From: Fredinandcohnia onubensis
GTDB taxonomy: Bacteria; Bacillota; Bacilli; Bacillales; Bacillaceae_L
Reading direction: 5' to 3'
DNA length: 64,000 nucleotides
NCBI RefSeq assembly: GCF_031181385.1
Contig: NZ_JAPSKV010000016.1
Location: 1-64,000 of the forward strand
The position numbers were made by a program, and so were the translations under genes. This document shows positions 1 to 64,000 of the stretch, piece after piece (within the stretch, counting starts at the first letter, position 1; every line of letters begins with the position of its first letter). The notes under the pieces are model-generated. The model did not search any database. It worked only from the letters and a program-made list of their open reading frames with translations, and was not told the origin of the DNA.

Positions 1-8
1 TCAACATA

Positions 9-124
9 GTCTAGTGGCGATAGCGAAGAGGTCACACCCGTTCCCATACCGAACACGGAAGTTAAGCTCTTCAGCGCCGATGGTAGTTGGGGCATTGCCC
101 CTGTGAGAGTAGGACGTCGCTAGG
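9..124 (+). rRNA. rrf: 5S ribosomal RNA
   Basis: The stretch closely follows the Bacillus 5S rRNA, including the conserved block around 'gttcccataccgaacacgg' and the 'gtgagagtaggac' 3' arm. The two ends can pair through the ctag/ctag terminal helix. The window opens just upstream, so this is the 3' end of an rRNA operon whose 16S and 23S genes lie outside. Exact ends are set by analogy and may be off by a few bases. Confidence 0.95.
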
Positions 125-131
125 CAAACGA

Positions 132-161
132 AAGATCAGCCGTTATGGTTGGTCTTTTTTT
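132..161 (+). terminator. rRNA operon terminator
   Basis: GATCAGCC and GGTTGGTC pair with G-U wobbles around a short loop and are followed by seven T. It ends the rRNA operon. Confidence 0.8.
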
Positions 162-259
162 GTCTTGAAAAAAGTAATTTGAAAATCGTGGTGGGTTTTC
201 TTCTATTAGGTAGATAAAAGGAATGTAATTGTGAGTATGGTGATCGCTTTATGATGAAA

Positions 260-441
260 TTACGAAAAGTCGATAAACAATAAGTGCCTAACGGTAAATC
301 GTCGTATCGAAAAACGATAAGTACTATACCGCAAACAGCTTAAACGGTATATCGTCACATCGAAAAACGATAAGTGCTATACCGCAAATGTCATAAACGG
401 TATATCACAACATTGAGAAACGATAAATGCTATACCGCAAA
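260..441. repeat. 53-bp tandem repeat with nested dyad
   Basis: The block aacgata-agt-N-ctataccgcaaa recurs at 313, 366 and 419, exactly 53 bp apart, with a decayed earlier unit from about 260. Each unit can fold: CGGTATA (345-351) pairs with TATACCG (378-384), and inside it ATCGT pairs with ACGAT. No gene is seen between 162 and 612; this array is its only structure. Confidence 0.85.
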
Positions 442-612
442 CACACAAACCCCACAAACCACAAATAACGTATACCCGGACTAAAACAGTAAGCTGCACA
501 TATGACAAACACCCGAAACATATATTAACCTTAAACTACCATTCCTGAAACCTCCCACCCCATAAATCCGTATATACCGTTATACATAACAAATAACAGA
601 GGAGGACCTCCA

Positions 613-918
613 ATGCTTGCTGGATTCATTACCTGTTTTATTGTCGGGCTTTTATGTATCTTTATGGGGTATTTGATATGGAAGAAGAAGATGCTTTCTT
701 TAATCGCCGGATATAATGAAGAAACGTTTAAAGGAGATAAGGAGAAGTTAGCAAAAGCAGTCGGTGTGTTTACAATTATTATCGGTCTTCTTACCATTTT
801 ACTACCATTTGGCTTAGAATATATAAGTGAATGGGTAGGACTGCTTTTCGGCGCAATTACTCTTGTTGGAACAATCGTCCTAATCATATATGTAAATAAA
901 CTAAATCATCCAAAATAA
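613..918 (+). CDS. DUF3784 family small membrane protein
   Basis: 101 residues with three hydrophobic spans (about 3-22, 46-64 and 72-93) and a charged cytoplasmic-looking loop after the first. The N-terminal GYLIWKKK and LIAGYNE segments resemble the DUF3784 family as I remember it. The ATG at 613 follows a strong AGGAGG site at 600-605. Its function is unknown. It stands alone between the 53-bp repeat and a terminator shared with the converging heat-shock gene. Confidence 0.75.
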   Translation: MLAGFITCFIVGLLCIFMGYLIWKKKMLSLIAGYNEETFKGDKEKLAKAVGVFTIIIGLLTILLPFGLEYISEWVGLLFGAITLVGTIVLIIYVNKLNHPK

Positions 919-921
919 CCG

Positions 922-950
922 AATCCCCCACTGAATCGTGAGGGATTTTC
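922..950. terminator. bidirectional terminator between DUF3784 gene and hsp20
   Basis: AATCCCCCAC pairs with GTGAGGGATT with one mismatch, and T-rich tracts lie on both sides. It is placed between the ends of two converging genes. Confidence 0.7.
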
Positions 951-954
951 CCAT

Positions 955-1389
955 TTATTTGTCTCCATCTACTACCTCGACTTTTTTACGGGAGTCATCG
1001 GGGATTTGTTTGTGAAGGTGGATGAGGAGGAGCCCTCTTTTATAGCTAGCTTTAATGCGATCTTCTTTTACCGTGTAGGGGAGTTGTATTTCTCGTTGGA
1101 AGCTACCTTGGAAAATACCTTCTTGAATGATATCAAAACCTTTAAAGTTCAAATTGATTTTTCCTTGTACTTCGAGTGTTTGATGATTTATATAAATGTC
1201 GACATCCTCGACTTTTGTTAACCCAGGTAGGCTTAAGACGACCAGTAGTTCATTTTCACCTTGGTAAAGATTTAGTTGAGAATGGGCGTTATCGAAAAAT
1301 GGGGTAAATTCATTCCAAAATTCATCACCAAAAAAATGGTCCCATTGTTTTCGCCAATTATTCATATTTTTAAATTGGTCCATTTTCAT
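955..1389 (-). CDS. Hsp20/alpha-crystallin family small heat-shock protein
   Basis: 144 residues. The alpha-crystallin core spans about residues 40-128 and ends in the typical YKRGLLLIHLHK strand (the G-x-L signature). Such proteins hold unfolded proteins in soluble oligomers. It resembles B. subtilis CotP/YocM-type proteins, but I cannot say which. The start is placed at 1389 because a perfect GAGGAGGG lies at 1401-1408, 11 nt upstream; the longer TTG frame from 1410 would run through that ribosome site. A second ATG at 1383 is also possible. The C-terminal I-x-I/V tail motif is not obvious. Confidence 0.85.
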   Translation of the reverse strand: MKMDQFKNMNNWRKQWDHFFGDEFWNEFTPFFDNAHSQLNLYQGENELLVVLSLPGLTKVEDVDIYINHQTLEVQGKINLNFKGFDIIQEGIFQGSFQREIQLPYTVKEDRIKASYKRGLLLIHLHKQIPDDSRKKVEVVDGDK

Positions 1390-1577
1390 GGGCTGTTGTT
1401 CCCTCCTCAAAAATATATAATTCCACTAAAGTAGTATATGAGAAGTCAAATAGGTATGTGTCTACGTAAAAATTTCATAAAAAATATGTTTCGGGTAGTA
1501 TTCTTTAGGGAAAATGTTTAGTAAAATGAATACTTTGGTAAGCTAAGAGAAGGAAAGGTTCCTAAGGGGGAGTAAAT

Positions 1578-2120
1578 TTGTTATCGAATGCGTATGTAAT
1601 GGTTCTCATTATTTTAGTGATTAATATTGTGTATGTGTCCTTTTTTACGATTCGAATGATCTTGACGTTGAAGGGACAGCGATATTTAGCAGCGTTAATT
1701 AGTACGTTTGAGGTTGTTATTTATGTCGTAGGACTTGGTTTGGTGTTAGATAATTTAAATCAAATTCAAAATTTAGTGGCATATGCGGTAGGTTACGGAA
1801 TCGGTGTCATTGTAGGGATGAAAATTGAAGAGAAGCTCGCGCTCGGATATATTACGGTAAATGTAATAACAAAGGAATATGAGATGGATTTGCCGAAAAA
1901 ATTGCGAGATGAGGGATACGGTGTTACGACATGGCAAACCCAAGGTAGAGAAGGAGATCGATTGTCGATGACGATTTTAACTCCACGCAAATATGAGATG
2001 AAATTATATAAAACCATTACTGATATGGATCCGAAGGCGTTTGTGATTACGTATGAACCAAAGTCCATTCATGGTGGATTCTGGGTCAGGGCTGTTAGGA
2101 GAGGAAAGCTTGAAACATGA
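1578..2120 (+). CDS. yebE: UPF0316/DUF2179 membrane protein YebE
   Basis: 180 residues: two to three N-terminal transmembrane segments (about 6-25, 36-57, 65-80) followed by a soluble DUF2179-type domain from about residue 90. The family is conserved in Firmicutes and has no firm function; the DUF2179 part has been suggested to bind a small ligand. The start is TTG at 1578, with an AAGGGGGA ribosome site at 1564-1571 at good spacing. It overlaps the next gene by four bases (ATGA), and in B. subtilis the same pair precedes purE. Confidence 0.85.
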
Positions 2121-2314
2121 GTAAACCAAAAAAGCAAAAATTTGAAGTGAAAGAAAATGAAACGATTGATCAATGCCTCGACCGAATGAAGGCAGAAGGG
2201 TATTTTCCTGTTAGAAGAATGGAGGAACCTGTCTTTCAGGAGGTAACACGTGATGGAGAGATTATCGTCGAACCTTGTGGAAGAAGGATTGTTTTTGAAG
2301 GGAAGTTGCAGTAA
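2117..2314 (+). CDS. yebG: NETI motif-containing small protein YebG
   Basis: 65 residues carrying the [12 protein letters not shown] motif that names this family, followed by GYFPVRR and a short beta-rich C-terminus. The function is unknown. It is translationally coupled to yebE by an ATGA overlap. The neighbourhood (yebE-yebG then purE) is the B. subtilis order, which supports the names. Confidence 0.85.
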
Positions 2315-2360
2315 AACACGAACATTAAAAATGAAATTTTTGTAAAACGTTCGATATTAA
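2313..2360. promoter_or_regulatory. Two inverted PurBox-like PurR sites
   Basis: ACACGAACATT at 2316-2326 and, inverted, AACGTTCGATAT at 2346-2357 fit the Bacillus PurBox (AWWWCCGAACWWT) in the expected opposed arrangement. The CGAAC cores are 25 bp apart, slightly wider than in B. subtilis. They lie directly upstream of the -35 box, so PurR control by PRPP is expected. Confidence 0.6.
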
Positions 2361-2390
2361 TTGACAATTGAACAACAATGTTGATAAGAT
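2361..2390 (+). promoter_or_regulatory. Sigma-A promoter of the pur operon
   Basis: TTGACA at 2361-2366 and TAAGAT at 2385-2390 with an 18-bp spacer, just ahead of the guanine riboswitch. Confidence 0.65.
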
Positions 2391-2406
2391 TAGGTTAGAA
2401 AAAATA

Positions 2407-2475
2407 CCTCATATAATCTTGGGAATATGGCCCATAAGTTTCTACCCGATAACCGTAAATTATTGGACTATGAGG
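2407..2475 (+). ncRNA. Guanine riboswitch aptamer (purine class)
   Basis: P1 is CCTCATA/TATGAGG. The J1/2 and loop elements match the xpt-type aptamer: ATAATCTTGGG, the loop AATATGGCCC, AAGTTTCTACC, CCGTAAAT and GGACTATG. The specificity base in GGACTATG is C (2468), which marks guanine rather than adenine binding. With the downstream terminator it should switch off pur transcription when guanine is high. Confidence 0.95.
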
Positions 2476-2510
2476 GAAAAGTATAATTTTACCTATTCTT
2501 GATATAGAAT

Positions 2511-2567
2511 TGCCCAGGTAGGATTGCTTTCCCTTTTTGGAAATCAGTCTTTTGCCTGGGCATTTTT
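2511..2567 (+). terminator. Riboswitch-controlled terminator before purE
   Basis: TGCCCAGG (2511-2518) pairs with CCTGGGCA (2555-2562), followed by a T run. It is the expression platform for the guanine aptamer. Confidence 0.85.
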
Positions 2568-2600
2568 ACTTTATTCAAAAGAAGACAGCTAATCAAAGTA

Positions 2601-2693
2601 AAAGCCTCCGGCGGATGCCTCAGATTTTTAAAGGAAATTATTTGAGCGAGCTCGCATAAAAATCTGGGTGCGAATACGCCAAGGCGTATTTGA
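2601..2693. repeat. Structured intergenic element in the purE leader
   Basis: Contains an inverted pair CAGATTTTTA (2621-2630)/TAAAAATCTG (2657-2666) enclosing the palindrome GCGAGCTCGC (2646-2655), then a perfect hairpin AATACGCC-aa-GGCGTATT (2673-2690). It resembles dispersed palindromic elements I have seen between Bacillaceae genes. It sits downstream of the attenuator and is therefore transcribed with purE. Confidence 0.6.
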
Positions 2694-2717
2694 TTTATGA
2701 CAATTTAGGAGGACCTT

Positions 2718-3206
2718 ATGAATCCAGTAGTTGGTGTAATTATGGGAAGTACTTCAGATTGGGAAACGATGAAAGAAGCTTGCAATGTTTTAGAGGATAT
2801 TGGAATTCCTTTTGAAAAAAAGGTAGTTTCTGCTCACCGTACTCCAGATCTTATGTTTGAATATGCTCAATCCGCAAAGGAGCGAGGCATTAAGGTCATC
2901 ATTGCGGGAGCTGGTGGTGCTGCACATCTACCAGGTATGGTTGCAGCAAAAACAACCCTACCTGTAATCGGGGTTCCGGTTCAATCACGTGCATTAAATG
3001 GACTCGATTCTTTATTGTCAATTGTTCAAATGCCTGGTGGAGTACCAGTTGCAACGGTTGCAATTGGGAAAGCAGGCGCTACAAATGCTGGATTACTAGC
3101 AGCTTCGATTCTTGGGACATCTAATACAGAGTGGGATCAGAAGCTTGTTGATATAAGAGAAAATAAAAAAATTCAAGTACTAGAAAGTAGTGATGAACTT
3201 GAATAA
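2718..3206 (+). CDS. purE: N5-carboxyaminoimidazole ribonucleotide mutase PurE
   Basis: 162 residues, class I PurE. It moves the carboxyl group of N5-CAIR to give CAIR in purine synthesis. The N-terminal MGSTSDW phosphate-binding segment, SAHRTPD with the active-site histidine, and [11 protein letters not shown] are all present. An AGGAGGA ribosome site lies 6 nt before the ATG. First gene of the operon; its last 14 bases overlap purK, as in B. subtilis. Length is normal for the family. Confidence 0.97.
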
Positions 3207-4338
3207 GCAAATTTTACCGGGCCAAACGATTGGAATTATTGGTGGGGGTCAACTTGGACGAATGATGGCCATTTCGGCTAAGGAAATGGGGTTTTTTGTG
3301 GCTGTTTTAGACCCAACGCCAAATTCACCGTGTGGGCAGGTGGCTGATATTGAAATTACGGCCAATTATGATGACCTAGAGGCTATCAAGCAATTGGCAA
3401 GTGTTAGTGATGTAATTACGTATGAATTTGAAAATATAGATTATGTGGCTCTTACATGGCTTGAAGAAAATGCAAATCTTCCACAAGGGAGCCACCTATT
3501 AAAAATTACACAAGATCGTGGTACTGAAAAGACTGCAATTCAGGAGATTGGCTTGCGAGTTGCGCCGTTTCAACTTGTGGAAAATGAAGAGCAATTAGCT
3601 GAGGCAGTTGAGGTAATTGGATTTCCTTCCGTATTAAAAACGTGTCGCGGAGGCTATGACGGAAAAGGTCAATTTGTTTTAAAACAGAAGGAAGATTTAG
3701 AATTGGCAGGAAAACTTCTAGCTTCTGGGGGTTGTATCTTGGAGGCATGGGTTCCGTTTCAGAAAGAAGTTTCTGTCATTGTTACTAGAAATCCAGCAGG
3801 CGAGGTAAAAGCTTTTCCAGTAGCGGAAAACATTCATGTTGAGAATATTCTGCACCAATCAATTGTTCCGGCTAGAATTTCTGAAATAAGAGAAACTAAG
3901 GCAAAAGAAATGGCAATGAAGCTTGCTTCCGAATTTCAATTAGTAGGAACATTAGCGGTTGAAATGTTTGTGACGGAGGATGGTGAAATCTATATCAATG
4001 AATTGGCACCACGTCCACATAACTCTGGTCACTATTCAATTGATGCGTGTGAAACTTCACAATTCGAGCAACATATTCGCTCAGTCTGTAATTGGCCGCT
4101 TGGAGAAACGACACTTTTACGTCCTGTTGTGATGACAAACATTCTTGGTGAGCATGTACAGCCATTACTTGAAAAAGTATCTCTTTTATCAAGTGTGAAG
4201 GTTCATTTATATGGTAAAGCAGAAGCAAAAGTGAAGAGAAAGATGGGGCATGTTACCGTCTTAGGACAAACAGTGGAAGAGGCTTTGGAAAAGTCAGATT
4301 CCTTACAAATTTGGAATGATTCACATATTCGCATTTAA
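3193..4338 (+). CDS. purK: N5-carboxyaminoimidazole ribonucleotide synthase PurK
   Basis: 381 residues, ATP-grasp enzyme that makes N5-CAIR from AIR, bicarbonate and ATP, supplying PurE. The N-terminal [13 protein letters not shown] nucleotide-fold motif, the central ATP-grasp region with [11 protein letters not shown], and [14 protein letters not shown] near residue 275 are clear. The frame can open at GTG 3190, but ATG 3193 is preferred; a TTG at 3199 is possible. It overlaps the end of purE, suggesting translational coupling. Confidence 0.96.
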
Positions 4339-4350
4339 GGAGGATTTTAC

Positions 4351-5643
4351 ATGATTGAACGTTATACTCGTGAGGAAATGGGGGCTATTTGGACGGAGGA
4401 GAATCGTTTCCGTGCTTGGCTCGAGGTGGAAATTTTAGCATGTGAGGCTTGGGCTGAGTTGGGTGATATTCCAAAAGAAGATGTTGCCCTTATCCGTAAA
4501 AATGCATCCTTTGATGTGAATCGAATTAAAGAAATTGAAGAAGAAACAAGACATGATGTTGTGGCGTTTACACGTGCCGTATCAGAAACACTAGGTGAGG
4601 AAAGAAAATGGGTTCATTATGGATTAACGTCTACCGATGTTGTAGATACAGCCCTATCTTATCTGTTAAAACAGGCCAATGACATTTTACAAAAAGACAT
4701 AGAATGCTTTATCAATATTTTAGCGGAAAAAGCGAAGGAACATAAACATACCGTTATGATGGGTCGTACACATGGCGTTCATGCTGAACCAACAACATTT
4801 GGCTTAAAGCTTGCTTTATGGCATGAGGAAATGAAACGTAATCTTGAACGCTTCAAGCATGCTGCGGAGGGTGTTCAGTTTGGGAAGATTTCAGGAGCGG
4901 TTGGAACTTATGCCAATATCGATCCGTTTGTTGAGCAGTATGTGTGTGAAAAGATTGGCATTACAGCTGCACCGATTTCTACACAGACATTACAGCGTGA
5001 CCGTCACGCAGCGTATATGTCCGCATTAGCCCTTATCGCAACTTCAATAGAAAAATTTGCGGTTGAAGTTCGTGGCTTACAAAAGAGTGAAACAAGAGAA
5101 GTAGAAGAATTTTTTGCGAAAGGTCAAAAAGGTTCATCAGCAATGCCACACAAACGAAATCCAATTGGGTCTGAGAATATGACAGGATTGGCTCGTGTGA
5201 TTCGCGGATATATGATGACAGCCTATGAAAATGTGCCACTTTGGCATGAACGTGATATTTCACATTCATCTGCAGAGCGCATCATTTTACCGGACGCTAC
5301 GATTGCGTTGAATTATATGCTTAATCGCTTCGGAAATATTGTAAAGAACTTAACTGTGTTCCCAGAGAACATGAAACGCAACATGGACCGTACACTTGGA
5401 TTGATTTACTCACAACGTGTGCTACTAGCGTTGATTGACTCAGGTTTAACAAGAGAAGAGGCTTATGATACGGTACAGCCTAAGGCAATGGAAGCTTGGG
5501 AAAAACAAGTTCCGTTCCGCGGGTTAATTGAGGCTGAAGAAAAAATTACGAGCCGATTATCTCCAGCACAAATTGAAGATTGCTTTGATTATAACTATCA
5601 CCTTAAGCATGTAGACATGATTTTTGAACGCTTAGGTTTATAA
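4351..5643 (+). CDS. purB: Adenylosuccinate lyase PurB
   Basis: 430 residues. It cleaves SAICAR to AICAR plus fumarate and adenylosuccinate to AMP plus fumarate. Superfamily blocks are visible: [24 protein letters not shown] and the flexible signature loop [11 protein letters not shown] (about residues 262-272) with the catalytic serine. TAAGGAGG lies 8 nt before the ATG. It starts 12 bp after purK. Confidence 0.97.
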
Positions 5644-5691
5644 ATAAAATATATAATGTCGCTTAATCTGAATTTTTTAGGGGGAGTCCAG

Positions 5692-6414
5692 ATGGACGTG
5701 AAAAAGCTTCGTTTACTGTATGAAGGAAAGGCTAAGAAACTCTATCAAACTGCAGAAGACTCCATCGTCTTAGTTGAATACAAGGATGATGCCACAGCGT
5801 TTAATGGGGAAAAAAAAGCACAAATCGTTGGCAAGGGTCGATTGAATAACGAGATTACAAGCCTCATTTTTTCAAAGCTTCATACTGCAGGTATAAAAAC
5901 ACATTTTATCGGTAAGCTTTCAGAAAATGAACAACTCGTCAAGCATGTATCGATCATACCGCTGGAAGTTGTTATACGAAATGTGGTTGCTGGCGGTTTT
6001 TCAAAACGAGTTGGAATTGAAGAAGGAACGGATTTAGTAAAACCAATTGTTGAATTTTACTATAAAAATGATGACCTAGGTGATCCACTTGTGAACGAGG
6101 ATCACATTGAAGTTTTAAGTCTTGCAACAAAAAACCAAGTGCTAGAACTTAAAGAACAAGCACTAAAAATCAATGATGTATTACGTTCTTTCTTTGCAGA
6201 CCTTCAAATCAGATTAATAGATTTTAAACTTGAATTTGGTGTTACGAAAGACGGAGAGGTTTTATTAGCTGATGAGATTTCACCTGATACCTGCCGCTTC
6301 TGGGATATTGAAACGAATGAAAAATTGGATAAGGACGTATTCCGTAGAGACCTCGGAAATGTAACAGACGCATATACGGAAATTTTAAATCGACTAGGGG
6401 GACAAATTGCATGA
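5692..6414 (+). CDS. purC: SAICAR synthetase PurC
   Basis: 240 residues; joins aspartate to CAIR using ATP. The [14 protein letters not shown]-terminus, [14 protein letters not shown] and [12 protein letters not shown] motifs are all present. The frame is open from ATG 5656, but a TAGGGGGA ribosome site at 5678-5685 points to ATG 5692 (MDVKKLR), which also gives the usual family length. The stop overlaps purS. Confidence 0.96.
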
Positions 6415-6668
6415 TGTACAAAGTAAAGGTTTATGTAACATTACGTGAAAGTGTTTTAGATCCACAAGGAAGTGCTGTGAAAGGTTCTTTGCACCAATTA
6501 AATTATAAAGAAGTAAATGATGTTCGTATCGGAAAATATATGGAGTTAATGATTGATGAAACAGTAGCTGACCTTGATACAGCGGTTAAGGAAATTTGTG
6601 AAAAGCTTTTAGCAAATACGGTAATTGAGGATTATCGTTATGAGGTTGAGGAGGTTGTCACACAGTGA
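6411..6668 (+). CDS. purS: FGAM synthase subunit PurS
   Basis: 85 residues. Small structural subunit that joins PurQ and PurL to convert FGAR to FGAM in Gram-positive bacteria. [18 protein letters not shown] and KYMELMID are typical. Tandem ATGs at 6411 and 6414; the first overlaps the purC stop by four bases. The second would match the B. subtilis N-terminus (MYKVK) better. Its stop overlaps the purQ GTG. Confidence 0.95.
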
Positions 6669-7354
6669 AATTTGCCGTAATCGTATTTCCAGGCTCTAAC
6701 TGCGATGTTGATATGTATCATGCTGTAAAAGATGCGCTTGGTGAAGAAGTGGAATATGTATCGCATACTGCAACAAACCTTGAAGAGTTCGATGGTATTT
6801 TACTTCCTGGAGGCTTCTCTTATGGAGATTACCTACGTACAGGAGCGCTTGCTCGTTTTTCAAATGTCATGGATGAGGTTGTAAAAGCAGCTGAGGCTGG
6901 TAAACCAATCCTTGGTGTATGCAATGGCTTCCAAATTTTATTAGAAGCAGGGCTTCTGCCAGGTGCGATGCGCCGTAATGAGAAACTAAAGTTCATGTGT
7001 CGTCCGGTTGAGCTTAGAGTTGAAAACAATACAACAATGTTTACATCTGAATATAAAGCGGGTGAAGTCATCACAGTTCCGATTGCCCACGGTGAAGGAA
7101 ACTATTATTGTGATGAGCAAACACTTGCTAGATTACAACAAAATAATCAGATCGCGTTCACATATAACGGAACAAATCCAAATGGTAGTGTTGCAGATAT
7201 TGCAGGTATTACAAATGAACGTGGAAATGTTCTAGGAATGATGCCGCATCCGGAAAGAGCGGTTGAGGAGTTATTAGGTAGTGCAGATGGAATCAAATTA
7301 TTTCAATCAATTGTGAAAAATTGGAGGTTGGCAGCACATGTCGTTACTTCTTGA
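6665..7354 (+). CDS. purQ: FGAM synthase glutaminase subunit PurQ
   Basis: 229 residues, class I glutamine amidotransferase that feeds ammonia to PurL. The nucleophile elbow GVCNGFQ (cysteine near residue 86) and the C-terminal MPHPERAVE histidine/glutamate motif are present. GTG start at 6665 overlaps purS by four bases, and the 3' end overlaps purL by 17 bases. Confidence 0.97.
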
Positions 7355-9566
7355 ACCAAGTCCGAACGAAATTAAAGAACAAAAAATATATAGTGAAATG
7401 GGTTTAAGTGATTCTGAGTTTGAATTAATCGAAAAGATTATTGGTAGACTTCCAAATTATACAGAGACAGGTTTATTCTCAGTTATGTGGTCTGAGCATT
7501 GTAGTTATAAAAACTCAAAGCCTGTGTTACGAAAGTTTCCGACAACTGGTGAGCGCGTTCTGCAAGGACCAGGTGAAGGTGCTGGGATCGTTGATATCGG
7601 TGATAACCAAGCGGTTGTTTTTAAAATTGAAAGTCATAACCATCCTTCTGCAATTGAGCCATATCAAGGGGCAGCAACGGGTGTTGGTGGAATAATTCGT
7701 GACGTTTTTTCAATGGGAGCAAGACCAATTGCTCTATTAAACTCACTTCGATTCGGAGAGTTAACTACTCCAAGAGTGAAGTACTTGTTTGAAGAAGTAG
7801 TAGCAGGTATTGCGGGCTACGGAAACTGTATCGGAATTCCGACAGTTGGTGGAGAAGTTCAATTTGATGCTTCTTATGAAGGAAATCCTCTTGTAAACGC
7901 AATGTGCGTTGGACTTATCAATCATGAGGATATTCAAAAAGGTCAGGCAAAGGGTGTTGGCAACACAGTCATGTATATTGGGGCTAAAACAGGCCGTGAC
8001 GGAATTCACGGTGCAACCTTCGCGTCTGAAGAACTTACTGAGGATTCAGATGCAAAGCGCCCTGCCGTACAGGTTGGCGACCCATTTATGGAAAAGTTAT
8101 TGCTTGAAGCTTGCTTAGAACTAGTAAAATCTGATGCACTTGTTGGAATTCAGGATATGGGTGCAGCAGGACTAACTAGTTCATCTGCGGAAATGGCGAG
8201 TAAAGCAGGCTCTGGAATTGAAATGAATCTTGACCTCGTTCCACAACGTGAGACAGGTATGACTGGTTATGAAATGATGCTTTCTGAATCACAGGAGCGG
8301 ATGTTAATCGTTGTTGAAAAAGGAAGAGAGCAAGAAATCCAAGATATCGTGAATAAATATGACCTTGAAGCTGTGGCAATCGGTAAAGTTACAGATGACA
8401 AACAGCTGCGCTTAGTGCACAAAGGTGAAGTAATCGCTGATGTTCCTGTTGATGCACTAGCTGAAGAGGCTCCTGTTTATCATAAGCCTTCAAGTGAACC
8501 TGCTTCTTATCGTGAATTTAAGGAGATGAAGGTTGAAGCACCTAAGCTTGAAGATGTAGGTCAAACACTTGTAGATTTACTTGCACAGCCTACAATCGCA
8601 AGTAAAGAATGGGTCTATGATCAATATGATTACATGGTTCGTACAAATACAGTTGTTGCTCCTGGTTCAGATGCAGCGGTTGTAAGAATTCGTGACACTC
8701 AGAAAGCACTTGCGATGACAACAGACTGTAATTCTAGGTATCTCTATTTAGACCCTGAGGTTGGTGGGCAAATCGCTGTTAGTGAAGCCGCTAGAAATAT
8801 TGTCTGCTCAGGTGGTGCACCACTCGCAATTACAGATAATCTTAACTTTGGAAATCCAGAGAAGCCAGAAATTTTTTGGCAGATTGAAAAAGCAGCAGAC
8901 GGAATTAGCGAAGCATGCCGTGTGTTAAATACACCAGTTATTGGTGGAAACGTGTCTCTTTATAATGAAACGAACGGTGAAGCAATATACCCAACACCTG
9001 TTATTGGGATGGTTGGTTTGATTGACGATGTTTCTCATATTACAACTCAAGAATTCAAAGAAGCGGGCGACCTAGTATATGTAATCGGTGATGCGAAAGA
9101 AGAATTCGCAGGCAGCGAGCTACAAAAATTAATTCATGGCGAGATTTTTGGTCCGGTTCCTGAACTAGATTTAGAGGTTGAAAAAAGAAGACAAAAACAA
9201 GTTTTAACTGCTATTCGTGCAGGTGTTATCGCTTCTGCACATGATGTGGCAGAAGGTGGCTTTGCAGTTGCATTAGCGGAAAAGGCATTCGGAGCAAAGG
9301 GCTTAGGTGTAAAGGTGCAAATTCAAGGAGATGCAGTAACTGAATTATTCAGTGAAACACAATCTCGTTTTATCGTAACTGTGAAAAAGGAAAACAAAGA
9401 AAAGTTTGAACAGCTAGTAAGAGCAAATCTGGTCGGAGAAGTAACAGGCGATGGATCATTTATCGTTGAGGATCAAACTGGAAAGGAAGTTATTAATCTT
9501 CCAGTCGATGATCTAAGACGCACATGGAAAGGAGCTATCCCATGCTTGCTGAACTCAAAGGCTTAA
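7338..9566 (+). CDS. purL: FGAM synthase large subunit PurL
   Basis: 742 residues, the ATP-dependent synthase of the PurSQL complex (small-type PurL). Conserved segments include [39 protein letters not shown] and, in the second half, GGNVSLYNE and SAHDVAEGG. It starts inside purQ, behind TTGGAGG. The length agrees with the Bacillus protein. Confidence 0.97.
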
Positions 9567-10960
9567 ATGAGGAATGTGGTGTATTCGGTATCTGGGGACA
9601 TCCAGATGCAGCAAAACTAACTTACTATGGATTACACAGCTTACAGCATCGTGGTCAAGAGGGTGCCGGTATTGTTGTCAGTAATGGCGAAAAGCTTCGA
9701 GTTGTAAAAGGAGAAGGCCTTGTGAATGAAGTATTTGGCAATGGCCAACTTGAACAATTAGAAGGAAATGCAGCGATTGGGCATGTTCGTTATGCGACAG
9801 CTGGGGGCGGGGGCATTCAAAATGTTCAGCCCCTCCTCTTCCATTCTCAAGTAGGTGGGCTAGCGATCGCGCATAACGGAAATCTTGTAAATGCAAATGA
9901 CTTAAAGCATCAGTTGGAAAACCAAGGAAGCATCTTTCAAACTTCCTCTGATACAGAAGTTCTTGCACACTTAACTAGAAAAAGCGGCTATACAAAAATT
10001 AAAGACCGTGTCAAAAATGCCTTAACAATGTTAAAAGGGGCTTATGCCTTTTTGATCATGACTGAAAAGAAAATGATTGTTGCTCTTGACCCAAATGGTC
10101 TTCGCCCGTTATCACTTGGCAAACTGGGTGATGCTTGGGTAGTAGCTTCTGAGACTTGTGCGTTTGATATTATTGGTGCTAAATTCGAGAGAGATGTTGA
10201 GCCAGGCGAATTAATTGTGATTAATGATGAAGGCATTCAATCAGAACGTTTTTCATTAATGGCAAATCGTGCAATGTGCAGCATGGAATATATTTATTTT
10301 TCACGTCCGGATAGTAATATTAACGGTGTGAATGTTCATACAGCAAGAAAAAATTTAGGTAAACAGCTTGCTCTTGAAGCACCAATTGATGCCGATATTG
10401 TAACAGGTGTACCGGATTCTAGTATTTCAGCAGCAATTGGTTACGCAGAAGAATCAGGAATTCCTTATGAGTTAGGTCTCATTAAGAATCGGTATGTTGG
10501 TAGAACCTTTATTCAGCCATCCCAATCATTACGTGAACAAGGTGTAAAAATGAAACTTTCACCTGTTAATGGGGTTGTAGAAGGCAAGCGTGTTGTTATG
10601 GTGGATGATTCGATCGTCCGTGGAACAACAAGCCGACGAATAGTAAAAATGCTTCGCGATGCAGGTGCTTTAGAAGTGCATGTATGCATTAGTTCACCGC
10701 CAATTAAGAATCCATGCTTTTACGGAATTGATACCTCAACACATGAGGAATTGATTGCTTCTTCACATTCAATTGAAGAAATGCGTCAAATCATTGGGGC
10801 GGATACATTAACATTTTTAAGTCCTGAGGGGCTTGTAAAAGCAATTGGTAGACCGTTTGAAGGAGAAAATCGCGGTCAATGTATGGCTTGCTTTACAGGG
10901 AAATATCCAACGGAGATCTTCCCAGATACGGTATTGCCGCATGAAAAAGTATTCAGCTAA
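9542..10960 (+). CDS. purF: Amidophosphoribosyltransferase PurF
   Basis: 472 residues; first committed step of the pathway, PRPP plus glutamine to phosphoribosylamine. The start at 9542 follows GGAAAGGAG and gives an 11-residue propeptide before Cys12 (NEE-CGVFGI), the N-terminal nucleophile, exactly as in B. subtilis; the frame itself is open from 9524. The PRPP loop [12 protein letters not shown] is near residue 355. Cysteines such as those in CMACFTG near the C-terminus suit the Fe4S4 form of the enzyme. It begins within purL. Confidence 0.97.
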
Positions 10961-10983
10961 AAAAAGTAGAGGTGTTCATAACG

Positions 10984-12024
10984 ATGGCAAATGCTTATAA
11001 GCAAGCTGGAGTAGACATTGAAGCAGGCTATGAGGCTGTTTCCAGAATGAAAAAGCATGTTGCAAAAACAGTTCGCCCAGAAGTGATGGGTGGACTTGGC
11101 AGCTTTGGTGGAATGTTTGACCTATCTAAGGTAAACGTAAAAGAGCCTGTTTTGGTTTCAGGCACAGACGGTGTTGGCACTAAGCTGATGTTGGCTTTTA
11201 TGATGGATAAGCACGACACCATTGGGATCGATGCGGTTGCAATGTGTGTAAATGATATTGTGGTTCAGGGAGCTGAGCCTTTATACTTTTTAGATTATAT
11301 TGCATGCGGAAAAGCACAGCCTGAAAAAATCGAGCAAATTGTAAAAGGAATTGCGGACGGTTGTGAGCAAGCAGGCTGTGCGTTAATTGGCGGTGAAACT
11401 GCTGAAATGCCAGGAATGTATAGTGAGGATGAATATGACCTTGCTGGTTTTTCAGTAGGTGTTGCAGATAAGTCTAAGCTTGTAACTGGTGCTTCAATCA
11501 AGCCAGGCGATGTACTTATCGGCCTTTCCTCAAGCGGAATTCACAGTAATGGCTATTCACTCGTACGAAAAGTTTTACTAGAGGATGGTGGATTAGACCT
11601 TCACAAAACGTACGGAAAAATCGGGCGTACATTAGGTGAGGAACTTCTTCAACCGACTAAAATTTATGTGAAATCTTTATTAAATGCAATGGAGAAGTTT
11701 GAAGTAAAGGGAATGTCCCATATTACAGGTGGGGGCTTTATTGAAAATATTCCCCGTATGCTTCCAGAAGGTGTAGGGGCGGAAATTGATTACGGTTCAT
11801 GGCCAATTCCACCAATCTTTGATTTGCTTCAAGAGACCGGAAACCTTAATCGTGAAGAAATGTTTAATATATTTAATATGGGAATCGGAATGGTGCTAGC
11901 TATTGATGAGGCTGACCTTCACGAACTTCTTCAATTACTTGAAGAGCAAGGGGAAAAAGCATATATCATTGGTCGTATTAAAGAAGGTAATGGTGTAACC
12001 TTTGGTGGGGGAGCACTTGTATGA
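10984..12024 (+). CDS. purM: AIR synthetase PurM
   Basis: 346 residues; ring closure of FGAM to AIR with [22 protein letters not shown] at the N-terminus, [10 protein letters not shown] and [11 protein letters not shown] are diagnostic. ATG 10984 is chosen over the upstream TTG of the open frame because GAGGTG at 10969-10974 lies at normal spacing and the N-terminus then equals the B. subtilis protein as I remember it. It overlaps purN by four bases. Confidence 0.97.
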
Positions 12025-12617
12025 AAAAAATAGCTGTCTTTGCATCAGGGAGTGGCACAAACTTTCAAGCCATTGCAGACTCGATAAAAGAAGGAAGACT
12101 TGCAGCTGAAATTGAATTACTAGTTTGTGATAAGCCAGGTGCAAAAGTAATAGAACGTGCTTCAAAGGAATGGGTGGACACTTTTGTTTTTTCACCAAAA
12201 GACTATCAAGAAAAATCATTATTCGAAGCCGAAATTGTGGAAGTTTTACGTGAGAAAAATGTAGAATTAGTTGTATTAGCTGGATACATGAGATTAATTG
12301 GCGATACGCTTTTAAAGGCGTATCGCAATAAAATTATCAATATCCATCCTTCTCTTTTACCTGCCTTTCCGGGTAAGGATGCAATTGGTCAGGCATTTCA
12401 AGCGGGTGTGAAGACGACTGGAGTTACCATTCATTATGTCGATGAAGGAATGGATACAGGTCCAATCATTGCACAAAGGGAACTATCCATTGAACCAGGA
12501 GATACATTAGCAATCATTGAAGAAAAAGTTCATCAAATTGAGCACGAATTTTATCCACAGATCCTGCAATCACTTGTAACAGCAAAGAATTCTAGAGTAG
12601 GGAGCGATTCAAAGTGA
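12021..12617 (+). CDS. purN: GAR formyltransferase PurN
   Basis: 198 residues, 10-formyl-THF-dependent phosphoribosylglycinamide formyltransferase. The [11 protein letters not shown]-terminus, the [15 protein letters not shown] active-site block with Asn and His, and [11 protein letters not shown]-like sequence (here [11 protein letters not shown]) are visible. Coupled to purM and purH by four-base overlaps. Confidence 0.97.
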
Positions 12618-14152
12618 CAATCAAGCGAGCACTCGTCAGTGTATCAGATAAACAGGGACTTGTTCCATTTGTAAAAGGCTTAATTGATAATGGGGTTGAA
12701 GTTATTTCAACAGGCGGTACAAAGCGTACTCTTGAGGAAGCAGGCCTCTCTGTCATCGGAATTTCAGAGGTAACAAACTTTCCAGAAATCATGGATGGTC
12801 GTGTAAAAACACTACATCCAAATATTCATGGTGGCCTTCTAGCAGTACGAGAAAATGAAGAACATGTTAAACAACTTCAAGAGCATGACATTACACCAAT
12901 CGATTTAGTTGTTGTCAACCTATATCCATTTCAACAAACAATTGCAAAACCAGATGTCCAGTTTGCGGATGCAATTGAAAATATCGATATTGGCGGTCCT
13001 TCTATGCTTCGTTCTGCTGCAAAAAACCACAAATATGTAACAGTTGTGGTTGATCCACAGGATTACGATACTGTATTAGCGGAGATTACAGATAAAGGTG
13101 AAGTTGCAGCTGAAACAAAGCTTCGTTTAGGCGCAAAAGTATTCCGACACACTGCTGCTTATGATGCAGTTATCGCAGAGTTTTTAACAAATGCAGCGGG
13201 TGAGGAAAATCCAGAATCCTTAACCGTTACTTATGAAAAGAAACAAGACCTTCGTTATGGGGAAAACCCTCATCAAAAGGCCGCATTTTACAAAAAGCCA
13301 TTAGGAACGCACATTTCAATCGCGTCTGCAACACAATTACACGGAAAAGAATTATCCTACAATAATATCAATGATGCAGATGCTGCCCTTCAAATAGTTA
13401 AAGAATTCACAGAGCCTGCAGCAGTTGCTGTTAAGCATATGAATCCTTGCGGAGTTGGAGTTGGCGCTACCTTAGAGGAAGCCTACCAAAAAGCATATGA
13501 GGCAGATTCAACGTCGATTTTTGGCGGAATTATCGCAGTGAACCGTGAAGTTGATGCACAAACTGCTCATAAATTGCGAGAAATCTTCCTTGAAGTTATT
13601 ATTGCACCATCATTCAGTGAGGAAGCATTTGAAATTCTTTCTTCAAAGAAAAACCTCCGTTTATTGACTGTTGACTTTTCAGATGACAAGAAGGTTGAAA
13701 AGAAGCTTGTGTCCGTTCGTGGCGGATTACTTGTTCAAGATGAAGACACTTACGGATTTGAAGAGGCAACCATCTCTGTTCCAACTAAGCGTGAACCAAC
13801 TGAACAAGAATGGGCTGATTTAAAGCTTGGTTGGAAAGTTGTAAAACATGTGAAATCGAACGCAATTGTGTTAGCAAAAGACGACATGACCATTGGAATT
13901 GGTGCCGGTCAAATGAACCGTGTAGGATCAGCAAATATTGCAATTAATCAAGCTGGTGAAAAGGCAAAAGGTTCAGCACTTTCATCAGATGCATTCTTCC
14001 CAATGGGTGACACAGTTGAAGCTGCGGCAAAAGCTGGCATCACAGCCATCATCCAACCTGGCGGATCCATTCGTGACGAAGAATCCATTCAAAAAGCCGA
14101 TGAATACGGAATCGCAATGGTCTTTACAGGAGTACGTCATTTTAAACACTAA
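12614..14152 (+). CDS. purH: AICAR transformylase/IMP cyclohydrolase PurH
   Basis: 512 residues, bifunctional enzyme for the last two steps to IMP. The N-terminal MGS-like cyclohydrolase domain (to about residue 190, with [13 protein letters not shown] and GRVKTLHP) is followed by the transformylase domain with [20 protein letters not shown] and SDAFFP. GTG start overlaps purN by four bases. The tail GVRHFKH is canonical. Confidence 0.97.
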
Positions 14153-14187
14153 TATCTAAGTAAATCTAGTTAAAATAAAACTTTGAT

Positions 14188-14302
14188 GTCTAGCTCCAGG
14201 CGCCATCGGCTCGAGGTCATAAGCCAACCGCTTCGGAAGGTAAAATGCACCTTCTGTCAGCGCTCGTCTTATGCTTGTCGCCGATGAGCAGGCGCCTTGC
14301 GC
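14188..14302. repeat. Dispersed palindromic repeat, copy 1
   Basis: A 115-bp element starting gtctagctccaggcgcc and ending caggcgccttgcgc. The ends GCGCC/GGCGC and the interior ATCGGC/GCCGAT, CATAAGC/GCTTATG-type arms give a long hairpin. Copies 2 and 3 lie at 56168-56326 and 61859-61970. It lies between purH and purD and is likely transcribed. Confidence 0.85.
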
Positions 14303-14313
14303 ATTTCAAATGA

Positions 14314-15695
<1,382 letters not shown>

Positions 15696-15700
<5 letters not shown>

Positions 15701-15734
15701 AGGTAAGAGGATCAATCTCCCTCTTACCTTTTTA
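15696..15734. terminator. pur operon terminator (bidirectional)
   Basis: AAAAAGGTAAGAGG pairs with CCTCTTACCTTTTT around an 8-nt loop. It can serve both purD and the converging DUF2892 gene. Confidence 0.9.
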
Positions 15735-15989
15735 TGATGGATTTATAGGAGGAAGTTCTTTTAGTGGTGCTGACTCCTCTTGTTTTTTCTCGACATATTC
15801 CTGAAAGAGAGCTGTAAGTGGACAGAAACGAGTAATACCCTCAGCCACCTTCATTCCCCCAAGCATCGCCACGATAATGAAACTCTCGCGCCACGGCCGT
15901 TTCACCATTTTAGCGGTAGCCCAGGCAAGCATTGTAAATCCACATGTAATGCGGACTAAAGCATTGATCATTCCTATATTCGGTTTCAT
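15732..15989 (-). CDS. DUF2892 (YgaP-like) membrane protein
   Basis: 85 residues. Two short hydrophobic stretches with the MKPNIGMINALVRITCG start, the internal GGMKVAEGITRFCP segment and a charged proline-rich tail are typical of DUF2892/YgaP transmembrane-domain proteins. No rhodanese domain is attached. The ATG at 15989 follows a GGGGGT ribosome site; the open frame starts at TTG 16007, which would put that site inside the gene. The role is unknown. Confidence 0.8.
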   Translation of the reverse strand: MKPNIGMINALVRITCGFTMLAWATAKMVKRPWRESFIIVAMLGGMKVAEGITRFCPLTALFQEYVEKKQEESAPLKELPPINPS

Positions 15990-16088
15990 TTTTTTACCCC
16001 CGTTCAAATATCTTTACCTTCTCTCAAAAAATGTAAAAAAATTTTACAATATTTTCTTAAAGTCTTTAATGCACTAAATCAATTAATA

Positions 16089-16114
16089 TGTTACTATAGC
16101 ATAAAGCGCTTCCA
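16089..16114 (+). promoter_or_regulatory. Extended -10 promoter and possible cre site of yerA
   Basis: TG-T-TACTAT at 16089-16097 is an extended -10. ATAAAGCGCTTCCA at 16101-16114, over the expected start point, fits the CcpA cre consensus except for the first two bases. No good -35 is seen. Confidence 0.4.
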
Positions 16115-16145
16115 TAGCTTAAGGCAGAGATTGGAGAGATGGTTA

Positions 16146-17888
16146 ATGGTTGGGCAACGTTACCGTTGGAAAAATAAGCAACTACGAGAACATGTTGCTG
16201 TCATAGATGGAAAAAAATCACCAACAATTCTATTAAAAAATGTCACATATTTAAATCAAATGTTGAAAAAATGGATCAACGCACATATCTGGATTTACCA
16301 AGATCGCATTGTGTACGTGGGTCAACAGCTGCCATCAAAACTCACCAACTGTGAAGTTGTGGAGTGTGATGGGAAATTTGTAGTGCCAGGTTACATTGAA
16401 CCTCATGCACATTCTTTTCATTTATATAATCCCCACTCATTTGCTCAATATGCATCCCAAACAGGGACGACTACAATCATAAATGATAATTTAGTGCTCG
16501 CATTACAAACGAGCAAAAAGAAAGCGTTTTCTTTTCTGGAGGAAATGAAGAACCTTCCAGTAACAATGTACTGGTGGTGTAGGTTCGATCCTCAGACAGA
16601 AATTCATCATGAAGAACAAGCTTTTTCCAATGGAAATGTACTAAGTTGGCTTGAGCACGATGCTGTTGTTCAGGGTGGTGAATTGACGGGTTGGCCGAAG
16701 TTGCTTGATGGAGATGACCTCATGCTCCATTGGATTCAAGAAGCGAAACGGATTGGAAAAAAAGTCGAAGGTCATTTTCCGGGTGCTTCTGAAAAGACAT
16801 TAGCCAAAATGATGCTATTAGGTTCAGATTGCGATCATGAGTCGATGACTGGGACAGATGTATTGAATCGACTTTTGCAAGGATACACAACTTCATTACG
16901 CAATTCATCGATTCGTCCGGACTTGCCAAAAATTTTGGACGAAATACATGAAATAGGTATTGATCAGTATGATAAGTTCATTTTCACAACAGATGGTTCT
17001 CCACCGGCGTTTTATGAACAGGGAATTATTGATAACATGATAAAAATCGCAATTGATAAAGGTGTACCGATAATAGATGCTTACAATATGGCAACGATCA
17101 ATGTAGCAAGGCACTATAACATGGATAACCTCCATGGTATGATAGCTACGGGAAGAATTGCAAATCTAAATATTTTATCATCAAAGGAGAACCCGACCCC
17201 AGAATCGGTACTTGCTAAAGGGGTTTGGGTGAAACGTAATAATAAAGATCAACATGCGTTTCCAGCATTTCCGTGGAAGAGTCAGGGCTTTACAAACCTA
17301 GCTACAAACTGGGAACTAACGCTTGATGATTTACAGTTTTCAATGCCTTTTGGAATGAAGATGGAGAATGCTGTTATTATGAAACCATATTCGATTTCCA
17401 TTGATGCATCTTATGATGAAATATCAATGGAGCATGATGAGAGCTTCTTGATGTTAGTAGACCGGGAAGGAAAATGGCGTGTCAACACGATGATCAAAGG
17501 TTTCGCTAATCGAATTTCAGGGTTTGCAAGTTCTTTTTCAAATACGGGTGATTTTGTATTAATTGGCAAAAATAAAAAGGATATGCTCCTTGCCTTTAAC
17601 CGTATGAAGGAACTTGGTGGTGGAATAGTTTTAGTTGAAAACGGTAACATTTTACATGAGGTCCCATTAGATATTGGTGGAATCACTTCGTCTAAATCTG
17701 TTGTAGAACTAAGTACCCTTGAAAAAGAATTGGTTCGTTTAGTGCGTGAACGTGGATATAATCACAGTGACCCGATATATACATTAAGCTTTTTATCGTC
17801 CACTCATTTACCTTATATTCGCATTACACCACAGGGAATTTATGATGTCATGAATAAAATGGTACTCTTTCCGTCAATAATGCGTTAA
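16146..17888 (+). CDS. yerA: Adenine deaminase-related amidohydrolase YerA
   Basis: 580 residues, amidohydrolase superfamily, resembling adenine deaminase (Ade/AdeC). Metal-site segments are visible: PGYIEPHAHSFHLYNP, GTTTIINDN, VEGHFPG (ade GHAPG equivalent) and FTTDGSPPAF. The C-terminal part has the GGI-VLVENG strand typical of adenine deaminases. Whether it truly deaminates adenine is not shown by sequence; YerA is called a putative adenine deaminase in B. subtilis. The start at 16146 gives the family length and follows GGAGAG at 16133-16138; TTG 16131 is the alternative. Its place after purD is the B. subtilis order. Confidence 0.85.
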   Translation: MVGQRYRWKNKQLREHVAVIDGKKSPTILLKNVTYLNQMLKKWINAHIWIYQDRIVYVGQQLPSKLTNCEVVECDGKFVVPGYIEPHAHSFHLYNPHSFAQYASQTGTTTIINDNLVLALQTSKKKAFSFLEEMKNLPVTMYWWCRFDPQTEIHHEEQAFSNGNVLSWLEHDAVVQGGELTGWPKLLDGDDLMLHWIQEAKRIGKKVEGHFPGASEKTLAKMMLLGSDCDHESMTGTDVLNRLLQGYTTSLRNSSIRPDLPKILDEIHEIGIDQYDKFIFTTDGSPPAFYEQGIIDNMIKIAIDKGVPIIDAYNMATINVARHYNMDNLHGMIATGRIANLNILSSKENPTPESVLAKGVWVKRNNKDQHAFPAFPWKSQGFTNLATNWELTLDDLQFSMPFGMKMENAVIMKPYSISIDASYDEISMEHDESFLMLVDREGKWRVNTMIKGFANRISGFASSFSNTGDFVLIGKNKKDMLLAFNRMKELGGGIVLVENGNILHEVPLDIGGITSSKSVVELSTLEKELVRLVRERGYNHSDPIYTLSFLSSTHLPYIRITPQGIYDVMNKMVLFPSIMR

Positions 17889-17943
17889 AATATAAAAGGA
17901 TTTCGATTTTTGATTTTCTATTAAAAAGGTTGTGTGCTCAAAT

Positions 17944-18993
17944 ATGAAAAAGACTTTATACATTCTAGGAATTCTTCTTTTACTCATTTCAGCAGCTTGT
18001 AGCAATAAGGAAGCAGCAAAGCAACAGGATGAGCATGAACCAAAACAGACGCAGCCTGTAACAATGGATGAACCAAAGGAAGAGTTTGAACATGTATTTC
18101 CTTTAACAGGAATTGAAACAAATGAGGATGTAAATAGTCGTCCATTTGCAGTCATGGTTAACAATCATCCAAAAGCACGTCCGCAGTCAGGACTACATAT
18201 GGCTGATATAGTGTATGAAGTGTTAGCGGAGGGAGATGTAACTCGTTTCCTAGCTGTGTTCCAAAGTGAGAAACCAGAAACGATTGGACCAGTTCGTAGT
18301 GCTAGAGATTATTATATTGAGTTGAGCAAAGGCTTTGATGCTCTATATGTAGCACATGGCTGGAGCCCAGAGGCTCAACAAATCCTTAACAGCGGCAAGA
18401 TAGACAACATAAATGGAATGGTTTACGATGGCACTCTTTTTTGGCGTGCTGACCACAATGTTGCTCCACATAATTCATATATTTCATTTGAAAATATTGT
18501 AAAAGGGGCAAATAAACAAGGATATTCCATGGAAGATGAGGTTCCAAGTTTTTCATTCTTATCTGAAACTGAGATAGATGGTATTGAAGGAACAACAGCT
18601 GAACATGTTCGAGTGTCCTATTCATCAAGAGATATATTTTCAGCAGTCTACGATTATAATGCTGAAAAAAGTAAATATGAGCGTTATAGCGGAGGCGACC
18701 AAACAGTAGACCGTGAGACAAGTACACCGGTATTACTCGACAATGTATTAATCGTCGAAATGAATCATCGCTTTATCGATGATTATGGAAGACGTGCGAT
18801 TGATGTGACAACCGGAGGTAAAGGCTTTTTGCTTCAAAAAGGAAAGGCACAGGAAATTGAGTGGAAAAATGTTGAGGGAAGAATTGTTCCGTTCGCAAAT
18901 GGGGAAGAAGTCGGCTTAGTCCCAGGGAAAACGTGGATTAATATCATTCCAACATCACCTGGAATCGCTGGTGCCGTATCGTTTGGAAATTAG
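17944..18993 (+). CDS. yerB: DUF3048 lipoprotein YerB
   Basis: 349 residues. The N-terminal signal peptide ends in a lipobox (LISAAC, Cys19), so it should be anchored outside the cytoplasmic membrane. DUF3048 follows, with FAVMVNNHPKARPQSGL and GPVRSARDYYIE. The function is unknown. ATG 17944 gives a normal lipoprotein signal; GTG 17932 is in frame but sits too close to the ribosome site. Followed after 28 bp by yerC, as in B. subtilis. Confidence 0.88.
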   Translation: MKKTLYILGILLLLISAACSNKEAAKQQDEHEPKQTQPVTMDEPKEEFEHVFPLTGIETNEDVNSRPFAVMVNNHPKARPQSGLHMADIVYEVLAEGDVTRFLAVFQSEKPETIGPVRSARDYYIELSKGFDALYVAHGWSPEAQQILNSGKIDNINGMVYDGTLFWRADHNVAPHNSYISFENIVKGANKQGYSMEDEVPSFSFLSETEIDGIEGTTAEHVRVSYSSRDIFSAVYDYNAEKSKYERYSGGDQTVDRETSTPVLLDNVLIVEMNHRFIDDYGRRAIDVTTGGKGFLLQKGKAQEIEWKNVEGRIVPFANGEEVGLVPGKTWINIIPTSPGIAGAVSFGN

Positions 18994-19021
18994 AAAAACT
19001 TTCTAAAAAGGGAGAAATCAC

Positions 19022-19324
19022 ATGCAAATTGATAAATTACGTGGTAAAGAACTTGATCAATTATTTAATGCAATCCTATCACTGAACGATCTTGAGGAGT
19101 GCTATCGATTCTTCGATGATTTATGTACTGTAAATGAAATCCAGTCACTTGCGCAACGCCTTGAAGTCGCAAGAATGTTGCAAGAAGGAAATACGTACCA
19201 TAAAATCGAAACAGAAACAGGGGCTAGTACAGCAACCATTTCTCGTGTAAAACGTTGCTTAAACTACGGAAACGATGCTTATCAAATGGCACTCGATCGT
19301 GTCAAAGAGACGGAAAAACAATAA
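19022..19324 (+). CDS. yerC: YerC/YecD family TrpR-like DNA-binding protein
   Basis: 100 residues, all helical, with a TrpR-like helix-turn-helix at about residues 45-80 (LAQRLEVARMLQEG, TGASTATISRVKRCL). The targets are not known to me. AGGGAGAA lies 6 nt before the ATG. It ends at a clear terminator at 19336. Confidence 0.88.
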   Translation: MQIDKLRGKELDQLFNAILSLNDLEECYRFFDDLCTVNEIQSLAQRLEVARMLQEGNTYHKIETETGASTATISRVKRCLNYGNDAYQMALDRVKETEKQ

Positions 19325-19335
19325 ATATTGAGAGA

Positions 19336-19364
19336 AAGTCGGAACCTTGAGTTTCGGCTTTTTT
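19336..19364 (+). terminator. Terminator after yerC
   Basis: AAGTCGGAAC and GTTTCGGCTT pair through two G-U wobbles over a 4-nt-plus loop, followed by six T. Confidence 0.75.
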
Positions 19365-19509
19365 GTTATTGTGAAAAGTGCTAAAAACAGTAATTTATGA
19401 TTAAAAACACCGTTATTAGAAATGAAATATTATGAAATCGACCTAAGTATTAATAGATGGATGTAGTTTTGATATAATGGAGAAATGGAATGATGAATGG
19501 AGGATCTTC

Positions 19510-20196
19510 ATGTACGATTTTAGAGAATGGAGACATGTTTTTAAGCTGGATCCGAATAAGGAAATCAGTGATGAACATTTAGATGCAATTTGTGAATCTG
19601 GAACAGATGCGATTATTGTTGGTGGAAGTGATGGGGTGACATTGGACAATGTCCTTCACTTAATGTCTCGAATCCGACGTTATACCGTACCAGCCGTTTT
19701 AGAGATTTCAAATATTGAGTCAGTCACACCTGGCTTTGATTTATATTTTATTCCAACAGTATTAAACAGTAGTGACACACAATGGATGATGGGAATGCAT
19801 CATGAGGCGGTAAAGGAATTTGGAGATGTTATGAATTGGGAAGAGTTGATTATGCAAGGCTATTGCATCCTTAATGAAGACTGTAAAGCGGCTAAGCTGA
19901 CGAGTGCAAATGCTTCTTTGGATAAGGATGATGTTGTAGCCTTTGCAACAATGGCAGAAAAAATGTTTTCCCTCCCTATTTTTTATATAGAATACAGTGG
20001 AGCCTACGGGGATAAGGAGATTGTTTCAGCTGTAGGAGACACATTAGAAACAACAAAACTGTTTTACGGCGGTGGAATAAAGACCGCTGAACAGGCGAAG
20101 GAAATGGGGCAGTTTGCCGATACTGTAGTTGTAGGAAATATTATATATGAAGATATGAATGCCGCTTTAAAAACAGTACAAGCTGTTAAGGGATAA
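19510..20196 (+). CDS. pcrB: Heptaprenylglyceryl phosphate synthase PcrB
   Basis: 228 residues, TIM-barrel of the GGGP/HepGP synthase family; links heptaprenyl diphosphate to sn-glycerol-1-phosphate. [31 protein letters not shown] and FYGGGIK (phosphate site) are present. The start is ATG 19510 (MYDFREWRH), preceded by TGGAGG; the frame is open from 19477. It lies 71 bp before pcrA, as in B. subtilis. Confidence 0.93.
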
Positions 20197-20229
20197 GAAT
20201 GGAAATCAACACGAAAATCGGATAAAATA

Positions 20230-20242
20230 GAACGTACGTACG
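20230..20242. promoter_or_regulatory. Possible LexA (SOS) box before pcrA
   Basis: GAACGTACGTACG resembles the Bacillus LexA box CGAAC-N4-GTTCG with two mismatches when the preceding A is included. It lies 26 bp before the pcrA start. Confidence 0.35.
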
Positions 20243-20267
20243 ATATTGAAATAGGACGGTGAAGAAA

Positions 20268-22502
20268 TTGCAATTTATCAGCAATAAATTGTTATCGGGA
20301 TTAAACGAGCAACAACAAGAAGCGGTTAAAGCAACAGATGGTCCACTTTTAATTATGGCAGGAGCGGGGAGTGGCAAGACTCGAGTTTTGACACACCGTA
20401 TTGCTTATTTAATGGTGGAAAAACAAGTTGCACCATGGAATATCTTGGCGATCACTTTTACAAATAAGGCAGCTCGAGAAATGAAAGATCGTGTCCAAGC
20501 AATTCTAGGAGGAGCAGCTGAAGATATTTGGATTTCAACGTTCCACTCAATGTGTGTTCGAATTTTACGAAGAGACATCGACCGAATGGGGTTCAATCGA
20601 AACTTCTCAATTTTGGACACAACTGATCAGCTTTCGGTTATTAAAAATATTTTAAAAGAAAAAAATATTGATCCAAAGAAATTTGATCCGCGTACGATTC
20701 TAGGAACAATTAGCAGCGCAAAAAATGAATTGCAAACACCTGAAGAATATGAAAAAACAGCGGGTGGCATGTATGAGCAGATTGTAAGTGATGTCTATAA
20801 GTTGTATCAAAAAAGACTGCGCAAAAACCAAGCACTTGATTTTGATGATCTCATTATGACTACAATTCAACTTTTCCAACGAGTTCCGGAAGTGTTGGAA
20901 TTCTATCAACGTAAATTTCAGTATATCCATGTGGATGAGTACCAGGATACAAACCGTGCCCAGTATATGCTGGTTAAGCTTCTGGCTTCACGTTTTAGGA
21001 ATTTATGTGTTGTGGGAGATTCGGATCAGTCAATTTATCGTTGGCGCGGCGCGGATATTGCCAATATTCTATCGTTTGAAAAAGATTATAAAAATGCAAA
21101 AGTGATTTTGCTTGAACAAAACTATCGTTCAACAAAAAGAATCTTGCAGGCAGCAAATGTAGTCATCCAAAACAATATGAACCGTAAACCGAAAAATCTC
21201 TGGACGGAAAATGACGAAGGGAAAAAGCTTTTATACTACCGTGCTGATAGTGAAGCAGGGGAAGCGCAGTTTGTCGCTGGGAAAATACGTGAACTTGTAG
21301 ATGGTGGACAACGGACCTATAAAGATATTGCGATTTTATATCGAACCAATGCCCAATCTCGTGTGATGGAGGAAGTTTTACTAAAATCCAATATCAACTA
21401 CCAAATTGTTGGTGGAATTAAGTTCTATGACAGGAAAGAAATTAAGGATATTTTGGCGTACTTGCGCACGATTGCGAATCCAGATGATGATATTAGCTTA
21501 ACGAGAATCATCAATGTACCGAAACGTGGAATTGGTGCGACTTCTATTGATAAAATTGCAAACTATGCGATTGCACAAGACCTTTCCATTTTCCAAGCGT
21601 TGCAAGAAGTTGAACAGATTGGTTTAAGTGCAAAAATCACAAATTCTTTACGCGAATTTAGAGATCTAATTAATAATTGGGTCCAAATGCAGGACTATTT
21701 ATCGGTCACTGAATTGGTTGAGAATGTTTTAGAAAAGACGGAATACGTTGAAATATTAAAGGCTGAAAAAACACTTGAATCTCAAAGCCGAATTGAAAAC
21801 ATCGAAGAATTTTTATCTGTTACACAAAACTTTGAGAAAACAAATGATGACAAAAGTCTTGTAGCCTTTTTGACAGATTTAGCACTAGTGGCGGATATTG
21901 ATAAACTAGAAGAAGATGAAAATGATAAAAATAATGCAGTTGTCCTAATGACACTTCACTCTGCGAAAGGACTTGAGTTTCCGGTTGTGTTTTTGATGGG
22001 AATGGAAGAAGGAGTCTTTCCACATAGTCGTTCTCTTATGGAAGAAGCGGAGATGGAAGAAGAACGCCGCCTTGCCTATGTAGGGATTACAAGAGCGGAA
22101 GAAGAGTTGTATCTTTCGAATGCACAAATGAGGACATTGTATGGAAGAACATCAATGAATCCAGTTTCACGTTTTATTGCTGAGATTCCAGAAGATCTTC
22201 TTGAAGATTTGGGTCAGCAACGCAGACAACAAATGCGTACTCCATTTTCTTCGTCATCCTCACCTTCACCTGCGAAACAACCAGAACGAAGAGTCTTCTC
22301 AAGACCAGTTGCACAATCCACTGGTGGAGACGAAATTGGTTGGAAGGTTGGCGACAAGGCTGAGCATAAAAAATGGGGAATTGGCACGGTTGTCAGTGTG
22401 AAAGGAGAAGGGGAATCGAAGGAATTGGATATTGCATTCCCTAGCCCAACTGGAATCAAACGATTGCTTGCAAAGTTTGCACCAATCACGAAGGCAAATT
22501 AA
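20268..22502 (+). CDS. pcrA: ATP-dependent DNA helicase PcrA
   Basis: 744 residues, UvrD/Rep-type superfamily 1A 3'-5' helicase for repair and replication-transcription conflicts. Walker A is AGAGSGKT with Lys37, the same position as in the Geobacillus protein; this supports the TTG start at 20268 over GTG 20259. Further motifs: [19 protein letters not shown] (Walker B), [32 protein letters not shown] and VGITRAEE. The C-terminal Tudor-like domain ([15 protein letters not shown]) is complete. Upstream of ligA by 18 bp. Confidence 0.96.
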
Positions 22503-24527
<2,025 letters not shown>

Positions 24528-24540
24528 GAGGTGTTCGAAC

Positions 24541-25746
24541 TTGAGAAACCTATATCTTCTAGGCTTAGCGATTTTGCTTCTTTTATCTGGGTGTGCCCCT
24601 AAATTTGAACAAGAGACAGAGGTCGTTCAGGATTCAGATAAGAAAGCGGAGAAAGCGATTATTCCTAGATATAATATTTCAGATTCCTATTATAAAGCGG
24701 TCCTCCCTTATAAGACAGGAAAAGCGCGGGGGATTGTAGCGTCATATATTAACAATCGATTAGATATCGATGAATTCGAAACGGGATTAATGCGAATCGC
24801 TCAGGATTCATTCCCATCGGACAAATATTTTTTCCAGGAAGGCCAGCACCTAGAAAAGGAGACGGTTCAAGACTGGTTAAAGCGGAAAAGGTCAGCTGCT
24901 CAGCAGCAAGCATATGAAAAGGCATTAGAGAAAAAAAATCTACCAAACGAAGGACTAAATCCGATTTTTGATACATCAAATGAAGACCCAGGCTATGAGG
25001 CAGCTATGAAGAAGAGTCCTATGTATGTTGCTGCAATTACGGAACAGAACTATTTAATTAAAAATAATGAGGACAAATTAGAAATTGGAGGAATTGTCAT
25101 TGGGATAGGCATGAACTCCCATCACTATTACAATCTTCCTGCTTCAATGGGCGGCTATCCAAGGGATGTAGAAATTTCGGATGCTGAAATCGAAAGAGAA
25201 GGCAAAAAAGCAGCAGAGGAAATCATTAATCGAATTCGAACCGAAAAAGAGTATGCAAGTATACGTGATATTCCAATTGTCGTAGCTTTGTTTAAACAGC
25301 AGGCGGTAAGTGCAGTTGCTCCGGGGAATTTTATCATGAAGGCAAAAGTGGATGCGAACTCATCCAATATAGGAAAATGGGAAACAATTAATGAAAAGTA
25401 TTACTTCTTTCCATCAAACGAGGCAAAAAATAATTATCGTGAGGACTCGTTAATGGTACAAAACTTTTCTGATGCCATTGCGGATTTCTTCCCTAATTTT
25501 ACAGCAGTCGTCGGAAAAGGCTTTTATAAGGACGATGAGCTACAGGAGTTAACTCTTACTATCCCGATGCAATTCTATGGAAAAGCTGAGGTTATTGGTT
25601 TTACACAATACGTGACGGGTCTAATAATGGAGCATTTTGATAACTATATTTCGCTTCAGGTATATATCGAATCTGAAAGTGGAGCTGAGAGTGTTATCAT
25701 ACGGGATGCAGGCGAAAACGAACCAACTGTACACGTCTATAATTAA
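24541..25746 (+). CDS. camS: CamS family lipoprotein (sex pheromone precursor family, YerH)
   Basis: 401 residues. Signal peptide with lipobox LLSGC (Cys18), then a CamS domain to the end. In staphylococci and enterococci the signal peptide of such proteins yields a pheromone peptide; the mature protein's job is unclear. TTG start at 24541, ten bases after AGAGGTG. It lies 13 bp after ligA and ends at a strong terminator, so the repair genes and this lipoprotein are co-transcribed. Confidence 0.9.
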   Translation: MRNLYLLGLAILLLLSGCAPKFEQETEVVQDSDKKAEKAIIPRYNISDSYYKAVLPYKTGKARGIVASYINNRLDIDEFETGLMRIAQDSFPSDKYFFQEGQHLEKETVQDWLKRKRSAAQQQAYEKALEKKNLPNEGLNPIFDTSNEDPGYEAAMKKSPMYVAAITEQNYLIKNNEDKLEIGGIVIGIGMNSHHYYNLPASMGGYPRDVEISDAEIEREGKKAAEEIINRIRTEKEYASIRDIPIVVALFKQQAVSAVAPGNFIMKAKVDANSSNIGKWETINEKYYFFPSNEAKNNYREDSLMVQNFSDAIADFFPNFTAVVGKGFYKDDELQELTLTIPMQFYGKAEVIGFTQYVTGLIMEHFDNYISLQVYIESESGAESVIIRDAGENEPTVHVYN

Positions 25747-25751
25747 CGATG

Positions 25752-25790
25752 AAAACAAGATCTAACCATCAAAGTTAGGTCTTGTTTTTT
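25752..25790 (+). terminator. Terminator of pcrA-ligA-camS
   Basis: AAACAAGATCTAAC pairs with GTTAGGTCTTGTTT, with an 7-nt loop and T run. Confidence 0.9.
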
Positions 25791-25869
25791 ATGGTATATC
25801 ACGTAATCGTACAATTATTGTCGAATTTTATAAAAGATAGAATATTGTGATATAAGTCTTTCGGGTTCA

Positions 25870-25883
25870 CGAAAGCGCTTTAA
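25870..25883. promoter_or_regulatory. Possible cre (CcpA) site before rocA
   Basis: CGAAAGCGCTTTAA differs from a TGAAAGCGCTTTCA-type cre at two positions. It lies 54 bp before the rocA start. CcpA control of proline/arginine catabolism is known in Bacillus. Confidence 0.4.
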
Positions 25884-25936
25884 TTTAGTAGAATGGAATT
25901 GTTATCTTTTAAGATTACAAAGGGAGGCGAAGTAGA

Positions 25937-27484
25937 ATGGTAGTACCTTACAAACATGAACCATTTACGGATTTTTCAATTGAGGAAAATAAGAAAGCGT
26001 TTGAGGCCGGTCTGAAGACTGTAGAATCATATTTAGGCAATGATTACGACCTGATCATAGGTGGTGAACGCATCTCAACCGAAGACAAAATCGTCTCTGT
26101 AAACCCTGCTAACAAAGAGGAAGTAGTTGGCCGTGTATCAAAAGCAAACCGAGAGCTAGCTGAAAAGGCTATGCAAGTTGCGGATAAAACATTCCAAACG
26201 TGGAGAAAATCAAGCCCGGAAATGCGTGCTGATATTCTTTTTAGAGCAGCAGCAATCGTTCGTCGTCGCAAACATGAGTTTTCTGCCATACTCGTAAAAG
26301 AAGCGGGTAAACCTTGGAATGAAGCAGATGCAGATACAGCAGAAGCTATCGATTTTATGGAGTACTACGGACGACAAATGTTAAAAGTAAAGAATGGAAT
26401 TCCGGTCGAAAGCCGTCCAATTGAACATAATCGTTTTACTTATATCCCATTAGGTGTTGGGGTTATCATTTCTCCTTGGAACTTCGCTTTTGCGATAATG
26501 GCTGGTATGACAACGGCTGCATTGGTTTCAGGTAATACTGTGTTACTAAAACCAGCTAGTACAACTCCAGTAATTGCTGCGAAATTCATGGAAGTTCTTG
26601 AAGAAGCAGGATTACCTGCAGGAGTTGTCAATTATATCCCTGGAAGTGGCTCTGAAGTGGGTGACTACCTTGTAGATCACGCAAAAACTCGCTTTATCAG
26701 CTTTACTGGATCACGTGACGTAGGTTTACGTATTTATGAGCGTGCTTCCAAATTGAATGATGGCCAGATCTGGTTAAAACGTGTCATCGCTGAGATGGGC
26801 GGTAAAGATACAATCGTCGTTGATAAAGAAGCTGATCTAGAATTAGCGGCTAAATCAATCGTTGCATCAGCATTCGGATTCTCAGGTCAAAAATGTTCAG
26901 CATGTTCACGTGCAGTTATTGTGGAAGATGTATATGATGAGGTTCTAAGCCGCGCTGTTGTATTAACAAAGGAACTTACAGTGGGTGACCCTACTCAACA
27001 ATCAACATATATGGGTCCAGTTAATGACCAAGGCGCATATGACAAGATCATGAGCTATGTTGAGATTGGAAAGAAGGAAGGGAAACTTCTTCATGGCGGA
27101 GAAGGTGATGATTCCAAAGGCTGGTTCATCCAACCAACAATCTTCGCTGATGTGGAAGAAGAGGCACGCATCATGAAAGAGGAGATATTTGGTCCTGTAG
27201 TGGCATTCTGTAAGGCTCGCGATTTTGACCATGCAATTGACATCGCAAATAACACAGAGTATGGATTAACAGGTGCGGTTATTTCAAACAACCGTGAAAA
27301 TATCGAAAAAGCAAAAGAAGATTTCCACGTGGGTAATCTTTATTTTAACCGTGGATGTACGGGTGCAATTGTAGGCTATCAACCATTTGGTGGCTTTAAT
27401 ATGTCTGGAACAGACTCAAAAGCAGGTGGCCCAGACTATCTCATTCTTCACATGCAAGCTAAGACAATATCTGAAATGCTATAA
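25937..27484 (+). CDS. rocA: 1-pyrroline-5-carboxylate dehydrogenase RocA/PruA
   Basis: 515 residues, the same length as B. subtilis RocA. It oxidises P5C (glutamate semialdehyde) to glutamate with NAD+, in proline and arginine breakdown. Aldehyde dehydrogenase features: [26 protein letters not shown] with the general-base Glu, and [10 protein letters not shown] with catalytic Cys320. AGGGAGGCG precedes the ATG. No proline dehydrogenase gene is in the window. A proline-type symporter follows about 1.2 kb downstream. Confidence 0.94.
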
Positions 27485-27488
27485 AAAT

Positions 27489-27523
27489 AAACGCCCTTTC
27501 ATCATCAAATGAGAGGGCGTTTT
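27489..27523. terminator. Bidirectional terminator after rocA
   Basis: AACGCCCTTTCAT pairs with ATGAGAGGGCGTTTT. It also serves the converging small lipoprotein gene. Confidence 0.9.
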
Positions 27524-27529
27524 GTATTC

Positions 27530-27688
27530 TTATTCTGTTTCCTCTTCTGCTCCATCCTCTGTTTCTGTTGAATCTGTTTCTGTTTCTTCGGTATCTGGCT
27601 GTTGATCAGTATCTTCACTGCTGCATGCTGTCATCAAGAAAATGGCAAGTAAAGAAGCTCCAATTTTAAACAATAAATTCTTTTTCAT
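27530..27688 (-). CDS. Small acidic lipoprotein
   Basis: 52 residues: MKKN start, hydrophobic signal and lipobox LMTAC (Cys21), then a disordered tail made almost wholly of Asp, Glu, Thr, Ser and Gln (TEETETDSTETEDGAEEETE). The ATG at 27688 follows GGAGGTATAG; the longer open frame to 27751 lacks such a site. No known family. The tail resembles acidic linkers found on surface lipoproteins of Bacillaceae. Confidence 0.7.
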   Translation of the reverse strand: MKKNLLFKIGASLLAIFLMTACSSEDTDQQPDTEETETDSTETEDGAEEETE

Positions 27689-27880
27689 TGTTACTATACC
27701 TCCAGATATTTGTGGATTGATTGGTTGTCTAAGCATCCAATCTAGTAACAATATACAATAGATAAATCGTCAAAAGACTGAATTTACAGTAAACATACAT
27801 ACTATTTACATTTTATAGAAAAGGATAAAGAAAACGTCAACTATAGTAGTAAAAATGTCTCTTGACTTTTAAAGTAAAAT

Positions 27881-27909
27881 GAAAAACGTGGAGATTTCTC
27901 CACGCTTTT
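27881..27909 (-). terminator. Terminator of the HesB-like gene
   Basis: Read on the minus strand, AAAGCGTGGAG pairs with CTCCACGTTTTT around a 4-nt loop. Confidence 0.85.
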
Positions 27910-27910
27910 A

Positions 27911-28213
27911 TTAATGGTGATGATGTCCTTTTTTCGGATTGGTAATTACAAATTGCTCTTCTGGAACGTAGAAGAATTGAATCCATACACCATCTAAATA
28001 TTCTGCATCTCTCGTATCAAGAAGGACTTCAATATCTTTATCCGTTTTAACAATCTCGTCATGCTCAGTTGGGTTATCAAATTGAAGAGCGTAATGGGCG
28101 TGGTCACCGTGCATTTCTGTGATCACAACGCGAAGCATTTTACCTTCTGATTCATCACCTTCGAGCATTTTCTTCATTGTTTTTGCAGCATTACGATTAA
28201 TTTTTACATTCAT
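27911..28213 (-). CDS. HesB/IscA-like domain protein without the cluster cysteines
   Basis: 100 residues with the beta-rich HesB/IscA fold pattern (MLRVVITEMHGDHAHYALQFDNP, VLLDTRDAEYLDGVWIQFF). The three cysteines that bind iron-sulfur in IscA are absent; no cysteine is present at all. The protein ends in a natural GHHHH tail and has other histidines (HGDHAHY). Such HesB-like proteins in Firmicutes have no settled function. AGGAG lies 7 nt before the ATG. Confidence 0.7.
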   Translation of the reverse strand: MNVKINRNAAKTMKKMLEGDESEGKMLRVVITEMHGDHAHYALQFDNPTEHDEIVKTDKDIEVLLDTRDAEYLDGVWIQFFYVPEEQFVITNPKKGHHHH

Positions 28214-28445
28214 GTCGATTCTCCTGTTTTTTATTAAAATTTTATACTACTTATTTTCTCAGTATTTCTGAAAAATAACAAATGTATAGCCTTTTTCTGA
28301 AAAAAGTTCGACTTAATTTTATTAGTTTGGATGAATAGTTATTAGATTATTAGATTTATATTGCAAATTTACACTGATTTTGTGAATAATTATACATCTG
28401 ATAATTAATTTTGCAATATTCAATCTGTTCTGTAAATTATCTTAT

Positions 28446-28473
28446 GTTAAGATTTATAAGTGTTTATCTTGAC
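28446..28473. promoter_or_regulatory. Dyad upstream of the symporter genes
   Basis: GTTAAGAT (28446-28453) and ATCTTGAC (28466-28473) form an imperfect inverted repeat with a 12-bp centre. The 350-bp gap 28214-28564 is otherwise AT-rich sequence with no gene or convincing promoter that I can see. Confidence 0.35.
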
Positions 28474-28564
28474 TTGCAGCTATTATCTAAAAATTGGAAT
28501 TATCATGAAATTGTATATAACTGCATAGGGATAGGAATAACGAAAACTTTGAGGGGGTGAAGGT

Positions 28565-28675
28565 GTGGAATATAGTTTAACAGGTACCACATATTTCTGG
28601 CTGTTCGTGCCAATGATTTCGTTAATTGTTCTATCAGCTATCACATTATTTACTGACAAAGGAGAGGATGTCTAA
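28565..28675 (+). CDS. Small membrane protein preceding the symporter
   Basis: 36 residues from GTG 28565 to TAA 28673-28675, with one transmembrane helix (FWLFVPMISLIVLSAITLF) and short polar ends. A GAGGGGGTGAAGG site lies just upstream. It ends two bases before the putP ATG, so the two should be co-translated. Short single-helix proteins of this kind accompany sodium symporters in Firmicutes and are called small accessory subunits; that role is inferred here from position and topology only. Confidence 0.7.
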   Translation: MEYSLTGTTYFWLFVPMISLIVLSAITLFTDKGEDV

Positions 28676-28677
28676 AC

Positions 28678-30192
28678 ATGGATATTAACGTACAAACGTT
28701 AACAGCAATTATTATCTATCTTGTAGGAATGCTGGTCATCGGCATCCTTGCTGCAAGAATGACAAAAAATTTAACAGACTATGTACTGGGTGGAAGAAGA
28801 TTAGGTGCAGGGGTTGCAGCCCTCAGTGCTGGATCGTCTGATATGAGTAGTTGGCTCATGCTCGGTTTACCTGGTGCGATGTATGCGGGTGGAATGGGTG
28901 AAATATGGATTGCAGTTGGTTTGGCAATAGGTGCTTATCTGAACTGGCAATTCATTGCGAAGCCTTTCCGTGTGTATACAGAGGTTTCAAAAGATTCAAT
29001 AACGGTTCCTGACTATTTTGAAAATCGATTCCGTGATGCATCAAAGCTTCTACGTGTTATTTCCGCGGTTGTTATCTTGGTGTTTTTTACCTTCTATACT
29101 TCTGCAAGTCTTGTAGGTGGAGCGATTCTTTTAGAAAGCTCATTTAAAATGGACTATGAACTCGCCCTTTGGGTTGGAGCTGCCGTCATACTTTCCTATA
29201 CTTTCTTTGGTGGTTTCTTAGCAGCAAGTTGGACTGACTTTGTTCAAGGAATTCTGATGTTCCTAGCATTAATCATTATTCCAATCGTAGTGATTTATGA
29301 GCTCGGTGGATGGGGTGATACAGTCAATCAAATCGGTGCAATTGACCCATCTTATCTAGATGTCATGTCTGGTGCTACTACACTTGGAATCATTTCATTA
29401 TTAGCGTGGGGGCTAGGTTATTTTGGTCAGCCACATATCATTGTTCGATTTATGGGAATTAAATCAACAAAAGAAATTCCGAAAGCACGTTTTATCGGGA
29501 TGACTTGGATGGTATTATCACTATTTGGAGCCATCTTTATTGGATTTACGGGTATTGCCTATTTTGCTGATGCACCTTTAGCTAACTCGGAAACCGTATT
29601 TATCGTGTTTTCACAAGTATTATTTAACCCATGGGTTGCAGGATTTTTACTAGCCGCGATTTTAGCAGCTATTATGAGTACGGTCGATTCCCAGCTACTT
29701 GTTTCATCAAGTGCTTTGACCCAAGATTTCTATAAAGCTATCTTTAGAAAGGAAGCTAGTCAAAAAGAGGAAATGTGGGTTGGTAGAATTGCAGTTCTTG
29801 TCATTGCAGTAATTGCTATTTTCCTAGGGTATGACCGTGATAGTAAGGTATTAGACCTTGTTGGTTATGCATGGGCAGGATTTGGAGCTGCATTTGGTCC
29901 TGTTATCATTCTCTCCCTGTTCTGGAAACGGATGAATCGTTGGGGAGCGCTAGCCGGAATGATTGTAGGAGCAGTTACAGTTGTTGTCTGGAGTATTCTT
30001 TCTACACCTAAATTGAATGAGGCCGGCGAAGTTATAAAAGAAGCGGTTATTCCATTTAGCTTGTATGAAATTGTTCCAGGTTTCCTACTTGCCACAATTA
30101 CAATTATCGTTGTCAGCTTAGTTACAAAGGCTCCATCCCAAGAAATCCAGGATGAATTTGACGCGGTAAAAGAGAAATTGAAAAAAGCATAA
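28678..30192 (+). CDS. putP: Sodium/proline symporter PutP/OpuE family
   Basis: 504 residues, about 13 transmembrane segments, solute:sodium symporter family. LTDYVLGGRRLG, AGSSDMSSWLMLGLPGAMY (the Na+/proline site region) and LAAIMSTVDSQLLVSSSA are typical of PutP/OpuE. It imports proline either as nutrient or osmoprotectant; B. subtilis has OpuE in this chromosomal spot. The nearby rocA favours a catabolic role, but OpuE is equally possible. AAAGGAGAGG lies upstream of the ATG. Confidence 0.92.
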   Translation: MDINVQTLTAIIIYLVGMLVIGILAARMTKNLTDYVLGGRRLGAGVAALSAGSSDMSSWLMLGLPGAMYAGGMGEIWIAVGLAIGAYLNWQFIAKPFRVYTEVSKDSITVPDYFENRFRDASKLLRVISAVVILVFFTFYTSASLVGGAILLESSFKMDYELALWVGAAVILSYTFFGGFLAASWTDFVQGILMFLALIIIPIVVIYELGGWGDTVNQIGAIDPSYLDVMSGATTLGIISLLAWGLGYFGQPHIIVRFMGIKSTKEIPKARFIGMTWMVLSLFGAIFIGFTGIAYFADAPLANSETVFIVFSQVLFNPWVAGFLLAAILAAIMSTVDSQLLVSSSALTQDFYKAIFRKEASQKEEMWVGRIAVLVIAVIAIFLGYDRDSKVLDLVGYAWAGFGAAFGPVIILSLFWKRMNRWGALAGMIVGAVTVVVWSILSTPKLNEAGEVIKEAVIPFSLYEIVPGFLLATITIIVVSLVTKAPSQEIQDEFDAVKEKLKKA

Positions 30193-30203
30193 TGTATAAT
30201 TGG

Positions 30204-30233
30204 AAACCCCTCATTAAATATGAGGGGTTTATT
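30204..30233 (+). terminator. Terminator after putP
   Basis: AAACCCCTCAT pairs with ATGAGGGGTTT around TAAAT. Confidence 0.9.
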
Positions 30234-30282
30234 AGATTTCTAGCTTAGCAGTTTGGATTCATTTAAAATTAAAAAAGAATGC

Positions 30283-30313
30283 CGTTAGTTGTTTGTATAA
30301 ACAACTAACAACA
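30283..30313 (-). terminator. Terminator of the thioredoxin-like gene
   Basis: GTTAGTTGTTT and AAACAACTAAC form a perfect 11-bp stem; on the minus strand a T run follows a few bases later. Confidence 0.7.
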
Positions 30314-30327
30314 TTTCTTTGGCGTTA

Positions 30328-30645
30328 TTAGATTCCTAACCCTTCAAGGTATTCATTGACTTGCTCAGGTGTTTTTGCGTTCGCACTGTGTAAGTGACCT
30401 AGCTTTTCTCCACCTTTATAATATAGAAGACTTGGGATTCCCATTACATTATACTTTTCAGCGATCTCTGGGAACTCGTCCTTGTCCATGCTGTACCAAG
30501 GAACACTATTGTGAGTTTCAAGAATCTCACCAATGAACGCTTCAAGTCGTCTGCAATCTGGGCACCAAGTTGTATCAAATTTAACAATGGCACCTTCAGA
30601 TTGAATAATCTCATTAAATTGTTCAACAGAAGTAATCCTTTCCAT
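30328..30645 (-). CDS. Thioredoxin family protein
   Basis: 105 residues with the thioredoxin fold. The active site is WCPDC (Cys28, Cys31) instead of WCGPC, and the cis-proline lies in MGIPSLLYYKGG. It is probably a cytoplasmic thiol-disulfide protein like B. subtilis YdbP/YdfQ; the partner is unknown. ATG 30645 is preferred over GTG 30654 because GGAG stands 8 nt upstream. Confidence 0.85.
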   Translation of the reverse strand: MERITSVEQFNEIIQSEGAIVKFDTTWCPDCRRLEAFIGEILETHNSVPWYSMDKDEFPEIAEKYNVMGIPSLLYYKGGEKLGHLHSANAKTPEQVNEYLEGLGI

Positions 30646-30777
30646 TCCAATCACTCCACATCCTGTAATTTATCAATCCTACTATATCAAATTCCCCATC
30701 TAAAAGAGAAATAATCTGCCCAACTAGATGTTTTGCGTTGGTTCTTGTCGAAATCGGGAAGAATGAAGGAGGAACTA

Positions 30778-30807
30778 TTGCCGAAACGGTGAAAATTTTG
30801 ATATTAT
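30778..30807 (+). promoter_or_regulatory. Likely promoter of gatCAB
   Basis: TTGCCG at 30778-30783 and TATTAT at 30802-30807, spacer 18 bp. Confidence 0.5.
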
Positions 30808-30843
30808 CAGTATATTGTATGGACGGTGGAGGTGAAGGGAAAA

Positions 30844-31134
30844 ATGTCGAGGATTTCGATTGAAGAAGTTAAACATGTTGCTAACTTAGCGCGTTTAGCC
30901 GTGACAGAGGACGAAGCGAGGATGTTCCAACAACAGTTAGATGCGATTATTTCATTTGCTGAACAATTAAATGAACTAGATACAGAAAATGTGAAGCCAA
31001 CTTCACATGTTCTTTCCGTGAAAAATGTAATGCGTGAAGATGTTGCAAAAGAAGGATTACCAGTTGGAGAAGTTTTGAAAAACGCACCAGATGCGAAAGA
31101 TGGTCAGTTCCGTGTACCATCTATCATTGAATAA
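30844..31134 (+). CDS. gatC: Asp-tRNA(Asn)/Glu-tRNA(Gln) amidotransferase subunit GatC
   Basis: 96 residues, the small stabilising subunit of the GatCAB complex that makes Gln-tRNA(Gln) (and Asn-tRNA(Asn)) by amidation. [19 protein letters not shown] and NVMREDVA match the family. ATG 30844 follows GGAGGTGA and gives the same length as the B. subtilis protein; the frame is open from GTG 30826, inside that ribosome site. Confidence 0.95.
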
Positions 31135-31148
31135 AGGGGGGAGACAAA

Positions 31149-32606
31149 TTGTCACTTTTTGATCACAAAATTTCAGAATTACATTCGCTTTTACATAAAA
31201 AAGAAATTTCAGTATCAGATCTTGTAGATGAGTCATTCAAGCGTATCAACGCGGTTGATGATAAGGTACAAGCTTTTTTAACATTGAATGAAGAAAATGC
31301 AAAAGAATACGCGAAACAATTAGATGAAGCACTTGGAAGCAATGATGACTTAGGTCTGTTATTCGGTATGCCAATCGGTGTCAAAGATAATATTGTAACC
31401 AAAGGTGTTCGTACAACGGCCGCAAGTAAAATACTAGAAAATTTTGATCCAATTTATGATGCAACGGTCGTCCAAAAGCTCCAGAACGCTCAAACAGTTA
31501 CGATTGGTAAGTTAAATATGGATGAATTTGCAATGGGTTCTTCAAATGAAAACTCAAGCTTTAAAGTAACCAAAAATCCATGGGATTTAGAACGTGTTCC
31601 AGGAGGATCTAGTGGTGGTTCCGCAGCAGCCGTTGCGGCTGGAGAAGTATTATTCTCACTTGGTTCCGATACCGGTGGTTCCATTCGTCAACCAGCAGCT
31701 TTTTGTGGTGTGGTTGGATTAAAGCCTACGTATGGAAGAGTTTCACGTTTTGGTTTAATCGCTTTTGCATCATCATTAGACCAAATCGGACCAGTTACGC
31801 GCACAGTTGAGGACAATGCTTACCTATTACAGGCCATTTCTGGTGTTGATCCAATGGATGCAACTTCTGCGAATGTCGACGTACCAAACTACGTATCTGC
31901 TTTGACAGGTGATGTTAAAGGCTTGAAAATTGCTGTGCCTAAGGAATACCTAGGCGAAGGTGTAAATGAGGAAGTTCGTCAATCTGTTCTTGACTCGCTT
32001 AAGGTTCTTGAAGGACTTGGTGCGACATGGGAAGAGGTCTCACTTCCACATTCAAAATATGCATTAGCAACGTATTACTTATTATCATCTTCAGAAGCAT
32101 CAGCAAACCTTGCTCGCTTTGACGGCGTTCGTTATGGATACCGCACAGATAATGCAGAAAATCTCATTGAGATGTACAAGCAATCGAGAAGCGAGGGCTT
32201 TGGCGATGAAGTAAAACGTCGTATTATGCTCGGAACCTTTGCATTAAGCTCAGGCTACTACGATGCTTACTATAAAAAGGCACAACAAGTTCGTACATTA
32301 ATCAAGAAAGACTTTGAAGATGTATTTGAAAAATATGATGTTATCATCGGACCTACTACACCAACACCAGCATTCAAAATTGGTGAAAACATGGAAGACC
32401 CACTTACAATGTATGCGAATGATATTCTTACTATCCCAGTGAACCTTGCGGGTGTACCGGGAATATCAGTTCCATGCGGATTCTCAAATGGATTACCGCT
32501 TGGTCTCCAAATTATTGGTAAGCATTTTGATGAAAGTACAATTTATCGCGTTGCAGATGCGTTTGAAAAAGCAACCGAACATCATAAACAAAAACCACAA
32601 TTGTAA
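31149..32606 (+). CDS. gatA: Glutamyl-tRNA(Gln) amidotransferase subunit GatA
   Basis: 485 residues, amidase-signature glutaminase that supplies ammonia to GatB. The Ser-cisSer-Lys triad region is clear: [10 protein letters not shown] with the lysine, [12 protein letters not shown] and [14 protein letters not shown] start at 31149 behind AAAGGGGGGAG. It lies 14 bp after gatC and 15 bp before gatB. Confidence 0.97.
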
Positions 32607-32621
32607 GGGGTGAAAACACAG

Positions 32622-34052
32622 ATGAAGTTTGAAACAGTAATCGGGTTGGAGGTTCACGTTGAACTTAAAACCGAATCAAAAATATTTTCAAGCGCACCGA
32701 ATGAATTCGGGGCTGCTCCAAATACATTAACAAGTGTCGTTGAATTAGGATACCCAGGTGTTCTACCGGTTGTAAATAAAAAAGCTGTTGAGTGGGCTAT
32801 GAAGGCTGCCATGGCTTTAAACTGTGAGATTAACCAGGAAACAAAGTTTGACCGTAAAAACTATTTTTACCCGGATAACCCAAAGGCCTACCAAATCTCT
32901 CAATTTGATAAGCCGATTGGTGAGAATGGCTGGATCGAAATCGAAGTAAACGGCGAAAAGAAAAAGATTGGGATTACTCGTCTTCACCTAGAAGAGGATG
33001 CGGGTAAACTTACTCACTCTGGTCGAGGTTATTCGTTGGTTGACTTGAACCGTCAAGGAACACCATTGATTGAAATCGTATCTGAGCCAGACATTCGTAC
33101 ACCTGAGGAAGCGTACGCCTACTTAGAAAAATTAAAATCAATTGTCCAATATACAGGTGTGTCTGACTGTAAAATGGAGGAAGGCTCACTTCGTTGTGAT
33201 GCCAATATTTCGTTACGTCCAGTCGGTCAAGAAGAGTTCGGTACAAAAACGGAACTTAAGAACTTAAACTCATTTGCCTTCGTTAAAAATGGTCTTGAGT
33301 ATGAAGAGATTCGCCAGGCAGAAGTTCTGTCTGCAGGGGGTGTAATCGAACAAGAAACACGTCGCTATGATGAATCTTCAAAATCAACGATTTTAATGCG
33401 TGTAAAAGAAGGTTCAGACGACTACCGCTATTTCCCAGAGCCAGACTTAGTCGAACTTTATATTGACGATGAGTGGATGGAAAGAGTTCGTGCAGAAATC
33501 CCTGAGCTTCCAGATGCTCGTAAAAAACGATATATTGAAGAACTGGGTCTACCTGAATATGATGCATCTGTTCTAACTGTAACGAAGGAAACATCTGATT
33601 TCTTTGAAGAAACAGTAGCAAATGGTGCGGATGCAAAACAAGCCTCAAACTGGATTATGGGTGAGGTTTCAGGATACCTAAATGCCGAGCAGAAGGAATT
33701 ACATGAAATCGCCTTAACTCCAGCAGGACTTGCAGGTATGATCAAGCTAATCGAAAACGGAACGATTTCTTCAAAAATTGCTAAAACCGTCTTTAAAGAG
33801 CTAATTGAAAAAGGCGGCGACGCGGAAACAATCGTGAAGGAAAAAGGGCTTGTACAAATCTCTGATGAGGGTGCCCTAACAAAGATTATCGTTGAAGTTA
33901 TCAGTAACAACCCTCAATCCGTAGAAGATTTTAAAAGTGGAAAAGGGAAAGCAATTGGATTCCTAGTTGGCCAAGTAATGAAACAAACAAAAGGACAAGC
34001 CAACCCACAAATGGTAAACAAAATTCTTGCTGAAGAAATGAATAAATTATAA
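32622..34052 (+). CDS. gatB: Asp/Glu-tRNA amidotransferase subunit GatB
   Basis: 476 residues. It phosphorylates the mischarged tRNA and transfers ammonia. [36 protein letters not shown] and [11 protein letters not shown]-type sequence ([12 protein letters not shown]) are present, followed by the helical YqeY-like tail ([12 protein letters not shown]). ATG 32622 follows AGGGGTG and gives the B. subtilis length; GTG 32610 also opens the frame. Confidence 0.97.
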
Positions 34053-34058
34053 AAGACG

Positions 34059-34093
34059 AAGACCTACTTACTAATGAAAAGTAGGTCTTTTTT
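34059..34093 (+). terminator. Terminator of gatCAB
   Basis: AAGACCTACTT pairs with AAGTAGGTCTTTTTT. Confidence 0.9.
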
Positions 34094-34266
34094 CGTTTGC
34101 CAAGCAATGGTGGGCTACTGGTACAAGGTCTGAACCGCAATCGGTGTTTATCGATACACCATTTGCCGAACTTAAAAATTTTTGCTAATTTTGCAATACG
34201 CATGAAACCTTCTCAAGGTCCTAATCGTAAACTTAATATAAGCGTTTTCAAATAGGGGGTGCGAAG

Positions 34267-34518
34267 ATGGATTTGATTTGGATGATACTTGGAGCGGTTG
34301 TAGGTCTTTATATATTAATAATGATTTCGTTCCAATACCGAAATATAGCGGCAACGAAGGAAGAATTAAAGAAAACGAAAAAAACACATAATGAAATTTA
34401 TGAAGACATGTCTTTCGAGGAGCAACAATTACAGTATAACCTCCAAGGGAATTTATTAAATCTACCATCAACATTAATCGCAACATTAATCTATAAATTA
34501 CGTCATCGAGATAAATAA
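34267..34518 (+). CDS. DUF3949 family small membrane protein
   Basis: 83 residues: one N-terminal transmembrane helix (about 3-22), a basic Lys-rich linker and the conserved SFEEQQLQYNLQGN...LPSTLIATLI segment of DUF3949. The function is unknown. It has its own ribosome site (AGGGGGTG) and terminator, so it is a single-gene unit. Confidence 0.75.
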   Translation: MDLIWMILGAVVGLYILIMISFQYRNIAATKEELKKTKKTHNEIYEDMSFEEQQLQYNLQGNLLNLPSTLIATLIYKLRHRDK

Positions 34519-34526
34519 TTGTTTTT

Positions 34527-34555
34527 GAGACCTTCAAGTGTTGAGGGTCTTTTTT
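34527..34555 (+). terminator. Terminator after the DUF3949 gene
   Basis: GAGACCTTCAA pairs with TTGAGGGTCTTTTTT. Confidence 0.85.
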
Positions 34556-34592
34556 CGTGACTAAAAATTTTTTATTATTTTTTTATAAAAAG

Positions 34593-34620
34593 TGTAGGGT
34601 ATAGTAGGGTTAAGTTCGTC
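34593..34620 (+). promoter_or_regulatory. Possible ECF-type promoter of the sigma operon
   Basis: TGTAGGGT at 34593-34600 and CGTC at 34617-34620, 16 bp apart. The CGTC -10 is typical of Bacillus ECF promoters; the -35 lacks the usual AAC core. It would allow self-activation. Confidence 0.35.
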
Positions 34621-34656
34621 TAATATGTTAGAGAAGAGAGAAGGGGGGAGAGCACG

Positions 34657-35202
34657 ATTCAGGATGAGATTCTGATTGAAAAGGCAAAAGCGGGCGATGA
34701 ACATGCCTTTCGGATATTTATTGAGAAATATAAGAATCTAGTATTCAAGGCGATTTATTCAGTTTTGCGTCATGAAAAGGATGCCGAGGATGCGACGCAG
34801 GAAGTGTTTCTAAAAATCTATTATGCCCTCCCCCAATATAGTTCACAGGGCATGAAAGCTTGGCTAACACGAATTGCGTTGAACCATGCAATTGATGTAA
34901 AGCGGAAGAAACAGCAGCAGAAAGAAATGATACTTGAACCGGATGACATCCCGACACTCTCTTCCCCAGAGGAAAACGTCGTATTGCCACTTTTGCAAAA
35001 AGAACAAAGAGAACTGGTCAAAAGTCGGTTACACGATATGCCTGCGAATTATCGTCAAGTGATTGAAGCTTATTACATAGCAGAAAAAAGCTATAAACAA
35101 ATTGCAGAAGAACAGCAAGTTGAAGTAAAGACGGTTGAAACAAAGCTATACCGAGCTCGAAATTGGATGAAAAAACATTGGAAGGAGGATGATTTTAGGT
35201 GA
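34657..35202 (+). CDS. ECF-type RNA polymerase sigma factor with apparent AUU start
   Basis: 181 residues. Region 2 (about residues 8-75) has AGDEHAFRIFIEKYKNLVF, DAEDATQEVFLKIYYAL and AWLTRIALNHAIDVKRKK; region 4 (about 120-172) has MPANYRQVIEAYYI and YKQIAEEQQVEVKTVETKLYRARNWMKK. The frame is open from 34624, but it holds no ATG, GTG or TTG until 34765, which would cut away most of region 2. A strong AAGGGGGGAG at 34641-34650 points to ATT at 34657 as initiation codon. The anti-sigma gene overlaps its end by four bases. Target genes are unknown. Confidence 0.85.
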   Translation: MQDEILIEKAKAGDEHAFRIFIEKYKNLVFKAIYSVLRHEKDAEDATQEVFLKIYYALPQYSSQGMKAWLTRIALNHAIDVKRKKQQQKEMILEPDDIPTLSSPEENVVLPLLQKEQRELVKSRLHDMPANYRQVIEAYYIAEKSYKQIAEEQQVEVKTVETKLYRARNWMKKHWKEDDFR

Positions 35203-35648
35203 GACATTACAGAGACGAAGAATGGTTAATGTTCGTAAAGGATGAATTAGCAGAATCAAGGCGGGAAGAACTTGAAGATCACCTGTACTCCTGTGACCAA
35301 TGTTTAGAAATTTATATGAAACTAGTAGAGGACCAAGCAAGGGAGCTCCCAGATCTTGAAAATGATTATTTTACTGACGAGGTAGTAATGAAGCTTCCGC
35401 TGAAAAAGGAAAAACAAAAGAAGGCCATTTTACAAAGTCCAATTTTCCATTATGGAGTTGCTGCGGTTGTGACATTAACACTAATGTCAACTGGGGTCTT
35501 CCAAAGTATGACGGGTATAGTGGGTTCGGTGGAGGCATCTAGCTTTTCAAAGCAAAAACAATCTGTTTCAACTAGTTTGATGGAGAAAGCATTATCGGTT
35601 TTTGACTTAATCAATACAGATCAAGAGGAGGAGAAAAATGAGTTATAA
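35199..35648 (+). CDS. Zinc-finger anti-sigma factor
   Basis: 149 residues. The N-terminus has the zf-HC2 pattern H-x3-C-x2-C (EDHLYSCDQCLE, about residues 27-38). One transmembrane helix lies at about 84-104, followed by an extracellular tail. It should hold the upstream sigma factor at the membrane until a signal releases it. GTG start, four-base overlap with the sigma gene, eleven-base overlap with the next gene. Confidence 0.85.
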   Translation: MRHYRDEEWLMFVKDELAESRREELEDHLYSCDQCLEIYMKLVEDQARELPDLENDYFTDEVVMKLPLKKEKQKKAILQSPIFHYGVAAVVTLTLMSTGVFQSMTGIVGSVEASSFSKQKQSVSTSLMEKALSVFDLINTDQEEEKNEL

Positions 35649-36735
35649 TCCAGTGCTAGCATTTTTCCTATCATTTATTCCAGGTGTTGGCCATTTTTAT
35701 GTGAATCGAAAGATAAGAGGTTTCTTATATGGAATTGGGACGGTTGGACCCATTTTAATAGGAATCTTCGGAATAATGATAATGGGTTATGTAGAATATT
35801 CCTTTTTTGTTGGATTTATCTTTGCACTATTTGTAACGGTTATTAATGTACTCGATATGGTTATCTTTCTATTACGAAATAATAAGCAAAATCAAAAGGA
35901 ACAGGTGATTCAAACGGGGGATGAGCAAGTAATTGTTACACGAACGGATGATTCAGAACGTTTCTATACGATTATTCTTTCGTTTATCCCGGGGTTAGGG
36001 CATTTTCAACTAGGCTTGTTGAACCGTGGATTGACCTTTCTAATCGGATTTTTCGGATTGGGAACCATGGTTGTGTTTATTTCCATTTTTACAGATCAAG
36101 GAGCTTTCTTGGTGTTTTTAGGGATTCTACCGATTCTTTGGGTATATAACATGTTTGATGCGATTCAGTTGATAGGGAAAAAACATCGAGGAGAAGAGTT
36201 AGTCGATAAGACCATTATCGAGGATTTTGAGGAAACAAGACGTGAGCAAGGGCGTAAAAGCAAAGCGCTAGCAACAATTTTAGCGATTTTCCCAGGAGCG
36301 GGGCATTTGTATCTTGGCCTTCAAAAACGTGGTATACAGCTGATGGCTGCCTTTTTATTCGCGATTTATATTTTAGACGTTCTCAGGTTGTCATTATTCC
36401 TGTTTTTAATCCCAATTATTTGGTTTTATAGCTTTTTTGATGCCCTACAAAAGGTGTCAAAGCATGGAGAAGAGGACCTTGAGGATGTACCGGTCGTTTC
36501 CTATATTGTCAACCACCAAAAATGGGTCGGATTTGGGCTAATTGCATTAGGGATTTACTATTTACTAGTAAATGTTGTCCTTCCTACGGTTGGCCCTATG
36601 ATTATGAGAGTTTTTAATTTTGATCTACAATATTTTTACTACAATTACTTCCAAGGTACGATCATTTGTATCTTACTCATTGGCGGTGGCTTGAAGTTGA
36701 TGGTAGGAAGTAAAAAACGGAAGGAGAATGCGTAA
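35638..36735 (+). CDS. Multi-pass membrane protein with three repeated TM2-like units
   Basis: 365 residues, about nine hydrophobic spans. The same hairpin recurs three times: AFFLSFIPGVGHFYVNRKIRG (from about residue 8), LSFIPGLGHFQLGLLNRG (from about 116) and LAIFPGAGHLYLGLQKRG (from about 217); each is an FxPGxGHxxxGxxxRG turn between helices, as in TM2-domain proteins. No known name. It lies in an operon with a sigma/anti-sigma pair and a LiaF-like protein, so a part in sensing or repairing envelope stress is plausible but inferred. Confidence 0.75.
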   Translation: MSYNPVLAFFLSFIPGVGHFYVNRKIRGFLYGIGTVGPILIGIFGIMIMGYVEYSFFVGFIFALFVTVINVLDMVIFLLRNNKQNQKEQVIQTGDEQVIVTRTDDSERFYTIILSFIPGLGHFQLGLLNRGLTFLIGFFGLGTMVVFISIFTDQGAFLVFLGILPILWVYNMFDAIQLIGKKHRGEELVDKTIIEDFEETRREQGRKSKALATILAIFPGAGHLYLGLQKRGIQLMAAFLFAIYILDVLRLSLFLFLIPIIWFYSFFDALQKVSKHGEEDLEDVPVVSYIVNHQKWVGFGLIALGIYYLLVNVVLPTVGPMIMRVFNFDLQYFYYNYFQGTIICILLIGGGLKLMVGSKKRKENA

Positions 36736-37688
36736 TGCGAAAATGGCGGGTTGGTTCAGTTTCGATGGGGTTATCTTTAGTCTTGCTGGGTATTCTTCTT
36801 TTCCTATCACAGCTAAAAGGAATGCAAATGATGGAGCCACTGCTTGTGTGGTGGCCTATCATTCTGATCGTGTTGGGAATTGAAATTGTCGTCTATCTAT
36901 TTATGTCAAAGCAGGAAAATCCAATTATTAAATATGACTTCTTAAGTATTCTTTTTGTTGGGATTATCGGAACAATTGGAATCGGGTTTACCTTGTTATC
37001 ATCTGTGGGGCTTGTTGATGAGGTTCAAGGCGTGATTGGGGCGAAGCACCGTACGATGGATTTGCCAGCAATTGAGGAAAAGTTGGCAAGTGACGTCAAG
37101 CGTGTGGTCCTTGAAACGAACGGAGTAACAAGTAAAATCGAAGGATCTACTGCGAATGAACTTCATGTATTTGGTGTGTTCCGTGCAACTGTTCATCCGA
37201 AGGCAGACCCAATCATTGCAGAAACTAAGGATTATGTATTTACGAAGGTTGTCGGGGATACAATGTACCTGACATTGAAGGAACCTGCGGATCAAACGGG
37301 ACCATTTTCTACATATGCAACAATTGAGCCCACGATTATTGTACCAAGTTCGATTAGATTAGAGGTTCGAGGTGAGCATAATCATGTTTCACTTTACCCG
37401 GGCTCCCTTGAAAATAACTGGGTTGTAGATGGAGCGTCAAATGTATCGGTTCATGTGAATGATAAGAGTGACATTCTGCTGTCGGCTGTTTCGAATAATG
37501 TACTTGAGAATGGAAATATGGCATGGGATAAAATCGATACAACCGAACGTGGTGGAATTGAAGAGGTTTACGAGGAAAGTACCATTGAAAAATTATACAA
37601 GGGTACAAAAAAGTTGGGCGAAGGTACCTATAAGTTATCTATTTTTAATAGTGATCTTGTAACTGTGAATCTAGTTGAAAAAATGTAA
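36735..37688 (+). CDS. LiaF-like membrane protein with beta-rich C-terminal domain
   Basis: 317 residues. Three or four N-terminal transmembrane spans (about 8-26, 35-55, 66-92; the LLVWWPIILIVLGIEI span is typical of LiaI/LiaF-like DUF5668 proteins) and then an extracellular or cytoplasmic beta-rich part resembling DUF2807/DUF4097 adhesin-like domains (YATIEPTIIVPSSIRLEVRG, VSNNVLENGN). It starts on the last base of the preceding stop codon and ends at a terminator. Last gene of the sigma operon; role inferred to be envelope stress. Confidence 0.7.
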   Translation: MRKWRVGSVSMGLSLVLLGILLFLSQLKGMQMMEPLLVWWPIILIVLGIEIVVYLFMSKQENPIIKYDFLSILFVGIIGTIGIGFTLLSSVGLVDEVQGVIGAKHRTMDLPAIEEKLASDVKRVVLETNGVTSKIEGSTANELHVFGVFRATVHPKADPIIAETKDYVFTKVVGDTMYLTLKEPADQTGPFSTYATIEPTIIVPSSIRLEVRGEHNHVSLYPGSLENNWVVDGASNVSVHVNDKSDILLSAVSNNVLENGNMAWDKIDTTERGGIEEVYEESTIEKLYKGTKKLGEGTYKLSIFNSDLVTVNLVEKM

Positions 37689-37699
37689 GGGTGAGTTGT

Positions 37700-37730
37700 G
37701 CGCTTTAGCTTTGGCTAAGCGCATTTTTTG
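37700..37730 (+). terminator. Terminator of the sigma operon
   Basis: TGCGCTTTAGC pairs with GGCTAAGCGCA, followed by six T. Confidence 0.9.
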
Positions 37731-37906
37731 AGTAATAGGTGTAAGCTAAGAGGGGCAACATAATAGTGTTTTTTGAATATAAATGATATAGTAAATAGGT
37801 GTGATAGAATTGGATTATTTTGCTAATAGTTCAAATTGATTAAATCGATGGGATAAGCTATGATGTAAATGAAATGTTAAGATTATCTTTTTTTAGGATG
37901 ATGAAA

Positions 37907-38812
37907 ATGAAAAGAGCTCGTATTATATATAATCCAACTTCTGGTAGAGAGTTGTTTAAGAGACATCTGCCCGAGGTGTTAGAAAAGCTAGAAAAAGCAG
38001 GGTTTGAAACCTCATGTCATGCCACAACTGGGGCTGGCGATGCAACAAATGCAGCCCGAATTGCGGTCGAGAGAAAGTATGACCTAGTAGTTGCCGCAGG
38101 TGGAGATGGAACCATTAATGAGGTTGTAAATGGCTTGGCTGAGCAGGAATATCGTCCAACACTTGGAATCATTCCTGTTGGAACAACGAATGACTTTGCG
38201 CGTGCTATTGGAGTTCCTCGAAATATCGATGGTGCTTGTGACGTGATTGTTGAAGGAAACTCTGTTCCAATTGATATTGGCCGTATAAATGATAAATATT
38301 TCGTTAATATTGCAGGTGGAGGAAGGCTAACCGAGCTAACCTATGAGGTACCAAGCAAACTGAAAACGATGCTTGGGCAGCTTGCTTATTATTTAAAAGG
38401 GATGGAGATGCTGCCGTCAATCCGTCCAACCGAAGTTAGTATTGAGTATGATGGGAAACTGTTTGAGGGCGAGATCATGTTATTCCTCGTTTCCTTAACG
38501 AACTCTGTCGGAGGCTTTGAAAAGCTGGCACCAGACTCCTCAATGAATGACGGCTTGTTTGATTTGTTAATCTTAAAAAAGGCAAACCTTGCCGATTTTA
38601 TTAAGGTCGCGACTTTGGCAATTCGTGGAGAGCATATTAATGACCCACATGTTCTTTACACGAAAGCAAATCGCGTAAAAGTAAATCCAACTGAAAAAAT
38701 GCAAATCAATCTAGATGGTGAATACGGTGGCTTACTGCCGGGTGAATTCGTAAATCTGTACAAACATATTAATGTACTGGTATCGAAAGAAAAAGCAGAA
38801 AAGATGGATTAA
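37907..38812 (+). CDS. dgkB: Diacylglycerol kinase DgkB (YerQ)
   Basis: 301 residues, soluble lipid kinase that recycles diacylglycerol from lipoteichoic acid synthesis into phosphatidic acid. RARIIYNPTSGRE, the nucleotide loop AAGGDGTINEV and PVGTTNDFARA are present, and FINIAGGG-type (FVNIAGGGRLTEL) and SVGGFEKLAPDSS match closely. ATG 37907 is chosen from TAGGA 8 nt upstream and the B. subtilis N-terminus; the frame opens at 37874. Confidence 0.96.
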   Translation: MKRARIIYNPTSGRELFKRHLPEVLEKLEKAGFETSCHATTGAGDATNAARIAVERKYDLVVAAGGDGTINEVVNGLAEQEYRPTLGIIPVGTTNDFARAIGVPRNIDGACDVIVEGNSVPIDIGRINDKYFVNIAGGGRLTELTYEVPSKLKTMLGQLAYYLKGMEMLPSIRPTEVSIEYDGKLFEGEIMLFLVSLTNSVGGFEKLAPDSSMNDGLFDLLILKKANLADFIKVATLAIRGEHINDPHVLYTKANRVKVNPTEKMQINLDGEYGGLLPGEFVNLYKHINVLVSKEKAEKMD

Positions 38813-38836
38813 AATCTGGCGAGAGCCAGATTTTTT
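38811..38836 (+). terminator. Terminator after dgkB
   Basis: AAAATCTGGC-gaga-GCCAGATTTTTT hairpin directly after the stop codon. The following 38840-39015 holds nothing I can identify. Confidence 0.9.
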
Positions 38837-39015
38837 ATTTTGAATAGGGCTAGCGAGTGAATCGTGCCCGATCTGCGAAAGAGGAAGGAAAAAAGGGAAC
38901 GCAAGCAGAAGAAGCCCGCCTAATCGGATTGGATGGGCATGGACTTTGCTCAGCCTTGAATACGTTTTGCTGACTCCACCCATTACTTAAAACCCGAATC
39001 TATCCTCCCCCCACA

Positions 39016-39046
39016 TTGGCATAACCTCCCCCAGATATGTTACAAT
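39016..39046 (+). promoter_or_regulatory. Likely promoter of the rRNA methyltransferase gene
   Basis: TTGGCA at 39016-39021 and extended -10 TG-T-TACAAT at 39038-39046; the 19-bp spacer is long but the TGn element compensates. Confidence 0.5.
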
Positions 39047-39082
39047 CAGTTCAGCATTTTGAACGCAAAGGAAGAAAACACA

Positions 39083-40456
39083 ATGACAAAACTGAAACCG
39101 CCGGTTGAAAAAAATACATACTATGATGTCACATTTGAAGATCTTACCCATGATGGAGCGGGTGTGGCTAAAATTGAAGGCTTTCCGATCTTTGTTCCGA
39201 ACGGTCTACCAGATGAGAAAGCAAAAATCAAAGTGACCAAGGTCAATAAAGGCTACGGCTTTGGCCGTCTAATAGAGCTGTACGAAAAAAGCAAATATCG
39301 CGTCGATGCCCCTTGTCCGATTTATAAAGAATGCGGAGGCTGTCAGCTCCAGCATCTCAGCTATGAAGGACAGTTGGTTGCGAAACAAAAACAGGTTCAG
39401 GAAGTGTTAACACGCATCGGTAAGCTACAAAATATCAAGGTTCATCCTGTACTTGGAATGGAAAACCCATGGCGATATCGGAATAAGGCACAGGTTCCAG
39501 TAGCAGACCGTGAAGGTGGCCTAGTTGCAGGGTTTTATCAACAGCGAAGTCATGAAATCATTGATATGGAAGCTTGTCTCATCCAGCAAGAAAAGAATGA
39601 TCTGGTTGTACAAACAGTGAAGACAATCTGTGAGAAATATGGAATTCAAGCCTATGATGAGAAAAATAATAAAGGTACGCTTCGCCACATTATGGCACGT
39701 TATGGCTTGGTTTCTGGAGAAATTATGGTCGTACTTGTCACTAGAACGAGGGAGCTTCCACATAAGAATAAAATCATCTTAGAGATTACTGATAACCTAC
39801 CTGGTGTTAAATCGATCGTACAAAACATTAACTCCAAACAGACGAATGTGATTTTTGGAAATGAAACAAATGTCCTTTGGGGTGAAGAATATATTTACGA
39901 TAATATTGGTGATATCAAGTTTGCGATTTCAGCAAGGTCGTTTTATCAAGTTAACCCTGAACAAACAAAGGTACTGTATGATAAAGCGTTGGAGTTTACA
40001 GGGTTAACAGGGGAAGAGACGGTTATTGATGCCTATTGTGGAATTGGAACCATTTCGTTGTTTCTAGCTCAGAAAGCAAAGAAAGTTTATGGAGTGGAAA
40101 TTGTTCCTGAAGCGATTGAGGATGCGAAGCGAAACGCAGCCCTTAACAATATTGATAATGCAGAGTTTGCAGTTGGGGAGGCAGAGGTTGTCATCCCAAA
40201 TTGGTATAAAGACGGAGTTAGAGCGGATGTCATTGTCGTAGACCCTCCTCGTAAGGGTTGTGATGAGGCGTTATTACAAACGATTTTAAAAATGAAGCCG
40301 AAGAAAGTTGTTTATGTTTCATGTAATCCAGCAACTCTTGCAAGGGACCTTCGCATTTTAGAAGATGGTGGGTATGAAACAGCGGAGGTACAACCTGTAG
40401 ATATGTTTCCGCACACTGTTCACTGTGAGGCAGTCGCAAAGTTAATTTTAAAATAA
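39083..40456 (+). CDS. rlmCD: 23S rRNA (uracil-5-)-methyltransferase, RlmD/RlmCD type (YefA)
   Basis: 457 residues. N-terminal TRAM domain (about 10-70), an Fe-S cluster motif with cysteines in [15 protein letters not shown], and a SAM-dependent methyltransferase domain with [27 protein letters not shown] and catalytic [12 protein letters not shown]. In B. subtilis the equivalent enzyme methylates U747 and U1939 of 23S rRNA. ATG 39083 follows AAAGGA; the frame opens at 39059. Adjacent to dgkB as in B. subtilis. Confidence 0.93.
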
Positions 40457-40496
40457 ATGCATAGTAAATAAACATGGAAGTGGGAGGACAAGGCTG

Positions 40497-40733
40497 ATGG
40501 TAAAAGAAAAATTAAAAGCTAAAATTCTCGAAATTGTGGATAATCAGATTAACATAAATGACCCGAAGTGTACGAAAGAAACCTTGGAACGATTGGTCAA
40601 CTCAGGTTTCTCAGAAGTAGAGTCTAAAGAAATGATTGGCAGAGTGCTAATTGAAGAAATGTACGAACTTTTGAAAAACCAAGTTCCATTTAATGAAAAG
40701 CGCTATGCTGATAAATTAAATATGCTTCAGTAG
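40497..40733 (+). CDS. Small helical protein of unknown function
   Basis: 78 residues, predicted all-helical and charged, no signal or membrane span. The C-terminal half (RVLIEEMYELLKN..PFNEKRYADKLNML) recalls the end of DUF1841-type proteins, but too weakly to assign. Good ribosome site GGGAGGACAAGGCTG before the ATG. It follows the rRNA methyltransferase by 40 bp and may share its transcript; a terminator follows it. Confidence 0.65.
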   Translation: MVKEKLKAKILEIVDNQININDPKCTKETLERLVNSGFSEVESKEMIGRVLIEEMYELLKNQVPFNEKRYADKLNMLQ

Positions 40734-40776
40734 GCTCCAGACCCTGATAAAATGGAAAAACGCTTATTTTTAAATT

Positions 40777-40809
40777 CCCCATTAAACAAAATTGTTTAAT
40801 GGGTTTTTT
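40777..40809 (+). terminator. Terminator before the lyase gene
   Basis: CCCATTAAACAA pairs with TTGTTTAATGGG, then six T. Confidence 0.9.
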
Positions 40810-40903
40810 CTGTTTTTTGAACAACATTGTGATTTTGGTTATTACCATTCGCTCTGGAAATAATATACCAATAAATAGAAACAACTATGAAGGAGAGAAG
40901 GTA

Positions 40904-42280
40904 ATGGATGCATCTAACCAGTATCGAATGGAAAATGACCCCTTAGGTAACATCATGGTACCTTCATCAGTCTATTATGGTTCACAAACGCAACGGGCTG
41001 TTGAAAACTTTCAAATAAGTGGACTACGGTTACCACGACAGTTTATTAAGGCGCAAGGAATCATTAAATCGTCGGCTGCAGCCGTCAACGTCGAGTTAGG
41101 TAAGCTGTCGCCAGAGATGGGAAAGGCAATCATACAAGCAGCTGAAGAGGTAATCGAAGGAAGATGGGATGATCAATTTGTTGTGGATGTCTATCAAGCT
41201 GGAGCAGGCACCTCCCAAAATATGAATACGAATGAGGTTATTGCAAAGCGTGCGACTGAATTAATGGAGGGAAAGCAAAATATTCATCCAAATGATCATG
41301 TGAACATGTCACAATCTACAAATGATACATTTCCTTCTTCCGTCAATATAGCCGCAGCAGAGTTAATTATTCGAGGATTACTACCGGTTCTTCAGCAGTT
41401 GGAACAGACCTTCCAAAAGAAGGCTGAACAGTTCATGCCAGTCTTGAAAACGGGGCGAACCCACTTACACGATGCAGTTCCAATCCGATTAGGACAAGAA
41501 TTCTCTGGGTATGCGGCGACAATCGGTGCTGTTACAGGGCAGTTGGAGCATAATCTGGAGTCACTGTATCAGATCGGTTTGGGTGGAAATGCAATTGGCA
41601 CTTCGATTCAATTAGAAAAAACTTACACGCCAAAAGTTATACAAGAAGTTTGTAAACGGACAAACTTACCTTTCCGTGAACCTGATAATATGTTTGCATT
41701 TATGCAGAATATGAGTGAACCAATACGTTGTATGTTGACATTGAAAGAGCTGTCCGTTCACCTCATAAAAATTACAAGTGATTTACGTTTACTTAGCTCG
41801 GGTCCGAGAACAGGTTTAGCGGAAATCACATTACCTTCTGTTCAACCGGGTTCGACAATAATGCCTGGTAAAGTTAATCCAGCAATATTAGAAATGACAC
41901 ATATGGTCTGCTGTCAGGTGATCGGCTACGAAACGGCTGTAGCAACTGCTGGAACGGCAAGTCAATTAGAGATAAATGTGATGATGCCAATGATTGCTCA
42001 TTCATTTCTCCATTCACTTGAGATAATGACAAACGCTATTGACACACTGGAATCAAAATGTATTAATGGCATTCAAGCAAATGAAGAACAATGCAAAAAG
42101 TGGATGGAAGAGAGTCTTGCATTAGTTACGGGGTTAAGTTCGAAGGTAGGGTATGATATGGCCTCAGAAATTGGAATGCAAGCAGATGAACAAAATAAAA
42201 CGTTAGAGCAAATTCTCCAAGAGAAGGGGCTATATACAGTGGATGTACGTAATGCAATCGATCCGAAAGGAATGGTTTAA
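40904..42280 (+). CDS. Aspartase/fumarase superfamily lyase
   Basis: 458 residues. Superfamily blocks: AGAGTSQNMNTNEVIA, HVNMSQSTNDTFPSS, GRTHLHDAVPIRLGQEF and the signature loop PGSTIMPGKVNPA (about residue 315). It mixes features: DAVP and LLSSGPRTGL resemble aspartate ammonia-lyase, HPNDHVN and GSTIMPGKVNP resemble class II fumarase. The substrate is therefore uncertain; aspartase is my first guess. ATG 40904 follows AAGGAGAG; the open frame begins earlier, inside the preceding terminator. It precedes an MFS transporter and an M20 hydrolase. Confidence 0.75.
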   Translation: MDASNQYRMENDPLGNIMVPSSVYYGSQTQRAVENFQISGLRLPRQFIKAQGIIKSSAAAVNVELGKLSPEMGKAIIQAAEEVIEGRWDDQFVVDVYQAGAGTSQNMNTNEVIAKRATELMEGKQNIHPNDHVNMSQSTNDTFPSSVNIAAAELIIRGLLPVLQQLEQTFQKKAEQFMPVLKTGRTHLHDAVPIRLGQEFSGYAATIGAVTGQLEHNLESLYQIGLGGNAIGTSIQLEKTYTPKVIQEVCKRTNLPFREPDNMFAFMQNMSEPIRCMLTLKELSVHLIKITSDLRLLSSGPRTGLAEITLPSVQPGSTIMPGKVNPAILEMTHMVCCQVIGYETAVATAGTASQLEINVMMPMIAHSFLHSLEIMTNAIDTLESKCINGIQANEEQCKKWMEESLALVTGLSSKVGYDMASEIGMQADEQNKTLEQILQEKGLYTVDVRNAIDPKGMV

Positions 42281-42344
42281 GATGCCAAGCTTTTAAGCCA
42301 TCAAAAAATCTGTACTAATCGACCAGTTTCTCAAAAACCTATTT

Positions 42345-42422
42345 TCAATCAAACGTTTGTTTAACGGGTTACCTCAGTTGCATCAATGACTTGCAATTTC
42401 AATTAAACGTTTGTTTGAACGG
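42345..42422. promoter_or_regulatory. Paired AAACGTTTGTTT sites before the MFS gene
   Basis: Two copies of TCAAT-[C/T]-AAACGTTTGTTT-[T/G]-AACGG, at 42345-42366 and 42399-42422, about 54 bp apart. The dyad centre AAACGTTT and the size suit a TetR-family repressor. The same pair stands upstream of tetR at 49838 and 51502, where an insertion sequence has split the first copy. Confidence 0.6.
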
Positions 42423-42549
42423 AATTGATATTGTTAAGAAAGCGGAAATAGGAGCTGTACTAGTCGAAATTTGGTAACAAAGTATGGCTGATTTCACAGC
42501 ATGATGTGGCCTGCTAAAGGGGATTCTAGTATTAAAAGGGGGTTAATCT

Positions 42550-43989
42550 ATGGAGTCAACGTATAAAGGTACAAACAAAATGATAATTGGGATTGTATTC
42601 GGTGTGATTACATTTTGGCTATTTGCGCAAGCAATGGTCAATATAGTCCCTGCTGTACAAGAAGACTTAGGGATTTCACTTGGGACGCTGAACATTGCCA
42701 TAAGTTTAACGGCTTTATTTTCAGGATTGTTTATCGTGGCTGCGGGTGGTCTAGCAGATAAAATAGGACGTAAAAAGATTGCCTATTTTGGATTTATTTT
42801 AAGTATTGCCGGCTCGCTTTGTCTGGTACTAGCTCAAGGCTCTGTATTGCTAATTATTGGACGTATTATTCAAGGTATTTCGGCAGCATGTATTATGCCT
42901 TCAACAATTGCGTTAATGAAAGCTTATTTTGAAGGGGCAGAACGCCAACGTGCACTCAGTTTTTGGTCGATTGGCTCTTGGGGAGGCTCAGGGGTTGCTT
43001 CTTTTGCAGGCGGCACAATCGCGACTTCATTAGGGTGGCGATGGATCTTCGTATTTTCGATTATCTTTGCAATTGTGGGTATGTTTTTACTAAAGGATAC
43101 ACCAGAAAGCAAACAGCCCTCTTCAGGTGCTTTTAAATTCGATTACGCTGGATTAGCGATCTTTATCGTAACGATGATTGCTCTGAATGTGTTTATAACA
43201 TATGGAGCAGATATTGGATGGACAAGCCCGATTTCACTTGGCCTTATTGCTGTAACGATTATAGGTATACTGGTTTTCATTAAAGTAGAGAAGAGTAAGG
43301 AAATCGTTCTTATTGATTTTGACGTATTTAAAAATGCACCATATACAGGAGCTACTGTTTCGAACTTTTTACTCAATGCGATTGCTGGTACTTTAGTTGT
43401 TGCAAATACGTATGTGCAAGTAGGAAGAGGTTTTAACTCATTTCAATCAGGAATGTTGTCCCTCGGTTATTTAGTAGCAGTACTGGCAATGATTCGAGTG
43501 GGTGAGAAAATCTTACAAAGAGTAGGTGCTAAATCACCAATGGTTTGGGGTGCCGCAATTACAACGGTTGGTGTAGGGGTGATGGGGTTAACATTCTTAC
43601 CAGACCTTGCTTATACAACTGTTGTGTTCATTGGTTTTGCATTATTTGGACTAGGACTTGGAATTTATGCGACTCCGTCAACAGATACTTCTGTATCGAA
43701 TGCACCTGCGGAAAAAGTGGGCGAAGCGGCTGGTGTTTATAAAATGGCAAGTTCACTTGGCAGTGCATTTGGTGTTGCGATTTCAGCATCAGCTTACGCG
43801 GCAATAGCAGCAAATGGGAATCTTGAATTCGCAGCTACAGTGGGAATCATTGTTAACGTCATCTTCGGTGTTTTATCGATCCTTTCAATCATTATTCTAG
43901 TACCAAAAGATGCAGGAAAAACAACTCAAGCAGTTAAACCAGAGAATGCGTCTAAAAAAAGAACAGCGAGTGACCCTGTTATCGAATAA
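42550..43989 (+). CDS. MFS transporter, DHA2 (14-TM drug:H+ antiporter) type
   Basis: 479 residues with about 14 transmembrane segments. The motif A region GGLADKIGRKKIA lies after the second helix, and motif C-like sequence (WSIGSWGGSGVASFAGG) in helix five; both are typical of QacA/EmrB/LmrB-type exporters. The substrate is unknown. AAAAGGGGG precedes the ATG. Position between a lyase and an M20 hydrolase also allows an uptake or metabolite-export role. Upstream operator-like pair suggests TetR-type repression. Confidence 0.8.
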   Translation: MESTYKGTNKMIIGIVFGVITFWLFAQAMVNIVPAVQEDLGISLGTLNIAISLTALFSGLFIVAAGGLADKIGRKKIAYFGFILSIAGSLCLVLAQGSVLLIIGRIIQGISAACIMPSTIALMKAYFEGAERQRALSFWSIGSWGGSGVASFAGGTIATSLGWRWIFVFSIIFAIVGMFLLKDTPESKQPSSGAFKFDYAGLAIFIVTMIALNVFITYGADIGWTSPISLGLIAVTIIGILVFIKVEKSKEIVLIDFDVFKNAPYTGATVSNFLLNAIAGTLVVANTYVQVGRGFNSFQSGMLSLGYLVAVLAMIRVGEKILQRVGAKSPMVWGAAITTVGVGVMGLTFLPDLAYTTVVFIGFALFGLGLGIYATPSTDTSVSNAPAEKVGEAAGVYKMASSLGSAFGVAISASAYAAIAANGNLEFAATVGIIVNVIFGVLSILSIIILVPKDAGKTTQAVKPENASKKRTASDPVIE

Positions 43990-44050
43990 ATGTGTTTTGA
44001 AAAGCACTAAAACGTAGTGTTTTCATACATACGAAATGGAGTGCAAGATT

Positions 44051-45238
44051 ATGAAAGATCAATTAATGGAAATGTTAGAATCGCGAAAGGATGAAATCAT
44101 TGAAATTCGCAGACATTTACATGAAAACCCTGAACTTTCCTTTAAAGAAGAAAAAACCGCTCAATATATTCTAGAGTTTTATAAAGGAAAAGATGTAGAG
44201 GTACAATCCAATGTTGGGAATGGCTATGGAATTGTCGTGACCATAAAAGGCGGTAAGTCTGGAAAAAACATCGGCCTACGTGCAGACTTTGATGCGCTTC
44301 CTATTGTTGAAGAAACAGATGTACCGTTTAAATCAAAGACTGAAGGTGTGATGCATGCATGTGGTCATGATGGTCATACAGCATATTTGTTAGTACTAGC
44401 GGATTGTTTAATTCAATTAAAAAATGAAATACCCGGTACAATTAAAATTATCCACCAGCATGCCGAAGAGGTTCCGCCAGGTGGGGCAAAAAGCATAGTA
44501 GAGTCAGGTATTCTTGATGATTTAGACCATGTATTCGGTATCCATCTACTTCCACTAGGTCCTGCAGGGACAGTTGGGTATCATGCAGGATATTCATTCA
44601 ACGGAAGAGCTTATATGAAATTAAAAATTCAAGGTAGAGGTGGACATGGCTCATCACCACATTTGGCAAATGATGCGATTGTGGCAGGGGCACATTTTGT
44701 AACAGCCGTTCAAACAATCATTAGCCGTCGATTAAGCCCGTTTGAAAATGGTGTTATTACGATAGGATCATTTGATGGAAAAGGCACATTTAATGTCATC
44801 AAAGATAGCGTAGAGCTTGAAGGTGACATTCGTTATATGACGGATGAAACAAAGGGGAAAATTGAAAAAGAAGTGAAACGACTTGCTAGTGGACTTGAAG
44901 AAGAATTCGGAGTAACATGTGAGCTAACATACGAAACGGATTATCCGCCGCTATACAATGATCCTGAATTAACAGCAAAAGTTGCCGAGTATCTAAACAA
45001 TGCAAATGACAAAGACATTAAAGAAGTGAAGGAATTCCCAGCAATGGCACCATCTGAAGATTTTGCTTATTATGCGGAAAAGTTTCCTTCTTGTTTCTTC
45101 TATATTGCATGTACGCCAAAGGGGGAAAAGGATCCTTATTTCAATCATCATCCTAAATTCGATATTGATGAAGATGCCCTCCTTGTCGCTGCAAAAGCAG
45201 TGGGAACTGTCGTTTGTGGATTTTATGAGTTAGATTAG
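44051..45238 (+). CDS. M20 family metallo-amidohydrolase (N-acyl-amino acid/hippurate hydrolase type)
   Basis: 395 residues. The di-metal site is seen in HACGHDGH, HQHAEEVPPGG and, at the C-terminus, NHHPKFDIDEDAL; the lid domain with GRGGHGSSPH is inserted from about residue 185. Family members cleave acyl groups from amino acids or related amides (hippurate, N-acetyl, indole-acetyl amino acids). The substrate here is unknown. ATG 44051 is chosen from GGAG nine bases upstream; the frame opens at 44036. It follows the MFS gene by 61 bp. Confidence 0.85.
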   Translation: MKDQLMEMLESRKDEIIEIRRHLHENPELSFKEEKTAQYILEFYKGKDVEVQSNVGNGYGIVVTIKGGKSGKNIGLRADFDALPIVEETDVPFKSKTEGVMHACGHDGHTAYLLVLADCLIQLKNEIPGTIKIIHQHAEEVPPGGAKSIVESGILDDLDHVFGIHLLPLGPAGTVGYHAGYSFNGRAYMKLKIQGRGGHGSSPHLANDAIVAGAHFVTAVQTIISRRLSPFENGVITIGSFDGKGTFNVIKDSVELEGDIRYMTDETKGKIEKEVKRLASGLEEEFGVTCELTYETDYPPLYNDPELTAKVAEYLNNANDKDIKEVKEFPAMAPSEDFAYYAEKFPSCFFYIACTPKGEKDPYFNHHPKFDIDEDALLVAAKAVGTVVCGFYELD

Positions 45239-45254
45239 GGTACTTATCTAAAAC

Positions 45255-45292
45255 AAAGCCCATTCAACAAGTGGTATGTTGGATGGGCTTTA
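45255..45292. terminator. Bidirectional terminator between M20 and EamA genes
   Basis: AAAGCCCATtCAACA pairs with TGTTGgATGGGCTTT. Confidence 0.85.
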
Positions 45293-45298
45293 ACCTAT

Positions 45299-46270
45299 TT
45301 ACGATAAAGGCATTTCTCTCAGTTTTGTACGAACCTGTTTAACTGATTTTTTCTTTTGTGACATTCTTACAAAGATATTATTAGATAAAAGTGAAACGAT
45401 GATTAAGACCGTACCAAGAAGGTCGAACATCGTAACCTGATTACCCTGAAATATCGAAATTAAGAGCGTTGTAACGGGAACAAAATTGATGAACAGCAAT
45501 CCGTTTAACGGTGATAATATGCTCACACCAATATTCCAACCGAGTAATGCAATCACCCCAGGGAAAATAATCATAAATAATAAATGAGGGCTTACAGCCA
45601 TCATACTTTCTACTGTTGGGACGGATAAATATCCGAACAAAGTTGCACCAAATGTAATTACAATAGCAGTAATTGTTCCAAGTAAACAACTTAAAGTTGA
45701 ATAACGCAAAGCAGACCAACCACTAAATTCACTACCACCCATCGTGTAAATAACCCATCCAATAACGGCGATAAATATTAGTAATGAAGGTATAAAGTCA
45801 TCTGTTGCTCCAAGAAAAGCTTTAACATCACCTTTTGTAATCACCAACATTGCACCAATGAATGACACGATTACACATCCTAATGTGAATAGATGCGGGC
45901 GTTTCCTAAAAATCATCCATACGATTACAACGGAAATCATCGGCATAAGTGATTCCATAATGGATGCGACCATTACACCGGAAGCCCCTAATAAATCTTC
46001 ACCCCAGAAGATAAAAAGATTATAGACGGTGAAAGCCATCGTGCCAAAAAACCATAATTGAAGTCCTTTTCCTTCAAAGCGGAAAGCTTGCTTTCCTTCT
46101 TTCCATAATAAGATGGCCACTAAAATAATCGTTACAGCGCCATAACGAATGATTGTAAAATAAAAGGGATCAAGATGTTTAAATGCTGCATGAGCTACTG
46201 GAAACATTGCTCCCCATGATACTGCAGCAATAAAACATAAAATCGCTCCGAGTAGTACACTATTTTTCAC
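45299..46270 (-). CDS. EamA/DMT family transporter
   Basis: 323 residues with ten transmembrane helices in two EamA halves (about 8-145 and 160-300; SWGAMFPVAHAAF opening the first). Such carriers export amino acids, nucleosides or other metabolites. The substrate is unknown. AGAGGTAGAGGAAAG precedes the ATG. Divergent from a LysR-type gene, which probably controls it. Confidence 0.85.
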   Translation of the reverse strand: MKNSVLLGAILCFIAAVSWGAMFPVAHAAFKHLDPFYFTIIRYGAVTIILVAILLWKEGKQAFRFEGKGLQLWFFGTMAFTVYNLFIFWGEDLLGASGVMVASIMESLMPMISVVIVWMIFRKRPHLFTLGCVIVSFIGAMLVITKGDVKAFLGATDDFIPSLLIFIAVIGWVIYTMGGSEFSGWSALRYSTLSCLLGTITAIVITFGATLFGYLSVPTVESMMAVSPHLLFMIIFPGVIALLGWNIGVSILSPLNGLLFINFVPVTTLLISIFQGNQVTMFDLLGTVLIIVSLLSNNIFVRMSQKKKSVKQVRTKLREMPLS

Positions 46271-46356
46271 TTTCCTCTACCTCTTTCAGTAAGTTTCCAT
46301 AATCATCATCTTAAAACGATTTGAACATCTTGTAAAATGAATAAAAACAATGATTA

Positions 46357-46375
46357 ATATCATTTTTATTGATAT
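46357..46375. promoter_or_regulatory. LysR-type operator candidate between eamA and lysR
   Basis: ATATCA-N7-TGATAT is a perfect dyad with T-N11-A geometry, within the divergent intergenic region. Confidence 0.5.
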
Positions 46376-46416
46376 CATAGAGATAGCGATAAATGTCCGA
46401 ACAGGAGGGGAAAATC

Positions 46417-47280
46417 GTGGAATTCAAAGACTTAGAGATTTTTCAGATGGTAGCAGAAAAAGGGACAATTACAGAAGTGGCAAAAGAGTTGAGCTACGTT
46501 CAATCCAATATTACATCTCGGATTCAAAAGCTTGAGGCTGAGTTGAATACACCTTTGTTTAACCGACATCGTCGGGGGATGACATTGACACCTGAGGGGA
46601 AGAAACTATTAACTTATAGTAAAAAAATATTATTGTTAACAGATGAAATGAAAAAAGCTGTTCAAAATAAAAATGAGCCATCTGGTAAATTAGAAATTGG
46701 AACAGTTGAGACTGTCATTCATTTACCAAAAATATTATCTACCTATACTAAAAAATATAAAAATGTGGATCTGTCATTATTTACAGGTGTTACTGAAGAT
46801 TTAGAGGAACAAGTATTAAATCATAAGTTGGATGGGGCATTCGTTTCAGAATCAGACTTTCATCCTGACCTTGTGTCGCATGACGTATTGCAAGAGGAGC
46901 TTGTATTAATATCAGATATTCGTACATCCTCATTGGAAGAGTCACAAGAGGAGACGGTTCTTTGCTTTAGTGAAGGCTGCGGATACCGAGCGAGATTTAA
47001 AGCATGGTATAAAGATCAAAATCTCACACCACGAAAAGTGATGGAATTTGGTACATTAGAAACAATTTTGCGTAGCGTAGTCGTAGGACTTGGTGTGGCA
47101 TTCGTCCCTAGGTCAGCAGTTACCCATTTAGAGCAAAGTGGACTAATCAGGTGTTATACCCTTCCAGATCAATACAGCAAAATCAAAACCGTTTTTATAA
47201 GAAGAGCCGACACGTACTTAACCTCAACGATGGAAAAGTTTATAGAAACCATCGAAACGAATAACCAAATAACAGTATAA
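46417..47280 (+). CDS. LysR family transcriptional regulator
   Basis: 287 residues. N-terminal winged helix-turn-helix (about 1-60: GTITEVAKELSYVQSNITSRIQKLEAEL) and a periplasmic-binding-like effector domain from about 88. Start GTG 46417 behind AGGAGGGG; the open frame begins at 46393. It resembles the CzcR/YwbI-type regulators that stand beside EamA or extrusion genes. The likely target is the divergent EamA transporter. Confidence 0.88.
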   Translation: MEFKDLEIFQMVAEKGTITEVAKELSYVQSNITSRIQKLEAELNTPLFNRHRRGMTLTPEGKKLLTYSKKILLLTDEMKKAVQNKNEPSGKLEIGTVETVIHLPKILSTYTKKYKNVDLSLFTGVTEDLEEQVLNHKLDGAFVSESDFHPDLVSHDVLQEELVLISDIRTSSLEESQEETVLCFSEGCGYRARFKAWYKDQNLTPRKVMEFGTLETILRSVVVGLGVAFVPRSAVTHLEQSGLIRCYTLPDQYSKIKTVFIRRADTYLTSTMEKFIETIETNNQITV

Positions 47281-47285
47281 AAAAA

Positions 47286-47336
47286 TAGGGTTGTTCTCAC
47301 TAGTCACCGAAATGACTTGGGAGACAACCCTTTATT
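47286..47336. terminator. Bidirectional terminator between lysR and hxlR
   Basis: AGGGTTGTtCTC pairs with GAGACAACCCT with one bulge and a 22-nt centre, between two converging genes. Confidence 0.6.
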
Positions 47337-47348
47337 ATTTTCTTTGCC

Positions 47349-47663
47349 TTATTCAGTTTTTACCCATTCTTGTGACCATTTTTCAATTTCCCTTAAAATG
47401 GGTTCGATACTGTGTCCTTTTTCTGTTAGTGAATACTCAATAATAACAGGCGTTTCCGGTATAACCTCACGTTTAACCAATCCTTGGTGCTCCAGGTCCT
47501 TTAAACGATCTGATAATACCTTTCCACTTATACCAATTGAAGATTGTATCTCATTAAACCTTTGTGGCCCTACTAATAATTGATAGATAACCAAAGCTGT
47601 CCATCTTTGACTTAATAGAGACATTGCTTTTTCAAATTTCGGGCAGATTGTAGGTTGTTTCAT
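47349..47663 (-). CDS. HxlR family redox/quinone-sensing repressor (YodB/CatR-like)
   Basis: 104 residues, winged helix HxlR domain (PKFEKAMSLLSQRWTALVIYQLL, ISGKVLSDRLKDLEHQGLVKREV). Cys7 in the TICPKFEKA segment corresponds to the conserved redox cysteine of YodB and CatR (MCPKMESA in YodB as I recall). No C-terminal cysteines are present, so sensing would go through Cys7 between subunits or by thiol alkylation. Divergent from a CatE-like dioxygenase gene with a matching operator between them, as with catR/catDE in B. subtilis. Confidence 0.85.
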   Translation of the reverse strand: MKQPTICPKFEKAMSLLSQRWTALVIYQLLVGPQRFNEIQSSIGISGKVLSDRLKDLEHQGLVKREVIPETPVIIEYSLTEKGHSIEPILREIEKWSQEWVKTE

Positions 47664-47735
47664 TTTTAAAATGCACCTCTCTTAATCATCATTGTACTAA
47701 AATGAAAAAGTAATTACAATTGGAAATTTAATTAC

Positions 47736-47779
47736 TTGACAACAACTAATTATGTAAATAAACTTACTTACATAAAGTA
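47736..47779 (+). promoter_or_regulatory. catE promoter with TACT-N7-AGTA operator
   Basis: TTGACA at 47736-47741 and TAAACT at 47759-47764 (17-bp spacer), immediately followed by TACTTACATAAAGTA at 47765-47779, which is the YodB/CatR operator form TACT-N7-AGTA placed over the start point. A further inverted pair AGTAATTA (47709-47716)/TAATTACT (47729-47736) lies upstream. Confidence 0.7.
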
Positions 47780-47855
47780 ACTTAATTTTAAAAGTGAAAT
47801 GATAACAAATAGGGAAAGTTATAAAAATGACTATGGATAATCAAGGAGGATATTG

Positions 47856-48707
47856 ATGGGATATCACACAAAACCAACCACATTTGTGGGACATGTCAAA
47901 ATAAAAGTTGAAAAGCTAGAACGTTCAATCCAGTTTTATAAGGATATACTTGGATTTAATATTTTAGAACGAAACGAATCATCAGCAAAACTAACAACTA
48001 ATGGAAAAACAAGTATTCTATCACTTGAACAACCTGAAAATGTTGTACCAAAACAAGGAAGAACAACTGGACTCTATCATTTTGCTCTTCTTTTACCTAC
48101 AAAAACAGATTTGGCTAATATCGTTGTTCATCTAATTGAAAAAGGAATTCGCTTTGGCTCTTCTGACCATCTTGTTAGTGAAGCTTTATATATTAATGAT
48201 CCTGATGGCAACCAAATTGAAATTTACATTGACCGCGATCCCTCTGAATGGGATTGGAAGGGTGAAGAAGTGGATATGGCTGTTGATCCGCTAGATTTTG
48301 AAAGATTATTAACAAACATTGTACCAGGTAAGACATGGAAAGGGATGCCAGAGGAAACGCTAATGGGACATATTCACTTACATGTAGCTGAGTTACAAAA
48401 GACCGAAGAGTTTTATGTGAAAGGACTTGGAATGGATGTTGTAAATCGTTATGGTACACAGGCATTATTCATTTCGTCCGGAAAGTACCACCACCATATT
48501 GGTGTTAATACATGGAATGGAGTAGGGGCACCCAAGCCACCTAAAAATGGTGTTGGGCTTGAATCGTATACACTCATTTTGCCAACTGAAGAAGCCCGTG
48601 ATGAAATCATTGATAATTTGAAAAAGATTGGAGCAGATGTGGTCGAAGAGAACAATACGGTTATCACGTTTGACCCTTCTGGAAATCAAATTGAGTTAGC
48701 TATCTAG
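47856..48707 (+). CDS. catE: CatE-like extradiol ring-cleavage dioxygenase (VOC superfamily)
   Basis: 283 residues in two VOC halves (about 10-128 and 168-283). The iron ligands of catechol 2,3-dioxygenase are suggested by His in GHIHLHVAEL, His in KYHHHIGVNTW and the C-terminal Glu of GNQIELAI. SYTLILPTEEA is typical of B. subtilis CatE (YfiE), which removes catechol and catecholic electrophiles. ATG 47856 follows AAGGAGG; a TTG three bases earlier also opens the frame. There is no catD neighbour here. Confidence 0.82.
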   Translation: MGYHTKPTTFVGHVKIKVEKLERSIQFYKDILGFNILERNESSAKLTTNGKTSILSLEQPENVVPKQGRTTGLYHFALLLPTKTDLANIVVHLIEKGIRFGSSDHLVSEALYINDPDGNQIEIYIDRDPSEWDWKGEEVDMAVDPLDFERLLTNIVPGKTWKGMPEETLMGHIHLHVAELQKTEEFYVKGLGMDVVNRYGTQALFISSGKYHHHIGVNTWNGVGAPKPPKNGVGLESYTLILPTEEARDEIIDNLKKIGADVVEENNTVITFDPSGNQIELAI

Positions 48708-48725
48708 TGAAGGGAGGATACCTTA

Positions 48726-49787
48726 ATGACTCAAGACAAGAAAAGTGATTTTGAAATTGGGATTTACACTCTTGCTGATATTGGGCCAGATCCCCTTACA
48801 GGAAAGACCATTACGGCTAAAGATAGAGTGAAAGAAATGATTCAAGCTGCAAAACTTGCGGATGAGGCAGGACTTGATGTTTTTGGGATAGGAGAACATC
48901 ATCGTCTAGACTATGCTTCATCTTCTCCTGCGGTTATATTGGCTGCTATTGCACAAGGCACTGAACAAATTAGATTAACGAGTACAACGAGTGTATTAAG
49001 TACGCTTGATCCTGTTCGACTGTTTGAGGATTTTGCCACATTGGATATACTTTCGGATGGTCGTGCAGAAATATTGGCCGGTAGAGGAGCATTTATCGAA
49101 TCATTTCCTCTTTTCGGTTATAGCACAAATGATTATGATGAATTGTTTGAAGAACATATGAACTTATTATTACAATTAACTCAAAATGAGACTGTTACGT
49201 GGTCGGGGAAATTTCGTTCTTCTTTAAGGAATGCTGAAATTGCTCCGAGACCAGTACAGGAAAATCTACCAGTATGGATCGGAGTTGGAGGTACACCTGA
49301 AAGTGCCGTTCGTGCTGGAAAATTTGGGGTGGGGATGGCTTTAGCAATTTTAGGTGGTCATCCTAAACGATTTAAGCCACTTGTCGATCTTTATCGTCAA
49401 GCAGGAATAGAGGCTGGACATAACCCTCAAGACTTGAAGGTTGGTGTAACAGGCCATGCTTATCTAGCAGAAACAACTCAGCAAGCAAAGGATGAGTTTT
49501 ACCCTTATTACTCCAATTACTGGGAATATGTAAACCGTCAGCGTGGAATGGGAACAAGGATGTCAAGGAATGACTTTGAACATATGGCTAGCCCAGACAC
49601 GGCTTTGTTCGTGGGAAGTCCCCAGCAAGTCGGTGAAAAAATCCTCACACAATACGAGCTTTTTGGGCACAAACGATTTCTTGCCCAGTTAGATATAGGC
49701 GGTCAACCTTTTAAGAATGTAGCAAAAGGGATTGAGTTGTTAGCAACGGAGGTTGCTCCAATCGTTCGAAGAGAAACAAGTAAGTAA
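48726..49787 (+). CDS. LLM class flavin-dependent oxidoreductase
   Basis: 353 residues, luciferase-like TIM barrel (DVFGIGEHHRLDYASSSPAV, LTSTTSVLSTLDPVRLFEDF, DILSDGRAEILAGRGAF). It probably uses reduced FMN from a partner reductase, with unknown substrate. It starts 18 bp after catE behind AGGGAGG, so both genes should answer to the HxlR regulator. A detoxifying role against aromatic or carbonyl electrophiles is inferred from that context. Confidence 0.82.
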   Translation: MTQDKKSDFEIGIYTLADIGPDPLTGKTITAKDRVKEMIQAAKLADEAGLDVFGIGEHHRLDYASSSPAVILAAIAQGTEQIRLTSTTSVLSTLDPVRLFEDFATLDILSDGRAEILAGRGAFIESFPLFGYSTNDYDELFEEHMNLLLQLTQNETVTWSGKFRSSLRNAEIAPRPVQENLPVWIGVGGTPESAVRAGKFGVGMALAILGGHPKRFKPLVDLYRQAGIEAGHNPQDLKVGVTGHAYLAETTQQAKDEFYPYYSNYWEYVNRQRGMGTRMSRNDFEHMASPDTALFVGSPQQVGEKILTQYELFGHKRFLAQLDIGGQPFKNVAKGIELLATEVAPIVRRETSK

Positions 49788-49837
49788 TGGATACGAAACA
49801 ATCTGTACTAATCGGCTATTTTCAAGAAAACCCATTT

Positions 49838-49857
49838 TCAAACAAGCGTTTGTTACG
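49838..49857. promoter_or_regulatory. Left part of an interrupted paired site
   Basis: TCAAACAAGCGTTTGTTACG; it aligns with the site at 42345 up to the GTTTGTT core, and the 37 bp before it (from atctgtactaatcg) also align with 42309-42344. The rest of the region continues at 51457. Confidence 0.6.
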
Positions 49858-49930
49858 TTTAGTCAAGTGGTTTTTCTTTAAAATTTCATAATATATATTG
49901 CTGTGGTTGTGGACTAAAAGAAAACATGAC

Positions 49931-49974
49931 AAATAGCCCTAGCTATTTACATTTTTTTGAATAGGGCTATATTT
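49931..49974 (-). terminator. Hairpin downstream of the transposase
   Basis: AAATAGCCCTA and TAGGGCTATaTTT pair around an AT-rich centre; it could end the transposase transcript. Confidence 0.4.
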
Positions 49975-49994
49975 GTGTTACTATGTATGTATGA

Positions 49995-51212
49995 CTATGA
50001 TTTGGTGGCTAGACGGTAATCATAGTTTAGGTTGTGGGTAACTAAAAAGAATATATTCTTTAATAGTTTATTCACACAAGCGATAGACGCAACTTTATGA
50101 CATTTGTTGTAGGGTTGCGTTTTTAATTTGTCATAGTAATCAACAATGTGATTGTTGCCAATTCTACGTAGTTTAATCATATTTTGGATTATGATGAAAA
50201 GCAGTTTTCGTAAGTGTTTGTTGCCACGTTTATTAATCTTATCTTTATAAAATGTTTTACCTGACTGGTATCTACGAATATCAATACCCGCGTATGCATT
50301 AAGCTGTTTATTGTTATTAAATCTAGTAATATCACCAATCTCCGCCATCAACCTTACGGCTGTGTTTGGGCCTATACCAGGAATGCTAAGAAGTATTTGA
50401 TACTCAAATCTCCTATCGGCTAAAGTGATCATTTTGTTTATACAAAATTCCTTCTGGTTTATTAACTCTTGATACCTTCCGGCATATACTCTAACTTGTT
50501 CACATAATACATCATCCGAAGATACGGCTGGATAGGATTTTTCAGCTGCTTCTAATAATTCTATGGCCTTCTTTTCTGCCCTATTTTTAGAAATATTTTT
50601 ATTTGTATTGGCTATTATTTTGTTTTTAATCACTGTCTTTGAGTGATTGAGTATTAAATCAGGGTGGGGAAATAATTGTACGATATTTAAAAATAGCTCC
50701 GATTTAGCTTTGAATATTGTCTCAATTTCTGGAAATGTTTCTTGTAGTACCTTATGCAATCTATTGCGAACTACTGTTAATGCGTCATCCAACTCACTAT
50801 AAAAGCGAGAAAGGGATTTTAGTTGTTCGAATGTTCTATCTGATGAATGTTTTATCTTTCTTTCCGCATTAAAATGGGTAAGAGCTAGTTGATGTGCATC
50901 ACTCTTATCAGTTTTATGTATTCGTAATGCATCACACTGGATTTTTGCCTCTAAAGGGTTTAATAAACAATAAGAATAATCGTTTTCTACCATAAACCTT
51001 TCGAGTGGTTTAGAGTACACTCCTGTTGACTCAAATACAATGTCAGGATATTCACCATAGCCCTGGTAGATTTGGTCAATTTTATTTTTAACGTTAATAA
51101 AACTAGGCCTATCATGTTGAATTTCCCCTTCAAATATACATTGTTTTAAAGGGTTATAGATAACCATATAACTTTTCCCCATACTAACATCAAACGCAAC
51201 TACATGCTTCAT
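49995..51212 (-). CDS. IS110 family transposase
   Basis: 405 residues. N-terminal RuvC-like DEDD domain: Asp8 in VVAFDVSMGKS, Glu in DIVFESTGVYS, and two Asp in HKTDKSDAHQLA. C-terminal Transposase_20 domain: LLSIPGIGPNTAVRLMAEIGD, LNAYAGID and a conserved serine region at FYKDKINKRGNKHLRKLL. The ATG at 51212 is preferred; the frame is open to 51281. It looks intact. Enzymes of this family are RNA-guided recombinases that work with a bridge RNA encoded at the element's non-coding end. Confidence 0.93.
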   Translation of the reverse strand: MKHVVAFDVSMGKSYMVIYNPLKQCIFEGEIQHDRPSFINVKNKIDQIYQGYGEYPDIVFESTGVYSKPLERFMVENDYSYCLLNPLEAKIQCDALRIHKTDKSDAHQLALTHFNAERKIKHSSDRTFEQLKSLSRFYSELDDALTVVRNRLHKVLQETFPEIETIFKAKSELFLNIVQLFPHPDLILNHSKTVIKNKIIANTNKNISKNRAEKKAIELLEAAEKSYPAVSSDDVLCEQVRVYAGRYQELINQKEFCINKMITLADRRFEYQILLSIPGIGPNTAVRLMAEIGDITRFNNNKQLNAYAGIDIRRYQSGKTFYKDKINKRGNKHLRKLLFIIIQNMIKLRRIGNNHIVDYYDKLKTQPYNKCHKVASIACVNKLLKNIFFLVTHNLNYDYRLATKS

Positions 51213-51259
51213 AGTAGAACCTTCTTCCCAATAAATTTGAAGTCTACATCTTACACTTA

Positions 51260-51450
51260 TCGATTCCCATTTCTTATACACGATCTCAAGGATCCAACAT
51301 ACTTAAACCTGATTCCCAAATAAGGTAAGCAAAGAAGACCAGTTTGTTATGACGGATTCAAAGATCCAAAACGCTTGTCGACCTATTCTTCACTTCTACT
51401 ATATAAAAAATAGTAGTGCGAACCAATGCCTTGGTCTGCACTACTAATCT
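51260..51450 (-). ncRNA. Candidate IS110 bridge RNA
   Basis: Non-coding DNA upstream of the transposase, read on the minus strand. ACAAGCGTTT (plus coordinates 51369-51378) and AACAAAC (51342-51348) flank a hairpin GGATctttgaATCC (51354-51367). The first equals the plus strand of the left flank (49843-49852), and the second is complementary to the plus strand across the same insertion point. Further on, AGTATGTT (51296-51303) equals the right element end (51452-51459). A strong hairpin AGTAGTGC/GCACTACT lies at 51412-51447. Ends are approximate. Confidence 0.55.
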
Positions 51451-51456
51451 TAGTAT

Positions 51457-51525
51457 GTTTGTTTAATGGGTTTTTCCTTATGTATCAATAAAAATGAGAA
51501 ATCAATTAAACGTTTGTTTGAATGG
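51457..51525. promoter_or_regulatory. Right part of the interrupted site and second intact site before tetR
   Basis: GTTTGTTTAATGGG at 51457-51470 completes the split first site; an intact TCAATTAAACGTTTGTTTGAATGG lies at 51502-51525. The spacing copies the MFS upstream pair to within one base. Both regions are followed by a [A/G]GCTGTACTAGTC element (51555 and 42452). Confidence 0.6.
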
Positions 51526-51652
51526 ATTTCTTATTGTTGAGCAGTTAAAAGGTGGGCTGTACTAGTCCATTATTGATAGTAATGTGTCAATTCGAAGTCA
51601 ACTCTTTCTCTTTACTAATATCTTGTTCTATAATGGTGGTGGGGTGAAAGAC

Positions 51653-52228
51653 ATGGCGCGTGAACGTAAATTTACAACTGAGGAATTATATAGAACAACT
51701 GAGGAACTACTTCTAACACATCATTATGAAGGGTTCCAGTTTAGTTTGGTTGCGGATCACTTGGATGTTTCCCGAGGAGCAATCTATAAGTACTTTGAAA
51801 ACAAGGAAGAATTGATTACGGAATATATGCTTTTTAAAATGGAGCAATTTCTCCAGGAGTTAAAAGAAATTAACTCAATTGAAGGCTTTCATGTTCAATT
51901 TGATTTTCTTCTAAACCTCATGTTTAAGAATCCGGAACTTTATCAACTTATAGAGATTGGGAAACGTGTTCCGGTCCACATTAATGAAAAAGTGAAAGGA
52001 AATATGGAAAAACTTGAAAGCTATCACATTGAGATGTACCGTTGTGTGCAGGTCTTAATTGAATCGGGTAAAATGGAACAACAATTGAATCCGAATATCC
52101 CTGACCCTGTCGTTTTAGGTTATATTTTTCAATCAGTCGCGATTCCAAATCATTTTGGCATTCCTCATGATAAGTGGGTTCAGTCGATTAAAGAAATGAT
52201 TTGTCACGGAATCGTCAAAGACTTCTAA
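51653..52228 (+). CDS. TetR family transcriptional regulator
   Basis: 191 residues. N-terminal helix-turn-helix at about 8-52 (GFQFSLVADHLDVSRGAIYKYFENKEELI), then a helical ligand domain. ATG 51653 follows GGGGTG; the frame opens at TTG-type starts from 51584. It probably represses the adjacent MMPL exporter and perhaps itself. Operator candidates of two different kinds lie on either side of it, so which one it binds is not decided. Confidence 0.88.
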   Translation: MARERKFTTEELYRTTEELLLTHHYEGFQFSLVADHLDVSRGAIYKYFENKEELITEYMLFKMEQFLQELKEINSIEGFHVQFDFLLNLMFKNPELYQLIEIGKRVPVHINEKVKGNMEKLESYHIEMYRCVQVLIESGKMEQQLNPNIPDPVVLGYIFQSVAIPNHFGIPHDKWVQSIKEMICHGIVKDF

Positions 52229-52257
52229 TTGACACGGGTGTCACTTTAAAAGATAAT
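52229..52257 (+). promoter_or_regulatory. Promoter of the MMPL exporter gene
   Basis: TTGACA at 52229-52234, 17-bp spacer, GATAAT at 52252-52257. The -35 box begins directly after the tetR stop region. Confidence 0.75.
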
Positions 52258-52305
52258 TATCGTGACAACAGTGTCATTTTTTTGAGGAAAGTGACGCGAG
52301 TGTTA
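52230..52305. promoter_or_regulatory. Three TGACAC-NN-GTGTCA operators
   Basis: TGACACGGGTGTCA (52230-52243, perfect half sites), TGACAACAGTGTCA (52263-52276, one change) and TGACGCGAGTGTTA (52292-52305, two changes). The first overlaps the -35 and spacer, the second the start point, the third the leader. TetR-type control of mmpL is the natural reading. Confidence 0.75.
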
Positions 52306-52332
52306 CTTTTGAATGAAGAGGTGGGATAAAAT

Positions 52333-54441
52333 TTGAAAAACATGTTACAAGCCATTACAGATAGAGTCACCACAAAAAAAGGAATGTGGATTACATTAGT
52401 AACTTGGCTTATTATCACGATATTATTAGCAGTTTTTGCGCCAAACGCAAAGGATTATGAGGTCTCGAGGATTGACTCACTTCCTGATGATGCACAGTCT
52501 GTAATTGCCCAAAGTAAGGTGGATGAGTATTTCAAGGATAGTAATGGGACTCCAGCAATCTTGGTTTTTCAATCAAATGAAGAACAATTTTCATTTCAAG
52601 ATCTTGTAGATGTATCTAGCCAAATTGAGAATGAGGAAATTACTGGTGTAGAGCAGGTAGTTCCTTTATCAACCTTGCCACCGCAGGCTGCTACAGGATT
52701 CTTTTCAGAAGATCAATCAACTGCTATCCTCCCAATCATGTTTGATGCATCGTTAGAAACAACAGAAATCCGCGATTCCAAGGATGAAATTTTAAAGGTT
52801 GTTGAAGAAAACTCAGATTTAACTTTGTATGTTACGGGTCCAGCGGGAATTGCAACAGATTCACTGGATTTATTTTCAAGGGCAGATCTAGTGTTAATAC
52901 TCTCAACGGTAGGGTTAATCTTTATTTTATTAATTGTGATTTATCGTTCACCTTTGTTGGCATTAATACCGTTATTAGCAGCAGTTTTTGTCTATGAAGT
53001 GACTATGCAATCATTAGGTATACTAGGAAAAGCTGGTTTACAATTAAGCAATCAGACGATCTCGATTATGTCGATTCTTTTATTTGCGGCCGTTATTGAT
53101 TATTCGTTATTTGTATTCTCTCGATTTCGTGAGGAGCTTAAGAATTATGAAAATAAATATGATGCCATGAGAGCTGCCATGAAAGAGGTAGGGATGCCTG
53201 TCTTTTTCTCAGGCGGGACTGTATTAGCAGCGATGCTAGTGCTATTCTTCGCAGACCTTGGGGATTATCGTAATTTTGCTCCAACCTTCTGCACAACCAT
53301 GGTAATCATCATGATTGCATCTGTTACACTTGTGCCAGCACTATTTACACTTTTCGGTAGAAAATCATTCTGGCCAAAGGTACCAAAAGTAGGGGAAGCG
53401 AAAGTAAAAGATAACTCCATCTGGAGCAAAATCGGAAGAATGGTTGTTAAAAAACCAGGATTATATGTCGCAATTGTAGGGATTTTTCTCCTTATTTCTG
53501 CAGCCAATATGTTTAACTTAAATTACGAATTCGATACGATGAAGTCATTTCCAGAGGATATGCCATCACGACAAGGATATGAGCTCATCGAGGAGAAATT
53601 TGCAAAAGGTGAGCTTGCACCATCAACAGTCTTGTTTGAAGGGAAAGAGGCTGTTACAAAGGAAGAGCAGGATGCACTACGCGATGAATTACTAGCTCAA
53701 GATCTTGTAAGTGAAGTTAGAATCAATGGAACTGCTGAAGAAAATTGGGTTCTAAATTACTCTTTAACGTTTGAAGAAGGACCGTATGATATAGAGACGA
53801 TTAACGCGATGGAGAAGATGATTTCAAACTCTGAAACAATTTTGACAGATGCAGATATAGATGGAGAACTCTACTTTGCAGGAGAAACCGCAACTAAAGT
53901 GGATGATCGCTCAACAAATAATCGAGATGTTATTTTGATTGTCATACTTGAAACAATTTTAATTTTTGGTATGCTAATTGTCCTAACAAAATCATTTAAA
54001 ATGCCGATTTATATGATGGGTACAATCTTAGTTTCATTTTTAGCAGCATTAGGATTAGGTATGTTTTTAACAAACTTATTCTTTGATATCGACACGATAG
54101 CGAATCGTGTTCCATTGTACGCATTTGTGTTCCTAGTTGCACTTGGAATTGATTATAATATTATGCTAATCTCAAGATTCCAGGAAGAAAGAAGAAACCA
54201 TTCAGTAAAAGAAGCGGTACGAATTGCTGTCGCAAAAACAGGCGGAGTCATCTCATCTGCTGGTGTCATTTTAGCTGCCACCTTTGCGGTTCTCATGACA
54301 CAGCCGGTTCAATTATTATTTGTCTTCGGCTTTATTGTAGCGGTAGGAATTTTGTTAGACACATTCTTAATCCGCGGAGTATTATTACCTGGATTAATCG
54401 TACTCTTAGAGAAGGATAAGGCGGTAAGTAAAGAAAGATAG
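52333..54441 (+). CDS. MMPL family RND-type exporter
   Basis: 702 residues, about 12 transmembrane helices in two halves, each with a large extracytoplasmic loop after the first helix (about 40-190 and 390-530). IDYSLFVFSRFREE (about residue 255) and LGIDYNIMLISRFQEERRN (about 605) carry the Asp-Tyr pairs of the proton path. It resembles B. subtilis YdfJ. The substrate is unknown; MMPL proteins export lipids, siderophores or amphipathic drugs. TTG start at 52333 after GAGGTGGG; ATG 52342 is the alternative. Confidence 0.88.
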   Translation: MKNMLQAITDRVTTKKGMWITLVTWLIITILLAVFAPNAKDYEVSRIDSLPDDAQSVIAQSKVDEYFKDSNGTPAILVFQSNEEQFSFQDLVDVSSQIENEEITGVEQVVPLSTLPPQAATGFFSEDQSTAILPIMFDASLETTEIRDSKDEILKVVEENSDLTLYVTGPAGIATDSLDLFSRADLVLILSTVGLIFILLIVIYRSPLLALIPLLAAVFVYEVTMQSLGILGKAGLQLSNQTISIMSILLFAAVIDYSLFVFSRFREELKNYENKYDAMRAAMKEVGMPVFFSGGTVLAAMLVLFFADLGDYRNFAPTFCTTMVIIMIASVTLVPALFTLFGRKSFWPKVPKVGEAKVKDNSIWSKIGRMVVKKPGLYVAIVGIFLLISAANMFNLNYEFDTMKSFPEDMPSRQGYELIEEKFAKGELAPSTVLFEGKEAVTKEEQDALRDELLAQDLVSEVRINGTAEENWVLNYSLTFEEGPYDIETINAMEKMISNSETILTDADIDGELYFAGETATKVDDRSTNNRDVILIVILETILIFGMLIVLTKSFKMPIYMMGTILVSFLAALGLGMFLTNLFFDIDTIANRVPLYAFVFLVALGIDYNIMLISRFQEERRNHSVKEAVRIAVAKTGGVISSAGVILAATFAVLMTQPVQLLFVFGFIVAVGILLDTFLIRGVLLPGLIVLLEKDKAVSKER

Positions 54442-54450
54442 TGATAGAAA

Positions 54451-54482
54451 AGGGACTGTATCGTTTTTGATACAGGCCTTTG
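54451..54482 (+). terminator. Terminator after the MMPL gene
   Basis: GGACTGTATC pairs with GATACAGGCC (one mismatch) around GTTTTT. Confidence 0.75.
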
Positions 54483-54593
54483 TAAATAGTATATGGTATC
54501 GTGCTCGAATTCTGTTGAATCCTAGATGGTTGACAAGATTTATAGATTATGAAATTATTATATTGAAAAAATTCAGAAAAGGAAGGCTGAAAG

Positions 54594-55514
54594 ATGATAC
54601 TTAAAGCACGAAAGATTCCCATTCACCTACAAACACGGCGTTACTTAAAGCCCCGAATAGTGTTTACTGATGGGCAATTAAAAAAGTTACAAACTGATGA
54701 AAAAGGTTTCGAAGGCGAATGCAATTTCGATGAACTAATAGCTCAATCCCCTGCGTCTACCTATCTTCAACTCAATGACCTCCTCCTTGAATGGCGAAAC
54801 ACAACTTTTCAAATTGACTCACTCCTTATATGTCCATACAAAATCTATCTTTTCGATGTCAAAAATTTTGAAGGAGAATTTTATATTGAGGGTAACCGAT
54901 GGTACTTTTCATCTGGTTATGAAATAAAGAACCCAATTCCTCAACTGGAGCGCTCTGAAGCCCTTCTTAGACCACTCATGCAATCATTAGGTATTAATCT
55001 TCCCATTGAAGCGAATATCATTTTTGTTAATTCCGACTTTACCCTATTTCAAGCAGATAGACACCTTCCAATCATCCTACCCACTCAAATTAATTCTTTG
55101 TTAAAGAAGTTAGGTTCGGTTTCTATGAAGACTAGTGGATCATTAATAGGTTCAGCAAAAGAACTAGCCTTACTTCACAGTAAAAATTCTCCATTCAATG
55201 ATAGGCTTATCCCTGAATATACCTATCAATCTGTGAAAAAGGGAATCACTTGCGCTGATTGTAGGTCGCTAACGGTTCATTTGAATGGAAGATGCCTTAT
55301 GTGTGAGAGGTGCGGGGCAAAGGAAGCTTTACATACAGGTATTATGAGAACACTTGAAGAATATAGAGTGCTCTTTCCAAATAGGTTACTAACCGTTTCT
55401 GAGGCCAATGATTGGTGCGGACTTGATATGAATAGGCTTAGAATGCAGAAAATATTGAAGGAGCATCTTGTAATGGTTGAGGGAGGAAAATCAACGTATT
55501 ACCGTTTTAAGTAA
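54594..55514 (+). CDS. NERD domain protein with C-terminal cysteine cluster
   Basis: 306 residues. NERD (nuclease-related) domain at about 38-150: GFEGECNFDELI, TFQIDSLLICPYKIYLFDVKNFEGEFY, with the acidic and Lys-containing pattern D-x..-DVKN of PD-(D/E)XK-like folds. After it, CADC...CLMCERCG (about residues 219-241) looks like a zinc ribbon, and the last 60 residues form a helical region. Such proteins in Bacillaceae have no known role. A good AAAAGGAAGG site precedes the ATG. It is a lone gene next to a 154-bp tandem repeat. Confidence 0.8.
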   Translation: MILKARKIPIHLQTRRYLKPRIVFTDGQLKKLQTDEKGFEGECNFDELIAQSPASTYLQLNDLLLEWRNTTFQIDSLLICPYKIYLFDVKNFEGEFYIEGNRWYFSSGYEIKNPIPQLERSEALLRPLMQSLGINLPIEANIIFVNSDFTLFQADRHLPIILPTQINSLLKKLGSVSMKTSGSLIGSAKELALLHSKNSPFNDRLIPEYTYQSVKKGITCADCRSLTVHLNGRCLMCERCGAKEALHTGIMRTLEEYRVLFPNRLLTVSEANDWCGLDMNRLRMQKILKEHLVMVEGGKSTYYRFK

Positions 55515-55528
55515 AATTAGTAGTGGAA

Positions 55529-56115
55529 TTCCACTTCCGTATTACTTTTATGCAAGAAGGATTAAAAGGCATTCGTAAATAAAAGATACGAATGCTTTTT
55601 TGAGGTCTGGCGGCACAAAATCATTCGTATAATCCAATAAAAGGAAAAAATGACCTTAGAATCGATACTGATTGTAATTCATTTCCACTTCCGTATGCTT
55701 TTTAAGCAAAAAAGATCAAAAAGCATACGCAAATCAGGAATACGAATGTTTATTAGCGGATAGGCGGTACAAAACCATTCGTAAGATCCAATAAAAGGAA
55801 AAAGTAACTTTAGAATCAACAGTAATTGTAATTAAATTCCACTTCAGAATGCTTTTTAGGCGAAAATGACCAAAAAGCATACGCAAATAGGGGATACGAA
55901 TGCTTTTTTGAGGATAGGTGACTCAAAACCATTCGTAAGATCCAATAAAAGGAAAAAGCAACTTTAGGATCGATTAGAATTGTAATTAAATTCCACTTCT
56001 GTATGATTTTAAAGCAAAAAAGACCAAAAAGCATACGCAAATCAGGAATACGAATGCTTATTAGCGGATAGGCGGTACAAAACCATTCGCAAGATCCAAC
56101 AAAAGGAAAAAACAG
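55529..56115. repeat. 154-bp non-coding tandem repeat, four copies
   Basis: Units begin with ttccactt at 55529, 55683, 55837 and 55991; the period is exactly 154 bp and the last copy is cut at about 125 bp. Each unit has two hairpins: GTATGCTTTTT/AAAAAGCATAC (55693-55728 in copy 2) and TACGAATG/CATTCGTA (55741-55783 in copy 2). No coding frame is shared by the copies. It fills most of the 820-bp gene-free stretch from 55515 to 56333. Confidence 0.9.
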
Positions 56116-56123
56116 CTCAACGT

Positions 56124-56160
56124 AAAAAAAGGCCCGTATCGGTTATGATACGGGTCTTGT
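56124..56160. terminator. Rho-independent hairpin beyond the tandem repeat
   Basis: AAGGCCCGTATC pairs with GATACGGGTCTT around GGTTAT, with A and T tracts on the two sides. It may end minus-strand transcription from potD or plus-strand transcription through the repeat. Confidence 0.75.
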
Positions 56161-56167
56161 ATTCAAT

Positions 56168-56326
56168 GTCTAGCTCCATGCGCCAATAAGGCTCTCTGTT
56201 CTAGCCAATCGCTACTAAGGCAAAATATGCCATCTTTCAGTGTTTGTCATACCAAGACAGGACTGCTAGGGATGCCAGGTTAGGCACAATAGCGCCAGTC
56301 CTCAGTTGAATTCGGGCACCTTGCGC
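56168..56326. repeat. Dispersed palindromic repeat, copy 2 (diverged)
   Basis: Shares the start gtctagctcca(t/g)gcgcc, the middle (agccaa-cgct, aaggcaaaat) and the end gggcaccttgcgc with copy 1, but carries about 45 extra bases in the right arm. Lies just after the potD stop. Confidence 0.7.
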
Positions 56327-56333
56327 TTTTCTA

Positions 56334-57407
56334 TTAGTTCTGCCCCATCTTAAATTCTAGGAAAAGCTGGTTATAGATGGCGAGGTTCTTTTTCCCAAGG
56401 TTTTCATATACCTCAAGCTTTTCGGTTAGCTCCGGAGATGGATAGAATCGTTCATCAGATACCATATCTTCAGGCATAAATTGAAGAGCCTCTTTGTTTG
56501 GGGTGGAGTAGCTGACATATTCTGTGTTCTGCGCTGCTACTTCTGCATCCAACATAAAATTAATAAACTGATGTGCGCCATCAATATTTTTAGCTGTCTT
56601 CGGAATGACCATATTATCAAACCAGAGATTAGAGCCTTCGCTTGGCACCACATAGTTTAAATCCTCATTTTCCCACATAATATCAGCGGCATCACCAGAC
56701 CAAACAATTCCAATTGCAGCCTCGCGATTTTGAATCAGTACTTTTCCTTCGTCACCAACAATGGCTTTTACATTAGGTGTAAGCTTCATCAGTTTTTCCT
56801 TTGCTTCGATTAAGTGGTCAAGATTGGTATCATTCAATGAATAACCAAGAGAGTTAAGCCCCATTCCAATGATTTCTCTAGCACCGTCTACCAAGATGAT
56901 TTCATTTTTTAGGGAAGGGTCCCAAAGATCGTTCCAACTTGTAAATTCTCTTCCATCAAGCATAGTTGGGTTATAGACAATGCCAACTGTTCCCCAGAAA
57001 TAGGGGACAGAGTATTGATTACCTGGATCAAAAGGAAGATCCATGAACCGTTCATCAATGTTTTTTAAATTTGGTAGTTTTGAATGGTCAAGAGGGATGA
57101 GTAGGTCCTCTTGTCGCATTTTATCAATCATATATTCAGATGGAACCGCGATATCGTAGGTGGTTCCGCCTTGTTCGATTTTTGTCATCATCGCTTCATT
57201 AGAGTCGAAGGTTTCATAAATAACCTTGATTCCAGTTTCTTCTTCAAAACGACCGATCAGTTCTTCGTCGATATAGTCGCCCCAGTTGTAAATCGTTAAG
57301 GTGTTCCCACCAGAGAGACCCTGAGATGAATTTAAAAGGTGGATAAGGTAGAGTAACCCACCGGATACTAGTGCAATTGCTATAAAGGCACGGATGAGTT
57401 TCGTCAT
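56334..57407 (-). CDS. potD: Spermidine/putrescine ABC transporter substrate-binding protein PotD
   Basis: 357 residues, class D solute-binding fold: LTIYNWGDYIDEELIGRFEEETG, polyamine-site residues in VPSEYMIDKM, SGDAADIMWEN and YSTPNKEALQ. It has an N-terminal hydrophobic span (about 5-25), but no lipobox cysteine, so it would stay as an N-anchored or cleaved secreted protein rather than a lipoprotein. ATG overlaps the potC stop by four bases. Last gene of potABCD. Confidence 0.93.
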   Translation of the reverse strand: MTKLIRAFIAIALVSGGLLYLIHLLNSSQGLSGGNTLTIYNWGDYIDEELIGRFEEETGIKVIYETFDSNEAMMTKIEQGGTTYDIAVPSEYMIDKMRQEDLLIPLDHSKLPNLKNIDERFMDLPFDPGNQYSVPYFWGTVGIVYNPTMLDGREFTSWNDLWDPSLKNEIILVDGAREIIGMGLNSLGYSLNDTNLDHLIEAKEKLMKLTPNVKAIVGDEGKVLIQNREAAIGIVWSGDAADIMWENEDLNYVVPSEGSNLWFDNMVIPKTAKNIDGAHQFINFMLDAEVAAQNTEYVSYSTPNKEALQFMPEDMVSDERFYPSPELTEKLEVYENLGKKNLAIYNQLFLEFKMGQN

Positions 57408-58207
57408 TTTCGAACCCCCAATCCACGTGTGTTTCCTCGTTGTGCGATAAAGTAATACCCGACAACAAGCAGCATTGTAAAGATGAACAGAAGAGTTGAC
57501 AATGCATTAATATTTAAAGAGATTCCGCGCCGTGCAAGGGAATAGATTTCAACAGATAACGTTGAGAACCCATTTCCTGTTACGAAAAAGGTAACAGCGA
57601 AATCATCGAAGGAATACGTTAGGGCCATGAAAAATCCAGCAAAAATTCCAGGTGTGATGTAAGGGATAATCACCTTTGTTAGAACCTGCCATTGGCTTGC
57701 TCCGAGATCTTTTGCTGCATCAATTAGAGAAGGACTCATCTCTTTTAGTTTAGGCAGTACCATAAGTACAACGATTGGAATACTGAAGGCAATATGTGAA
57801 AGTAACACAGAATAAAAACCTAATTTAATTCCAGCCATTGTTAATAAAATCAAAAAGGAAGCACCGATAATGACATCAGGACTTACAATCAAGACATTAT
57901 TTAACGATAGTAATGTATTTTGAGTTCGTCTTTGTTTAATAGAATGAATCCAAATGGCTCCAAGCACACCAATAATGGTTGAAACCAGAGCTGAAAGCAA
58001 GGCAATCACAAATGTATTTAACACGATGATGAGAAGTCTAGTATCCCCGAATAGCTCCTTATACCAATCCAAGGTAAAACCCTCAAAATTGCTCATCGTG
58101 CCACCACTATTGAATGAGTAATACACGAGATAGAAAATCGGTGCATATAAAATGAAGAAAATAATAAATAGATACGCCTTAGAAGAAATAGCCAGTTTAT
58201 CTCTCAT
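57404..58207 (-). CDS. potC: Spermidine/putrescine ABC transporter permease PotC
   Basis: 267 residues, six transmembrane helices. The ATPase-coupling EAA-type loop is DAAKDLGASQWQVLTKVIIPYITPGI. It pairs with PotB to form the channel. ATG 58207 is chosen from GAGGTG 6 nt upstream; GTG 58216 opens the frame. It overlaps potB by 11 bases and potD by four. Confidence 0.94.
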   Translation of the reverse strand: MRDKLAISSKAYLFIIFFILYAPIFYLVYYSFNSGGTMSNFEGFTLDWYKELFGDTRLLIIVLNTFVIALLSALVSTIIGVLGAIWIHSIKQRRTQNTLLSLNNVLIVSPDVIIGASFLILLTMAGIKLGFYSVLLSHIAFSIPIVVLMVLPKLKEMSPSLIDAAKDLGASQWQVLTKVIIPYITPGIFAGFFMALTYSFDDFAVTFFVTGNGFSTLSVEIYSLARRGISLNINALSTLLFIFTMLLVVGYYFIAQRGNTRGLGVRK

Positions 58208-59015
58208 TTTTAGCACCTCGTTTCTTGCGGTTTCCAGTTGCGACCATAATTAATACCATAAAGATAATCAGGAAGACAGCTATTGTTGAACCCATGCCCC
58301 AATCCTGAGTGACAAGAAACTGTTGTTCAATAGCAGTACCCAGTGTAATCACTTTGTTTCCTGCAATTAGTCGTGTTAGCATGAATAATGATAGAGCAGG
58401 AATAAATACAACCTGACAGCCTGATTTTACCCCTTGAATCGTAAGTGGGAAAATCACACGACGAAACGTAGTCCATTTAGATGCCCCAAGGTCGCGAGCA
58501 GCATCTAGTAGACTAGGGTTCAATTCATTTAGCGAGTTGAAGATGGGTAAAATCATAAACGGAATAAAAATATAAACAGATACAAACACAAAGCTAAAAT
58601 CCGTAAATAATAATTGTTTAGAGCCAATACCAAACACTTCTAGAATAGCGTTTGCTGTTCCATACGTTCCAAAAATCCCGATAAAAGCATAGGCTTTTAA
58701 TAGTAGATTAATCCAAGATGGAGCAATGATTAGTAATAACCAAAGATGTTTATGCTTGGTTCTTGTAATTAAATATGCTGTAGGATATGCAACCAATAGA
58801 GTTACAGCAGTAATTAAAAACGCATACCAAAAAGAGCTTAGTGTCATTTTTAAGTAAACGGGTGTGAAGAATGTTTTATAGTTTACTAAAGATAAATTTC
58901 CCTCTATATCAAAAAAAGAATAATAGAGAACAAGTGTAACTGGAGCGATAACAAATATGAGAATCCATAAAGCATAAGGAATAAAAACAAGATTACGGGT
59001 TACCTTATTTTCCAT
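58197..59015 (-). CDS. potB: Spermidine/putrescine ABC transporter permease PotB
   Basis: 272 residues, six transmembrane helices; EAA loop [26 protein letters not shown]. The start at 59015 (MENKVTRN) follows GGGGAAAG and overlaps potA by 11 bases; an ATG at 59033 is in frame but would overlap by 29. Inner-membrane partner of PotC. Confidence 0.93.
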
Positions 59016-60114
59016 GGCTTTCCCCGTCCGCATATGCCTCTAAGCGACGATCATATTCTTCTTCTGTTTCACCAAGACGCATAACATGTATTGCCTCTGG
59101 GTCAAAATAAAGTCCAATTTCTTCGCCGACTTTAGCCTTCTTTGTTGAATGCACAAGCCACTCGTTGCCATCCTTGTCCAAACCGCAAATTTCATAGTGT
59201 ACCCCTCTAAATAACTGGGAATCCACTACAACTTGTAGTTTTCCTTTTTCAACAGCAGTAATTTCTAAATCTTCTGGACGGATGACAATTTCGACTAATT
59301 CATTGTCTGAAAAACCTTGGTCAACGCAGTCAAAAGTCTTTCCGACGAATTCAACGAGAAAGTCTCGGTGCATTTTTCCTTTTACGATATTAGATTCACC
59401 GATAAAATCAGCAACAAAACGATTGATTGGTTCATCATATATATCAATAGGGGTGCCACTTTGTTGAATTTTTCCTTCATTAAGTACAAATATCTCATCA
59501 GACATGGCAAGTGCTTCTTCTTGGTCGTGGGTAACGAAGATAAAAGTAATACCAAGACGCTTTTGAAGGTCCCGAAGCTCGTATTGCATTTCGGTACGAA
59601 GCTTCAAATCAAGAGCGGATAAAGGCTCATCCAATAATATAATCTCAGGTTCATTAACAATTGCACGTGCAATCGCAACACGCTGTCTCTGACCACCAGA
59701 CATTTCTTGAATTTCACGATTTTCATAGCCTGCAAGATTGACGAAGCTTAAAGCTTCTTTTACCTTTTTATCTATTTCAGATTGCTTCAATTTCTTTATA
59801 CGTAACCCAAAAGCAATATTTTCAAATACATTAAGATGTGGGAATAGGGCGTAATCCTGAAACACTGTATTTACTTGACGTTTATTAGCAGGTGTCGTAT
59901 TTACTTTTTTACCATTAAAATAAACCTCACCACTTGATGGTTCAATAAATCCTGCAATCAACCGTAGTATCGTGGTTTTTCCACAACCAGAAGGACCGAG
60001 AAGGGTATAAAACTTTCCTCTTTCTATTTCAAAGCTAACATTGTCGAGAACAGCTGGATCATTGTCATACTGTTTAGTGACCTTTTTAAATTGGATAATA
60101 GGTATACTGTTCAT
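59005..60114 (-). CDS. potA: Spermidine/putrescine ABC transporter ATPase PotA
   Basis: 369 residues. Nucleotide-binding domain with Walker [13 protein letters not shown] signature [14 protein letters not shown], Walker [13 protein letters not shown] and H-loop [10 protein letters not shown], then a C-terminal TOBE domain (about 275-350) that regulates activity. First gene of the operon. ATG 60114 is preceded by GAAAGGGGG; the frame opens to 60216. Energises polyamine uptake. Confidence 0.95.
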
Positions 60115-60312
60115 AGTAACCCCCTTCTTTCTATTGATAGAGAAAAGATTCTTAACGCAATCCGGCATAATTATACACGAATCGGCAAAAAATTCAATAA
60201 TAATTATAATTGTCAAGTCTGAAATGTATGGAAGACTATTTTCTCAGATGTGTATAGGACATTCAGATTAGGGAAAAATTCACATTTTTAGTAAAAGGTT
60301 ATATCGATTTCA

Positions 60313-60341
60313 TTGACCAAAGACGAAAATAGAAATATAAT
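60313..60341 (+). promoter_or_regulatory. Sigma-A promoter of the riboswitch transcript
   Basis: TTGACC at 60313-60318 and a perfect TATAAT at 60336-60341 with a 17-bp spacer. Points toward the diguanylate cyclase gene. Confidence 0.85.
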
Positions 60342-60390
60342 TATAGTACAATTTAAAATACTCTTTCTTTAATGAGTTAATTGAATAAGT

Positions 60391-60480
60391 AAGGGCAAAT
60401 TCATTGAAAGATGAAGACGCAAAACTATAGGGGCTAAAGTCCAAATGGACATGCCAGCCAGTTACCGAGTACAGCTCGTA
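60391..60480 (+). ncRNA. Cyclic di-GMP-I (GEMM) riboswitch aptamer
   Basis: Matches the GEMM-I pattern: GGGCAAA, then TTCAT-tGAAAg-ATGAA (P1b with GAAA loop), GACGCAAA, CTA-TAGGGGCTAAA, a variable stem GTCC/GGAC, then GCCAGCCAGTTACCG. These segments form the known three-helix c-di-GMP pocket and its tetraloop-receptor contact. With the terminator at 60493 it should control the downstream diguanylate cyclase. Confidence 0.9.
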
Positions 60481-60492
60481 TCGAAAGAACGC

Positions 60493-60524
60493 AGATTAAT
60501 CGGTATATGATTAGTCTTTTTTTT
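60493..60524 (+). terminator. Terminator of the c-di-GMP riboswitch
   Basis: AGATTAATC pairs with GATTAGTCT (one wobble), followed by eight T, 13 bp after the aptamer. Confidence 0.85.
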
Positions 60525-60631
60525 ATACAAATTTATTAACAATATGCTACTACTATATTACTAGATTTTTGGAATTGGAACTGTTCAAACGACTTTTGGA
60601 ACATCCTCTAAAAAAATTTGGAAGTGATTAC

Positions 60632-61822
60632 ATGGAGAAAACAATCCAGAATCTTAACATACTTAAAAAACTTAGTGAGTTAATTGAGAAGATTGGTACT
60701 GAGAAGACTCTGATTTCTGACGAGGTTCGTACTTTGTTTAATCAAACATGTCAGGAACAAGAAGAACAAGAGATTACCAGTACGCTTTTAACACAGCTCC
60801 AAAAAATAAACGAACAAATGGAAAACATGCATTGGATGAATAAGCATTACCGAATCCTACATGATTTTGCTCAAGTCTGCAGTAAAACATTAAATGAATC
60901 CGTCCTTCTCCAAAAGTCATATGAGATGGTATCACGTGTTATGCCAACTGATGCATTTTATATTGCATTGCATAATCCTGGTGACAAACATATTTATTTA
61001 GTCTTTATTATGGATAATGGCGAACCAGCTCCTCCAAGTATCGTTGACTTTGGCGAAAATTACACATCAAAGGTCATCAAAACAAGGGAAATCGTCCACC
61101 TCAAACATCAAAACCAGAACATAGAATATGATACGAAAATGGGTGAAGGGGACGCAGACACAAGCTCCTGTCTTTTCGTACCTGTTGTCATTGATGACCA
61201 GGTCAAAGGTGTCATCTCAACTCAGAGCTTTAAAGACTTTGCTTACCGGAAAGAGCATGAAGAACTTTTGCAAATGATCGGTGCGCAAGTGATTAACTCG
61301 ATTGAAACAGCCCGATTATATGAAAAAATTTACACGATGTCTCGTACGGACGAATTAACAGGTTTAAAAAACCATCGTGCCTTCCATGAGGATTTGTCAG
61401 AATTGATCAAAAATGAGAACGATGAAATAACGGTTATGATGATTGATTCTGATGATTTAAAACAGGTCAATGATCGCTTTGGGCATGATGCTGGTGATTT
61501 ATATTTACAAGTACTAGCAGACGGAATGAAAACGGTATGTAATGATAAGCTTGAGGGTTATCGTTATGCCGGAGATGAGTTCATGATTCTTATTAAAAAT
61601 AGCAGCGACACGTGTGTAAAGGAAATTTACGCGATTTTAAATGAGTTTTACAATGAAAACCCAATCATCATGGAGAATGAAAAAATCATTGTTTCTATCA
61701 GTGTAGGTGTCGGGATATATCCACACCATGGAACGACCGTTGATTCTTTGAAAAAGGCAGCAGACCAAGCGTTATATGCTGCAAAAGAAAGTGGAAAAAA
61801 ACGCATCGTAGTAGCGAAATAA
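60632..61822 (+). CDS. GAF-GGDEF diguanylate cyclase
   Basis: 396 residues: helical N-terminus (1-60), GAF domain (about 70-225, with SSCLFVPVVIDDQVKGVISTQS) and C-terminal GGDEF domain (about 235-396). The active site is RYAGDEF (A313-F317) rather than GGDEF; AGDEF forms are known to be active. MIDSDDLKQVNDRFGHDAGD supplies the metal and base contacts. The RxxD inhibitory site upstream of AGDEF is missing (NDKL at that place). The ATG at 60632 follows GGAAGTG; TTG 60569 opens the frame. Its transcript carries a c-di-GMP riboswitch. Confidence 0.9.
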   Translation: MEKTIQNLNILKKLSELIEKIGTEKTLISDEVRTLFNQTCQEQEEQEITSTLLTQLQKINEQMENMHWMNKHYRILHDFAQVCSKTLNESVLLQKSYEMVSRVMPTDAFYIALHNPGDKHIYLVFIMDNGEPAPPSIVDFGENYTSKVIKTREIVHLKHQNQNIEYDTKMGEGDADTSSCLFVPVVIDDQVKGVISTQSFKDFAYRKEHEELLQMIGAQVINSIETARLYEKIYTMSRTDELTGLKNHRAFHEDLSELIKNENDEITVMMIDSDDLKQVNDRFGHDAGDLYLQVLADGMKTVCNDKLEGYRYAGDEFMILIKNSSDTCVKEIYAILNEFYNENPIIMENEKIIVSISVGVGIYPHHGTTVDSLKKAADQALYAAKESGKKRIVVAK

Positions 61823-61851
61823 AAAAGCTCATCCAAATGGATGAGCTTTTT
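61823..61851 (+). terminator. Terminator after the diguanylate cyclase gene
   Basis: AAAAGCTCATCC-aaat-GGATGAGCTTTT. Confidence 0.9.
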
Positions 61852-61858
61852 ACTCGTT

Positions 61859-61970
61859 GACCAGCTCCAGGCGCCATCGGCTCGAGGTCACAAGCCAAAC
61901 GCTTCTGAAGGTAAAAATCACCTTCTGTCAGCGCTCGTCTTGTGCTTGTCGCCGATAGACAGGCGCCTTA
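61859..61970. repeat. Dispersed palindromic repeat, copy 3
   Basis: 112 bp, nearly identical in layout to copy 1 (agctccaggcgccatcggct at the start, gccgata-gacaggcgcctta at the end). Lies between the cyclase terminator and the stop of the DUF2653 gene on the other strand. Confidence 0.85.
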
Positions 61971-61977
61971 CCTTTTC

Positions 61978-62265
61978 TTAGTTGATATGGGCAATAATGC
62001 CTTCTTCGTCGTCTAAGACAAGTTTGATTCCGGCATATGGGTCACGGTTAAGAAATTCGCCTAGCCATAAACGTATTGCTTCGATTAAGTTCGCCATAAT
62101 GAGAACCTGTTTTCGATCGTTTACATATACTTCTGCGGAGAATCCGTAATCATCGTCATACATCAGTTCCACTTCAACCTCTTCAGGTTTTACTTGCCTT
62201 TTTAAGCCGATATAAACACAAACCGCATTAATAACTTCTTGTTCAGAAAGAATTAGCGTTGCCAT
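61978..62265 (-). CDS. DUF2653/YxcD family protein
   Basis: 95 residues, no signal or membrane span. LSEQEVINAVCVYIGLKR, the acidic VELMYDDDYGFSAEVYV strand and AIRLWLGEFLNRDPYAGI match the YxcD-type DUF2653 family. Its function is unknown. It overlaps the end of the upstream membrane protein gene by 13 bases, so the two form one operon and likely work together. Confidence 0.78.
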   Translation of the reverse strand: MATLILSEQEVINAVCVYIGLKRQVKPEEVEVELMYDDDYGFSAEVYVNDRKQVLIMANLIEAIRLWLGEFLNRDPYAGIKLVLDDEEGIIAHIN

Positions 62266-62696
62266 GGATCAGTCTCGTTTTTCTTTCTATCTTTAATCAT
62301 GACGAAGATTTTTCGAATGATTACGATCAGAACATAAATCGCAAGAACGTTAATCATTAATCCCAAAAATGAACCAAGCATACCCATTCCACCTAACAGA
62401 CCACCGAATAAGAATCCTGCAAGTCCACCAAGCATAAGACCTTTCATTAATCCACCAGACATGAATCCACCTTTAGGAGTGGTTGGAGTAGTAGTTTTGT
62501 TTGTAACATTGTTATCATCTTTTTTCTGTTGCTGGAAGTTTGATTTATTTGTGTTTCCAATATTATTATTGAATCCTTTTTTACCTGATTTGTATCCTTT
62601 AGCTTCAACAGATGTTGGTTGGTCTTGGAAAACAAAGCTCCCAAGCGGAGAAAAAATCAGAGTAAGTGCTACTAATGCTGATAATACCTTTTTCAT
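62253..62696 (-). CDS. Secreted/membrane protein with glycine-rich hydrophobic hairpin
   Basis: 147 residues: signal peptide (1-31, cleavage likely after SVEA), a basic Asn/Lys/Thr-rich linker, a Gly/Met/Leu-rich segment (GGLMKGLMLGGLAGFLFGGLL) and a further transmembrane helix (about 110-132) with a charged tail. The glycine-rich segment and helix recall the N-terminal membrane part of Tim44-like proteins, without the globular domain. Function unknown. GGAGG lies 12 nt before the ATG. Confidence 0.7.
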   Translation of the reverse strand: MKKVLSALVALTLIFSPLGSFVFQDQPTSVEAKGYKSGKKGFNNNIGNTNKSNFQQQKKDDNNVTNKTTTPTTPKGGFMSGGLMKGLMLGGLAGFLFGGLLGGMGMLGSFLGLMINVLAIYVLIVIIRKIFVMIKDRKKNETDPWQR

Positions 62697-62808
62697 ATGA
62701 TAGAAATACCTCCATAAGTTAGTTGTTTTATTTATAATAGTATACCTTATAATTCAATCTAATGCCCTTCGTAATACCTCCTCTTATACTTTCTCCCTTA
62801 TATACGAT

Positions 62809-62838
62809 GAAAGCGAGTTTTGGTTTCGCTTTTTAAGA
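62809..62838. terminator. Hairpin in the divergent intergenic region
   Basis: GAAAGCGA pairs with TTTCGCTTTTT. A second stem, GAAAATCACT/AGTGGTTTTC (62868-62903), lies before the ctaB promoter. Purpose not clear. Confidence 0.4.
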
Positions 62839-62924
62839 AAAAATAGGATTGGTAAATAATGACTAGGGAAAATCACTACAGAGGTAGGTAAAAAGTGGTT
62901 TTCTTATCCTAAAAGCGATAAAAA

Positions 62925-62933
62925 TGGTATAGT
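62925..62933 (+). promoter_or_regulatory. Extended -10 promoter of ctaB
   Basis: TG-G-TATAGT at 62925-62933; no good -35 is visible. Confidence 0.45.
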
Positions 62934-62984
62934 ATATTTGAAGCATAATGTTCTTCTAATAGAACTGTAGGAGAGAGGATATCC

Positions 62985-63887
62985 ATGCAAACAGAAATTC
63001 AAATACAAAAAACATCCCTCATAGCTGATCTTAGATCTCTTTTTAAGGCAGGGGTTTTATTAGCTAATGTTCTACCTGTGTTTTCAGGATTTTGGTTAGC
63101 TATTTACTTTACGGGTGCATCTTTTCAGGACAACCTGGGATTGTTTATATATACGATGATCGGAAGTACTCTCGTTATGGCGGGGGCTCTTATTATAAAC
63201 AACTGGTATGATGTTGACATTGATACAGTCATGGATCGAACAAAAAAGCGACCAACTGTAACAGGCAACTTTTCATTGAAATTCGTTCTGGTATTAGGAA
63301 TCATTTGTACTGTTTTAGGATTCATATTTCTATTTTTCACTACATTTGAAGCGATCTTTTTTACATTTATAGGCTGGTTCACATATGTTGTGTTGTACAC
63401 GATGTGGTCAAAGCGCAGATTTACGATTAATACTGTGATTGGAAGTGTTTCTGGCGCCGTATCTCCTTTAATGGGGTGGGCCGCGGTCGCACCTATCGAT
63501 CACATCGTTCCAATTATGCTCTTCTTGATTTTGTTTGTTTTTCAAATGCCTCATACGTATGCGATTGCGATGAGAAAATATGAAGAGTATAAAGCGGCTG
63601 AGGTTGCAATGCTTCCAGTCGTTCGCGGATTTGAGGTAACGAAAAAGCATTTTCTATTTTGGGTCATCTGTTTGTTGCCCATGCCTTTCTTTTTAGGAGA
63701 CCTAGGAATGGTATTTGTCGTACTCTCGACATTGCTTAATATTGGTTGGATTATATTGAGTATCAAAGGATTTACGGTTAAGGATGATATGAAATGGGCG
63801 CGCTGGAACTTTCTGTATTCCGTGAATTATATTTTGATCATCTTCCTATTAATGGTCGTTGTTACATTACCGAAGTATTTTGGATAG
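62985..63887 (+). CDS. ctaB: Protoheme IX farnesyltransferase CtaB/CyoE
   Basis: 300 residues, UbiA superfamily with about nine transmembrane helices. The prenyl-diphosphate motif N-x3-D-x3-D is in NNWYDVDIDTVMDRTKKRP, and the second polar loop carries MRKYEEYKAAEVAMLPVV. It converts heme B to heme O for cytochrome oxidase. AGGAGAGAGG precedes the ATG. No ctaA or oxidase subunit genes fall within the window. Confidence 0.94.
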   Translation: MQTEIQIQKTSLIADLRSLFKAGVLLANVLPVFSGFWLAIYFTGASFQDNLGLFIYTMIGSTLVMAGALIINNWYDVDIDTVMDRTKKRPTVTGNFSLKFVLVLGIICTVLGFIFLFFTTFEAIFFTFIGWFTYVVLYTMWSKRRFTINTVIGSVSGAVSPLMGWAAVAPIDHIVPIMLFLILFVFQMPHTYAIAMRKYEEYKAAEVAMLPVVRGFEVTKKHFLFWVICLLPMPFFLGDLGMVFVVLSTLLNIGWIILSIKGFTVKDDMKWARWNFLYSVNYILIIFLLMVVVTLPKYFG

Positions 63888-63897
63888 GCTTGGCCTG

Positions 63898-63930
63898 AAC
63901 CTCGTTACATTTTATGTAGCGGGGTTTTTT
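63898..63930 (+). terminator. Terminator after ctaB
   Basis: AACCTCGTTACAT pairs with ATGTAGCGGGGTT, followed by T run. Confidence 0.85.
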
Positions 63931-64000
63931 GTGCCAACAAAATATTACAACCAAATTCAACTCTTTTTGTCACAAATTCCACCCCTTATTCGTCTTGGTT

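What the first reader, a model, noticed from the sequence alone, without database searches (positions are those of the whole stretch)
51260..51450. IS110 non-coding end carries segments matching its own insertion site: candidate bridge RNA
Seen: reading the minus strand upstream of the transposase, ACAAGCGTTT and AACAAAC flank a hairpin (plus 51342-51378). The first equals the plus strand of the left flank (49843-49852). The second is complementary to GTTTGTT spanning the same point. Together they cover the target ACAAGC-GT-TTGTT, overlapping at GT, the dinucleotide that also fits the element borders. AGTATGTT at 51296-51303 equals the right element end. Known: IS110 recombinases use a bridge RNA with target- and donor-binding loops that overlap at a core dinucleotide. 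Inference: this is the guide pair. The second donor guide was not found, and the AACAAAC segment fits donor and target equally well. A 10-base match in so short a region is unlikely by chance, but I did not compute this.
Basis: partly seen in the sequence, partly recalled or inferred. Interest (0 to 1): 0.8.

Follow-up and report, generated by a model that had tools for sequence, protein, structure and literature searches.

The report
Flipped bridge RNA in IS110 element
This jumping gene appears to carry a small guide RNA that matches both the place it jumps into and its own ends, and across its group the two halves of that guide are used in the opposite order from the best-studied elements that keep the RNA in the same position.

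Summary
The window carries an IS110-family element (49852-51458, minus strand; 405-aa recombinase) with an upstream non-coding end. The uninterrupted site exists in two same-genus genomes. Over 90 loci (window included; 50 distinct guide pairs), the 5' side of the first RNA loop tracks the flank beside the transposase's 3' end (reverse complement; longest shared run 7.4 nt against 3.8 permuted, 0 of 20,000 permutations). The 3' side tracks the other flank (0 of 20,000). The RNA fold shows compensatory changes, and a promoter forms only when the ends are joined. The core is probably AA (TT on +), not GT.

What is unusual is polarity. In IS621, re-read here, and in Peribacillus, Cytobacillus and Mesobacillus IS110 elements, the 5' guide tracks the opposite flank. 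This clade thus combines IS110-type RNA position (upstream) with IS1111-type guide order, not described in what I read of the two founding papers. Targets are often hairpin-forming intergenic sequences. No RNA or recombination was measured.

The parts
49852..51458 (-). IS110-family element (1,607 bp between the two core copies)
   Evidence: Ends set by relatives and by the empty site in two same-genus genomes
49995..51212 (-). Recombinase gene, 405 aa; D8, E61, D102, D105 and S317 invariant in an alignment with IS621
   Evidence: Pfam PF01548 + PF02371; NCBIfam NF033542 184.1 bits, cut-off 140; alignment; AlphaFold model mean pLDDT 83, best Foldseek matches ISCro4 and IS621 recombinases
49850..49851 (.). 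Core dinucleotide, right-end side (TT on plus, AA on the transposase strand)
   Evidence: Position shared across relatives; inside the 7-bp GTTTGTT shared by both ends here
51459..51460 (.). Core dinucleotide, left-end side
   Evidence: AA before ACATAC in the relatives listed
49842..49849 (+). Target half read by the 5' guide (ACAAGCGT)
   Evidence: Identical to the 5' guide; empty site L126
51461..51468 (+). Target half on the left-end side, next to the core; the 3' guide AACAAAC is complementary to GTTTGTT here (51457-51463)
51411..51446 (-). 5' stem-loop of the bridge RNA
   Evidence: 14 pairs, 5 with changes on both sides, 36 sequences
51329..51393 (-). Target-binding loop with its stems
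   Evidence: Helices 2-4: 14 pairs, 6 with changes on both sides
51369..51378 (-). 5' target guide ACAAGCGTTT (complementary to the transposase strand of the right-end flank)
51342..51348 (-). 3' target guide AACAAAC (same sense as the left-end flank)
51256..51324 (-). Donor-binding loop with its stems
   Evidence: Helices 5 and 6: 9 pairs, 6 of them invariant, 1 with a change on both sides
51296..51303 (-). 5' donor guide AGTATGTT (complement of the left end plus part of the core)
   Evidence: AGTATGT / AGAATGT / AGTAAGT follow left ends ACATACT / ACATTCT / ACTTACT
51271..51276 (-). 3' donor guide TAAGAA (same sense as the right end plus core)
   Evidence: TAAGAA / TAGGAA / TAGAAA follow right ends TAAG / TAGG / TAGA, L099 excepted; one mismatch to this copy's own right end GTAAC
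49861..49866 (-). -35 element TTGACT in the right end, completed only when the ends are joined
   Evidence: TTGAC[TA]-17-TAA[GC]AT across the junction in 42 of 45 distinct elements; at least 4/6 of a -35 at that spacing in the flank of 3 of 84 integrated copies
51447..51452 (-). -10 element TAAGAT in the left end
   Evidence: As above

Best explanation
This is an IS110-family insertion sequence that probably moves by bridge-RNA-guided recombination. Inferred cycle: excision joins right end, AA core and left end in a circle; the junction makes a promoter (TTGACT-17-TAAGAT) that drives an RNA of about 200 nt through the left end and on into the recombinase gene. The RNA has a 5' stem-loop, a target-binding loop and a donor-binding loop, each an internal loop with two guides. 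Shown by covariation: the 5' target guide is complementary to the transposase strand of the flank beside the right end, and the 3' target guide has the sense of the flank beside the left end; the 5' donor guide is complementary to the left end and the 3' donor guide has the sense of the right end. Each loop keeps the IS621 layout (both guides run 5'->3' towards the core), but the whole target/donor frame is turned round relative to the gene, so the strand the RNA treats as 'top' is the one opposite the transposase strand. In that frame the core reads TT, with the T that IS621 prefers at its second position. Inferred: first cleavage 3' of TT on the antisense strand, exchange, then resolution.
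Confidence: 0.92

Rival explanations
1. The RNA is transcribed from the other strand, so the guide order only looks reversed.
For: The hairpins would fold on either strand; no transcript data.
Against: Read from the other strand, both guides would begin, not end, with the core, unlike the IS621 loops; the conserved junction promoter points along the transposase strand in 42 of 45 distinct elements.
Confidence: 0.05
2. An IS1111-type element whose non-coding region moved upstream (an upstream region is reported for ISMtsp17), rather than an IS110-type one with a flipped RNA.
For: IS1111 guide order (top-strand match 5') as described in PMC11187229 (section 9); a 7-nt sub-terminal match (GATTAGT) between the ends in part of the clade, seen by eye.
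Against: 405 aa against 330-350 aa for IS1111 (PMC11187229, section 6); the sub-terminal match is not kept across the clade (by eye); the NCR is upstream. My tree held no row that I know to be IS1111 (the group of ISEc32 was not established), so descent is untested.
Confidence: 0.3
3. The matches are conserved repeat or operator sequence shared by host and element, without a guiding role.
For: The target is a palindrome in a multicopy repeat of the genus, and many relatives target similar GGCTG sequences.
Confidence: 0.02

Closest known systems
IS621 (E. coli) bridge RNA system
   Same: Recombinase domains and catalytic residues, upstream NCR, junction promoter, 5' stem-loop, target loop before donor loop, two guides per loop ending at the core, no target duplication
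   Different: IS621: 5' guide has the sense of the left-end flank, 3' guide is rc of the right-end flank (PMC11208160). Here the reverse. Core CT there, AA/TT here; recombinase 326 vs 405 aa, 23% identity
ISEc21 (IS110 type, seekRNA)
   Same: Upstream NCR
   Different: Top-strand match lies 3' of the bottom-strand match (PMC11187229, section 12); here it lies 5'
IS1111-type elements (ISEc11, ISPa11, ISKpn4)
   Same: Top-strand match 5' of bottom-strand match (PMC11187229, section 9)
   Different: NCR downstream, longer sub-terminal inverted repeats, 330-350 aa (PMC11187229, section 6)
ISSep2 and IS110-like elements of Lactobacillales
   Same: Same clade, ends and junction promoter; polarity the same where it shows
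   Different: 36-39% identical recombinase; 5' guide matches are weak in several copies
Peribacillus/Cytobacillus/Mesobacillus plasmid IS110 (L138, L140, L142-L146, L155)
   Same: Long recombinase (400-411 aa), upstream NCR, order Bacillales in the records
   Different: IS621-type polarity; 28% identity for L138 and L140

Membership tests
IS110 family (DEDD/serine bridge recombinases) | DEDD RuvC-like domain plus C-terminal serine domain | tested here: met
IS110 family (DEDD/serine bridge recombinases) | Long non-coding end upstream of the gene | tested here: met
   246 bp (51213-51458) against 143 bp downstream (49852-49994)
IS110 family (DEDD/serine bridge recombinases) | Promoter assembled at the right-end/left-end junction | tested here: met
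   By sequence only: 42 of 45 distinct elements
IS110 family (DEDD/serine bridge recombinases) | RNA with target- and donor-binding internal loops whose guides covary with target and donor | tested here: met
IS110 family (DEDD/serine bridge recombinases) | Guide order of IS110 type (5' guide pairs with the bottom strand, i.e. has the left-end flank's sense) | tested here: not met
IS110 family (DEDD/serine bridge recombinases) | Insertion without target duplication beyond the core | tested here: met
   Empty site L126, one copy of GTTTGTT; in this copy the shared stretch is 7 bp, so the core itself rests on relatives
IS110 family (DEDD/serine bridge recombinases) | Expressed RNA bound by the recombinase; recombination | not testable with these tools
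   Needs experiment
IS1111 group | Non-coding region downstream of the gene | tested here: not met
IS1111 group | Sub-terminal inverted repeats of 7-17 bp | tested here: inconclusive
   GATTAGT 7 bp in part of the clade, not in others; by eye
IS1111 group | Top-strand match 5' of bottom-strand match | tested here: met
IS1111 group | Recombinase related over full length to IS1111, 330-350 aa | not tested
   405 aa does not fit the length; no sequence known to me as IS1111 was compared

The most novel reading that the evidence does not exclude
A third bridge-RNA architecture: the RNA gene sits in the upstream end and is read from the end junction like IS621, but the whole target/donor frame is flipped, so guide polarity and RNA position, which have gone together in the elements described in what I read, are separable. 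The flip is a property of a whole clade of Bacillota elements including ISSep2, and predicts that the antisense strand is cut first.
Probability: 0.8. Interest if true: 0.65.

Novelty: new variant of a known kind. Interest (0 to 1): 0.6.

Why it matters
Guide order is one of the features by which PMC11187229 sets IS1111-type and IS110-type RNAs apart and argues that their mechanisms may differ. A clade with IS110 position and IS1111 order shows the two can be decoupled and gives a possible evolutionary intermediate to study. Practically, anyone predicting targets of such Gram-positive IS110 elements, or mining them as recombinases, must read the guides in the flipped frame or they will look for the target on the wrong side of the element. 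The guides differ from element to element while the rest of the RNA changes far less, so the clade offers many natural target reprogrammings.

Tried and rejected
Rfam at gathering thresholds: no match in the element. Single-sequence folding: uninformative. Fixed-register covariation of the 5' guide: signal spread over registers, which I put down to the varying A-run next to the core; replaced by best-run and best-register scores. Idea that the sites are all intrinsic terminators: only partly held. Terminator-like hairpins overlap 36 of 69 joined sites against 66 of 412 random points in the same loci, a control that includes coding DNA; an 8-mer inverted repeat at the right arm is present at 22 of 75 sites against 71 of 1592 non-coding points. 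The window's own target, a palindrome in a genus-wide repeat, is among the 36 but not among the 22. ISRel25 and Paracoccus relatives (L141, L152-L154) were fetched but their guides not worked out; of the Streptomyces, Pseudomonas and ISEc32 loci (L156-L158), L156 and L158 were used only in the tree and L157 not at all. Peribacillus locus L147 was fetched but not scored. Slips: four 5' guides were mis-set (L004, L016, L020, L061); one search shows three mended and L020 still wrong, which one search set by hand; the 3' side of L078, a truncated element, is not a clean parse and stayed in. One search ended in an error after part of its table and was redone, where the 5' guide of L113 is mis-extracted; the IS621 5' guides came out empty. 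One search used a wrongly joined site for the window chance test (its 11-nt match is void); one search replaces it. labels L101 as Lactobacillales; its record is a Bacillus velezensis plasmid.

Rows dropped before the counts: own copies L001, L002; duplicates L062, L081, L069, L080; IS621 controls L109-L113; and 13 loci in which ends or hairpin could not be parsed (L012, L014, L019, L046, L050, L054, L056, L058, L059, L076, L077, L103, L107). 90 loci, window included, remained; the script required AA at the left end and A[AG] at the right, so these counts do not test the core.

Full report
What is there. The window holds one IS110-family element on the minus strand; a DNA search of its own genome finds only this copy. 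The 405-aa product matches PF01548 and PF02371, passes NCBIfam NF033542 at 184.1 bits against a cut-off of 140, and keeps D8, E61, D102, D105 and S317 in an alignment that includes IS621. That these correspond to IS621 D11, E60, D102, D105 and S241 I infer from that alignment and from PMC11208158 (passages seen). An AlphaFold model (mean pLDDT 83) has the ISCro4 and IS621 bridge recombinases as its best solved matches.

Ends and target. Relatives fix the left end at ACATACTAAG and the right end at TTGACT...CGTAAG, each next to AA (L063 has AG at the right end). Two same-genus genomes have the uninterrupted site: L126 reads CATTTTCAAACAAGCGTTTGTTTAATGGG, and L127 differs by one base in that stretch. 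The element is thus flanked by the two halves of a site with no duplication beyond what donor and target share, here GTTTGTT. The site lies in a repeat of about 165 bp with two palindromes of the kind TTCAAACAAACGTTTGTTTGAA, present at several places in the genus and once more in the window. In the own genome ACAAGCGTTTGTT occurs once exactly and 23 more times with one mismatch, some being the same palindrome read on both strands (control pattern 10).

Donor guides. The second loop also follows the element's own ends: AGTATGT, AGAATGT and AGTAAGT occur with left ends ACATACT, ACATTCT and ACTTACT. Of 45 distinct elements, 33 have right end TAAG, 6 TAGG and 5 TAGA; the longest run of right end plus AA found downstream is 5-7 nt in all of these but one, and is TAGGAA or AGGAA in the 6, TAGAAA in 4 of the 5 and only GGTA in L099. 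The remaining one is the window (the search covered the second loop and what follows, not a fixed position, so the commonest, TAAG-type, short runs are weak evidence singly). This copy's right end is GTAAC, which none of the other 44 has; the C equals the neighbouring target base, so it may be a mutation or a trace of repair.

RNA. In a 36-sequence alignment RNAalifold finds 39 pairs, 12 with changes on both sides. It also pairs the left end with the donor guide, which I read as guide-donor complementarity and not as an RNA helix. A structure I named, without that helix and with a donor-loop stem, has 37 pairs and 98.7% of cells paired, against 29-50% when slid. The joined ends give TTGAC[TA]-17 bp-TAA[GC]AT in 42 of 45 distinct elements, while only 3 of 84 integrated copies have at least 4 of 6 bases of a -35 at that spacing in the flank. 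This points to the gene's strand as that of the RNA.

Polarity. In IS621 copies the 5' guide ATCGGGCCT has the sense of the left flank ATCAGGCCT, with one mismatch, by eye; the exact-run script gives 5 nt (GGCCT) for the left flank in either direction and so does not decide, and L113's 5' guide was mis-extracted. The 3' guide matches the reverse complement of the right flank over 4-7 nt in 4 of 4 (in L113 the right flank in sense ties at 5). This is the order PMC11208160 reports (section 5 and passages seen). PMC11187229 (sections 6, 9, 12, 13 and 14 read; passages) reports the same order for ISEc21 with its upstream NCR and the reverse order for IS1111 elements with a downstream NCR. Elements from Peribacillus, Cytobacillus and Mesobacillus plasmids, with 400-411 aa recombinases (28% identical to this one for L138 and L140), have the IS621 order with 6-8 nt on both guides in 7 of 7 loci scored, three distinct elements. 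The present clade, with ISSep2 and Lactobacillales members, has the opposite order. In 7 of its Lactobacillales-type loci looked at singly (6 from Lactobacillales records, one from a Bacillus velezensis plasmid), the 3' guide shares 6-8 nt with the left flank in 7 of 7, while the 5' guide shares 7-9 nt with the right flank in only 3 of 7, and 3-5 nt in the other 4. In a tree of 29 recombinases the reversed elements form one clade (20 rows, support 99/98); the tree contains long branches and no row known to me as IS1111.

Reading. Each loop keeps the IS621 geometry, with both guides running into the core at their 3' ends. What is turned round is the frame relative to the gene. Read in the RNA's frame the core is TT, and IS621 prefers T at the second core position and tolerates TT (PMC11208158, passages); read in the gene's frame it would be AA. 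That is an independent, though modest, sign that the flipped frame is the right one.

Fresh data. Of 11 viral-contig loci, the script gave a usable right flank for 4: L186-L188, one shared site, match over 10 nt (their 3' guide shares only 4 nt with the left flank); L191 matches over 4 nt (3' guide 6). L184 and L185 had only a left flank: the 3' guide shares 8 nt in L184 and 4 in L185. L183, read by eye, matches over 9 nt on the right and 8-9 on the left. Five loci were not scored by the script (L183, L189, L190, L192, L193).

Literature. Searches of the held library (some lists were capped and I saw titles and abstract openings) showed no paper that I could recognise as describing an upstream bridge RNA with the reversed order, or terminator targets, for this family. 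Preprint servers, figures and supplements were not available, so this is no proof of absence. PMC11187229 mentions an IS1111-type element with an upstream NCR (ISMtsp17) but, in what I read, not its guide order.

Verdict. A bridge-RNA element of a known kind, with a guide polarity not described for its layout in what I read. Shown: sequence covariation, structure, ends, empty site. Inferred: transcription, binding, circle, strand order.

Noticed in passing
window 42304-42465; also 49796-49851 with 51459 onwards; L126-L137: Intergenic repeat of about 165 bp (CTGTACTAATC ... two palindromes of the TTCAAACAAACGTTTGTTTGAA kind ... CTGTACTAGTC), several copies across the genus; the window copies precede an MFS-like transporter gene and a TetR-like plus MMPL-like gene pair (names are my recall from the translations, no family search). 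Could be a regulator operator region or a miniature mobile element.
   Followed up: partly
window 49852: Right end of this copy reads GTAAC-AA where the other 44 distinct elements read GTAAG, GTAGG or GTAGA; the changed base equals the target base beside the core.
   Followed up: partly
L012, about 1793-1830: Bacillus testis copy lacks most of the 5' stem-loop of the RNA while the rest is aligned throughout.
   Followed up: no
L071 and L086 (G285:C37 and C42); also L025-L035: Copies lie at contig ends, so one flank is lost; assemblies seem to break at this element.
   Followed up: no
window 10-125, 2389-2490, 60384-60469: 5S rRNA, purine riboswitch and c-di-GMP-I riboswitch at gathering thresholds.
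   Followed up: no
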